A stretch of 39,107 nt of DNA from Bacteroidia bacterium (lineage in GTDB: Bacteria > Bacteroidota > Bacteroidia > Bacteroidales > UBA932), in assembly GCA_030537315.1 (NCBI GenBank), contig JAUNNZ010000021.1:1-39107 (forward strand), read 5' to 3'. Shown piece by piece: positions 1 to 39,107 of the stretch. A model generated the notes under the pieces. That model was not told the origin of the DNA, did no database searches, and worked only from the letters and a program-made list of their open reading frames with translations. Each line of letters starts with the position of its first letter. Position 1 is the stretch's first letter. A program made the position numbers and the translations under genes.

Positions 1-386
1 GGCTCCGGTTCAACAACCGGCTCCGGCTCAGCCACAGGCTCCGGCTCCGGTTCTGCGACAGGTTCCTCCTTCTTGGAGTTGATGAACGTATTGCTCTTGA
101 TGATGGTCTCCTTGGCCGGTTCAAACTCCTCGTCCTCATCTGAAGACTTCTGCTTGCGGCCGGTCTTTTCAAGGATTTCAGTCATCTTGATGTCGACCTT
201 CTCGGCGGCACGCTTTGCCTCGAGATCCTTGCCGAACTGTTTTTCGATAGCCGGAAGATATTCTTCCGACACTTTGGCATTCGGGTTCTCCTCGACCTCG
301 ACGCCCTGTTTCTGAAGGAAATCAACAAGGTCGCTGAGTCCGATATTGAACTGCCTCAATAATTTGCTTATTCTGATTTCTGCCAT
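1..386 (-). CDS. infB: Translation initiation factor IF-2, N-terminal part (cut by window edge)
   Basis: The first 128 codons of IF-2 are visible; the rest lies outside the window. IF-2 is the GTPase that brings initiator tRNA to the 30S subunit. The protein begins MAEIRISKLLRQFNIGLSDL, the helical IF-2 N-terminal module that Bacteroidota proteins share, followed by a charged Lys/Glu linker and a low-complexity run of Pro-Glu-Pro and Val-Ala-Glu units (about residues 105-128), encoded by repeated GGCTCCGG-like units in the first 70 bases. The GTPase domain is not visible. The ATG is 19 nt downstream of the nusA stop, and rimP-nusA-infB is the classical order. The start is supported by the conserved N-terminus. 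Confidence 0.93.
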   Translation of the reverse strand, partial: MAEIRISKLLRQFNIGLSDLVDFLQKQGVEVEENPNAKVSEEYLPAIEKQFGKDLEAKRAAEKVDIKMTEILEKTGRKQKSSDEDEEFEPAKETIIKSNTFINSKKEEPVAEPEPEPVAEPEPVVEPE

Positions 387-405
387 TAATTACCCCTTTA
401 TCATT

Positions 406-1671
406 TTAGTCTTCAAATTCTGCACGGAGGATATTGAAAATCTCCTCTACGGTTTCATCCTCGAGGTCAGCGCGCTTGGCGATGTCCTCAGGAGTCTGCG
501 CGAGCACGCTCTTTGCAGTGTCGCAGCCGATGCTCTCGAGCTTGTCGATGATCCACTGCTCGATCTCATTCGAGAATTCGCTGAGCAGTACATCCTCCTC
601 ATCAGCATTCTCATCCTTCGCAAGCTCCCTCCAGACCTCGATCTCGCGGTCGACGAGCATACCTGCAAGCTTGATGTTCACACCGTGGCGGCCGATACCC
701 TTGTTCACCTGGTCAGGCTGCATGAACACCTTGACCTTGTCTTCAGGGCTCTGTCCCATATCGATGGAAGAAACGTGCGCCGGGTTGAGAGCGCGCTGGA
801 TCATAAGGGTCGGATTCGACGTCCACTGGATGACGTCGATGTTCTCGTTGCGGAGCTCGCGGACGATACCCATGATGCGGCCGCCCTTCACGCCGATGCA
901 GGCGCCGATAGGGTCGATGCGGTCGTCATAAGACTCGACCGCAACCTTCGCGCGCTCGCCCGGTACGCGGACAACCTTCTTGACGGTGATCAGGCCGTCT
1001 GCGATCTCAGGAACCTCCTGCTCGAAAAGTCTCTCGAGGAACTCGTTGGACGTACGGCTGAGGGTGATGTATGGAGTGGTGTTGTTCTTCATCTCCACGC
1101 TCTTGATGATGGCGCGGACTGAATCGCTCTTCTTGAAACGCTCGCCCTGGATCTGCTCGCTCTTGGGGATATGGAGTTCATTGCCGTCCTCATCGAGGAT
1201 GAGAACCTCCTTCGACCAGGTCTGATAAACCTCACCGCTGAAGAGTTCGCCCACCTTCTCGGAATATTTCTTGAAGACGTTGGCCTTCTCGATATCCATG
1301 ATGCGGCCCTGGAGATTCTGGCGGATATTGAGGATACCGCGGCGGCCGAAGGCTGCGAGAGGGAGTTTCTTTGCATACTGGTCGCCGATCTCATAATCGT
1401 CGTCACCGCTTTCAGCCTTGACCTGATCAAGGGTCATCTCGGCATTGGGATTCTCGACCTCCTCCACGATTTCGAAGTTCTGATAGATTTCGCAGGTACC
1501 CTTGTCAACGTTGACGATGACGTCGAAGTTGTCGGCTGAACCGTAGGTCTTTGCAATCTGTGTAAGGAACACGTCCTTGAGCACGCCCATCATCACAGGG
1601 CGGTCGATGTTCTTCTCTTCCTTGAAATCCTTGAAGGCGTCAATGAGAGTGATTTGTTTTTCTTTTTCCAT
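406..1671 (-). CDS. nusA: Transcription termination/antitermination factor NusA
   Basis: This 421-residue protein is NusA, which binds RNA polymerase and nascent RNA to modulate pausing, termination and antitermination. The N-terminal polymerase-binding domain covers about residues 1-130, an S1 RNA-binding domain about 135-205, and two KH domains follow (KH1 includes DRIDPIGACIGVKGGRI, with the GxxG loop GVKG; KH2 includes VNKGIGRHGVNIKLAG, GxxG loop GRHG). The acidic C-terminal segment (about 345-421) is short, with no tandem acidic repeats of the E. coli kind, as is usual in this phylum. It starts 9 nt after the rimP stop, so it is cotranscribed from the promoter at 2007-2037. Confidence 0.97.
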   Translation of the reverse strand: MEKEKQITLIDAFKDFKEEKNIDRPVMMGVLKDVFLTQIAKTYGSADNFDVIVNVDKGTCEIYQNFEIVEEVENPNAEMTLDQVKAESGDDDYEIGDQYAKKLPLAAFGRRGILNIRQNLQGRIMDIEKANVFKKYSEKVGELFSGEVYQTWSKEVLILDEDGNELHIPKSEQIQGERFKKSDSVRAIIKSVEMKNNTTPYITLSRTSNEFLERLFEQEVPEIADGLITVKKVVRVPGERAKVAVESYDDRIDPIGACIGVKGGRIMGIVRELRNENIDVIQWTSNPTLMIQRALNPAHVSSIDMGQSPEDKVKVFMQPDQVNKGIGRHGVNIKLAGMLVDREIEVWRELAKDENADEEDVLLSEFSNEIEQWIIDKLESIGCDTAKSVLAQTPEDIAKRADLEDETVEEIFNILRAEFED

Positions 1672-1680
1672 TTGGGTTAT

Positions 1681-1953
1681 TTATTCATTTATTGATTTCA
1701 ACATTTCATCAGCCTCTGCGGCATCGATTCCCAGCGAACCGACGGTAAGGGAATAATCTTCAACATTGCGGTCGAACGCGGCGAGAACGGCGCGGTGCAC
1801 GAACTCACAGTCCTGCAGGTCGACGTCTCCGTCCGGCTTGTCTATGGTTACGTCAAACACATTGTCGTCATCGTCCCACTTGATTTCGACGAGCACACAG
1901 CCCCGCTCCTGCGAAGCCGTTTCCACAATTTTCTGAAATTTATTCTTATCCAT
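1681..1953 (-). CDS. rimP: RimP-like ribosome maturation factor, N-terminal domain only
   Basis: This 90-residue protein matches the RimP N-terminal alpha/beta domain: a GCVLVEIKWD strand, a VTIDKPDG segment, the DLQDCEFVHRAV helix and the SLTVGSLGID strand. RimP assists maturation of the 30S subunit. Family members are usually about 150 residues, with a C-terminal SH3-like domain; here the stop comes right after the first domain and nusA begins 9 nt later, so no room exists for the second domain. I chose the ATG at 1951-1953 rather than the upstream GTG at 1999-2001, because the predicted transcription start lies at about that GTG and a hairpin occupies 1972-1989. Its position before nusA-infB supports the identity. 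The missing domain makes activity uncertain. Confidence 0.82.
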   Translation of the reverse strand: MDKNKFQKIVETASQERGCVLVEIKWDDDDNVFDVTIDKPDGDVDLQDCEFVHRAVLAAFDRNVEDYSLTVGSLGIDAAEADEMLKSINE

Positions 1954-1961
1954 ACCGTTAT

Positions 1962-1989
1962 AAAAAAAGAAGAAGACCTCCCGGCCTTC
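1962..1989 (-). terminator. Terminator-like hairpin in the rimP-nusA-infB 5' leader (possible attenuator)
   Basis: On the minus strand, GAAGGCC-GGGA-GGTCTTC forms a 7-bp stem (one G-T pair) with a 4-nt loop, followed after three bases by TTTTTTT. It lies between the predicted transcription start (near 2002) and the rimP ATG at 1953, so it would act on the leader rather than end an upstream gene. Whether it terminates transcription is inferred from shape only. Confidence 0.55.
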
Positions 1990-2006
1990 TATCTCGTTCA
2001 CTGATG

Positions 2007-2037
2007 CAAAGATAATTATTTTATTTTAAATAGCAAA
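2007..2037 (-). promoter_or_regulatory. Promoter of the rimP-nusA-infB operon
   Basis: On the minus strand a TTTG (-33 box, 2034-2037) is followed by exactly 19 bases and TATCTTTG (-7 box, 2007-2014). This matches the Bacteroidota primary sigma consensus TTTG-N19-20-TAnnTTTG. The -33 half overlaps the end region of the upstream wbqC-like gene, so the operon can be transcribed independently of lpxC-lpxA. Confidence 0.82.
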
Positions 2038-2599
2038 GGGATTCCGGGCCCTCATTGAAAAGCAGGTCCATAATGGACAGCCCCGGCACGAATCCGAACT
2101 TCTCCCTGAACACCTGCCAATACGGTCTTCCCTCATAGGAGGAGGCCTTCTTCGGGTGTATCTCGACGGTCGGGCCCTGATAGGCCGCCGTCTCCTTCAA
2201 CTCCGGCCGGATACCAAGCTTGCTGCAAAAGAACCTGATCAGACTGAGATTGAGCTCCCACAGCGTTTCAGGCCTCGAATCCAGGATGGCGAACAGTTCG
2301 TCCCTATAATATATGAAGAACGGGGAGTTGTAGTATGCCGATTCTATGGCATATTCCGTCTGCGCCAGCCAGGGTGTCGAATAGTCGATCCTGACCTCTG
2401 ACATTTCCGTATGGAAAAGGTCTTCGCCGTGAATCACCGGCACCCTGAGATCCAGTGGGCCGTTTGCCGAAAGGATGCGGCAGCGGTTGCGCCAGCTCTG
2501 CTTCTGGTAGCGCTCGTGCGCTTCCAGGAAAACGACAGAGTTCTTCGCGAGGATGGCGAAGAACTCTATCGGAGGGAAATATGCAGTGGTAAGAATCAC
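2021..2599 (-). CDS. WbqC-like family protein
   Basis: This 192-residue protein has the features of the WbqC-like family: N-terminal LTTAYFPPIEFFAIL, then a YQKQSWRNRCRI segment and the middle WLAQTEYAIESAYYNSPFF motif. The family is linked to surface-polysaccharide loci in Bacteroidota, but its reaction is not established. The GTG start overlaps the lpxA stop as TAGTG, which suggests translational coupling, so it is probably the last gene of lpxC-lpxA-wbqC. No signal peptide is seen, so it is expected in the cytoplasm. The gene ends within the promoter of rimP. Confidence 0.85.
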   Translation of the reverse strand: MILTTAYFPPIEFFAILAKNSVVFLEAHERYQKQSWRNRCRILSANGPLDLRVPVIHGEDLFHTEMSEVRIDYSTPWLAQTEYAIESAYYNSPFFIYYRDELFAILDSRPETLWELNLSLIRFFCSKLGIRPELKETAAYQGPTVEIHPKKASSYEGRPYWQVFREKFGFVPGLSIMDLLFNEGPESLCYLK

Positions 2600-3411
2600 T
2601 ACTCGATTCCGACCTTTTCACGCGCGTCTCCGCAACGGGCGATTCCGCGCTTTGAATTCTTTATGAAGTCGAGGATGGTCCTCTTCTCGACTGAATCAGG
2701 GAAACCGGACTCCACCCTGTCGCAGGCGTCAGCGAAGTTATATCCCTGATAATAGAGCATATCGTAGATATCCTTGATGTTGCGGATGACATCGGAATCG
2801 AATCCGCGGCGGCGGAGACCTACGAGGTTCACGCCGGCGAAGACAACCGGTGAACGGCCGCAGAGGGAATATGGCGGGATGTCCTTGTTGACTGCGGTGC
2901 CGCCGCCGACCATGGCGTGGGCGCCGATCTTCGAGAACTGGTGCACCTTGGTGCCGCCGCCGATGATGGCCCAGTCATCCACGTCTGTTTCGCCGGCTAT
3001 GCCGACGTAGCTTACGAGGATGCAGTGGTTGCCGACGCGGCAGTCGTGCGCAACGTGGACATAGCTCATGATGAGAGTGTCGCTGCCTATCCTGGTAACA
3101 CCCTTGCCGCTGGCCTTGGTGCCGCGGTTGATGGTGGCGCACTCGCGGATATTCACACGGTCGCCGATCTCGACATAAGTTACTTCTCCCTCATACTTGA
3201 GGTCCTGAGGAATGGCTCCGACGACTGCTCCCGGGAAAACGTTGCAGTTCTGGCCAATCTTCACGTAAGAGAAGATGGTGGCGTGAGGGAGGATCTTGGT
3301 ACCCTCACCGATTTCGACATTGTCGTCAATATAGGCGTATGGCCCGACCTCTACGGAGTCTGCCAGCTTCGCGCCCGGATGTACGGTTGCCAAAGGATGA
3401 ATCTTTGCCAT
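2599..3411 (-). CDS. lpxA: Acyl-ACP--UDP-N-acetylglucosamine O-acyltransferase
   Basis: LpxA (270 residues) transfers an acyl chain from acyl carrier protein to the 3-OH of UDP-GlcNAc, the first step of lipid A synthesis, in the cytoplasm. The left-handed beta-helix of hexapeptide repeats fills about residues 1-190, and the VHVAHDCRVGNHC motif carries the catalytic His. The helical C-terminal domain (about 195-270) contains NLVGLRRRGFD. Length is as expected. The ATG lies one base after the lpxC stop, so the two genes are translated in tandem, and the wbqC-like gene overlaps its stop. The gene order lpxD-lpxC-lpxA is conserved in this phylum. Confidence 0.96.
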   Translation of the reverse strand: MAKIHPLATVHPGAKLADSVEVGPYAYIDDNVEIGEGTKILPHATIFSYVKIGQNCNVFPGAVVGAIPQDLKYEGEVTYVEIGDRVNIRECATINRGTKASGKGVTRIGSDTLIMSYVHVAHDCRVGNHCILVSYVGIAGETDVDDWAIIGGGTKVHQFSKIGAHAMVGGGTAVNKDIPPYSLCGRSPVVFAGVNLVGLRRRGFDSDVIRNIKDIYDMLYYQGYNFADACDRVESGFPDSVEKRTILDFIKNSKRGIARCGDAREKVGIE

Positions 3412-3412
3412 A

Positions 3413-4312
3413 TTATCGTTTTGTTTCTATTTTCTTTGCCGCCCTGGTATTGATGGAGTGACCGGGCTTGTATGCTATGACCTTAGCCTTCAGGAATCCT
3501 CCCGCGAGACGAAGGTCTCCTATAAGGTCAAGGAGCTTGTGACGGCCGCACTCGTCCGGGAACCTGAGCGTGAGGTTGCTGAAATATCCCTCGGGGGTGA
3601 CTTTCAGCTCGGGCTGGTTGAAACGGCGGGCCATGCGTGCAATCTGCTTGTCTGAAACAGGCTTTTCGACCACTACGATCGCATTTTCGACATCTCCGCC
3701 TTTCACGAGGCCGAGGGTTGCGAGCAGCTGTATCTCGTGGAAGAAGCAGAACGTGCGGCAAGGCGCAACCTGCTCTGCATAATCCCCGTCAACAATATTC
3801 CAGGTCACGGTCTGGATTCCGAGAACCTTTGAATTGAAGTCGATGGTGACCTCATAGCCGGGTTCGTCGGAAGGAATGATCCTGACATAAGAGCCGGTGT
3901 TCTCGTTCCTGATCTCGACTTCCTTGTCAAACTCGACCCATCTGCGTTCCGAATCCTGCTCCAGCAGGCCGTCTTCCGCAATGGCTTCGACATATTGTCT
4001 GGCGCTTCCGTCAAGGATCGGGACCTCCTTGTTGTCTATTTCCACATACACGTTGTCTATGCCGAGTCCCGTGAGGGCGGACATCAGATGCTCGATGGTC
4101 GAAACCGAAGCCTTTCCCTTGGAAATGGTGGTGCTGCGGGATGTGGAAGAGACGTTGCAGGCCAGAGCCTGGACTTCGAGGCCAAGGTCAGTACGGACAA
4201 AAACGACACCGGTATCAGCCGGGGCCGGCTTCAACGTCATATGGGAAAAGCAACCTGTGTGAAGCCCCTTCCCTTCGAATGAATATGTCGTCTTGATTGT
4301 CCGCTGTTTCAT
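3413..4312 (-). CDS. lpxC: UDP-3-O-acyl-N-acetylglucosamine deacetylase, without FabZ fusion
   Basis: LpxC is the zinc deacetylase that catalyses the committed step of lipid A synthesis. The protein has 299 residues. Predicted zinc ligands are H75 (in STIEHLMSAL), H258 and D262 (in GRHKLLDLIGDL), and the catalytic His is H285 in KPGHSINT. In many Bacteroidota LpxC is fused at its C-terminus to the dehydratase FabZ (about 460 residues); here the protein ends after the LpxC domain and lpxA begins one base later. No FabZ motif is seen elsewhere in the window. It has its own promoter (4320-4350), so dosage of LpxC and LpxA can be controlled separately from LpxD. Confidence 0.96.
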   Translation of the reverse strand: MKQRTIKTTYSFEGKGLHTGCFSHMTLKPAPADTGVVFVRTDLGLEVQALACNVSSTSRSTTISKGKASVSTIEHLMSALTGLGIDNVYVEIDNKEVPILDGSARQYVEAIAEDGLLEQDSERRWVEFDKEVEIRNENTGSYVRIIPSDEPGYEVTIDFNSKVLGIQTVTWNIVDGDYAEQVAPCRTFCFFHEIQLLATLGLVKGGDVENAIVVVEKPVSDKQIARMARRFNQPELKVTPEGYFSNLTLRFPDECGRHKLLDLIGDLRLAGGFLKAKVIAYKPGHSINTRAAKKIETKR

Positions 4313-4319
4313 TAGTCTG

Positions 4320-4350
4320 CAAAGATAAGAATAATATTTGATTAGTCTAA
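4320..4350 (-). promoter_or_regulatory. Promoter of lpxC-lpxA-wbqC
   Basis: On the minus strand TTAG (4347-4350, one change from TTTG) is followed by 19 bases and TATCTTTG (4320-4327). The lpxC ATG comes only 7 bases after the -7 box, so the transcript would have a very short leader or none. The -33 box overlaps the lpxD stop codon. Confidence 0.7.
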
Positions 4351-5333
4351 TCTTCTGCTGACTGCTTGAACTTTGCGTATGCCCTCAGATATGTCCTGTG
4401 CGCGATTGCAGGGGAACCGAACAGCGTACTGCCGGAAGTGCGGACATTGCCCATCACACCGGACTGGGCGCCGATGGTGGTGTGGTCTGCGATATTGATA
4501 TGGCCCACGACACCCACCTGCCCGGCGAGAATGCAGTTCTTGCCGATTTTGGTAGAGCCGGCAATACCGGTCTGGGCCGCCATCGCAGTATTTTCACCTA
4601 CGACGACATTATGCGCTATCTGGCACAGATTGTCTATCCTGACGCCTTTCTCTATGATGGTCGACTCCATCGGAGCCTTGTCAATAGTCGTATTTGATCC
4701 TATCTCGACGTCATCACAGATTATGACGTTGCCGACGTGCTCGATCTTTTTCCAGCTGCCGTCAGGCTGAGGCGCGTTGCCGAATCCGTCGTCACCGATG
4801 ATGCAGCCCGCGTGGAGGATCACACGGTCGCCTATGACCATCCCCGGAAAAATATGGACACCCGGATAGATGATGCAGTTCTTGCCGATCACCGTGCCTT
4901 CGCCAATAGTGACATTATCATAGATTTTTGTGCAGTCGCCGACCTTGCATTTCTTTCCGATGGTCACAAAGTCGCCGACCCAGACACGCCTGCCTATCCT
5001 TGCGCTGCAGGCGATATGGCAGCGGCCGCGGTGGCGGCGGTACGCCTTCTTCTGCGAAGCGGTGTAGTTGAGAAGTTCCGCAAGGGCGGAATAGGCATTC
5101 TCCACCCTGACAAGGGTCGGAGTGACGGGAGACTTCGGCACAAAATCAGAATTTACCAGCAGGATCGACGCCCTGCTGGTATAGACATATTGTTCGTATT
5201 TCGGGTTTGCGTAGAAACACAGCTGGCCCGGCTTTCCGTGTTCGATCTTTGCGAAGCCTGTCGCGATTGCGTCCGGGTTGCCTTCAACCGTTCCGTGAAG
5301 CACTTCCGCCAGTTGCCTTGCAGTAAATTCCAT
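4347..5333 (-). CDS. lpxD: UDP-3-O-acylglucosamine N-acyltransferase
   Basis: LpxD adds the second acyl chain to UDP-3-O-acyl-glucosamine in lipid A synthesis. The N-terminal uridine-binding domain (about residues 1-100) includes [15 protein letters not shown]; the hexapeptide beta-helix follows (about 105-290) with the catalytic His in the segment [14 protein letters not shown]; a short C-terminal helix ends the protein. I place the start at the ATG inside CATATG (5331-5333), giving 328 residues; an in-frame TTG three codons upstream is less likely. The ATG follows the stop of the FadL-like gene by 16 bases through a linker that recurs at 14947-14968. Confidence 0.95.
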
Positions 5334-5349
5334 ATGGTTCAAGCAGGTT

Positions 5350-7059
5350 TTAGAACCTCCATCCGAGGGTCAGTGAAACATTCCAGAGAGAGCGCTCGAT
5401 CCTTGCGCCCGGGGCATAGGAAGCCACCAGTTCTCCCTGAGCGTCGTCTGCATAATAATTGTCGTACAGGATGTATGTGTCGGAAGCGTACGTGGTTCTC
5501 TTCGCGGCAATGTCAGCGAAGAACGAGCCTGCAGAAGAATAGCCAAGGCCGAATGAGAAGAACCTGGTCCTGTCTCCGGTGTATTTCTTGTCCGTCACCG
5601 GCTCGGAACCGCCTGATTCGATTATGCTTTCATACTCGGACGCGTCAATCCAATAACCGCTTGAACTCTTCCTGAGAAGAGAAGGATCCGTGATGAATCC
5701 ATAGCCTCCGCGGAGGGAGAGGCCGGCGCCGACCCGGATTTCCGCGCCGAGACGGAGCGCATGGGAAACGCCGTAGAACTTGGAAATGGCATCATTGGTC
5801 AAGCCGAAAGTGGAATATGCCGAACCTACATTATAGTCACCGTGACGGTCACGGAAGCTCATTATGCTGTAATCGGCAAGTTCGTAGTCAGCGCTGATGA
5901 AGCCGAGGTTCCCGAGGGTGAGGGCGGCGCCCACGCTGAACTGGTAAGGAGACCTGAGGCAATATGAGTACTGGCCTTCAGGACTGGTGGCCGAACCGTT
6001 GCTGTTGTTTTCGAACCTTACATTAGAGGTATAACTCCAGAACTCGTTGATGGCATACAGGGTAGGGCTCTGGAAAGTCAAGCCGAGTCTGAGGAACTTC
6101 ACGGGACGGTAAATCAGGCCGAGCTTGGCATATATGCCGTCATAGTTCGCCGCATAGTCATATCCGTAGGTAGCGCTCTTGAAATAGGTGGCGCTGCCGC
6201 TGTCGAACTTGACAGGGAAGCTGAGCGGATTTTCCGCCGCCTCATAGACGTTTGATGAATATCTGTATCTCGATACAGGGATGCCCAAGGTCATTCCGAC
6301 GTACAGGTTGTCATTGAAATTGAATGCCGTGTTGAGCAGGATGTCATTCTTGGTGCCGTAGTAATATTCCTCGGAGTTCTGTGACAGATAGTCCGGGACA
6401 TACTTGATCGTGCGGCCCTGGCTGTCCGTACCGTCCAGCTGGTTGTTTCCGATGTAGTAATTGCGGTACATATTGCTGACCTGGCCCGATCTGTATGCGT
6501 TCACGAGGTCCCAGCTGACGTGGTTGTCCATGGTATAGGCGTCAGTGGCGGCGAACCATTCCTCGGCGATGCCGTCCATCCTGGCGGCAAGGGAGCCGAG
6601 CATGGAGGTTTTGTTCGTACGTCCTGATACACTGCTGAAATTCAGGGAATTGTCGGTCTGGGTGCAGATGATGGAGAACGACCATCCCTTGAGCCCCTCG
6701 TCGTCGCTGTTGAGAATGAGCACGGCGCCGGCGTTAGGCATATTGAACTGCTTCTTGGTGGTCGATGACATCGGGCCGAAGGCCATCTCCCCTTCCGGAG
6801 AATAGCTGGAGCCTACGGAAGAGATGGAGATGCCGGGCGTGAGCGACACCACGCTGTAGTTGAAGACCGCTGAGCCGGCCGGGTTCAGGACGACGGCGCC
6901 GATATCACCGCCAAGAGCGGTCATCGCATTGCCCAGCGACATCGAACGCGCTGTTCCCGCGTAATTGGTCTTGCTGAAATTATATGCATCGAATGCTGTC
7001 TGTGCGCCTGCCGTCAAGAATGCCAGCATAAGCGCAGATGCCATTGCTATCTTTTTCAT
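5350..7059 (-). CDS. FadL/OMPP1-like outer-membrane transport protein
   Basis: This 569-residue protein has a signal peptide (about 1-19, [20 protein letters not shown]) and then the signature of the OMPP1/FadL/TodX family: [25 protein letters not shown] at about 38-62, which in this family forms the N-terminal hatch. The remainder alternates aromatic and polar residues as in a beta-barrel and ends with the barrel-type sequence SLTLGWRF. FadL-like porins let hydrophobic compounds cross the outer membrane; the substrate here is unknown. It sits between a lipoprotein gene (48-bp gap) and lpxD (16-bp gap), so the three are probably cotranscribed, coupling outer-membrane protein and lipid A synthesis. 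Confidence 0.85.
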
Positions 7060-7092
7060 CGTTATGGTCTTATTATGTGAGTGACAAAACTG

Positions 7093-7106
7093 AAGACGCG
7101 CGTCTT
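7093..7106. repeat. 14-bp perfect palindrome after the lipoprotein gene
   Basis: AAGACGCGCGTCTT reads the same on both strands and lies directly after the stop codon at 7107-7109. It has no loop and no long T-run, so it is a poor terminator. It could be a protein-binding site or chance. Confidence 0.4.
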
Positions 7107-8063
7107 TTACCTTCGGCCGCCGCTGCCGCCGCTGAATCCTCCGCCGCCTCCGCCGCCTCCGCTACGGCCGCCGCCGCTGTAGGAAGAACTGCCGCTGCTG
7201 TATGAGGATCCACGGGAAGAGCTGCCGCTGTATGAAGAGCCGGAACTGCCGGAAGACGTGCTTCTCCTGCTCGTGGTCATTGACCCGGAGCTGGAAGTGG
7301 TGCCGGACGTTGACGGCCTGTATGTTCTGCCGGAACCGTTGCGTGAACCGCTGCCTGCAGCGGAGCCGGAACCAGAGACGGTGCTGCCGGAAACCCTGCG
7401 AGGCGTATATTTGTATTCTCCTGAAGACCTCGGAGCCACGCTGCTGCCGCCGTCATAGCCGCCACCGCGGACCGCGTTGCCGGAACCGCGATAGCCACCG
7501 GCAGGCTGAGTGGTGTTGCGAGGGGTATAGTAGAGGTTGTTGCGGAAACCGCCGCCACCGCCGATATAATATGCCGGACCGTAATAGCCGTAACGGGAAT
7601 AGTACGGTCCGTAGTTCCAGGTCCAGTTCCAGAACGGGTCGTAGAACGGATACCAGTCCCAGCGGCTGCCAATCCAGAACGGGTCGTAGAAACCCACCGG
7701 TCCGTAGCCCGACCAGCCGAGGTGCCAGCGGCGCCAGTACCAGTTGTTGAAAGCCCAGGAGTAGCCCGTGGTCAAAGCGAACAGAGGGACTATGTCGAAA
7801 TACATGCTGTACTCCATGGTTCCGGGATAAACGTCACGGTATTCCACCTTGAGCGAATCGAAGGCTTCGAGCATCTGTTTTTCACGGATGTTTCTGAGCG
7901 CCTCGAGCTGGAAGTCCTCTTCCGTCTTGAGCCTGGCGCTCTCAGTAGGATATGCTGAAACGTAAATTCCGTCCTGGTACATCTGCTGGGAGAACCGGGC
8001 GGAGGTACTGCACGATGCCGTCACGACGAGCAAGGGCAGCAAAAGTGTAATACTCCATTTCAT
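7107..8063 (-). CDS. Lipoprotein with an aromatic-rich middle and a Ser/Gly-rich tail
   Basis: Function unknown. Starting at the ATG at 8061-8063 the protein has 318 residues and a lipoprotein signal peptide with the lipobox VTASC (Cys at about 18). A charged helical segment (about 45-80) is followed by a Trp/Tyr-rich stretch (about 95-165, repeated WNW, WYPFYDPFW and YGYYGP) and a long low-complexity tail of Ser, Gly and Arg (about 205-318) ending in a run of Gly. An upstream TTG start at 8102 would put the lipobox too far in and would overlap the proS promoter, so I reject it. Expected location is the outer membrane. A perfect 14-bp palindrome sits just after its stop. Confidence 0.75.
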   Translation of the reverse strand: MKWSITLLLPLLVVTASCSTSARFSQQMYQDGIYVSAYPTESARLKTEEDFQLEALRNIREKQMLEAFDSLKVEYRDVYPGTMEYSMYFDIVPLFALTTGYSWAFNNWYWRRWHLGWSGYGPVGFYDPFWIGSRWDWYPFYDPFWNWTWNYGPYYSRYGYYGPAYYIGGGGGFRNNLYYTPRNTTQPAGGYRGSGNAVRGGGYDGGSSVAPRSSGEYKYTPRRVSGSTVSGSGSAAGSGSRNGSGRTYRPSTSGTTSSSGSMTTSRRSTSSGSSGSSYSGSSSRGSSYSSGSSSYSGGGRSGGGGGGGGFSGGSGGRR

Positions 8064-8090
8064 AATAGCCTCGTTTTGTAATAAAGTTTG

Positions 8091-8098
8091 TATCTTTG
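8091..8098 (+). promoter_or_regulatory. Probable -7 box of the proS transcript
   Basis: TATCTTTG at 8091-8098 matches the -7 consensus TAnnTTTG, 97 nt before the proS ATG. A TTTG occurs at 8075-8078 but the 12-nt spacing is too short, and no good -33 box stands at 19-20 nt. The leader that follows contains a small ACCGG/CCGGT inverted repeat (8101-8119). Confidence 0.5.
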
Positions 8099-8194
8099 CC
8101 AACCGGCATCCAGGACCGGTATGAAGATACTGTATTCAATCTTTATACCTATAGATGCAAATTTCGAAAAAAAACGCAGAATTTCAAGAAGAAA

Positions 8195-9673
8195 ATGGCA
8201 AAAGAGGTTACTACACGCGCAGAGAACTACTCTCAGTGGTATAACGATCTCGCCCTCAAGGCGGATCTTGCGGAGCAGTCCGCGGTAAGAGGATGTATGG
8301 TGATCAAGCCTTACGGATATGCAATCTGGGAGACCATGCAGGCAACCCTTGACAAAATGTTCAAGGAAACAGGCGTCCAGAACGCATATTTCCCTCTTTT
8401 CATCCCCAAGTCCTTCTTCAGCCGTGAGGCCGAGCACGTCGCCGGCTTCGCCAAGGAGTGCGCGGTAGTCACGCACCACCGTCTGATGAACGATCCTGAC
8501 GGCAAGGGCGTCGTCGTGGACCCGGCCGCAAAGCTCGAAGAGGAACTCATCGTGCGCCCTACCTCGGAGACCATTATCTGGAGCACATACAAGAACTGGA
8601 TCACATCCTGGCGCGACCTCCCTATCCTCTGCAACCAGTGGTGCAATGTCGTCCGCTGGGAGATGCGCACACGCCTCTTCCTCCGTACGGCGGAATTCCT
8701 CTGGCAGGAAGGCCACACGGCCCACGCCACCGCGGCTGAAGCCGAGGCCAAGGCAAACGAGATGGTCCAGGTATATGCAAAATTCGCCCGTGAAGTTATG
8801 GCCCTGCCGGTCATCGTAGGCCACAAGAGCCCGAACGAGCGCTTCGCAGGTGCGCTCGACACCCTCACCATCGAGGCGATGATGCAGGACGGAAAGGCCC
8901 TGCAGGCGGGAACATCCCATTTCCTCGGGCAGAACTTCGCCAAGAGCTTCGACGTGCAGTTCACCAACAAGGAAGGGAAGCAGGAATATGTCTGGGCAAC
9001 GTCCTGGGGTGTGAGCACCCGTCTTATGGGCGCCCTCATCATGGCGCACGGAGACGACAACGGTCTCGTGCTTCCTCCGAAGCTCGCGCCTATACAGGTG
9101 GTCATGGTCCCTATCTACAAGACGGACGAGGAACACAACGCCATCCTTGACAAGATGTACGAAATCAAGAAGCAGCTCGAGACCCTCGGCCACAGCGTCA
9201 AGGTCGATGACCGCGACACGCTCCGTCCGGGCTTCAAGTTCGCCGAATGGGAGCTCAAGGGCGTGCCTGTACGCCTTGCCATGGGTGCGCGCGACCTCGC
9301 GGCAGGAACCGTCGAGGTGGCACGCCGCGACACCCTCACCAAGGAGACAATGCCTCTCGATGGCATTGCCGGGCACATCAACACCCTTCTTGACGACATC
9401 CAGCAGAACATATACGACAAGGCCCTTGCCTTCCGTGAATCCCACGTGGAGAAATGCGACAGCTGGGATGAATTCCAGGAGAAGATCCAGACCGGAAAGT
9501 TCCTCCTCTGCCACTGGGACGGCACCGTGGAGACCGAGCAGGCCATCAAGGACGCCACCAAGGCGACCATCCGCTGCATCCCTGTCGACTCATTCGTCTG
9601 CGAGGAAGAAGGAAAGGACATCTTCTCCGGCAAGCCGTCGCACCGCAGGGTCGTATTTGCAATCGCATACTAA
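8195..9673 (+). CDS. proS: Prolyl-tRNA synthetase, archaeal/eukaryotic-like type
   Basis: ProRS charges tRNA-Pro with proline. The protein has 492 residues from the ATG at 8195 ([16 protein letters not shown]); the 33 upstream in-frame codons do not resemble the family. Class II motifs are visible: the [17 protein letters not shown] segment, motif 2 with [20 protein letters not shown], and motif 3 within [15 protein letters not shown]. There is no long insertion (editing) domain between motifs 2 and 3, which identifies the shorter archaeal/eukaryotic-like ProRS used by Bacteroidota. The anticodon-binding domain (about 290-400) and a C-terminal domain ending in IAY, a conserved terminus in this type, follow. 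DUF3078 and tilS genes lie downstream on the same strand. Confidence 0.96.
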
Positions 9674-9685
9674 TTAACCCGAATA

Positions 9686-10714
9686 ATGAACAAACTATTC
9701 TTACTCCCTGTCCTTGCGCTGGCAGGAATCTCCGCCTACGCGCAGGACGATGTCCGCGACGCGGCTATGGAAGCCGCCTCGGCCATCATGAACGCCCCGA
9801 AGCCGGAGGAAGTGGTCGCAAAGCCCCAGTACTGGGCCACATCAGCAGATTTCGACCTCGGCTTCAACCAGACAGCCCTTTTCAACTGGGCTGCCGGCGG
9901 CAACAACACCATCACCCTCGGCGTCGGCCTCGACGCCAAGGCGAACTACGCCAAGGACCTCGCTTCCTGGAACAACCGCCTTCAGCTGAACTACGGTTTC
10001 CTCTGGTCTTCCGACAAGCACGGACTTCTCCAGAAGAACAATGACCGCATATATCTGGAAAGCAAATATGCAATGAAGTTCAAGGAGGACAGCAAGTGGA
10101 ATTACACTGCCGCCCTTGACTTCAGGACCCAGTTCACGGACGGTTTCAAGGACTCCGGATGGGAAGAGGTCGACGGACAGTGGGTCGGACAGAAGATCTC
10201 AGGATTCTTCTCACCTGCATACCTCAACCTCGCGCTCGGTATCGAGTGGGTGCCGAATGACTGGTTCACCCTCAACATAGCGCCGGCCACCGGCGGTCTC
10301 GTATTCTGCAACGCAGCGGACCTGCGTTCTTCATACGGTATGAAGCCGATTGCAGGCACAACCCCTACCCTGTACAACAGCAGCCTCTTCCAGCTCGGTG
10401 CCCAGGTCAAGGCTGACGTCAAAGTGAGCATCAACGAGAAGTTCGCCTTCGAGACCCAGCTCGTACTCTTCTATGACTATCTGTACGATTACAAGGCAGA
10501 GAATGCCAGCAAGTTCCCTATCCGTGTGAACTGGGACAACAAGATTTCCTGGCAGGCCGCACGCTTCTTCAAGATCGCCCTCAACACGTGGATGATCTAC
10601 GACCCTATCGTTGTATTCATGGACGAAGGACAGACGGTCGGCGACCACAGGGTACAGTTCAAGGAATTCTTCTCGATTTCCTTCTCATACGCAATCTCAA
10701 ACAAGAAGAAATAA
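9686..10714 (+). CDS. DUF3078 family outer-membrane protein
   Basis: This 342-residue protein starts with a signal peptide (about 1-19, ending SAYAQ). The segment DLGFNQTALFNWAAGGNNTITLG is the hallmark of the DUF3078 family, which is found in Bacteroidota and is predicted to form an outer-membrane beta-barrel; the rest alternates in barrel fashion and ends in FFSISFSYAIS followed by lysines. The role is unknown. It starts 12 nt after proS, and its stop overlaps the tilS start as TAATG, so all three genes are probably cotranscribed with translational coupling to tilS. Confidence 0.87.
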   Translation: MNKLFLLPVLALAGISAYAQDDVRDAAMEAASAIMNAPKPEEVVAKPQYWATSADFDLGFNQTALFNWAAGGNNTITLGVGLDAKANYAKDLASWNNRLQLNYGFLWSSDKHGLLQKNNDRIYLESKYAMKFKEDSKWNYTAALDFRTQFTDGFKDSGWEEVDGQWVGQKISGFFSPAYLNLALGIEWVPNDWFTLNIAPATGGLVFCNAADLRSSYGMKPIAGTTPTLYNSSLFQLGAQVKADVKVSINEKFAFETQLVLFYDYLYDYKAENASKFPIRVNWDNKISWQAARFFKIALNTWMIYDPIVVFMDEGQTVGDHRVQFKEFFSISFSYAISNKKK

Positions 10715-11649
10715 TGCGCATCCTTCTCGCCATAAGCGGCGGGATCGATTCGATGTATCTCGCAAACAGGGCTTCGGAGTTATTCCCCGAAGCCTCTTTT
10801 GCTGCCGCGCACTGCAATTTCCAGCTGCGCGGAGAAGAGTCCGACGGCGATGAGCGCTTTGTGCGCGAATGGTGCGCCGGGCACAATCTGCCGCTGTACG
10901 TCAAACGTTTTGACACAGCGGCCATTGCCGCGGAACGCGGAATCAGCATCGAGATGGCCGCCCGCGACCTCCGCTACGAATGGTTCGGAGAACTGTGCGC
11001 GGCCAACGGTTTCGATGCACTGGCCACAGCCCACAATGCCAATGACAACGCGGAGACATTGATTCTCAACCTGCTCCGCGGCACAGGCAGCAGGGGGCTG
11101 AGAGGCATAGCCGACGGGCGGAATCTGGATTCGACCGTAAGGATACTCAGACCTATGGTCGGAATCAGCCGGAAGGAAATCAGGAAATGGATGGAAGCCA
11201 ACGGATGCGGATGGCGGGAGGACAGCACGAACAGGGAGTCCGTCGTCAAGCGCAACGTCGTCAGGAACGAAGTCTTCCCTATCTTCGAAAGGATCAATCC
11301 CAAGTTCGTGGACACCCTGAATGCCGACATCAAGCGCTTCTCGCAGGTGGATGACATCGCTGACGACTATTTCCTGTCCGTCAAGGACAGCGTCTGCGAC
11401 GAGCGCGGCATCAGGATCGACGACATCCTCAAGCTGCGGCACTGGGAATACGTCCTCTGGCGTTTCCTGGAGCCTTGCTCCTTCAGCCAGGAAACGTTCG
11501 AGAAACTTACCGCCCTGATGGGCAGGTTCGCCGCAGAAAAAAGAGGGACGGTGACCCTCGGCGGAAAGACCTTCGAATCACCATCCCATATCGTAAAAGC
11601 CCTCAGGGGGCGTCTTGTCATTTCTCTTCGGAATCCACAAGAGCGGTAG
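10714..11649 (+). CDS. tilS: tRNA(Ile)-lysidine synthase, short form
   Basis: TilS converts cytidine-34 of the CAU-anticodon tRNA-Ile to lysidine so that it reads AUA. The ATP-pyrophosphatase P-loop is SGGIDS (residues 8-13), followed by the HCNFQLRGEESDGDE signature and TAHNANDNAETLILNLLRGTG, all typical of TilS. The protein is 311 residues, against roughly 430 in E. coli; the compact C-terminal substrate-binding domain is absent or strongly shortened. The ATG overlaps the DUF3078 stop. Its last 32 nt overlap the 3' end of the convergent symporter gene. Catalytic motifs look complete, so I call it functional, with moderate certainty. Confidence 0.92.
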   Translation: MRILLAISGGIDSMYLANRASELFPEASFAAAHCNFQLRGEESDGDERFVREWCAGHNLPLYVKRFDTAAIAAERGISIEMAARDLRYEWFGELCAANGFDALATAHNANDNAETLILNLLRGTGSRGLRGIADGRNLDSTVRILRPMVGISRKEIRKWMEANGCGWREDSTNRESVVKRNVVRNEVFPIFERINPKFVDTLNADIKRFSQVDDIADDYFLSVKDSVCDERGIRIDDILKLRHWEYVLWRFLEPCSFSQETFEKLTALMGRFAAEKRGTVTLGGKTFESPSHIVKALRGRLVISLRNPQER

Positions 11650-13189
11650 TGGCCTTCACGGTCACGGTTGTCGTGTAGCATTCAAACATCTCTTCAACCT
11701 TTTCCTTATTGCGAACCTTGGTCACAAGGCTGACAAGAGGAACTATCACGAGGCCTGCAAGCATCGCGAGGACACCTGCGTTGATAGGTGATGAGAAGTA
11801 CGGAGAGATGAATACCTTTCCGGTGAAGGTGCAGTACATGCATCCGCACATGATTGCGATACCGCAGATGAAGCTGGCCCAGACAGCGGCAGGTGTGGTC
11901 TGTTTAAGGAACAGGCCATAAAGGAACGGTGCGAGGAACGCGCCTGCGAGGGCGCCCCAGGAGATACCCATCAGCTGGGCGATGAAGGTGACGGAGCTCT
12001 TGGCCTGCACGATTGCTATGATTGAAGATACTGCAATGAAGAAAAGGACGAGAAGACGTATGCAGAGGAGCTGGCCCTTCTCCTTCATCCTGTTTCCTGT
12101 GGCAGGGTTGATGATATCAAGTGTCAGGGTTGAGCCGGAGGTCAGCACAAGAGATGACAGGGTGCTCATCGAGGCGGAAAGTACAAGGATGATGACTATT
12201 CCTATCATCAGGTCAGGAAGAGTCTGGAGCATTGACGGAACGATGCTGTCATATACAGGGGTTCCGGCAGGAGTGTATTCTATGACGTTGCTGTACAGAC
12301 GGCCGAATCCGCCGAGGAAGTAGCATCCGCCGGCGACCACGAAGGCGAAAAGCGTCGAGATGACCGTTCCCTTGCGGATGGCGGCCTCATCGCGGATGGC
12401 GTAGAATTTGCCGACCATCTGAGGGAGTCCCCAGGTGCCGAGAGAAGTCAGGAGGATTACGCCGAGGAGCATCAACGGCTGAGGACCGAAGAACGACACG
12501 AATGCGCCCTGGAGAGCCGGAGCCGACTCGCTCGGAACAGTCGAAAGGTTCTCGATGGCGGAAGTGAAGCCGCCGTTGCCGTTCAGTACCGATATGATCA
12601 CCGCGACGATTCCGATGAGCATTATCATTCCCTGGATGAAGTCGTTGACCGCGGTTGCCATATATCCGCCCACAAGTACATAAACTCCGGTCAGCACAGC
12701 CATTCCCACGACACACCAGACGTAGTCGATATTGAATGCCATACTGAAAAGCCTTGAGAGTCCGTTATACAGCGAAGCGGTATAAGGGATGAGGAAAAGG
12801 AACACGATGGCGGATGCGGCGACCTTGAGCGCAGGTGAAGAGAACCTGCGGCCAAAGAAGTCAGGCATCGTGGCGCTCTGAAGGTGCTGGGTCATCAGGC
12901 GGGTGCGGCGTCCGAGGATTTTCCACGCGAGAAGGGAACCGATGAGGGCATTGCCTATACCTATCCAGGTAGATGCGAGGCCGAAGCGCCAGCCGAACTG
13001 TCCGGCGTAGCCGACGAAGATGACGGCTGAGAAATAAGAGGTTCCGAATGCGAACGCTGTAAGCCAGGAGCCCACATTACGGCTTCCGAGAACAAAGCCC
13101 TGCACAGATGACGCACTGTGACGGCAATAGACGCCCACGCCGATCATCACGGCGAAGAACACTACCAACAACAAAATTTTAAGTAACAT
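11618..13189 (-). CDS. Sodium:solute symporter (SSS/PutP family)
   Basis: This 523-residue inner-membrane protein belongs to the sodium/solute symporter family (the PutP/SGLT fold with about 13 helices). The N-terminal segments FAFGTSYFSAVIFVGYAGQFGW and LVGGYMATAVNDFIQGMIMLIG correspond to conserved family motifs (the latter to the SSS signature region, GGY-x-DFIQ). The C-terminal 40 residues are a charged cytoplasmic tail. The substrate cannot be told from sequence. I use the ATG at 13187-13189; a TTG three codons upstream is possible. It lies 36 nt downstream of the acyl-CoA synthetase-like gene in a minus-strand set, which hints at uptake of a carboxylate or similar substrate activated by that ligase, but this is inference. 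Confidence 0.9.
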   Translation of the reverse strand: MLLKILLLVVFFAVMIGVGVYCRHSASSVQGFVLGSRNVGSWLTAFAFGTSYFSAVIFVGYAGQFGWRFGLASTWIGIGNALIGSLLAWKILGRRTRLMTQHLQSATMPDFFGRRFSSPALKVAASAIVFLFLIPYTASLYNGLSRLFSMAFNIDYVWCVVGMAVLTGVYVLVGGYMATAVNDFIQGMIMLIGIVAVIISVLNGNGGFTSAIENLSTVPSESAPALQGAFVSFFGPQPLMLLGVILLTSLGTWGLPQMVGKFYAIRDEAAIRKGTVISTLFAFVVAGGCYFLGGFGRLYSNVIEYTPAGTPVYDSIVPSMLQTLPDLMIGIVIILVLSASMSTLSSLVLTSGSTLTLDIINPATGNRMKEKGQLLCIRLLVLFFIAVSSIIAIVQAKSSVTFIAQLMGISWGALAGAFLAPFLYGLFLKQTTPAAVWASFICGIAIMCGCMYCTFTGKVFISPYFSSPINAGVLAMLAGLVIVPLVSLVTKVRNKEKVEEMFECYTTTVTVKATTALVDSEEK

Positions 13190-13224
13190 AACCAACAATA
13201 TTTATCAGATGGTCTTCCCTGAAA

Positions 13225-14949
13225 CTAGAAGACCTTTATTCCATCTCCGGAACAGGCCCCCGGAAGAAGTGTCCGCTTGATCTTTCTCGTGGACGTCTTC
13301 TCATAAGGTCTGTCAACTATCTCTATATAATCGATCCTCTTGTAGGACGGAAGCAGGCCGTTTGCCTTCTTGATGTCGGAAAGGATGCCGTCACGGTCAG
13401 CGCGCTTTGCATCATCACTGATATACAGGCCCACGCACAATACCGGGCGGCCATCATATTCCGGATGATACACCACAACCTCATCAGCATAGCTGAGAGC
13501 CGATTCAATCACATTTTCGACTTCTTCAGGACAGATGTTCTTTCCGTTCTCGAGAACTATGGTGTTCTTCTTTCTTCCCACAAGGAAGATCTTGCCTTCG
13601 GCATCGATGCGGGCGCTGTCTCCCGTATTGAAGAACCCGTCTTCCATGAACACCTTGCGGGTGGCTTCCTCATCCTTGTAGTAGCCCTTCGCCACACTCT
13701 TTCCGCGTATGCAGAGTTCGCCCACACCTTCCTCATTGACATTGATGAGCTTCGCCTCGAGACCCGGGCAAGGCTTGCCGACGCTGAGATGTTCGGTGAG
13801 AGTCTCGCTGTTCATTGAAATGAGCGGTCCGCACTCCGTGATACCGTAGCCGTTTTCCATACGTACGCCGAGGTCGTTCATACCCTTCACGACCTCAGGG
13901 TTCAGCATCGAGCCGCCGCAGACGATGAATTCCAGATTCCCTCCGAACGGGGCGAAGAGGTCCGCGAACATCGAATGGGTCTTGTCCTTGCCGAACTTGC
14001 GCAGCAGGTTGCTTATCTTGATGCCCTTCTTGAGCTTTTCAGCCTTGCCCAGCTTGGCCGCATTGGTCCAGATGCCCTTGTAGAAAGCGTTGGCGATCAT
14101 AGGGACGATGGTTATGCAGTTAGGCTTGAACAGCTTCATGTTGGCCATCATGTTGCGCATGTTGTCGTTTATGTAGGTCAGGCGGCCGGAAGCGACACGC
14201 GTCATGATATGGGTGTTTATTTCGGTGGCGTGATGCATCGGGAGCACGCTCATCGCGGTGTTTTCCGGTGTCGCCATAATGGTATCCATACAGTTCAGGA
14301 TATTGGCTGCAAGATTCGCGTTGGTCAGCACGACGCCCTTGTTGGCGCCGGTGGTGCCGCTGGTGAAGAGGATCTTTGCGGGAGCTTCAAGATCGAGCTT
14401 GATGTTCCTGTAGATGCTTTTGTCCTTGAGAGCGGCGCCCCGCTTCACGAGCTCGTCGTAAGACAGGTACCCTTCCTTCTGCTTGTCTATGGTGATCAGC
14501 GTTTTTACGCGCGGGCACTTGTCCATCACCTCTTCGAGGGTCTTCACGATCTTGGCATTGCAGATGACCGCGTCGGCGTCACATTTGTTGAGAAGTGTGA
14601 CGAGCAGATCCACGGGAGCTTCGCGGTCGATAGGGGTGACAACACCCACGCCGCTCGAGATACAGATGTCAGACAATACGTAGCGGACCGAATTTTCGGC
14701 GATGATTGCTATATGTGCATCCTTCAGGCCGGCGTCGATGAGGCCGTCACCGAGGTTCATCACCTCTTCATAGATATCCTCGCTGGTATAATATACAATA
14801 TTCTTGTCCTGGTCCAGTTCGGCCAGGATCCTGTGGTCGGGAAGGATGGAGGCTATCCTCTCAAGTACCTGGCGTATGCTTTCGTAGTCGCCGTCTTTGA
14901 GGAGGATGTTCTTGTTCATCTGCCTCTCTGTCATAAAGGTCCTTTTCAT
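13225..14949 (-). CDS. AMP-forming acyl-CoA synthetase / ligase (ANL superfamily)
   Basis: This 574-residue protein adenylates a carboxylic acid and probably passes it to CoA. Motifs: the phosphate loop ILFTSGTTGANKGVVLTNAN (about 190-212), the YGITECGP motif, the TGDSARID motif, the hinge GRKKNTIVLENGKNICPEEVE, and a C-terminal Lys in TSTRKIKR. A hydrophobic or fatty acid substrate fits best by similarity to long-chain acyl-CoA ligases. The start is the ATG within CATATG at 14947-14949, 15 nt after the stop of the TPR gene; this linker is almost identical to that in front of lpxD. Two further in-frame ATGs (codons 6 and 11) could also be used. Confidence 0.92.
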   Translation of the reverse strand: MKRTFMTERQMNKNILLKDGDYESIRQVLERIASILPDHRILAELDQDKNIVYYTSEDIYEEVMNLGDGLIDAGLKDAHIAIIAENSVRYVLSDICISSGVGVVTPIDREAPVDLLVTLLNKCDADAVICNAKIVKTLEEVMDKCPRVKTLITIDKQKEGYLSYDELVKRGAALKDKSIYRNIKLDLEAPAKILFTSGTTGANKGVVLTNANLAANILNCMDTIMATPENTAMSVLPMHHATEINTHIMTRVASGRLTYINDNMRNMMANMKLFKPNCITIVPMIANAFYKGIWTNAAKLGKAEKLKKGIKISNLLRKFGKDKTHSMFADLFAPFGGNLEFIVCGGSMLNPEVVKGMNDLGVRMENGYGITECGPLISMNSETLTEHLSVGKPCPGLEAKLINVNEEGVGELCIRGKSVAKGYYKDEEATRKVFMEDGFFNTGDSARIDAEGKIFLVGRKKNTIVLENGKNICPEEVENVIESALSYADEVVVYHPEYDGRPVLCVGLYISDDAKRADRDGILSDIKKANGLLPSYKRIDYIEIVDRPYEKTSTRKIKRTLLPGACSGDGIKVF

Positions 14950-14964
14950 ATGTTCAAGCAGGTT

Positions 14965-15843
14965 TTAGTTCAATTTGTCACGGAGTGCGGTCAATGTCTT
15001 GTAATCGTCCTTGTCAGTGCTCGTATGGCGCTGAGACCTGTCGTACAGGCCTATGGCATAGTCAACAAGCGCCTTCGCCTCCTCCCTGTCGCTCATGCCG
15101 CCGAGCGGTTTCGAGGACCACGCAGGCACGTGGCCGCTTCCGAGCGAGCCGGAGAAATACGAGTATTTCGTAATGGTTTTTGAAGTCTGTGCAAACTTTG
15201 CCTTTTCAGCATCGAAGGCGGCCGCGCGCTTTTCTGCGGTCCAGCCGCGCTTGGAAAGTATTTCCGCCAGCAGGGCATAGGTGGAGAGCCTCAACTCACC
15301 GGAAGGGATGTTGGCAAGAGCGGTGCGGGTGAAGTTCGCCGCAGCGTCGTTGGATTTCATCGGATGGTTGAAATATATCTCGGCAAGGGCCTGCCAGGCT
15401 TCAGAGCACTTCACGAGTTTGAGGTCGTCGAGGATGTATGTGAGGTCCTTTGTCATGACAGGCACTGCCGATGCCTGTTCGAGCAAAGGCTTGGTCTGGC
15501 ATTCGCGGCCTACGTTGGCGCAGTGCCACATATAGCACTGCGGATTGTTAGGATCCGCCTCGATAGCGCTGGCGGCGTACTCTATGCCCTGGCCGAAGAC
15601 AGCCTTTTTGCCGTCCTTCGTCTTTTCAAGCTGTCCCTTCGCGACACAGCCTCTGGCAAGACGCCAGAGAACCTCCGCCTTTTCACCTGATGATTTTGCC
15701 TGGGGAAGCATTCCCTCGAGGAGCTGCTGGCTTTCTGCAATCTGCCCGTTACCCAGCATGGAATCAACTTTCCTGAAGTCGAGCGACCAGGACGCTGAAG
15801 CAGCAATTGCAAGCCCGATCAAAACCGTCAACAATCTTTTCAT
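14965..15843 (-). CDS. Secreted TPR-like protein
   Basis: This 292-residue protein has an N-terminal signal peptide (KRLLTVLIGLAIAASASWS) and helical repeats with TPR character: the pair AEVLWRLARGCVAKG and GIEYAASAIEADPNNPQCYMWH (about 55-110) resembles the repeats of the RMDN-like TPR group. The remainder (about 150-290) is helical and contains an SGSLGSGHVPAW segment of unknown role. Expected in the periplasm. I chose the ATG at 15841-15843, because the longer frame begins with TTG. It is the first gene of the TPR-ligase-symporter set; the -7 box TAAATTTG at 15861-15868 stands 17 nt upstream. Specific function is unknown. Confidence 0.78.
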   Translation of the reverse strand: MKRLLTVLIGLAIAASASWSLDFRKVDSMLGNGQIAESQQLLEGMLPQAKSSGEKAEVLWRLARGCVAKGQLEKTKDGKKAVFGQGIEYAASAIEADPNNPQCYMWHCANVGRECQTKPLLEQASAVPVMTKDLTYILDDLKLVKCSEAWQALAEIYFNHPMKSNDAAANFTRTALANIPSGELRLSTYALLAEILSKRGWTAEKRAAAFDAEKAKFAQTSKTITKYSYFSGSLGSGHVPAWSSKPLGGMSDREEAKALVDYAIGLYDRSQRHTSTDKDDYKTLTALRDKLN

Positions 15844-15860
15844 AGCCAACTTAAATTTTA

Positions 15861-15868
15861 CAAATTTA
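15861..15868 (-). promoter_or_regulatory. -7 box for the TPR-ligase-symporter set
   Basis: TAAATTTG on the minus strand fits TAnnTTTG and lies 17 nt before the ATG at 15843. No good -33 box is seen at the usual distance. It overlaps the -33 element of the divergent esterase promoter. Confidence 0.5.
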
Positions 15869-15897
15869 GCAATAATGCAGGAATTTCACTATTTTTG
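15866..15897 (+). promoter_or_regulatory. Promoter of the esterase-DUF1573-GH3 set
   Basis: TTAG (15866-15869), a 20-nt spacer and TATTTTTG (15890-15897) fit the Bacteroidota promoter pattern, 20 nt ahead of the esterase ATG. The -33 element overlaps the -7 box of the divergent TPR gene, so the two promoters probably compete. Confidence 0.6.
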
Positions 15898-15917
15898 GAT
15901 GTTAATTATAATAACCA

Positions 15918-17363
15918 ATGAAACTGAAATCCTCAATTCTCGCTCTTGCAGCCATCATTTTTGCAGCTTGCACACAGAGCAGCCCCATCCTCACTATCGA
16001 AGGTGGCCAGGTCCAGGGCGTCCCTGGCAAAAAAGCAGGTGTAACCGTTTTCAAGGGTATCCCATACGCAGCTCCCCCAATCGGAGACCTCCGCTGGAAA
16101 GAGCCTCAGCCGGTGATTCCTTGGGAAGGTGTCAAGGTTGCCGATACATACGGCCATCCGGGCTTCCAGGTCACACACTATCCTGGCGGCTACACTACGG
16201 AATGGGGATATGGCGACGAACCAGCATACAGCGAGGACTGCCTCTACCTCAATGTCTGGACAAAGGCCCCGGGCCAGACCGACAAGAAACTTCCTGTCGC
16301 TCTCTGGATACACGGCGGCGGCCTCCGCGAAGGCTGGGGTTTCGAGCCTGAATTCGAAGGCGACGAATGGGCGGCGAAGGACGTCGTCCTGGTTTCAATC
16401 AACTACCGTCTCGGAATGTTCGGCTTCTTCTGCCACCCTGACCTCATCGCGGAGAATGAGCACGGAACATCCGGCAACTACGGCATACTCGACCAGATCC
16501 AGGCGCTCAAGTGGATCAAGGCCAACATCGCCCAGTTCGGAGGCGACCCTGACAATGTGACCATCTTCGGCCAGTCAGGCGGCGGACGCAGCACCAGGAC
16601 ACTCTCAGAGTCTCCGCTCGCACGCGGTCTTTTCCACAAGGCTGTCATAATGAGCGCACAGGGACTTGCAGTCGCTCCTACAGAAGCGGTCAAGGGCGGA
16701 ATGCCTCCTATGCCTGCAATGCCTGCAGCCACCCTTGAAAGCCAGGCCGAGAACTACAAGACCATCATGGACTGGGCCGGCCTCACCGACCTCCAGAAGA
16801 TGCGCGCCTGCTCTACCGAAGAGATATTCTCAATCGTGAACATTTACAACAGGGTACACGGCATCCGCGCTTTCGGAATGTTCGCCCCTGTCATCGACGG
16901 CTACTGCTGCAAGGAGACCTTCGACGAGGCCGCCGCTTCCGGCAATCTCGCAGAAGTCCCTTATATGATCGGCTTCACCCTCAACGACGCCGGCAACATG
17001 GCTCCGGGAATCGCGGCGTTCGGCAAGAACCGCGAGGAGCACGGAGTCAAGGCTTACGCATATCAGTTCGCACGTCCTCTTCCGGACGACGGCAGCCATC
17101 CCGAGGACTACCTCAAGGGTGCATTCCACTCATCAGACCTCTGGTTCGTCTTCAAGACGCTCGCCAACTGCTGGCGTCCTTGGACCCAGGGCGACTGGGA
17201 CCTCTCTGAAAAGATGCTCACCGCCTGGACCAACTTCGCCAAGACCAGCGACCCGGGTCTCGGATGGGAGCCTTGCACTGCTGAGAATCCTAACTTCATG
17301 GTATTCCGCCTGGATGAGAATGACGCCGAGGCATCCTTCTTCGGCCAGCCTCTGAAACCGTAA
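15918..17363 (+). CDS. Type-B carboxylesterase family lipoprotein
   Basis: This 481-residue alpha/beta hydrolase belongs to the carboxylesterase type B family and should cleave carboxylic esters. A lipoprotein signal peptide (about 1-17, lipobox IFAAC) predicts export and lipid anchoring. Family motifs are present: FKGIPYAAPPIGDLRWK, SEDCLYLNVW, WIHGGGLREGWG (oxyanion region) and the nucleophile elbow FGQSGGGRST with Ser220. The usual elbow is GESAGG, so E is replaced by Q and A by G here. It leads a set with a DUF1573 protein (TAATG overlap) and a GH3 glycosidase, which suggests deacylation of a plant or host polysaccharide before glycosidase attack; that link is inference. Confidence 0.9.
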   Translation: MKLKSSILALAAIIFAACTQSSPILTIEGGQVQGVPGKKAGVTVFKGIPYAAPPIGDLRWKEPQPVIPWEGVKVADTYGHPGFQVTHYPGGYTTEWGYGDEPAYSEDCLYLNVWTKAPGQTDKKLPVALWIHGGGLREGWGFEPEFEGDEWAAKDVVLVSINYRLGMFGFFCHPDLIAENEHGTSGNYGILDQIQALKWIKANIAQFGGDPDNVTIFGQSGGGRSTRTLSESPLARGLFHKAVIMSAQGLAVAPTEAVKGGMPPMPAMPAATLESQAENYKTIMDWAGLTDLQKMRACSTEEIFSIVNIYNRVHGIRAFGMFAPVIDGYCCKETFDEAAASGNLAEVPYMIGFTLNDAGNMAPGIAAFGKNREEHGVKAYAYQFARPLPDDGSHPEDYLKGAFHSSDLWFVFKTLANCWRPWTQGDWDLSEKMLTAWTNFAKTSDPGLGWEPCTAENPNFMVFRLDENDAEASFFGQPLKP

Positions 17364-18376
17364 TGAAAGCCCTCCTGCTTGCATTTCTGCTGCTCGCCGG
17401 ACAGGGCGGGCCACGGTTTGACACCTACGAATGGGACTTCGGCCGGATAAACGAGGCCGACGGTGCCGTCAGCCACACTTTCGTGCTGATGAACGACTCC
17501 CCTTCCCCGGTGACGATAAGCCGTGCCATCCCGGGATGCTCGTGCATTATGGCAAGCTTCCCCCAGGAAGCCGTCGCCCCGGGGCAAGTATGCGAGGTGG
17601 AGGTATTCTATTCGCCTTCAGGCGCAAGCGGAGTCACCTACCGCAACATCGAGATAATGGCCGTGGGAGGCCGCAGCCTGGGCACTTTGAACGTCAAGGC
17701 CGACGTGGTGCCGGCGGACAGGAGCATTCAGGAGCGATATCTCTACACTGTCGCCGACCTGATGTACATCAGCAAGAAGAACATCCCGTTCGGCTATCTG
17801 GGACACGGGAAAACGCTCTCAAAAGTGATTTACCTTGCCAATGCGGCAAAAGAGACAATGGAGCTCGAGGCATCCGCTTCCGGCTCTCAATACTTTTCCG
17901 TGACCTGCCCCGCCGCCGTCGGCGCGGGCAAGGAAGTGCCTGTCCTGCTGACCTGGACGATGCCGTCCGACCCGTCCTTCCTCGCGACCTGCCGTGATAC
18001 CGTCTGGTTCAGTGTGGACGGAAGGCGTTCCGGCACTCCGGTCGCCGTTTCCGCCATCTGTCTGGACGTCGCGGAGCCGTCCGCAGATGCGCCACGTCTG
18101 CAGACATACCCTTCGCAGGCGCAGCTCAAGAAGGGTCTGCTCTCCCGTTCATGGTCCGGAGAGATTTCTCTCGAGAACGTCGGGAAATCGGATCTTGAGA
18201 TACTTGCTGTAGAAGCGCCGGACGGCGTTGCCGTCGATCTTGGAGCAGGGACCACGATCGCTGCCGGCAAGAAGGCGAAAGTGTCCGCCAGCTGCCGCAG
18301 CGCGGCCGAATTCCGCGTCAATCTGTTCACCAACGACCCTGTCCACCCATACAAGGAACTAATTTACAAACCATAA
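17363..18376 (+). CDS. DUF1573 domain protein
   Basis: This 337-residue exported protein has a short signal peptide (about 1-17) followed by a DUF1573 domain: the FDTYEWDFGRINEADGAVSHTF strand pair and the CSC motif in RAIPGCSCIMASFPQEAVAPGQ (about 30-110). DUF1573 domains have an immunoglobulin-like fold and are common in Bacteroidota; the function is unknown. Two further beta-rich segments follow (about 145-235 and 245-335), each with the Ser/Ala-rich pattern of similar Ig-like domains. The ATG overlaps the esterase stop as TAATG, and the GH3 gene begins 6 nt after its stop, so it sits in the middle of a coupled three-gene set. Confidence 0.83.
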   Translation: MKALLLAFLLLAGQGGPRFDTYEWDFGRINEADGAVSHTFVLMNDSPSPVTISRAIPGCSCIMASFPQEAVAPGQVCEVEVFYSPSGASGVTYRNIEIMAVGGRSLGTLNVKADVVPADRSIQERYLYTVADLMYISKKNIPFGYLGHGKTLSKVIYLANAAKETMELEASASGSQYFSVTCPAAVGAGKEVPVLLTWTMPSDPSFLATCRDTVWFSVDGRRSGTPVAVSAICLDVAEPSADAPRLQTYPSQAQLKKGLLSRSWSGEISLENVGKSDLEILAVEAPDGVAVDLGAGTTIAAGKKAKVSASCRSAAEFRVNLFTNDPVHPYKELIYKP

Positions 18377-18382
18377 CCATTT

Positions 18383-21001
18383 ATGAAATCACCAAAAATC
18401 CTGATCGCTCTCGCAGTCGTCTTCGCCGCCGTTTCCTGCGGCCCGAAGCAGACCTACGAGTATCCGTTCCAGAATCCGAAGCTTTCGGTTGACGAACGTG
18501 TAGAAAACCTTATTTCCCTCCTCACTCCGGAAGAGAAGGTCGGACTCATGATGAACAAGTCCATCTCAGTCGACCGTCTCGGCATTCCGTCCTATAACTG
18601 GTGGAGCGAGGCCTGCCACGGCGTACGCCAGGACGGTTACACCGTTTATCCGCAGCCTATCGGTATGGCTGCCGCCTTCAACCCCGAGCAGATGTACGAC
18701 GTCTTCTCAACCGTTTCCGACGAGGCCCGCGCCAACTGGAACCGTTCAGACCACAACGTCTTCAATGTCCCTATGGGTGTCACCTATTATCCGGGCAACC
18801 CTGAACTCACATTCTGGTGCCCGAACGTGAACATCTTCCGCGACCCGCGCTGGGGACGCGGCCAGGAGACCTGCGGTGAGGACCCTTACCTCACCGGTGT
18901 CCTCGGACTTATGACCGTCAAGGGCATGCAGGGCAACGACAAGAAGTACTTCAAGACCCACGCCTGCGCAAAGCACTACGCAGTGCACAGCGGTCCGGAG
19001 CCTCTCCGTCACACATACAACGCATCCGTTTCGATGCGCGACCTCTGGGAGACCTACCTTCCTGCATTCAAGAAGCTCGTGATCGAAGGTGACGTCCAGG
19101 AAGTGATGTGCGCATACAACCGCTATGAAGGCGTGCCTTGCTGCGCAAGCGACCGCCTCCTCGTCGATATCCTCCGCAACAAGTGGCACTACGACGCAAT
19201 CGTCCTCACCGACTGCGACGCCATCAACAACTTCTATACACGCGGCCAGCACGAGACCCATCCGGACCCTCTCAGCGCAACCGTAGATGCAGTCCTCAAC
19301 GGCACCGACCTCGAGTGCGGCAAGGTTATGATGAACCTCGTCCAGGGTCTCGAGAAAGGTCTCATCTCAGAGGCTGACCTCGACAAGCACCTCCGCTACA
19401 CCCTCAAGGGCCGTTTCGAGCTCGGTATGTTCGACCCTGCCGAGATGCTTCCTTGGGCTGACCTCGGCGAAGACGTGATCAGCAGCGAGGCCAACAACGC
19501 CCTTGCAGAGCAGGCCGCACGCGAATCAATGGTCCTCCTCAAGAACAACGGCGTCCTCCCTCTCTCAAAGGACATCAAGAACCTTCTCGTAGTCGGTCCT
19601 AACGCCGACGACGTGGCTCTCCTCAACGGAAACTACGGCGGCACCCCTACCGACAACCACAAGCACTCACTCCTCGAAGGCATCAAGAACGCCCTTCCTG
19701 AGGCAAACGTACTCTACAGCAAAGGCTGCGAGCTCACAGACGAATACAACACCATCTACCACCTCGGTGACTTCAACGAGGGCAAGGGCATCCAGGCCGA
19801 GTTCTACGAGAACAACGACCTCGCAGGCGAGCCTAAGGTTGTCGGCAACTACGATGCCGTCAACTTCAGCACCTTCGGTGCATACGGCTTCGCGGAAGGT
19901 GTGGGCACCGAGAAGCTTTCCGTACGCCTTTCAGGCAAGTACGTCGCAGACTTCGACGGTCCTCTCAGCTACTATGTAACCTCTGACAACGGCTATGTCC
20001 TCAAAGTAAACGGCAAGGTCGTCGAGAACGCCAAGCCTGGAATGGGCGGTATGGGCGGCTTCGGTTTCGGCCGCCGCGGCGGTCAGGTCTACAAGACCTT
20101 CGACGTGAAGGCCGGCCAGAGCTATGACATCGTCATCGAGTACAAGAAGGGCAACGGTCCTTTCGCTATGCTCCGCGCAGATTTCTGCCAGCGCAAGTAT
20201 GCTGACTTCGCAGAAGAGAAGGCAATGGCTGAAAACGCTGACGCCATCATCGTCATCGGAGGTATTTCCGCACAGATGGAAGGCGAAGGCGGTGACAAGT
20301 CCACCATCGAGCTCTCCAACGTACAGCAGCGCCTCCTCAAGGCCATGCGCGCTACCGGCAAGCCGGTGGTATTCGTAAGCTGCTCAGGTTCCTGCCTCGC
20401 ATTCGCAAGCGTCGAGAACGAGTATGACGCTCTCCTTCAGGCCTGGTATCCGGGTCAGGGCGGCGCCAAGGCTCTCGCAGATGTCCTCTTCGGTGACTAC
20501 AACCCTTCAGGCAAGCTCCCTGTAACGTTCTACGCTTCCAACAACGACCTTCCTGACTTCCTCGACTACAGTATGGAGAACCGCACCTACAAGTATTTCC
20601 GCGGCACCCCACTCTACGCATTCGGTTACGGTCTTTCATACACCACTTTCGAATACGGCCAGCCTAAGATCTCAAAGGCTTCGATGAAGAAGGACGGCAA
20701 CGTCACCGTAAGCGTTCCTGTAAAGAACACCGGTTCAGTTGACGGCGCAGAAATCGTGGAGGTTTACGTAAAGGCCCTCGACTACCCTGAGGCTCCTATC
20801 AAGTCTCTCCAGGGCTTCAAGAAGGTCGAGCTCAAGGCCGGTGCGAAAGCCACTGTCAAGATCGAGCTCAACGGAGCTTCATTCGAGTACTACGACGCTT
20901 CTATCGACGAGCTCTCAACCCGTCCTGGCAAGTACCAGATCATGGTCGGCAGCTCATCCCTCGACAAGGATCTCCAGGTTCTCGACTTCGAGGTGATCTA
21001 A
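18383..21001 (+). CDS. Glycoside hydrolase family 3 lipoprotein with PA14 domain
   Basis: This 872-residue enzyme is a GH3 beta-glycosidase; beta-glucosidase or beta-xylosidase/arabinosidase activity is plausible, with the substrate unproven. A lipoprotein signal peptide (lipobox VSC, about 1-19) is followed by the GH3 N-terminal barrel (about 30-320) with WWSEACHGV, FRDPRWGRGQETCGEDP, KHYAVHSGPE and the predicted nucleophile D277 in VLTDCDAINNF. The C-terminal alpha/beta sandwich is split by a PA14 domain (about 467-610), which begins GIQAEFYENNDLAGEP and contains a Gly/Phe/Arg-rich loop (about 553-567). A fibronectin-III-like domain (about 785-872) closes the protein. The codon bias is strong toward C-ending codons, as in highly expressed genes. 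Confidence 0.95.
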   Translation: MKSPKILIALAVVFAAVSCGPKQTYEYPFQNPKLSVDERVENLISLLTPEEKVGLMMNKSISVDRLGIPSYNWWSEACHGVRQDGYTVYPQPIGMAAAFNPEQMYDVFSTVSDEARANWNRSDHNVFNVPMGVTYYPGNPELTFWCPNVNIFRDPRWGRGQETCGEDPYLTGVLGLMTVKGMQGNDKKYFKTHACAKHYAVHSGPEPLRHTYNASVSMRDLWETYLPAFKKLVIEGDVQEVMCAYNRYEGVPCCASDRLLVDILRNKWHYDAIVLTDCDAINNFYTRGQHETHPDPLSATVDAVLNGTDLECGKVMMNLVQGLEKGLISEADLDKHLRYTLKGRFELGMFDPAEMLPWADLGEDVISSEANNALAEQAARESMVLLKNNGVLPLSKDIKNLLVVGPNADDVALLNGNYGGTPTDNHKHSLLEGIKNALPEANVLYSKGCELTDEYNTIYHLGDFNEGKGIQAEFYENNDLAGEPKVVGNYDAVNFSTFGAYGFAEGVGTEKLSVRLSGKYVADFDGPLSYYVTSDNGYVLKVNGKVVENAKPGMGGMGGFGFGRRGGQVYKTFDVKAGQSYDIVIEYKKGNGPFAMLRADFCQRKYADFAEEKAMAENADAIIVIGGISAQMEGEGGDKSTIELSNVQQRLLKAMRATGKPVVFVSCSGSCLAFASVENEYDALLQAWYPGQGGAKALADVLFGDYNPSGKLPVTFYASNNDLPDFLDYSMENRTYKYFRGTPLYAFGYGLSYTTFEYGQPKISKASMKKDGNVTVSVPVKNTGSVDGAEIVEVYVKALDYPEAPIKSLQGFKKVELKAGAKATVKIELNGASFEYYDASIDELSTRPGKYQIMVGSSSLDKDLQVLDFEVI

Positions 21002-21071
21002 TTGACGGCAAGGAGGGAGCTCATGATGAGGCTTCCCGTCGCAAGGCCGAGCGTGCCGAACTGAGCGACAA

Positions 21072-22838
21072 TTACGTCCTTGTATGTTCTGCTTCAGCAG
21101 ATTTCCGACGGGAAGAGAGATAGGGAGATAGGAACAACTGCGCACGCTTGAGGGCCGGGATGATGTGAGGCTGGATGCAGCCGTCAGACAGCTTCTCATC
21201 GATTCCGAATTTGTGAAGCGCAGCCTGGACTTCCGGATTGACACCGGAGAGGATTACCTTCACGCCGCGGCGGTGGTTGCGGTCGATGATGTTCCTGAGG
21301 TTGTTGATTCCCGTGGAATCCACGAACGGAACGTTTCGCATACGGATGATGCGGACCTTGGTGGCGGCTTTGCGTTTCTTATTCTTCTTGTCTTCGAACT
21401 CATCGAACTTGGAGGCCAGTCCGAAGAAGAACGGACCGTTGATCTCATATACATCGACGCCTTCAGGGATGTCGAGGTACTGGGTGTCGTCAGGGTTCAC
21501 GATTTCATTTGCCTCGGTGCCGGCGATCTTGGAGTCGGCGTCAAGGACGTCGATAGACGAAGTCTGCATCACGCGGCGGACGAAGAGGATGACTGCGAGA
21601 AGCAGTCCGACTTCGATTGCGACGGTGAGGTCAACTATCACCGTCAGGAAGAAGGTGATGAGGAGGACTGCGACGTCGGTCTTGTCGCCGCGGAGAAGGT
21701 ATTTGAATGTGCGCCACTCACTCATATTGTATGCGACTGAAACCAGGATGGCCGCCAGGGCGGACAGCGGGATGTAGATTGCATACGGCATAAGGAACAG
21801 GTAGATGAGCAGCAGCACGACGGCGTGGATGAGGCCGGTGACCGGAGTCTTGCCGCCGTTGTTGATGCTGGCCATCGTGCGGGCGATGGCGCCGGTTGCC
21901 GGAATGCCGCCGAAAAGCGGTGTGACGATATTGGCTATGCCCTGTCCGATAAGTTCCGTATTGGAATTGTGGTGCTTGCCGGTGACGCCGTCGGCGACCA
22001 TTGCGGCAAGCAGGGATTCGATCGCGCAGAGGACGGCTATCGTGAAGGCCGGCGAGACGAGCTCGCGGACGGTCTCGAAGGTGATCTCAGGGACAACAGG
22101 TTTCGGCATCGGCAGTCCGTTTGCGAGTTCGGGGAACTTCGTCCCTATGGTTGCAAGCTGGATGCCCGCGAAGCGGTCGAGGCAGACAGAAGCGACCGTG
22201 CCTATGACAAGGGCCACCAGGGATCCGGGAACCTTTTTGGAAAGACGGCTCCAGAACACAATCACCAGAAGACATACGATGCTGGCTGAGGCCTCAGCCC
22301 AGTTGATGTTGCCGAGATTGCTGAGGTATGCGCCCCATTCCGGAAGGAATCCGGAAGGTATGTCAATCGTGTAACCGAAGAAATCCTTCATCTGGGTGGA
22401 GAAGATCGTCACCGCTATGCCGCTGGTGAAGCCCACCACTATTGGATATGGGATGAACTTGAAAACCCCTCCGAGCTTCAGGAGCCCCATCACGACCAGG
22501 ATGACGCCTGCCATTATGCTCGCGATGATAAGTCCCTGCATACCGAACTTGGCGACTATGCCGGCAACGATGACTATGAATGCGCCCGTAGGGCCGCCGA
22601 TAAGGAAATTCGAGCCGCCGAAGAGGCTGATGAGGAAGCCTGCGACTATTGCAGTTATGAGTCCCTGCTGGGGAGTGACGCCGCTGGCGATACCGAATGC
22701 GATGGCAAGAGGAAGTGCGATGATTCCGACGATTATGCCTGCGATCAAGTCGGAAATGAAGGTCTGTCTGTCGTACTTGCCCTTACGGAACAGACGGAAA
22801 AACTTGGGTCTGAAAACCTCTTTCAAACTGAATGACAT
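21072..22838 (-). CDS. SulP family anion transporter with STAS domain
   Basis: This 588-residue inner-membrane protein belongs to the SulP/SLC26 family, which moves sulfate, bicarbonate or other anions. The N-terminal motif DLIAGIIVGIIALPLAIAFGIASGVTPQQGL and the IGGPTGAFIVIVAGIV segment are signatures of the family; about 12-14 membrane helices fill residues 25-420. A cytoplasmic STAS domain (about 460-560) contains VPFVDSTGINNLRNII, with the Ser-Thr-Gly loop. The substrate is not known; BicA-like bicarbonate or sulfate transport are both possible. The gene converges with the GH3 gene, leaving 70 nt without a clear terminator. It is divergent from pncA. Confidence 0.92.
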   Translation of the reverse strand: MSFSLKEVFRPKFFRLFRKGKYDRQTFISDLIAGIIVGIIALPLAIAFGIASGVTPQQGLITAIVAGFLISLFGGSNFLIGGPTGAFIVIVAGIVAKFGMQGLIIASIMAGVILVVMGLLKLGGVFKFIPYPIVVGFTSGIAVTIFSTQMKDFFGYTIDIPSGFLPEWGAYLSNLGNINWAEASASIVCLLVIVFWSRLSKKVPGSLVALVIGTVASVCLDRFAGIQLATIGTKFPELANGLPMPKPVVPEITFETVRELVSPAFTIAVLCAIESLLAAMVADGVTGKHHNSNTELIGQGIANIVTPLFGGIPATGAIARTMASINNGGKTPVTGLIHAVVLLLIYLFLMPYAIYIPLSALAAILVSVAYNMSEWRTFKYLLRGDKTDVAVLLITFFLTVIVDLTVAIEVGLLLAVILFVRRVMQTSSIDVLDADSKIAGTEANEIVNPDDTQYLDIPEGVDVYEINGPFFFGLASKFDEFEDKKNKKRKAATKVRIIRMRNVPFVDSTGINNLRNIIDRNHRRGVKVILSGVNPEVQAALHKFGIDEKLSDGCIQPHIIPALKRAQLFLSPYLSSRRKSAEAEHTRT

Positions 22839-22861
22839 GATACAACTACTAAAAACGGCCG

Positions 22862-22869
22862 CAAAAGTA
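22862..22869 (-). promoter_or_regulatory. -7 box of the SulP transporter gene
   Basis: TACTTTTG on the minus strand fits TAnnTTTG and lies 24 nt before the SulP ATG. The upstream AT-rich stretch offers only a TTTT in place of TTTG. Confidence 0.5.
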
Positions 22870-22877
22870 AGATAATT

Positions 22878-22907
22878 TTTGAATTTTAAAAAATTTTAAT
22901 AACTTTG
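22878..22907 (+). promoter_or_regulatory. Promoter of pncA-pncB
   Basis: TTTG (22878-22881), an 18-nt spacer and TAACTTTG (22900-22907) match the Bacteroidota pattern. The pncA ATG follows only 8 nt after the -7 box, implying a very short or absent leader. Confidence 0.7.
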
Positions 22908-22915
22908 TTTTACGT

Positions 22916-23452
22916 ATGAGAACCATAATTGTCATAGACATGCAGAAAGACTTCTACTCTCCTGAGGGAAGTCTTTACGTTAATGGCGCCGAAGTGCTGC
23001 CTGAGAGGTTTGTAGAGGTGGTGAAGGACTTCGACAACGTCATCTTCACACTTGACTGGCACCCGTCCAGACATTGCTCTTTCAAGCCGCAGGGCGGCAT
23101 CTGGCCTCCTCACTGCGTGCATTACACCCACGGCGCCTCTCTGCCGGAGTCTGTGGTTGAGGCCGCGGCCGGCAAGAACCCTATGTTCTACCTCAAAGGG
23201 CAGAACAAGGACGAAGAGGAATACGGCGCTTTCGACGACATCCCTGAAGACCAGCTTGCGGTACTCCGCGAAAGCGACGAGATCGCCATAGGCGGCCTCT
23301 GCGGGGACTACTGCGTGAGCGAGAGCATCAAGGTCCTCGCCAAGCTCGGCCTTGCCGGCAAACTCACAGTCCTAAAGGACTGCACCTTCTCCATTGACGG
23401 CGGCACCGTCCTGAAAAAGACAATCAAGGAATTCAAGCTCAAGACAAAATGA
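22916..23452 (+). CDS. pncA: Nicotinamidase (isochorismatase fold)
   Basis: PncA hydrolyses nicotinamide to nicotinate in NAD salvage. The 178-residue protein has the catalytic Asp (D8 in IIVIDMQKDF), the metal-binding DWHPSRHCSF segment, a Lys in FYLKGQNKDEEEYGAF and the nucleophilic Cys C133 in GLCGDYCVSES. The cis-peptide region precedes the Cys as expected. Its stop overlaps the pncB start as ATGA, and the two enzymes catalyse consecutive steps, which fixes the assignment. It lies at the divergent promoter shared with the SulP gene. Confidence 0.95.
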   Translation: MRTIIVIDMQKDFYSPEGSLYVNGAEVLPERFVEVVKDFDNVIFTLDWHPSRHCSFKPQGGIWPPHCVHYTHGASLPESVVEAAAGKNPMFYLKGQNKDEEEYGAFDDIPEDQLAVLRESDEIAIGGLCGDYCVSESIKVLAKLGLAGKLTVLKDCTFSIDGGTVLKKTIKEFKLKTK

Positions 23453-24645
23453 GACAGATAGTCAACCACTTCACTGACAACGACCTCTACACCTTCACCT
23501 GTCAGTATTACATCCTCGAGACCTACCCTCGGGCGGAGGTGGAATACTCTTTCTTCGACCGCAACGGCACAAAATACCCGACAGGCTTCGCCAAACTCCT
23601 TCAGGAGCAGGTTGACGGTATGCGCGACGTGGCAATCACCCAGGAGGAAATCGACTATATGCGCGGCAGCTGCTACTTCCTTCCATTATGGTACTTCACC
23701 TTCCTCCGCGGCTACCGCTTCAATCCGGCGGAGGTGAAGATCTCCCAGGATGAGGAAGGCCATCTCGACATCACCGTGCGCGGCAAATGGTTCTCCACCA
23801 TCATGTGGGAGATGCCTCTGCTTTCAGCTATTTCAGAGCTGATGCACGAACTGAACGGCGACCTCGGCCGCTATGACGCCGCGCTCGAGGAAGAGCGCGC
23901 CCGCGCAAAGGCCGAGAAGATATTTGCCGGAGGCCTCACCCTCGGCGACATGGGCACGCGCCGCCGCCTCAGCTTCGCCCATCAGGATATGGTGATACGC
24001 GTGATGAAGGAGGTTTACGAGTCCCGGCAGTGGCCGGGCGTCTTCACCGGCACCAGCAACGTTTACCTTGCCATGAAGTACGGCACAAAGTGCCTCGGCA
24101 CGATGTCCCACCAGCTGATTTCGTTCGAGGAGACCGTAAGCGGCATCTTCGAGTGCAACTTCAACGTGATGAAGAAATTCAGCGACGTCTATGACGGTGA
24201 CAACGGAATCTTCCTCTACGACTGCTTCGGCGACAAGGTATTCTTCAACAACCTCTCGAAACGTATGGCAATGATGTACAAGGGCCTCCGCGTCGACAGC
24301 GGCAACGAAGAGGAGCAGACGGAAAAGATCATCGCGAAATACAGGTCCCTCGGAATCGACCCTGCCACAAAGCAGGTCGTGTACAGCAACGGTCTTGACG
24401 TTGACAGGGCCATCGAGATCCACAAGTACTGCGCCGGACGCGTTCAGGACTCCTACGGTATCGGCACGCAGATCACCTGCGACGTCACCGGCTGCAAGCC
24501 GATGAACATCGTGGTCAAGCTCACCCGCGGACGCATCACGGAGCTCCGCGAATGGCACGACTGCGTCAAGCTGTCCTGCGACAAAGGAAAGACACTCGGC
24601 AATCCTGCCAAGTGTCAGTATCTTCTGTCTGTAGTCGGTGAATAA
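23449..24645 (+). CDS. pncB: Nicotinate phosphoribosyltransferase
   Basis: PncB joins nicotinate with PRPP to form nicotinate mononucleotide. The 398-residue length matches the E. coli enzyme. Visible family segments are HFTDNDLYTFTCQY at the N-terminus, GDMGTRRRLSFAHQD, FTGTSNVYLAMKYGTKCLGTMSHQ (with the autophosphorylated His region) and the phosphate-binding VYSNGLDVDRAIEI and GIGTQITCD stretches. It overlaps pncA by 4 nt. Its TAA stop abuts the hisS stop codon with no base between them, so the two convergent transcripts must overlap or end inside each other. Confidence 0.95.
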   Translation: MRQIVNHFTDNDLYTFTCQYYILETYPRAEVEYSFFDRNGTKYPTGFAKLLQEQVDGMRDVAITQEEIDYMRGSCYFLPLWYFTFLRGYRFNPAEVKISQDEEGHLDITVRGKWFSTIMWEMPLLSAISELMHELNGDLGRYDAALEEERARAKAEKIFAGGLTLGDMGTRRRLSFAHQDMVIRVMKEVYESRQWPGVFTGTSNVYLAMKYGTKCLGTMSHQLISFEETVSGIFECNFNVMKKFSDVYDGDNGIFLYDCFGDKVFFNNLSKRMAMMYKGLRVDSGNEEEQTEKIIAKYRSLGIDPATKQVVYSNGLDVDRAIEIHKYCAGRVQDSYGIGTQITCDVTGCKPMNIVVKLTRGRITELREWHDCVKLSCDKGKTLGNPAKCQYLLSVVGE

Positions 24646-26028
24646 CTAACCCAGGAATTCCAGGATACCCTCGGTATCGTCTTTCTTGAAGGACTTCTGC
24701 TCTCCGGAGCGGAGGTCCTTTATGCTGATGACACCCTGTGCGACCTCGTCGCCGCCGGTGATGGACAGGAACGGGATGTTCTTGCGGTCGGCGTAGTCGA
24801 ACTGCTTCTTCAGCTTGGCATTGTCAGGGTATATCTCGACAGGAACGCCGGCAGAGCGGAGCGCGCTTGCGACTGGAAGGATGTAGCGGAGCTCGTCCGC
24901 GCCCATGTTTGCGAACAGCAGAGTGGTTGCGCTGGCGAGGTCCTTCGGGAACTTGTCGAGGCCTTTGAGGACATCGTAGATGCGGTCCGCGCCGAAGCTG
25001 ACGCCGACGCCGGACATATCAGGAAGGCCGAAGATGCCGGTGAGGTTGTCGTAGCGGCCGCCGCCGCAGATGCTGCCTATCTGCCAGTCGAGGGCCTTGA
25101 CCTCGAAGATGGCGCCGGTGTAATAGTTGAGTCCGCGTGCGAGCGAGAGGTCGATTTCAGTCGCTGTCCTGATGCCGGCCGCCTCTATGTAGGCGAAAAG
25201 CTCTTCCAGCTCGTCGAGGCCCTTGAGGCCTTCGGCGCTGGAAGCCATTATGCCGCGCATCTTCTCGATCTTCTCGCGGTTGGTGCCTGAAAGGGTGAGG
25301 ACAGGTTCGAGGATGGCGACCGCTTCGGCGGTGAGGCCTTTCTCAATCATTTCCTCCTTGACGGCGTCAAGGCCCACCTTGTCGAGTTTGTCGATTGCGA
25401 CGGTGATGTCAACTACCTTGTCCGGGAAGCCGCAGATTTCTGCGAGGCCTGCGAGGACCTTGCGGTTGTTTATCTTTACGAGGACGTTGATCCCGAGCTT
25501 ATCAAAGACCTTGTCAACTATCTGGACGAGTTCGAGTTCGCAGAGCTGGCTCTTGCTGCCGATAGCATCCACGTCGCACTGGTAGAACTCGCGGTAACGG
25601 CCTTTCTGAGGCCTGTCGGCACGCCAGACCGGCTGGATCTGGAAGCGCTTGAACGGGAAGGAAATCTCGTTCTGATGCTGGACCACGAAACGGGCGAATG
25701 GCACTGTGAGGTCGTAACGGAGGCCTTTCTCGCAGACTTTCAGCGAAAGCGCCTTGCTGTTATAGCTGCCGTCTTCGAACTTGAAGCTGTCATAATCGAT
25801 GCCGGTGAAAGCGTCGCCGCTGTTGAGGATGCGGAAGAGGAGTTTGTCGCCCTCGTCGCCGTATTTGCCCAGCAGGGTGGAGAGGTTCTCCATAGCCGGA
25901 GTCTCGATCTGGGAGTATCCGTATGTGCGGAATACGCTGCGTATGGTATCGAAAATGTAGTTTCTCTCGGCCATTTCTATCTGGCCGAAGTCGCGTGTAC
26001 CCTTAGGTATGGATGGTTTCTGTGCCAT
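24646..26028 (-). CDS. hisS: Histidyl-tRNA synthetase
   Basis: HisRS charges tRNA-His. The 460-residue protein carries class II motif 1 ([23 protein letters not shown]), motif 2 around [19 protein letters not shown], the HisA motif [15 protein letters not shown] and motif 3 in [13 protein letters not shown], then an anticodon-binding domain (about 355-460). The ATG at 26026-26028 is 19 nt downstream of a -7 box. It is convergent with pncB and divergent from sppA. Confidence 0.96.
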
Positions 26029-26034
26029 TTGCTC

Positions 26035-26064
26035 TTTATTTATCGCGCAAATTTACTACTTTTG
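26035..26064 (+). promoter_or_regulatory. Promoter of sppA
   Basis: TTTA (26035-26038), an 18-nt spacer and TACTTTTG (26057-26064) approximate the Bacteroidota consensus, 20 nt before the sppA ATG. The element overlaps the hisS promoter completely. Confidence 0.6.
26048..26055 (-). promoter_or_regulatory. -7 box of hisS
   Basis: TAAATTTG on the minus strand fits TAnnTTTG; the ATG follows 19 nt later. It is separated by one base from the -7 box of the divergent sppA gene. Confidence 0.55.
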
Positions 26065-26084
26065 CCAAAATTAAAAGGTTAGAA

Positions 26085-27857
26085 ATGAAAGATTTTGTCA
26101 AAATGACCCTGGCCGTCATATGCGGCCTTCTCATACTCTCGTTTTTGAGCTCGATCCTCTTCTTCGGCATCATCGGCGCTTCAGCCCTTGCGGGGAAGAG
26201 CAGCACCGAACTGCCCAAGCAGGGTGTCCTCAAGATAGATATGTCAAAGACCGCCATCGACGAGCAGGGTGCGGAAGCCAGCCCGCTCGCGGACCTGCCC
26301 ATGCCGGCCATCAGCGGCGTCAGCATTTCGACTCCCGGCGAAATCATCGGCATCTGGGACGCCGTGCAGGCAATCAACAAAGCCGCCACGGACCCGACCG
26401 TGCAGTATATATACCTGAAGACCGACGGAATGAACATCAGCACCGCGCTGATGCAGGAATTCCGTCAGGCGCTTTCAAATTTCCGCGCAGTCAGCGGCAA
26501 GCCGGTGGTTGCCTATATCGAGGCGCCTTCAACCGGCTCATATTATCTGGCGTCAGTGGCCGACAAGGTTTATATGACAGCCAACCCCGGCGCGACAATG
26601 ACCGTAAACGGAGTCAGCACGACGATGATGTTCTACGGCGACCTTCTCAAGAAGCTCGGCGTGAACGTGCAGCTTATCCGTCACGGCAAATACAAGTCAG
26701 CCGGAGAAACCTTCACCCGCAACAGCGCTTCCCCTGAGAACCGCGAGCAGTATCAGGCGCTCGTTGACGCCCTGTGGAACTCTATCGCCACTGAAGTGGC
26801 GGAAAGCCGCGGCATCAGCGTCGACGACCTCAATGCCGCTATCGACAATCTCAGCCTCTGCCTTCCGCAGGATTTCGTGGACGCAGGTCTGGTTGACGAA
26901 CTCTTCACCCGCAGCCAGCTGAACGACAAGCTCGCCGCCCTCGCGGGCGTCGAGGATGTCGAGGACGTAAAGGCGTTCACGCTCAGCGATTACATCTCCG
27001 CCAGGAAGAGCATTTCCAAGGCAAAGAAGAAGATCGCGGTCATCTACCTCAACGGTGAAATCGTTGACGGCCGCGGCAGCTCCGATGTCGCCGGCGACCG
27101 CTTTGCATCCATAATTGCGAAGGTCCGCGCCGACTCCACCGTCAAGGCTGTCGTAATGCGCGTCAATTCCCCTGGCGGAAGCGTTCTCGCTTCAGACAAG
27201 ATCAAAACCGAGCTTGACCTCCTCAAGGCAGAGAAGCCGCTTGTAGCTTCTTATGGCGCATACGCCGCATCGGGCGGTTACTGGATTTCCGCCAACGCGG
27301 AGAAGATCTATTCCGACGAAACCACACTCACCGGCTCCATCGGGGTATTCGGAATGGTTCCCGACTTTTCAAAGACTCTCAAGGATGTTGCGCATATCGG
27401 CATAGAGTCCGTCACCTCAAACAAGCACGGCGATATGTATTCGCTTATGCGCCCGTTCGACCAGGCCGAGCACGATTATATGCTCCGGTCGATCGAGGAC
27501 ATCTATGACAGGTTCACCGGTCTCGTAGCCGATGGCCGCGGCCTCGACAAGGCCTTTGTCGATGAGGTCGGCCAGGGCCGTGTATGGGCCGGTTCCGACG
27601 CTTTGACCATTCACCTGGTCGATGAGATCGGCACCCTCGAGGATGCTGTGAAGTATGCCGCAAGCCTCGCTGGAGATCCGGACCTTGAAGCCTGGAAGAT
27701 CAAGGCTTACCCACGCGAGAAATCACAGATGGACGCAATCCTGGAAATGCTCAACGGCGGAAGCCAGGACAAGGTCAGCGCAGCGGTCAAGAACCTCAAG
27801 GACATTGACAAGCTCACGATGATGGCCCGCATGCCATACGACCTGGACATCAAATAA
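26085..27857 (+). CDS. sppA: Signal peptide peptidase SppA, 67K type
   Basis: SppA is a membrane-anchored Ser/Lys protease that degrades cleaved signal peptides and other membrane fragments. From the ATG at 26085 (MKDFVKMTLAVICG) the protein has 590 residues: one N-terminal membrane helix (about 7-32), an N-terminal half bearing the catalytic Lys (K204 in HGKYKSAGETF), and a C-terminal half bearing the catalytic Ser (S396 in AYAASGGYWIS) after VNSPGGSVLAS. The tandem arrangement is the 67K (E. coli-like) form. In-frame codons upstream overlap the hisS promoter and lack family similarity. It ends 44 nt ahead of the tRNA gene. Confidence 0.94.
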   Translation: MKDFVKMTLAVICGLLILSFLSSILFFGIIGASALAGKSSTELPKQGVLKIDMSKTAIDEQGAEASPLADLPMPAISGVSISTPGEIIGIWDAVQAINKAATDPTVQYIYLKTDGMNISTALMQEFRQALSNFRAVSGKPVVAYIEAPSTGSYYLASVADKVYMTANPGATMTVNGVSTTMMFYGDLLKKLGVNVQLIRHGKYKSAGETFTRNSASPENREQYQALVDALWNSIATEVAESRGISVDDLNAAIDNLSLCLPQDFVDAGLVDELFTRSQLNDKLAALAGVEDVEDVKAFTLSDYISARKSISKAKKKIAVIYLNGEIVDGRGSSDVAGDRFASIIAKVRADSTVKAVVMRVNSPGGSVLASDKIKTELDLLKAEKPLVASYGAYAASGGYWISANAEKIYSDETTLTGSIGVFGMVPDFSKTLKDVAHIGIESVTSNKHGDMYSLMRPFDQAEHDYMLRSIEDIYDRFTGLVADGRGLDKAFVDEVGQGRVWAGSDALTIHLVDEIGTLEDAVKYAASLAGDPDLEAWKIKAYPREKSQMDAILEMLNGGSQDKVSAAVKNLKDIDKLTMMARMPYDLDIK

Positions 27858-27858
27858 T

Positions 27859-27889
27859 TTTGCATTTTAGAAAAATTGGCCTACCTTTG
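27859..27889 (+). promoter_or_regulatory. Promoter of the initiator tRNA gene
   Basis: TTTG (27859-27862), exactly 19 bases, and TACCTTTG (27882-27889) match the consensus perfectly, with the tRNA 5' end 14 nt after the -7 box. Confidence 0.85.
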
Positions 27890-27902
27890 CAGTCCCAAAC
27901 AT

Positions 27903-27975
<73 letters not shown>

Positions 27976-27983
27976 CTAAACGT

Positions 27984-28012
27984 AAAAAGTCAGCTTGATC
28001 GCTGACTTTTTT
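27984..28012 (+). terminator. Terminator after the initiator tRNA
   Basis: AAAAAGTCAGC, a 6-nt loop TTGATC and GCTGACTTTTT form an 11-bp stem that ends in six T. It starts 8 nt after the tRNA and is a strong intrinsic terminator. Confidence 0.85.
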
Positions 28013-28153
28013 CGTTTCTACGCAGGGGCTATGCCCTTTTATCTAATGAAGGGGCGTAGTCCGGCGGGCTAAAGCCCTTCTGCTCGGGCCGCAGGCATAA
28101 AAATGCCTGCTGTAAACACCCTCACGACCTCCAAACCTCCCTGCGTCGGCTTC

Positions 28154-28196
28154 GCCTCCGAAAGTGATATGTTTGCAGCCGCAATACATGAAAGTT
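28154..28196 (+). repeat. 43-nt direct repeat, copy 1
   Basis: This segment begins GCCTCCGAAAGTGATATG and is 41/43 identical to 37771-37813, in the same orientation. Both copies can be read in one frame as A/S-S-E-S-D-M-F-(A/T)-A-A-I-H-E-S; one of the two differences is silent. Copy 1 has no start codon and stops soon after, so it looks like a gene fragment or a repeat element. Confidence 0.75.
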
Positions 28197-28238
28197 TGTG
28201 GCCAAGCGCAGTCGGGGGTTGCGCTTGAGCTAACATTA

Positions 28239-28281
28239 TTTTGTTCTAACGGTATCCTTTTAACCTACCGTTAGAACAAAA
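28239..28281. repeat. Perfect 16-bp inverted repeat
   Basis: TTTTGTTCTAACGGTA, an 11-nt loop and the exact complement TACCGTTAGAACAAAA. The ends TTTT and AAAA permit termination on either strand, but the long AT-rich stem and lack of an adjacent gene also fit a terminus or remnant of a small mobile element. Confidence 0.7.
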
Positions 28282-28303
28282 ACGGATTTCCCGGGGGTCT
28301 GCT

Positions 28304-28337
28304 AAAAAGTCCTGGAGAGTTTGCTTCAGGACTTTTT
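28304..28337. terminator. Bidirectional terminator downstream of receptor gene 1
   Basis: AAAAAGTCCTG, a 12-nt loop and CAGGACTTTTT form a perfect 11-bp stem with five A and five T at the ends. On the minus strand it lies 69 nt past the stop of the receptor gene at 28406. Confidence 0.8.
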
Positions 28338-28405
28338 CATTATTTCGTTTCCGTCAAGATGAAAAGATCAGCACATAAGCGATCCTTTCACAAAACCAAA
28401 GCATA

Positions 28406-30784
28406 TCAGAACCTGATTTTGACCGAGTCTCCGGCACCTGTGCCCTTGTACTTGTTGCTTGCTGTATTGAAGTGATATGACACACGCAGAATGATGGCCG
28501 GGCTTTTATAGTCATTGTTCTGAGCTATTTTGAACTGGCCGTAATCCACGAACGCGTTGTCAGGTGTGCAGTTCAGAATGTCGTAAGCAGACAGTCTGAC
28601 TGTCAGTGCATCATCCTTCAGGAATGATTTCTGTACGCTTAATTCAAGCAGATTCCTATTGGCAGTGACTTCTGCTGCGCCATAGCTCATCTTACTCTGG
28701 AACATGTAGTCAGCTGATAATTGCCAACTCTTTTTGAAGCGGAAAGAGTTGTTCAATTGGACAACGAACATAGGCTTGTTATAACCGACTGTCCTGGTGC
28801 CTGTAGTTTCCCTTATGTCTTTGACTTCCAGGTCAAAGAACTGCTTTCTGACTCCCACTGTGTACTGCGGGCTCCAGCAGCCTTTGGTGGGGGCGGCCAC
28901 GAGATATGCGCTGAAGACATTGATCGGGCTGTCCAGATTGACGTATTTGAGCATTGTCACACCATCGTCGCCGTACGGATAGCCCGACTGCGCTATGGCA
29001 TCCCTGATGTTCTCATAGGTAGCGCTGAACGTAAGCCAGTTCCAGTTGACATTAAGGCCTGCATCAATGTACTTTTCGTTCTTCAATGTCGGGTCGCCTG
29101 TCTGATATGTGAAACGGCTGTGGTACTGCACCTCGTTGGACAGTTTCCAGAATCCGGGGCGCATGGTCTTGCCTGACACGCTTGCCGAAATGCCCACCTG
29201 GCCTATCTTTGTTGAGAATGATGCTGAAGGGAACCAGTTGTCCTGCTTGCGGTCAAGGTCATTCGTCCCGGAGATGTCATTGTATTTGAAATCAACGTGT
29301 TCATAACGCACACCGGCACTGAACTGCCCGAATTTGAGAGGTAGCGAGTATTCGGCAAAACCGGCTATCGTATTCTCTTTTATTTTGGATTCCGAGGGTG
29401 CGATTTCTGCGAAGTCGATGTTATGCTGCTGCCATGTCCTTGCATAGGTTTCCTCTACACCTGCCTGAACCTGCCCTTTCCCAACGGGATATTTGAATAC
29501 GAGTTTGCTTGCAAGCATGGCAATGGAATTGTCCACATCACTCTTTATGTGGCGCGGTTCTACCTGGCTGGACTCCTCAATGACGGTTCTGTTCGATTCG
29601 TCATTTGTCTGGAAGTCTGTATTGAATTCTATCTCAAGCTTTTCCACCTTTCCGCTATAGTAAACATTGCCCAACCATCCACCGCTTTTCAGCATGTTGC
29701 AGTCATTGACAGATGCAAGGCGGTCGGTTAAAAGGCTGTTCATAAAGACATCCTCTTCGACTGTTTCCTTATAATTGCCGAAGAGCTGGGTTTTGTTTTG
29801 CACCTGAAATCCCACGGAATGGTTTTCATTTATCTGCCAGTTTATTCCGAACAGGGCCTGAAGGCCTCCTGCATGTTGCCTGACATCCATAGTACCTTCC
29901 TGACTGTATAATGTGCCGGGAATATACGCCTCTTCCCAGATGTCGGAACATTGATATCCGTGGTTATCCCAATATGTCAGTTTGCCGATGAAATCAACGC
30001 CGCCCTTCCTGTAGTTCAAGTCAAGGACAGTCCACGAAGGGTCGAAGTCCTTTGTTTTCAGATACTTCTTTGCTTCGCTGGTAAGTGCGAAACTGAATCC
30101 TTCGCCCTGGCGCCTGATGGTTTTGATACGTACCACCGACTTTATCTCTCCTCCGTATCCGGCACCTGGATTGTTCACAACCTCGATTGAACGTACCTCC
30201 TCCGACATCAGGCTGCGGAGCTCATCCGGGTCAAGCACCCTACGGCCGTTGATATAATACACCGGTTCACCTCTTCCTATCACCTCAAGTTTGCCGTTGT
30301 GCCTGATCATACCCGGCACTTTGGCCATCAGGTCCTGTGCGTTGCCTGCGTGCTCCAGCACCGATCCGGATATGTTTGTCACCACTGCATCGCCTTTAAG
30401 TTCTGTCCGTGGCAGCTGCGCCTGAACGACCGCACCTTCCAGAGCCAGCAGGTCCTCTTCCAAAGCCAGCTCGCCCACATTCAAAATCTGGCCGGAAACG
30501 TTTATATCCTTTTCAATGTCCTTGTAGCCGACTAAAGCCACTTTCAGAATTGATGGGCCTTGTGCCGCCTTCAGTTCAAAGCGGCCGTCCTCTTCGGCCA
30601 TAGTTCCAGCGACCACCGAACTGTCTGCACGCAGTACAGCCACAGTGGCAAATCCAACCGGCTCACCTGATTTCCTGTCAATGATTCTTCCTTTGATTGC
30701 GGACTCGTTCTGTCCGAAGCACACCGCAGCCCCTGCCACCAGCAGGGACACTGCCAAAACAATTATTTTCTTCATATTCTTCAT
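28406..30784 (-). CDS. Outer-membrane beta-barrel receptor 1 (TonB-dependent receptor-like)
   Basis: From the ATG at 30784 the protein has 792 residues. A signal peptide (MKNMKKIIVLAVSLLVAGAA...FGQ) is followed by a carboxypeptidase-regulatory-like domain (about 25-100, IKGRIIDRKSGEPVGFATVAV), a plug-like domain (about 110-215) with LKGDAVVTNISGSVLEHAGN and YYINGRRVLDPDELRSLMSEEVRSIEV, and a large barrel. The last barrel strand (ILRVSYHF) is followed by a 20-residue tail with KYKGTGAGDS. No obvious TonB box is seen. It is closely related along its length to the receptor at 33557-35935. It is divergent from a LytTR regulator (269-bp gap). Ligand unknown; a signalling or peptide/oligomer uptake role is inference. 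The codon use is less G+C-rich than in receptor 2. Confidence 0.9.
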   Translation of the reverse strand: MKNMKKIIVLAVSLLVAGAAVCFGQNESAIKGRIIDRKSGEPVGFATVAVLRADSSVVAGTMAEEDGRFELKAAQGPSILKVALVGYKDIEKDINVSGQILNVGELALEEDLLALEGAVVQAQLPRTELKGDAVVTNISGSVLEHAGNAQDLMAKVPGMIRHNGKLEVIGRGEPVYYINGRRVLDPDELRSLMSEEVRSIEVVNNPGAGYGGEIKSVVRIKTIRRQGEGFSFALTSEAKKYLKTKDFDPSWTVLDLNYRKGGVDFIGKLTYWDNHGYQCSDIWEEAYIPGTLYSQEGTMDVRQHAGGLQALFGINWQINENHSVGFQVQNKTQLFGNYKETVEEDVFMNSLLTDRLASVNDCNMLKSGGWLGNVYYSGKVEKLEIEFNTDFQTNDESNRTVIEESSQVEPRHIKSDVDNSIAMLASKLVFKYPVGKGQVQAGVEETYARTWQQHNIDFAEIAPSESKIKENTIAGFAEYSLPLKFGQFSAGVRYEHVDFKYNDISGTNDLDRKQDNWFPSASFSTKIGQVGISASVSGKTMRPGFWKLSNEVQYHSRFTYQTGDPTLKNEKYIDAGLNVNWNWLTFSATYENIRDAIAQSGYPYGDDGVTMLKYVNLDSPINVFSAYLVAAPTKGCWSPQYTVGVRKQFFDLEVKDIRETTGTRTVGYNKPMFVVQLNNSFRFKKSWQLSADYMFQSKMSYGAAEVTANRNLLELSVQKSFLKDDALTVRLSAYDILNCTPDNAFVDYGQFKIAQNNDYKSPAIILRVSYHFNTASNKYKGTGAGDSVKIRF

Positions 30785-30954
30785 ACTGCCATACTGACGG
30801 ACAACACAAGGAAAATGCAACAGAACAGCTTAGTTTTCTCTGTTTACTACTTTCGAAGCAGGAATGCCGCCAAAACAATTGTTGCAATGAAAGTAACTTC
30901 TTGACTAACCTCCAAATATCAGGGACAGATGCCAAAAATGCGGTATACATAACT

Positions 30955-30991
30955 CTTTTCCAAACACGGCCGTTTCCTTTCCAAATATCCC
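30955..30991 (+). promoter_or_regulatory. Candidate LytTR operator, module 1: two TTTCCAA boxes 21 bp apart
   Basis: CTTTTCCAAA at 30955-30964 and CCTTTCCAAA at 30976-30985 are direct repeats with a start-to-start distance of exactly 21 bp (two helical turns). LytTR-domain regulators typically bind a pair of direct repeats of about 9 bp with such spacing. The boxes point toward the LytTR gene. The downstream box, extended to CTTTCCAAATATCCC (30977-30991), is 14/15 identical to the corresponding box in module 2. Binding is predicted, not shown. Confidence 0.6.
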
Positions 30992-31052
30992 AATCAGTGT
31001 TCTATATAGGCTATTATTTGGTCTTTTATGGGATATGACGTATCCTTGCACT

Positions 31053-31961
31053 ATGAAACGTATTCCTCGTGTCGTACTTACCGACTACATCTGCTACAGT
31101 GTAGGATTCTTCCTCTTCATCGTGTTGCTTGAACCATTCGGGACCCGCGACTTCATTAAGACCAACGTGAATCCATACTCCTGTTATGTGATTGCTGCCA
31201 TCTGCTTCTTTCTCATTCTGTTATTTTGCGAACTGATTACGTCCGTCCTATGCCGTTTGCCTGCCGACTATTCTCAACCCAAGGAATATCAAGTCAAGAG
31301 ACTGCTCTGCTTCGTCATTCCCTGTATGCTGATTTACACGGTATACGATGGAGAATCCTTCGTTATCAGACACTGGGGCTGGGATCACTTGGACTGGTTG
31401 TGGCGGGATCAAGATGGAAGCGTTACGTTCAAAAGGTTCTTTCACGATCTCAAAGAAGCCGTATCTGTCGGTGCTTTTATCATAGCATATCAGATATTTG
31501 TCACCCATAACCGTATGCAGAGATACCAGATTGAGGAACTACAGTCTCTTAATAACAAACTGGAAGCGGAGTTCCAGACAATGCAGGATACCACATTGCC
31601 AGTGAAAGTGCAATTGCACGGCCAAAGTCAAGAGACTATCATCCTCAATCCTTCGGACATTCTTTATATCGAATCTGTGGCCAACTACGTGAACATTGTG
31701 TATTTCTCCGGGCAGGATCTCTCGCAGAAGCGCCTGCGTTGTCCACTGCATGACATAGAAGAGACGCTGTCGCCCTATTCCTTCATATTTCATATCCATC
31801 GGGCTTTCCTTGTCAACTTGAACTTCATCACCCAAGTATCAGGAAATGCTGCAGGATACAAACTCCAGATCTTCGGATCGGACAAGGTGCTTCCTGTTTC
31901 AAAAGCAAATGTGCCGGCATTCAGAGAGAAGGTGCTTGCAAAAAAAGAAACAGGAGAATGA
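31053..31961 (+). CDS. Membrane-bound LytTR family transcription regulator 1
   Basis: This 302-residue protein combines four predicted N-terminal membrane helices (about 10-30, 42-66, 80-100 and 135-155), a coiled-coil-like linker (HNRMQRYQIEELQSLNNKLE) and a C-terminal LytTR DNA-binding domain (about 190-300) with SDILYIESVANYVNIVYF and HRAFLVNLNFITQVSGNAAGYKL. It lacks a response-regulator receiver domain, so it looks like a one-component membrane regulator. I start it at the ATG at 31053 (MKRIPRVVLTDY), because the paralogue at 32476-33381 begins equivalently (MKIIQRISIWDY); an ATG 18 nt upstream is possible. It is divergent from receptor 1 and probably controls it and itself. Confidence 0.9.
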   Translation: MKRIPRVVLTDYICYSVGFFLFIVLLEPFGTRDFIKTNVNPYSCYVIAAICFFLILLFCELITSVLCRLPADYSQPKEYQVKRLLCFVIPCMLIYTVYDGESFVIRHWGWDHLDWLWRDQDGSVTFKRFFHDLKEAVSVGAFIIAYQIFVTHNRMQRYQIEELQSLNNKLEAEFQTMQDTTLPVKVQLHGQSQETIILNPSDILYIESVANYVNIVYFSGQDLSQKRLRCPLHDIEETLSPYSFIFHIHRAFLVNLNFITQVSGNAAGYKLQIFGSDKVLPVSKANVPAFREKVLAKKETGE

Positions 31962-32043
31962 CAATCCCGTCAAGCTCAGCCTATATAATCCTCCATTCCA
32001 ATGGTGCTATGACGCCACACTGATAATCCGGAGAATTGATGTA

Positions 32044-32217
32044 TTATTCGTTTGGATTTTTGGTGCAATCATCTACAATCTGTCCTTCAAGCACATTTTT
32101 CTCCTTCGCGGGGAATGTCGCTTCGTATGCCTCGAAAGCTTCCGGATTCTCAAAAGCGACGTAGTAGCCTTTCGGGGTATGGTAGGTCCCTTCCATGCAG
32201 ATGAGGCCGATGCCCAT
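32044..32217 (-). CDS. Possible small protein or gene fragment (57 codons)
   Basis: Unrecognised. The minus strand encodes MGIGLICMEGTYHTPKGYYV followed by an acidic, helical AFENPEAFEAYEATFPAKEK stretch and ends in CTKNPNE. The base pattern is coding-like, G+C-rich in third positions compared with the surrounding spacer. A TGA stands two codons upstream of the ATG in the same frame, so it may be the surviving 3' end of a longer gene broken by the nearby IS-like sequence. No promoter is seen. Confidence 0.35.
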   Translation of the reverse strand: MGIGLICMEGTYHTPKGYYVAFENPEAFEAYEATFPAKEKNVLEGQIVDDCTKNPNE

Positions 32218-32258
32218 CTTTCATCCGACACCAAACTTATAGACTTAGCGGGATGACG

Positions 32259-32281
32259 TGCACCCCTAAAGTTGGACAAAA
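32259..32281. mobile_element. IS3-family-like terminus remnant
   Basis: TGCACCCCTAAAGTTGGACA resembles the terminal inverted repeats common in IS3-family elements of Bacteroidota. No transposase gene and no partner end are visible, so this would be a remnant. Assigned from memory of IS ends only. Confidence 0.3.
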
Positions 32282-32313
32282 AACAGGCAGTTGGAAAACA
32301 TACTTCTTGATAC

Positions 32314-32347
32314 AAAAAAGGCAACCAGATGTAGAATCTAAGTTGCC
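32314..32347 (-). terminator. Terminator of LytTR regulator 2
   Basis: On the minus strand GGCAAC ... GTTGCC forms a 6-bp stem, with inner AGAT/ATCT pairing, followed by TTTTTT. It lies about 130 nt past the stop of the regulator gene at 32476. Confidence 0.65.
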
Positions 32348-32475
32348 GAAATGTGCTGAATGTTAAATTTCCGAAAAATGTTGCAGAAAAATTTGCTTTT
32401 TACACATCACGACAATAGATGGGAGTAGCTCTCAATTAATTGAAAATTCCTCCTCTATTCACATTGATAACCATT

Positions 32476-33381
32476 TCAAAAATTTATTTGTTTCTCGCCT
32501 TCCTTCTGGAGAGCCTGGCGCAGGGCTTCGATATTGGCCTTGGACACCGGGATGGTCCTGTCCATGCTGAACAGGTGGAGCTGGCAGCCTGCGGAGTTGC
32601 CCTCCACGTGGGTGATGAAGCGCGTGTTCACCAGGAATGCGCGGTGGCAGTGGAGCAGGAACGGATAGTCTCCGAGTGTCTCCTCGACGCTCTTCAAGGT
32701 GTTCCGGATTCTCTTCTGTTTCAACTCTCCGTCCTGGAAGTAATGGATGTTCAAGTAGTTGGCGACTGACTCTATGTAAAGGATGTCGGCAGGGGAGACT
32801 GAAATGGACTCCTTGTACTCGCCGGTGATGTCCACTGTGCCCGTCTGCCCTTCATCGACCGTTTCCACCTGCTCGATGGCTTCGTTCAGGGACAGGAGTT
32901 CCTGGATTCTGTACTCCTTCATCCTGCTCTTGGTCGCGAAATACCAGTATATGGCCACGAAAAGCATCCAGATCAGGTTCTGGACCAGGCTGTTCGTGAA
33001 CCACTTCAGAGAGAAATGCCCATCAGGGTCTATCCAGAAGTAGTACCATTTCTTCCAGCCCCATTCGATGATGGTGAAGTATTGTCCGGCGAACGCGGAG
33101 ATGAGGACAACCAGAAACAGATAGAAAATTACTTTCCTCCTGATCTGGTACGGCCATTCCTTGGAGTAGTCGCTAGGGAGCCTGAGGAGATAGGTGACGA
33201 TGATTTCAGCTATCATCGCTCCCACGAAGATAAGGACGCAGCATCCTAAACTCTGGAGGGCCCAGAGGTTGTCACTGACGGAATTCTCGAGTCCGTATGG
33301 CCTCATCAGAGTGAAGAAAAGGAAGAATCCGCCGCTGAGCAGGACGTAGTCCCAAATGCTGATCCTCTGGATTATTTTCAT
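32476..33381 (-). CDS. Membrane-bound LytTR family transcription regulator 2
   Basis: This 301-residue paralogue of the regulator at 31053-31961 has the same architecture: four predicted membrane helices in the first 160 residues (for example DYVLLSGGFFLFFTLMRPYG), a short coiled-coil linker (KSRMKEYRIQELLSLNEAIE) and a LytTR domain (about 190-298) with ADILYIESVANYLNIHYF and HRAFLVNTRFITHVEGNSAG. No receiver domain is present. Tandem ATG codons (33384 and 33381) precede MKIIQRISIWDY; I choose the second by comparison with regulator 1. The 40 in-frame codons upstream cover the operator region and look non-coding. It is divergent from receptor 2. Confidence 0.9.
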   Translation of the reverse strand: MKIIQRISIWDYVLLSGGFFLFFTLMRPYGLENSVSDNLWALQSLGCCVLIFVGAMIAEIIVTYLLRLPSDYSKEWPYQIRRKVIFYLFLVVLISAFAGQYFTIIEWGWKKWYYFWIDPDGHFSLKWFTNSLVQNLIWMLFVAIYWYFATKSRMKEYRIQELLSLNEAIEQVETVDEGQTGTVDITGEYKESISVSPADILYIESVANYLNIHYFQDGELKQKRIRNTLKSVEETLGDYPFLLHCHRAFLVNTRFITHVEGNSAGCQLHLFSMDRTIPVSKANIEALRQALQKEGEKQINF

Positions 33382-33428
33382 CATAGTGACACAAAAACAC
33401 TCATTCTGAGTTAATCCGCAACAGCTTA

Positions 33429-33463
33429 GGGATAATTGGAAAGACAGGCGGGACAGTTGGAAA
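33429..33463 (-). promoter_or_regulatory. Candidate LytTR operator, module 2: two TTTCCAA boxes 21 bp apart
   Basis: On the minus strand TTTCCAA occurs at 33463-33457 and again at 33442-33436, a start-to-start distance of exactly 21 bp, pointing toward LytTR gene 2 as the module 1 boxes point toward LytTR gene 1. The gene-proximal box, CTTTCCAATTATCCC (33443-33429), differs from the module 1 box at one of 15 positions. A CAAATATCCC on the plus strand (33468-33477) gives a partial inverted partner of the GGGATA at 33429-33434. Confidence 0.6.
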
Positions 33464-33505
33464 AATACAAATATCCCGACTGCCCCATGCAACTTTCCCA
33501 CCCTC

Positions 33506-33536
33506 TTTTCCGTTTAATTATAGACCCATACCTTTG
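33506..33536 (+). promoter_or_regulatory. Promoter of receptor gene 2
   Basis: TTTT (33506-33509), a 19-nt spacer and TACCTTTG (33529-33536) fit the Bacteroidota pattern except for one base in the -33 box; the receptor ATG follows 20 nt later. The candidate operator ends 42 nt upstream of the -33 box. Confidence 0.65.
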
Positions 33537-33556
33537 CTGCCGTCAATAATTCAGTT

Positions 33557-35935
33557 ATGAAAAGAAAGATATTTTCCATTATCGCAACTGTGCTCTTCTG
33601 CATCGCACTCTGCGCCCAGAATTCCGGACATTCCGCCCGCCTTCTCGTTCTCGATGAAAATGAAACCCCTATGGAGTTCGCGACTGTCGCGGTGATTTCG
33701 CTTCCCGACTCCACCATCCTCTGCGGAGGAATGACGGACGGAAGCGGTCTTTACGAAACCGCCCTTCCCGCGGGCGCCTCGCTCGTGCAGGTGTCTATGA
33801 TAGGCTACCGCACTGCTGAGCTGCCGGCTTCGGCATTCTCTGCCATCCAGACCGTAAGGCTCAGCCCCGATGCTAAAATGCTAGAAGGGGCAGTGGTCAG
33901 CGCCGCCCTGCCCAAAACTGAGATAAAGGGCGATGCCGTGGTGACTAACATCACCGGCTCCGTCCTCGAGCACACCGGCAACGCCCTCGACGTGCTCGGC
34001 AAGGTGCCGGGAATAATCAGCCGCGGCGGCGAGCTCGAAGTCATCGGACGCGGCGCCCCTCTATATTATATCAATGGCCGCAGGGTCACCGACAACTCCG
34101 AGCTGCGCGACCTGATGTCCGAGGACATAAGGTCGGTCGAGGTCGTGAGCAATCCGGGAGCGCTCTATGGAGGTGACGTCAGCAGCGTGGTGCGCATCCG
34201 CACCGTCAAGCGTCAGGGCGACGGCTTCAGCTTCGCCCTGACCAGCCAGGCTAAGCAGCACATCTACACCTGCAGTGACTTCGAGCCGTCCTGGTCGGTG
34301 CTCGACCTGAACTACCGTGTGAAAGGATGGGACTTCTTCGGCAAGCTCGTCTACTGGAACAACCGCAACTACCAGATCAGCGGTCTGGAAGGACTGACCT
34401 ACCTTGACAAGCCGGACGGATACCATCTGTTCCATGAGGCCGGCACGCTCGACTACCGCAGCCATTTCAGCGGCCTGCAGTTCCTCGGCGGCGCCAACTG
34501 GCAGATAAACGACAACCATTCCCTCGGTTTCAAGATCAACCGTGACCAGGGCCTGTTCGGCTTCACCAAACTTCTGGTAGACGCTGACGTCTTCCTTGAC
34601 AGCGAGCAGGAGGACCGACTCCACACCATCAACGACGGCCATCTGCCGACGAACAACCAGTGGACAGGCAACTTCTACTATGACGGAAACGTCGGCAAGC
34701 TCAATATCAATTTCAACGCCGATTTCCTTAACGGCGTCAACTCCACCGAAACCGAGATGAGCGAGTCCAGCTGGATTTCCCCTGCGGAGCTCTCCTCGGA
34801 GCAGCAGGCCACCACCTGGCTGGGTGCCGGAAAGCTTGTGCTTTCCCATCCTGTCTGGAAGGGGCAGCTCCAGTTCGGAGTGGAGGAGACCTACGTCTAT
34901 GCCGCCCAGACCTACTCCATTACATTCTCCGGCATCCCTGCCACCGACGGATCATTGACCGAGAACAATATCGCCGGCTTCGCCGAGTACGCCGCCGCGC
35001 TGCCTTTCGGCCAGCTCAGCGTCGGCCTGCGCTTCGAGCATGCCGATTTCTCCTTCAGTGACCACCTCGACAGCGCGAATTCCCTTGACAAGGACTACAA
35101 CAACTGGTTCCCGTCGTTCAGCTTCGCCACGAAGGCGGGCCCGGTAGGACTTTCCCTGTCCATCACCGGCAAGACGCGGCGTCCGGACTTCAACAGGCTT
35201 TCCACCGAGATGTCCTACAACAACCGCTTCTGCTACCAAAGCGGCAATCCCAAGCTCCTGAGCGAGCGTCACCGCACCGGCTCCCTGAATGCCAATTGGA
35301 AATGGCTCACCTTCAGCGGCAACTACGAGCGCGTGGACCATTACTTCGTGCAGTGGGGCATTCCGTACAACGACGAAGGAGTAATCCTGATCAAGAGCGA
35401 CAATCTGGATGTGCCGCTGCGCAAGCTCAGCTTCTACCTCAATGCAGCGCCGACAGTGGGAGTGTGGAGCCCGCGCTATACCGTGGGAATGGACAAGCAG
35501 TTCCTGACGCTGAGCCTGGACGACCCGATGGCGGAAGGCGGGAAAACCACGATGAGCTTCAACAAGCCGATGTTCGTGGCCCAGCTCGATAACGCTTTCC
35601 GTTTCAAGAACGGCTGGCTGCTTGAGGCTGGATATATGTACATCAGCAAACTTAACCAGGCGAACGTGGAGACCTGCAAACCTCTGCATAATGCGTCGCT
35701 GAGCGTTCAGAAATCATTCCTGAAGGATGAAGCACTGACCTTCCGGCTCAGCTGGTCTGACATCTTCAACTCCACAGTCGAGTATGCCCACGTGAACTTC
35801 GGCCGCTACATCATCGACCAGTCGAGTGACAATTTCAACTCCTGCCTGACCCTGCGCGTCTCCTACCGCTTCAACAGCGCCTCCAGCAAGTACAAGGGCA
35901 CCGGCGCCGGCGACTCCGCCAAGAGTAGATTGTAA
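33557..35935 (+). CDS. Outer-membrane beta-barrel receptor 2 (TonB-dependent receptor-like)
   Basis: This 792-residue paralogue of receptor 1 has a signal peptide (MKRKIFSIIATVLFCIALCAQ), a carboxypeptidase-regulatory-like domain (about 25-100), a plug-like domain (about 110-215) with IKGDAVVTNITGSVLEHTGN and YYINGRRVTDNSELRDLMSE, and a long barrel. The final strand LTLRVSYRF is followed by a tail with KYKGTGAGDS, as in receptor 1. No clear TonB box. It is divergent from LytTR regulator 2 (175-bp gap) and has a recognisable promoter. Third codon positions are much richer in G and C than in receptor 1, which suggests different histories or expression levels. Ligand unknown. Confidence 0.9.
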   Translation: MKRKIFSIIATVLFCIALCAQNSGHSARLLVLDENETPMEFATVAVISLPDSTILCGGMTDGSGLYETALPAGASLVQVSMIGYRTAELPASAFSAIQTVRLSPDAKMLEGAVVSAALPKTEIKGDAVVTNITGSVLEHTGNALDVLGKVPGIISRGGELEVIGRGAPLYYINGRRVTDNSELRDLMSEDIRSVEVVSNPGALYGGDVSSVVRIRTVKRQGDGFSFALTSQAKQHIYTCSDFEPSWSVLDLNYRVKGWDFFGKLVYWNNRNYQISGLEGLTYLDKPDGYHLFHEAGTLDYRSHFSGLQFLGGANWQINDNHSLGFKINRDQGLFGFTKLLVDADVFLDSEQEDRLHTINDGHLPTNNQWTGNFYYDGNVGKLNINFNADFLNGVNSTETEMSESSWISPAELSSEQQATTWLGAGKLVLSHPVWKGQLQFGVEETYVYAAQTYSITFSGIPATDGSLTENNIAGFAEYAAALPFGQLSVGLRFEHADFSFSDHLDSANSLDKDYNNWFPSFSFATKAGPVGLSLSITGKTRRPDFNRLSTEMSYNNRFCYQSGNPKLLSERHRTGSLNANWKWLTFSGNYERVDHYFVQWGIPYNDEGVILIKSDNLDVPLRKLSFYLNAAPTVGVWSPRYTVGMDKQFLTLSLDDPMAEGGKTTMSFNKPMFVAQLDNAFRFKNGWLLEAGYMYISKLNQANVETCKPLHNASLSVQKSFLKDEALTFRLSWSDIFNSTVEYAHVNFGRYIIDQSSDNFNSCLTLRVSYRFNSASSKYKGTGAGDSAKSRL

Positions 35936-35945
35936 TTATTATCTG

Positions 35946-35957
35946 TACGTATACGTA
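35946..35957. repeat. 12-bp palindrome TACGTATACGTA
   Basis: A perfect palindrome 10 nt after the stop of receptor 2, within a 257-bp AT-rich spacer (35936-36192) that contains no gene I can support. It could be a regulator site or chance. Confidence 0.3.
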
Positions 35958-36162
35958 TGGTACATGCTTGCTCTTTTTCAGCCGCATGCCATAACAGTTT
36001 GTAAAGTGATATTCGGTAATCAGCAATACACTTTGCAGGTGCATATATGGCCATTCCTTGCATACCGGATTTTATTTACTCAAGTCCAGCAATATAAACA
36101 TATCCTGAAATCGCCGCGCAAACCATATCAGAACTTCTTATGCTAAAACATAGGGGAATAAC

Positions 36163-36170
36163 TATCTTTG
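36163..36170 (+). promoter_or_regulatory. -7 box for the lipoprotein gene at 36193
   Basis: TATCTTTG fits TAnnTTTG and lies 22 nt before the ATG. A TATG at 20 nt upstream is the nearest candidate for the -33 box. Confidence 0.5.
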
Positions 36171-36192
36171 CAAGAACCGCATTATATGCATT

Positions 36193-36795
36193 ATGAAGCA
36201 TCCCGTCATTTTCCTTTACATAGCAATTTTCCTTACTGGATGTCAAAACGCCGGCGACAATGATGTAAGAACAGCTGTCAACAGCCAATTGAGCCTGTAT
36301 CCGGAATTACATTTGCAGGACCTCTACAAAGCATTCTTCCAGGCTGAATTCGGAGCGGAACATATTGTTTCGGACACGACATCGGCCGGACGTTATCTCG
36401 ATATGGAACTCAGCGTTCCGGACCACTCTGCCGTGTTATATGAACCTATCGGAGCTGACAGCACTTTTTACCGCGTTCATCTCCGTGCAGTGCAGGAGGG
36501 ATACATAAGCCGCAATCAGCTTTTCAGCGCATTCGTGGGAGGGGTCCATTCAGTAGAGATTCCTCAAATAGAAAAATGGAACAAGACATGGCCACATATT
36601 GACGCTGTCATCGATAAAATGAATCTTAACCTGCCCGATTATGACCGTGAGAAAGCTGCAATAGACTCTCTGCTGGCCACAGGCTCATATGCCATTCACC
36701 ATAGTGAGGACTTCAGCAGCAAGTACGATCCACACTATCGTATCGTCCGCAAGGACCTGTTTGAGGAGTCCCTGCTTCCTTTGCTCCTGCAATGA
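36193..36795 (+). CDS. Lipoprotein of unknown function
   Basis: This 200-residue protein has a lipoprotein signal peptide with lipobox LTGC (Cys17). The segment LYKAFFQAEFGAEHIVSDTTSAGRYLDMEL (residues about 44-73) resembles a conserved but uncharacterised Bacteroidota family whose members share a DLYK-FFQ-FG-H pattern. The rest is helical with an acidic tail ending LLPLLLQ. No catalytic motif is recognised. It is monocistronic as far as the sequence shows, with its own -7 box, and it is less G+C-rich than the core genes, which fits an accessory region. Confidence 0.7.
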   Translation: MKHPVIFLYIAIFLTGCQNAGDNDVRTAVNSQLSLYPELHLQDLYKAFFQAEFGAEHIVSDTTSAGRYLDMELSVPDHSAVLYEPIGADSTFYRVHLRAVQEGYISRNQLFSAFVGGVHSVEIPQIEKWNKTWPHIDAVIDKMNLNLPDYDREKAAIDSLLATGSYAIHHSEDFSSKYDPHYRIVRKDLFEESLLPLLLQ

Positions 36796-36814
36796 AATTA
36801 CACATCTAGTGATA

Positions 36815-36935
36815 TTATTTCTTTATCGCCGCTGCAAATTCATCAAGTATTGCATTCAATCTGTCTCGCAAAGTTTTCCAGTTTAGCAAGATCATCAAGA
36901 AGGTTCGATAATTTATCTGTGTAGTCTACACGGTA
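36815..36935 (-). pseudogene. Possible frameshifted gene fragment
   Basis: The minus strand can be read as YRVDYTDKLSNLLDDLAKLE in one frame and, after a one-base shift near 36870, as WKTLRDRLNAILDEFAAAIK to a TAA at 36815-36817. Both halves look helical and coding-like, so this may be the tail of a decayed gene. No start is present: the terminator at 36935-36965 lies immediately upstream. Family not recognised. Confidence 0.3.
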
Positions 36936-36965
36936 AAAAAGCATCGCTTAACGCGGTGCTTTTTT
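36935..36965. terminator. Strong bidirectional terminator
   Basis: AAAAAAGCATCGC, loop TTAAC, GCGGTGCTTTTTT: a 13-bp stem with one wobble pair and T/A runs at both ends. No complete gene lies close on its left side; it may be left over from a lost gene. Confidence 0.75.
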
Positions 36966-37062
36966 CGTGTAGCGGGGGCTTTGCCCTTCTCAACCCTCCA
37001 TCGCGGCCGCTGTTGCGGCCATCGGGGCTTTGGCACTCCATTGCGGTAAAGGGCAAAAAGAT
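36966..37062. repeat. Hairpin-rich repeat-like segment
   Basis: The segment CGGGGGCTTTGCCCTT resembles the copy at 28022-28039. GGCCGC-TGTT-GCGGCC forms a compact hairpin at about 36993-37019, and TTTGCCCTT at 36981-36989 pairs with AAGGGCAAA near 37049-37057, so the whole segment could fold into one structure. No gene is seen in it. Confidence 0.45.
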
Positions 37063-37093
37063 TTTGATGTACGGAATAATGTACATATATTTG
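37063..37093 (+). promoter_or_regulatory. Promoter of the yefM-yoeB pair
   Basis: TTTG (37063-37066), 19 bases, TATATTTG (37086-37093): a perfect match to the Bacteroidota consensus. It places the transcript start close to 37099, which supports the antitoxin start at 37111. Confidence 0.8.
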
Positions 37094-37110
37094 CAAAAAT
37101 GATAAGTGCT

Positions 37111-37362
37111 ATGACATCAGTAACTGCAACGGGTTTCAGATCCAACATCAAGCACTATATGGATCTCGTCATTAAAGACAGCCAGGAAGTGATTATTAAC
37201 AGAGGCAATGAGGCGGCTGTCCTTATTCCCATGGATCAGTATAATGCCATGAAGGAGACAGAATACCTTATGGCCTCCAAGGAGATGGAGAAGGCAATAC
37301 TGACAGGAATGGAAGATGTAAAGAAAGGCAACTTCGTGGAGGTGAATATCGATGAGCTATAA
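37111..37362 (+). CDS. yefM: Antitoxin of the YefM/Phd family
   Basis: This 83-residue protein matches YefM: an N-terminal DNA-binding fold (TSVTATGFRSNIKHYMDLVI), the central INRGNEAAVLIPMDQYNAMKETEYL motif and a charged C-terminal tail that would bind the toxin. It represses its own operon together with the toxin and neutralises YoeB. An upstream ATG at 37099 is possible but falls at the predicted transcription start, so I use 37111, which gives the usual family length. It overlaps the toxin gene by 11 nt, the usual antitoxin-first order. Confidence 0.93.
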   Translation: MTSVTATGFRSNIKHYMDLVIKDSQEVIINRGNEAAVLIPMDQYNAMKETEYLMASKEMEKAILTGMEDVKKGNFVEVNIDEL

Positions 37363-37624
37363 GATCGCATTCACACCGCAGGCGATGGAGGATTTCAATT
37401 ATTGGAAATCCACGAACCCGAAGACTGCAGAGAAGATAAAGAATCTACTTCGTGAGTTGCAGGAACATCCTTTTACAGTAACGGGAAAGCCGGAGGCGCT
37501 GAAGTATCAGTTCAACGGAGCATGGTCCAGAAGGATCAACCACAAGGACAGGCTGGTATATCAGGTTGACGGAGACGTGGTCACGGTATTTGTCCTTGCA
37601 ATGCGATACCATTACACAAAATAG
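37352..37624 (+). CDS. yoeB: Toxin of the YoeB/Txe family (ribosome-dependent mRNA endonuclease)
   Basis: This 90-residue protein matches YoeB, which cleaves mRNA on the ribosome when free of YefM. Residues corresponding to the E. coli catalytic set are present: E48 in GKPEALKYQ, R67 in KDRLVYQV, and H87-Y88 in the C-terminal RYHYTK. The WSRRI motif (59-62) is also conserved, so the toxin looks intact. It overlaps yefM by 11 nt and is followed 53 nt later by a strong terminator. Confidence 0.94.
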   Translation: MSYKIAFTPQAMEDFNYWKSTNPKTAEKIKNLLRELQEHPFTVTGKPEALKYQFNGAWSRRINHKDRLVYQVDGDVVTVFVLAMRYHYTK

Positions 37625-37676
37625 AACATTCAGTCATCATATAGGAATATGGCAAAGAACAAGTTCCGGATAACTG

Positions 37677-37713
37677 AAAAAGGCAGGCATCAATTCAGAT
37701 GACCTGCCTTTTT
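37677..37713 (+). terminator. Terminator of yefM-yoeB
   Basis: AAAAAGGCAGG and CCTGCCTTTTT form an 11-bp stem with an additional CATC/GATG inner helix. Confidence 0.85.
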
Positions 37714-37764
37714 CGTGCTTATTCAAAAGCGTCTTATATTCTCGCCGATCCAACTAGTCAAGTT

Positions 37765-37881
37765 ATGTCAGCCTCCGAAAGCGATATGTTTACAGCCGCA
37801 ATACATGAAAGTTCTTCGTATGACCAATTGAAAAGTAAAGAGAGAAAAACCCAGAGAATGAAATTATTCGGTGTTATGTAA
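37765..37881 (+). CDS. Possible 38-residue small protein containing the repeat
   Basis: Reading frame from ATG 37765 to TAA 37881. The sequence is hydrophilic and helical, with a basic middle (KSKERKTQRMK). The same N-terminal segment occurs in frame at 28154, where only a silent change and an Ala/Thr change separate the copies; this conservation hints at coding origin. Family not recognised; it may be a decayed gene start. Confidence 0.35.
   Translation: MSASESDMFTAAIHESSSYDQLKSKERKTQRMKLFGVM
37771..37813 (+). repeat. 43-nt direct repeat, copy 2
   Basis: 41/43 identical to 28154-28196, same orientation. Here it lies inside a short frame of 38 codons (ATG at 37765 to TAA at 37881) reading MSASESDMFTAAIHES and ending KTQRMKLFGVM. 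Whether this small protein is made is not clear; it has no visible promoter of its own. The 302-bp stretch 37625-37926 otherwise holds only the terminator. Confidence 0.75.
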
Positions 37882-37895
37882 GTATTTTAGTTATA

Positions 37896-37903
37896 TTTGT
37901 GGG
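37896..37903 (+). promoter_or_regulatory. Probable -7 box for the AbrB-like gene
   Basis: TATATTTG in GTTATATTTGTGGG, about 24 nt before the ATG, fits TAnnTTTG. No convincing -33 box was found. Confidence 0.4.
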
Positions 37904-37926
37904 AAATTTCCTACAAATTATACGTT

Positions 37927-38136
37927 ATGCAAGAGAAAGAAGGAAAATACATTTTTGGTGTTGTAAAGCTTGGAGACAAAAGCCAGATTGTTATTCCAAA
38001 GGAAGCAAGAAAAGTATATGGGATCGGCCCCGGTGATGCATTGCTTCTGCTAGGCGACAAGAACGGTATGGCCTTAGTCAAGACTGAGATTTTCGAGAGT
38101 CTGGTCGACCAGGTAATGGATGACGTGATAAAATGA
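37927..38136 (+). CDS. AbrB/MazE-type DNA-binding protein
   Basis: This 69-residue protein has a SpoVT/AbrB swapped-hairpin domain: GVVKLGDKSQIVIPKEARKVYGIGPGDALLLLGD (about 11-45), followed by a short helical tail. Such proteins act as transition-state regulators or as antitoxins. There is no toxin gene next to it; instead the acyltransferase gene overlaps its stop as ATGA, so it probably regulates that transcript. I start at ATG 37927; ten upstream in-frame codons overlap the -7 region. Confidence 0.85.
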   Translation: MQEKEGKYIFGVVKLGDKSQIVIPKEARKVYGIGPGDALLLLGDKNGMALVKTEIFESLVDQVMDDVIK

Positions 38137-39098
38137 GACGGCATTGGCTTGACAATCTGAGATGGGCGACAGTGATCCTGGTACTCATCTATCACGTGTT
38201 TTATTTCTATAACAACAAGGGCGTTTTCGGAGGCATTGGAGGTTTTGTAGAAGATCCGATGAAGCAACCCCAGGACGTGATAATGTACATTCTGTACCCA
38301 TGGTTCATGATGCTGCTCTTTCTTGTAGCCGGGATAAGCGCCAGATATTCGCTGGAGAAGAGGAGCGCGAAGGAATTCAGTAAATCACGTACTTTGAAGC
38401 TGCTTGTGCCATCTACAATCGGCCTGTTCGTCTTCCATTGGATGGTTGGATATTTCAACACCCGGATAGCAAATCCTTTCGGTGAAATGCCTCTGCTTAT
38501 AAAATGGCCTCTGTTGTCAATAAGCGGCTGTGGCCCGTTATGGTTTATCCAAGATCTCTGGCTCTTCTCGATTCTGCTCCTGCTGATCAGGAAACTTGAC
38601 GCCGAAGACCGATTATGGTCACTTTGCGGCAAAGCATCAGTGCCTGTCATCATCATTGCCTGCGGTGTTCTGGTATACCTCGGGTCGCAGGCTCTGATCC
38701 GTCATCCCCGCCCTGAATCCGCTGATGGGCTTTTCAATCTATACAAGCCGCTGACATACTTCATTCCTTTTCTGCTTGGCTATTTCGTATTCTCTCATGA
38801 TGCGGTGCAGGATAAGGTGGAAAGAATTCATTTACCAATGCTTGTATGCGCTATCATTGCAGGCGTGGCACTTGTATGGACTGGATGGGGAAGGAACAAC
38901 ACCGAGCCCGAGTTCCTTTCCGGATGGCTCAACTGCCTGTATGCATGGTTGATGATGCTGGCGATGCTTGGATGTTTCAAGGCCTGGTTCGACCGCACAG
39001 ATGCCTTCTGTAGCTATATGGCACGAAGCAGTTTCGGTATTTACATTGTACATTCATGTGTGTCCACTAAAAGTTGTGGACGTTTAAATAAAGTTTAA
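38133..39098 (+). CDS. Membrane acyltransferase family 3 protein, 3' end probably disrupted
   Basis: This protein belongs to the acyltransferase-3 family of polytopic membrane enzymes that add acetyl or other acyl groups to surface sugars and lipids. The N-terminal RRHWLDNLRWATVILVLIYHVFYF holds the family Arg and His (about residues 9 and 21). About nine to ten membrane helices follow. At SSFGIYIVHSCV (about 300-311), normally followed by a last helix pair, the frame changes into CSTKSCGRLNKV and stops. The switch coincides with an IS-like terminus at about 39057, so the gene is probably truncated by an insertion that extends beyond the window. It overlaps the AbrB-like gene by 4 nt. Confidence 0.8.
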   Translation: MRRHWLDNLRWATVILVLIYHVFYFYNNKGVFGGIGGFVEDPMKQPQDVIMYILYPWFMMLLFLVAGISARYSLEKRSAKEFSKSRTLKLLVPSTIGLFVFHWMVGYFNTRIANPFGEMPLLIKWPLLSISGCGPLWFIQDLWLFSILLLLIRKLDAEDRLWSLCGKASVPVIIIACGVLVYLGSQALIRHPRPESADGLFNLYKPLTYFIPFLLGYFVFSHDAVQDKVERIHLPMLVCAIIAGVALVWTGWGRNNTEPEFLSGWLNCLYAWLMMLAMLGCFKAWFDRTDAFCSYMARSSFGIYIVHSCVSTKSCGRLNKV

Positions 39099-39107
39099 CA
39101 ATTAAAA
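39057..39107. mobile_element. Putative IS element terminus at the window edge
   Basis: TGTGTCCACTAAAAGTTGTG begins just where the acyltransferase loses family similarity. GTCCAC and GTGGAC form a short inverted repeat, and the CACTAAAAGTTG core resembles ends of IS3-type elements. The element body would lie beyond the window; no transposase is visible. Confidence 0.45.

Follow-up and report, generated by a model that had tools for sequence, protein, structure and literature searches.

Paired TTTCCAA boxes in two divergent intergenic regions of a Bacteroidia bacterium (UBA932) are probably an operator, bound by a one-component LytTR regulator anchored in the membrane; as judged from sequence, this regulator would activate its own gene and a neighboring outer-membrane barrel gene. 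The window, by which we mean the whole stretch of 39,107 nucleotides analyzed, contains two such LytTR/barrel pairs, A and B. The original prediction placed two boxes in each divergent region, both on the same strand as the LytTR gene, and the coordinates confirmed this: the boxes start at 30957 and 30978 on the plus strand and at 33463 and 33442 on the minus strand, exactly 21 bp apart from start to start. The gene-proximal 15-mers, CTTTCCAAATATCCC and CTTTCCAATTATCCC, are identical at 14 of 15 positions, and since the two intergenic regions agree at only 79 of 171 ungapped columns, the accompanying claim that the rest of the regions differs holds.

Paired boxes and the genes that flank them

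Pattern matching located TTTCCAA-N14-TTTCCAA at 30957-30984 (plus strand) for pair A and at 33436-33463 (minus strand) for pair B. When the window was scanned with up to two mismatches, we found three matches, two of them exact, compared to 0.27 expected from the shuffled window. A single TTTCCAA is not rare in the window (12 occurrences versus 5.2 expected, with 12 reached in 1 of 100 shuffles). A chance origin of the paired boxes was rejected by the shuffle scan together with the genome-wide counts and the all-word control described below.

For pair A, the distal box (TTTCCAAACACGGC, 30957..30970, plus) is followed by the proximal box (TTTCCAAATATCCC, 30978..30991, plus), which begins 21 bp after it; in the four clade-A regions 27 of the 28 columns of this box pair are invariant. 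The predicted -7 element of LytTR gene A (TATCCTTG, 31041..31048, plus), a motif chosen by eye, is separated from the proximal-box RTCCC by 54 bp (34+20), a spacing common to all four clade-A loci, and the ATG comes 4 nt later. LytTR gene A (31053..31961, plus) encodes 302 aa, with about four hydrophobic segments followed by the LytTR domain. On the barrel side there is a single box (TTGGCATCTGTCCC, 30922..30935, minus) with a TTG 6 bp further on, and inspection of the sequence on this side revealed no clear distal partner box and no callable -7 element. Barrel gene A (28406..30784, minus; 792 aa) belongs to PF14905 and has a CarboxypepD_reg-like N terminus.

For pair B, pattern matching gave a distal box (TTTCCAACTGTCCC, 33450..33463, minus) and a proximal box (TTTCCAATTATCCC, 33429..33442, minus). 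A predicted -33 TTG (33419..33421, minus) lies 10 bp past the 9-mer TCCAATTAT, and a predicted -7 element (TGTTTTTG, 33392..33399, minus), which matches TAnnTTTG with one mismatch, has RTCCC 34 bp away and the ATG 7 nt later. The start codon of LytTR gene B (32476..33384, minus; 302 aa) was chosen by ortholog alignment. The barrel side carries a distal box (AATACAAATATCCC, 33464..33477, plus) and a degenerate proximal box (CATGCAACTTTCCC, 33486..33499, plus) that reads TTCCC at a spacing of 22, and the predicted -7 element of the barrel gene (TACCTTTG, 33529..33536, plus) has the distal RTCCC 56 bp (34+22) away. The barrel-side RTCCC signal in the window is weak. Barrel gene B (33557..35935, plus) encodes 792 aa with a PF14905 match and a plug.

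The LytTR genes of A and B are arranged tail to tail behind the same boxes. Their products are 41% identical and the barrels 49%; the LytTR domain is better kept (51%) than the rest of the regulator (34%). PF04397 (LytTR) scored above its cut-off in both regulators and was the only Pfam match at E 0.001, with no MHYT sensor domain, and hydropathy indicates about four hydrophobic segments of its own in each, a membrane part fused to the LytTR domain. A PDB search with the full-length regulator profile returned no match, and one with the LytTR domain returned weak matches to 3d6w and ComE 4cbv.

Retention of the boxes and their distribution in genomes

Searching LytTR/barrel pairs, as the original prediction had proposed for related genomes, we found the exact paired motif at 10 of 17 divergent loci, a degenerate form at four and no TTTCCAA at three; the absence of the motif from orthologs, which would have counted against an operator, did not occur. 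LytTR and barrel were confirmed by profile at all 17. This set omits L081, which a contig end cuts, L085, which has no barrel, L086, whose barrel is on the same strand, and G025, which has no box and a neighbor without assignment. Box-bearing loci span clade A (99/100), clade B/C (90/98) and a third clade, in a tree that carries a long-branch warning and in which B/C support is under the tool's star level. The clade A operator is invariant at 33 of 35 columns versus 86 of 233 outside it, and the clade B/C boxes at 18 of 28 versus 35 of 137. In orthologous regions, then, the boxes are retained while the flanks have diverged; the loci are related orthologs, and their counts are therefore not independent. 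The distal box of clade A is a retained variant of its own, TTTCCAAACACGKC. Among the other arrangements, G443 has RTCCC pairs without TTTCCAA, and RTCCC is confined to the barrel side at L088 and L089. At L086, where barrel and LytTR share one strand, a period-20 pair that includes TTTCCACTCATCCC precedes the barrel, which comes first in gene order, and the box lies 85 bp away from the sole -7-like word in the barrel sense. The homolog at L085 has no box.

The host genome (1.9 Mb, 82% complete) contains three exact TTTCCAA-N14-TTTCCAA sites and none of the reversed pattern. The third site lies in the intergenic region of a third paralogous LytTR/barrel pair (pair C), and all three fall inside 597 bp of the 1.9 Mb, which has a probability of about 3e-11 under random placement. 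Of the seven LytTR genes found in this genome, those of the three LytTR/barrel pairs have the exact pair and the other four lack it. Similarly, TTTCCAANNRTCCC has five exact sites, every one in the three LytTR/barrel regions. A dispersed regulon was not found in the host genome: there were 12 one-mismatch boxes versus 21 reversed-control sites, the latter counting everything up to one mismatch.

Across 151 genomes of the genus, we found 20 exact pairs versus 10 reversed-control sites. Only four of the 20 had a LytTR match in the flanking sequence of up to 1.5 kb on either side, all of them LytTR/barrel pairs (three in the host genome and one in G084); the exact pair alone is therefore an unreliable signature for scanning genomes. 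Combining promoter and pair gave a pattern that is specific but insensitive. In the host genome its strict form has three sites, two at pair C and one 5' of secA (identified by Pfam) with no LytTR match nearby, and it misses A and B. A slightly tighter form has 10 sites in eight of 393 genomes of the order, with one in the control; LytTR/barrel pairs account for four (two at pair C, two at G443), another lies after a different LytTR gene (L145), and around the remaining five no LytTR match occurs within 1.5 kb.

An RTCCC core at a repeated distance from predicted promoters

The period of 21 of the boxes, the 10 bp that separate them from a TTG in pair B, their retention in orthologs and their restriction to LytTR/barrel pairs in the host genome make it very probable that they are a LytTR operator, as originally proposed. 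That description was incomplete: the full box is TTTCCAAnnRTCCC, its more deeply conserved core is RTCCC, and pairs also occur on the opposite strand on the barrel side. In an all-word control over 15 loci and 14,848 cells, the top five LytTR-sense cells were present in 9 to 7 loci, the next in 4; all five have a spacing of 21 and are portions of TTTCCAAnnRTCCC. No cell other than RTCCC at 21 was high in the two senses at once (7 and 8 loci; the next best minimum was 2), with Markov-null values of 0.011 and 0.035. The opposite-strand pair at 21 faces the barrel promoter in 8 of 15 regions. These 15-locus counts omit L075, a near copy of C, and L078, a near copy of L077.

A Bacteroidota-type -7 element lies 34 bp from RTCCC, or roughly one repeat further away. 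In each sense, 6 of 15 loci have 34 bp between RTCCC and TAnnTTTG; the relaxed T[ACG]nnTTTG gives this distance at 7 and 10 of 15, the promoters being predicted and the relaxed -7 motifs having been selected after the sequences were seen. With no limit set on the search, the next TTG lay 9-11 bp past the promoter-proximal 9-mer at 9 of 15 LytTR and 12 of 15 barrel loci. At the predicted promoters this distance is 10 bp for LytTR B, and 10 and 9 bp for pair C. At LytTR A, 29 bp separate the 9-mer from the next TTG, about two turns more than in B, and the -7 element sits 20 bp further than in B/C.

We also examined other LytTR genes. A first set comprised the 58 best-scoring loci, of which 54 were usable once L091 and L092, which had been used before, and two more were dropped. 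An opposite-facing RTCCC pair at 20-22 occurred in 5 of the 54 versus 0.23 expected (rank 1 among the words), and none occurred in the LytTR sense; the stretch searched had been narrowed after A/T-rich words outranked RTCCC by raw count in a wider one. That wider stretch, in 56 loci with L091 and L092 included, had eight opposite-sense and two LytTR-sense pairs (L038, inside a reading frame, and L092). In a second set of 60 hand-picked, non-random loci (59 usable), 10 had an opposite-sense pair versus 0.39 expected (rank 1) and none a LytTR-sense pair. Two of the 10 lie in reading frames (L198 and L190, the latter a ketoacyl-ACP synthase III gene) and the other eight belong to few ortholog groups, so there is less independent support than the counts suggest. 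In the LytTR sense of this set, RTGAA (11 versus 0.52) and RTGTC (6) outranked RTCCC, and RGAGT ranked second in the opposite sense; these words appear to be coding sequence retained through common descent, and one RGAGT case, L186, sits in a beta-ketoacyl synthase gene. RTCCC pairs are in excess beside other LytTR genes whose neighbors are unrelated to the barrels, and they face genes next to some other membrane-LytTR genes.

Candidate mechanism, alternatives and known systems

From sequence, spacing, conservation, the repeated predicted-promoter distance and the LytTR/barrel restriction in the host genome, we infer binding and promoter use as follows. Two LytTR domains would lie side by side on tandem TTTCCAAnnRTCCC boxes, 21 bp apart and on one helix face. 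Upstream of the Bacteroidota-type LytTR promoter, the bound pair would contact RNA polymerase, resulting in positive autoregulation. In many loci the weaker opposite-strand RTCCC pair would occupy the equivalent position before the barrel promoter, and this equivalence suggests that the regulator also drives the barrel gene. The membrane part presumably senses a signal, and each regulator would serve the PF14905-family outer-membrane barrel gene that it faces. The three paralogous pairs share the box and would probably be able to cross-talk, with specificity arising from positions outside the core. Cross-regulation between A and B, also part of the original prediction, is plausible because they have the same box sequence and LytTR domains that are 51% identical; given the clade-A distal variant and the RTCCC near other membrane-LytTR genes, a shared core is no proof of it.

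The layout resembles characterized systems. The LytTR-type arrangement, two direct repeats of 9-11 nt separated by 11-13 nt, is present with period 21 in A, B and C, and in A and B the repeats adjoin a LytTR-domain gene. The two direct repeats of LytTR Regulatory Systems (LRS) are 9 bp long, mostly with 12 bp between them, and strongly favor a position 10 bp upstream of -35; in HdrRM and BrsRM of Streptococcus mutans they give positive autoregulation (PMC6193735). The boxes here are likewise direct repeats upstream of the regulator's own predicted promoter; the 9-mer-12-9-mer-10-(-35) layout of those autoactivating promoters is predicted for LytTR B and, to within 1 bp, for pair C, and by eye the LRS repeat ACCACTTAT matches the B proximal TCCAATTAT at 7 of 9 positions (PMC6193735). 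LRS operons, however, encode a membrane inhibitor as a protein distinct from the regulator (PMC6193735), whereas here the regulator itself has membrane segments and the neighbor is a divergent PF14905 barrel gene. In Bacteroides thetaiotaomicron and B. ovatus, LRS-like operons encode LytTR regulators that, like those here, have several membrane segments (PMC6193735, Table 3). Their 11-bp repeats, 11 bp apart and 11 bp upstream of a TATCTTTG promoter, differ in sequence (TCCGGTATTCA/ACCGGAAATCA), their partner is a same-operon NfeD/DUF2154 membrane protein rather than a divergent barrel, and one promoter is described (PMC6193735). YpdB of Escherichia coli recognizes a direct repeat (GGCATTTCAT) with a 21-bp period in the printed oligonucleotide, one site of high and one of low affinity, but is a two-component response regulator with another repeat sequence (PMC4847170).

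We infer activation rather than repression, but regard it as unlikely, though by no means negligible, that the same sites mediate repression or have split roles, with one paralog activating and another repressing. PlnC and PlnD of Lactobacillus plantarum are paralogous regulators that bind the same 9-bp tandem repeats with opposite effects; these repeats have a 12-bp spacer, as here, and lie directly upstream of -35, as predicted here for LytTR B and pair C, although PlnC and PlnD are response regulators encoded in one operon (PMC2714321), and the tail-to-tail paralogs A and B with their common boxes would suit such a division. CoxC of Afipia carboxidovorans, a membrane sensor fused to LytTR with a direct-repeat operator, is a repressor (PMC11347149). 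The A and B regulators share that fusion but lack the MHYT sensor domain of CoxC, and where its three repeats overlap -35 (PMC11347149), the boxes here stop short of the predicted -33 TTG, on its upstream side. The TTG offset of 9-11 bp, seen at 9 of 15 loci in the LytTR sense and 12 of 15 in the barrel sense, is the activator position of PlnC and LRS promoters.

That another transcription factor binds the boxes and controls both genes, the LytTR protein being merely a target, seems highly improbable. LytTR sites have no common consensus (PMC4847170), so the binder is not identifiable from sequence alone; against such a factor, the box is confined to LytTR/barrel pairs in the host genome, its spacing and predicted position match those of LytTR sites, and RTCCC pairs are in excess at LytTR genes with non-barrel neighbors as well. 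We give hardly any credence to the idea that the repeats survive from a duplicated segment or act as an upstream promoter element that no specific regulator recognizes. The three pairs are indeed paralogous, as the A/B identities illustrate, but the boxes persist while flanks diverge, opposite-strand RTCCC pairs recur at the same 34-bp distance before the barrel promoter, and the exact composite box is absent from the rest of the host genome.

To a wider version of the operator reading we assign not quite an even chance. Many membrane-anchored LytTR regulators of Bacteroidales may share an RTCCC half-site; TTTCCAA would be an addition distinguishing the barrel branch from the others, and the three pairs of the host genome would make up one cross-regulating circuit. 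Tandem RTCCC at 20-22 bp would then precede the divergent gene whatever its product (outer-membrane barrel, GH3 hydrolase, GT8 transferase or acyl-ACP thioesterase), and in the barrel branch 34 (+21) bp would separate it from the -7 element.

Bacteroidia often have transcription regulators bound to the membrane (PMC10269533), and the literature found names very few of the LytTR type with a known site or target. Among the titles and abstract openings listed, with subscription journals and preprints outside the search, there was nothing on the box or on divergent LytTR/PF14905 pairs. The candidate operator is concrete and testable, has a repeated promoter distance and is tied to a barrel gene family. 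The three paralogous pairs provide a natural test of whether sister regulators with one box are kept separate or cooperate. If binding is confirmed, the RTCCC core would offer a means of seeking targets of further membrane-LytTR regulators, and if the wider reading is true, orphan regulators could be given targets from sequence through the RTCCC pattern.

Tandem boxes between divergent regulator and barrel genes

The window carries two divergent pairs, A and B, arranged tail to tail in the order barrel A (-), LytTR A (+), LytTR B (-), barrel B (+). Both regulators are 302 amino acids long; about four hydrophobic segments precede their LytTR domain (PF04397). They share 41% identity overall, 34% in the N-terminal part and 51% in the LytTR domain; the barrels are PF14905 members with 49% mutual identity. 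A Peptidase S49 gene (signal-peptide-peptidase-like; 26013-27857, +) adjoins barrel A, and a type II toxin-antitoxin module, a Phd/YefM antitoxin with a YoeB-like toxin (Pfam), lies at 37030-37624 (+).

The original prediction placed two TTTCCAA boxes at a 21-bp period in each divergent region, and we recovered TTTCCAA-N14-TTTCCAA exactly there, at 30957-30984 (+) and 33436-33463 (-). A pattern search of the window's genome (1.9 Mb, 82% complete) found three such sites, and the reversed pattern, used as a control, had none in the same genome. The third site, on contig C23, falls between the LytTR and barrel genes of a further such pair (pair C). This genome has seven LytTR genes that we could find, and the four without a barrel lacked the exact pair. 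TTTCCAA proved to be part of the box and not its full extent, since the box continues to an RTCCC core (TTTCCAAnnRTCCC). The longer box TTTCCAANNRTCCC has five exact occurrences in this genome, all within the three LytTR/barrel regions. Genus-wide (151 genomes), 20 sites matched the exact pair and 10 the reversed control. A LytTR match lay nearby at just four of the 20, those at LytTR/barrel pairs, indicating that the exact pair outside this context is mostly background.

The box in relatives

A single scan of a species-genome collection supplied 15 loci, eight labelled horse faeces MAGs and one Candidatus Cryptobacteroides choladohippi. Twelve of these, together with G168 and G443 from other families and our own A, B and C, gave 17 divergent regions, in all of which LytTR and barrel were profile-confirmed. 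The paired motif expected in relatives was exact in 10 of the 17 (A, B, C, L075, L077, L078, L080, L082, L083, L084) and degenerate in four, where a single TTTCCAA is accompanied by an imperfect copy (L076 and L079, as well as L087 with a spacing of 20 bp and G168 with one of 21 bp); TTTCCAA was absent from G443, L088 and L089. No box was found at L085, a locus without a barrel. At L086 (1223-1572) the barrel gene comes first and the LytTR gene next on one strand; a period-20 pair ending in TTTCCACTCATCCC precedes the barrel and no box lies upstream of LytTR. With collinear genes and the pair ahead of the first, L086 agrees with the mechanism proposed below.

In a tree for which the tool warns of long branches, A grouped with its orthologs (99/100), and B and C grouped with theirs (90/98); both of these clades, and a third, contained boxes. 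Invariant columns made up 33/35 of the operator versus 86/233 outside in clade A (four regions), and 18/28 of the boxes versus 35/137 outside in clade B/C (six regions). At L076 and L079, where the two promoters point in opposite directions, their distal boxes fuse into one 18-bp palindrome, near-perfect in L076 and perfect in L079, so the two box pairs may have a site in common or compete for it.

The RTCCC core at barrel genes and other LytTR genes

Among 15 non-redundant regions, RTCCC pairs at a 21-bp period were present in 7 in the LytTR sense (0.011 expected by Markov resampling) and 8 in the barrel sense (0.035 expected). When 512 words were compared at 29 spacings, in a control that preserves the relatedness of the regions, parts of TTTCCAAnnRTCCC ranked highest in the LytTR sense, every one at spacing 21; in the barrel sense the highest were reverse complements of box parts plus RTCCC. 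Only RTCCC at 21 scored high in both senses, with 7 and 8 regions against a minimum of 2 for the runner-up. In the window, the barrel-side match is weak, with ATCCC and TTCCC at a spacing of 22 bp in pair B and a lone GCATCTGTCCC in pair A.

Two extra sets of LytTR loci, neither used for motif definition, both had RTCCC pairs at 20-22 bp facing away from LytTR as the first-ranked word. Such opposite-sense pairs occurred in 5/54 loci (0.23 expected) and 10/59 loci (0.39 expected); the same stretches of both sets held none in the LytTR sense (two in a wider stretch). Two of the 10 lie inside reading frames and the remaining eight represent few ortholog groups. The genes that diverge from these LytTR genes include those for a GH3 hydrolase at L153, a GT8 transferase at L156 and an acyl-ACP thioesterase at L163, and L154 has a further PF14905 barrel. 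Because RTCCC pairs recur beside other LytTR genes, RTCCC may be a common half-site of this group of membrane LytTR regulators; the mark of the barrel branch would then be TTTCCAA, not RTCCC.

L153 (G141:C8), where a membrane LytTR gene is divergent from two GH3 hydrolases and four RTCCC words precede the first, is possibly a sugar-use locus. At L145 (G481:C1, ~58384), RTCCC words 20 and 21 bp apart lie 3' of the LytTR gene, ahead of a -33/-7-like promoter for the gene that follows. Several LytTR genes of the genus adjoin fatty-acid synthesis genes (L160, L171, L177, L185, L186, L212, L215, L190, L198); Pfam confirmed a beta-ketoacyl synthase at L186 and a ketoacyl-ACP synthase III at L190, and the others were assigned by inspection of the sequence.

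Promoter spacing and a proposed autoactivating switch

Bacteroidota promoters have the consensus TAnnTTTG with a -33 element. With no -33 element presupposed, the distance from RTCCC to TAnnTTTG was 34 bp in 6/15 regions in each sense, and to the relaxed T[ACG]nnTTTG in 7/15 (LytTR sense) and 10/15 (barrel sense); the only other distances up to 100 bp were 54-56 and 72-74. At the clade A LytTR gene, TATCMTTG, a predicted -7 picked by eye, lies at 54 bp in 4/4 regions. The next TTG, sought with no distance limit, fell 9-11 bp past the proximal-box 9-mer (TCCAAnnRT position) in 9/15 LytTR and 12/15 barrel regions; clade A in the LytTR sense gave 29, 30, 29 and 57 bp. The predicted -7 stands just 4-7 nt ahead of the LytTR ATG in A, B, C and L075-L080 (window: 33385-33399, -; 31041-31052, +), suggesting mRNAs with little or no leader.

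Autoactivating LytTR promoters run 9-mer, 12 bp, 9-mer, ~10 bp, -35 (PMC6193735). Where the next TTG lies 9-11 bp away, the arrangement of box and predicted promoter matches that layout, as well as that of PlnC (PMC2714321), and the TAnnTTTG/-33 consensus agrees with TATCTTTG in Table 3 of PMC6193735. From these sequence features, the most likely reading is that the membrane LytTR protein activates its own gene and the barrel gene via tandem boxes. On receiving a signal, the membrane-anchored protein would occupy the boxes as a side-by-side pair and activate its own gene, and through the weaker RTCCC pair the same regulator would activate the barrel gene. The main rival keeps the sites unchanged but has at least one regulator repress, as do the LytTR-type repressors PlnD and CoxC (PMC2714321 and PMC11347149); the position of the box upstream of the predicted -33 favours activation.

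Tandem LytTR sites with a period of about 21 bp ahead of a promoter are already known, and PMC6193735 describes LRS-like operons in Bacteroides whose LytTR regulators are membrane proteins. The activation proposed here would resemble LRS in its working, but the separate membrane inhibitor of LRS is missing beside the regulator. New, as far as the literature searched shows, are the box sequence TTTCCAAnnRTCCC, its probable use as back-to-back operators where regulator and barrel genes diverge, and the recurring distance from box to predicted promoter. The common box makes cross-regulation among A, B and C plausible, and a strong site at the regulator with a weak one at the barrel would act as a switch, in which the barrel turns on after the regulator accumulates.
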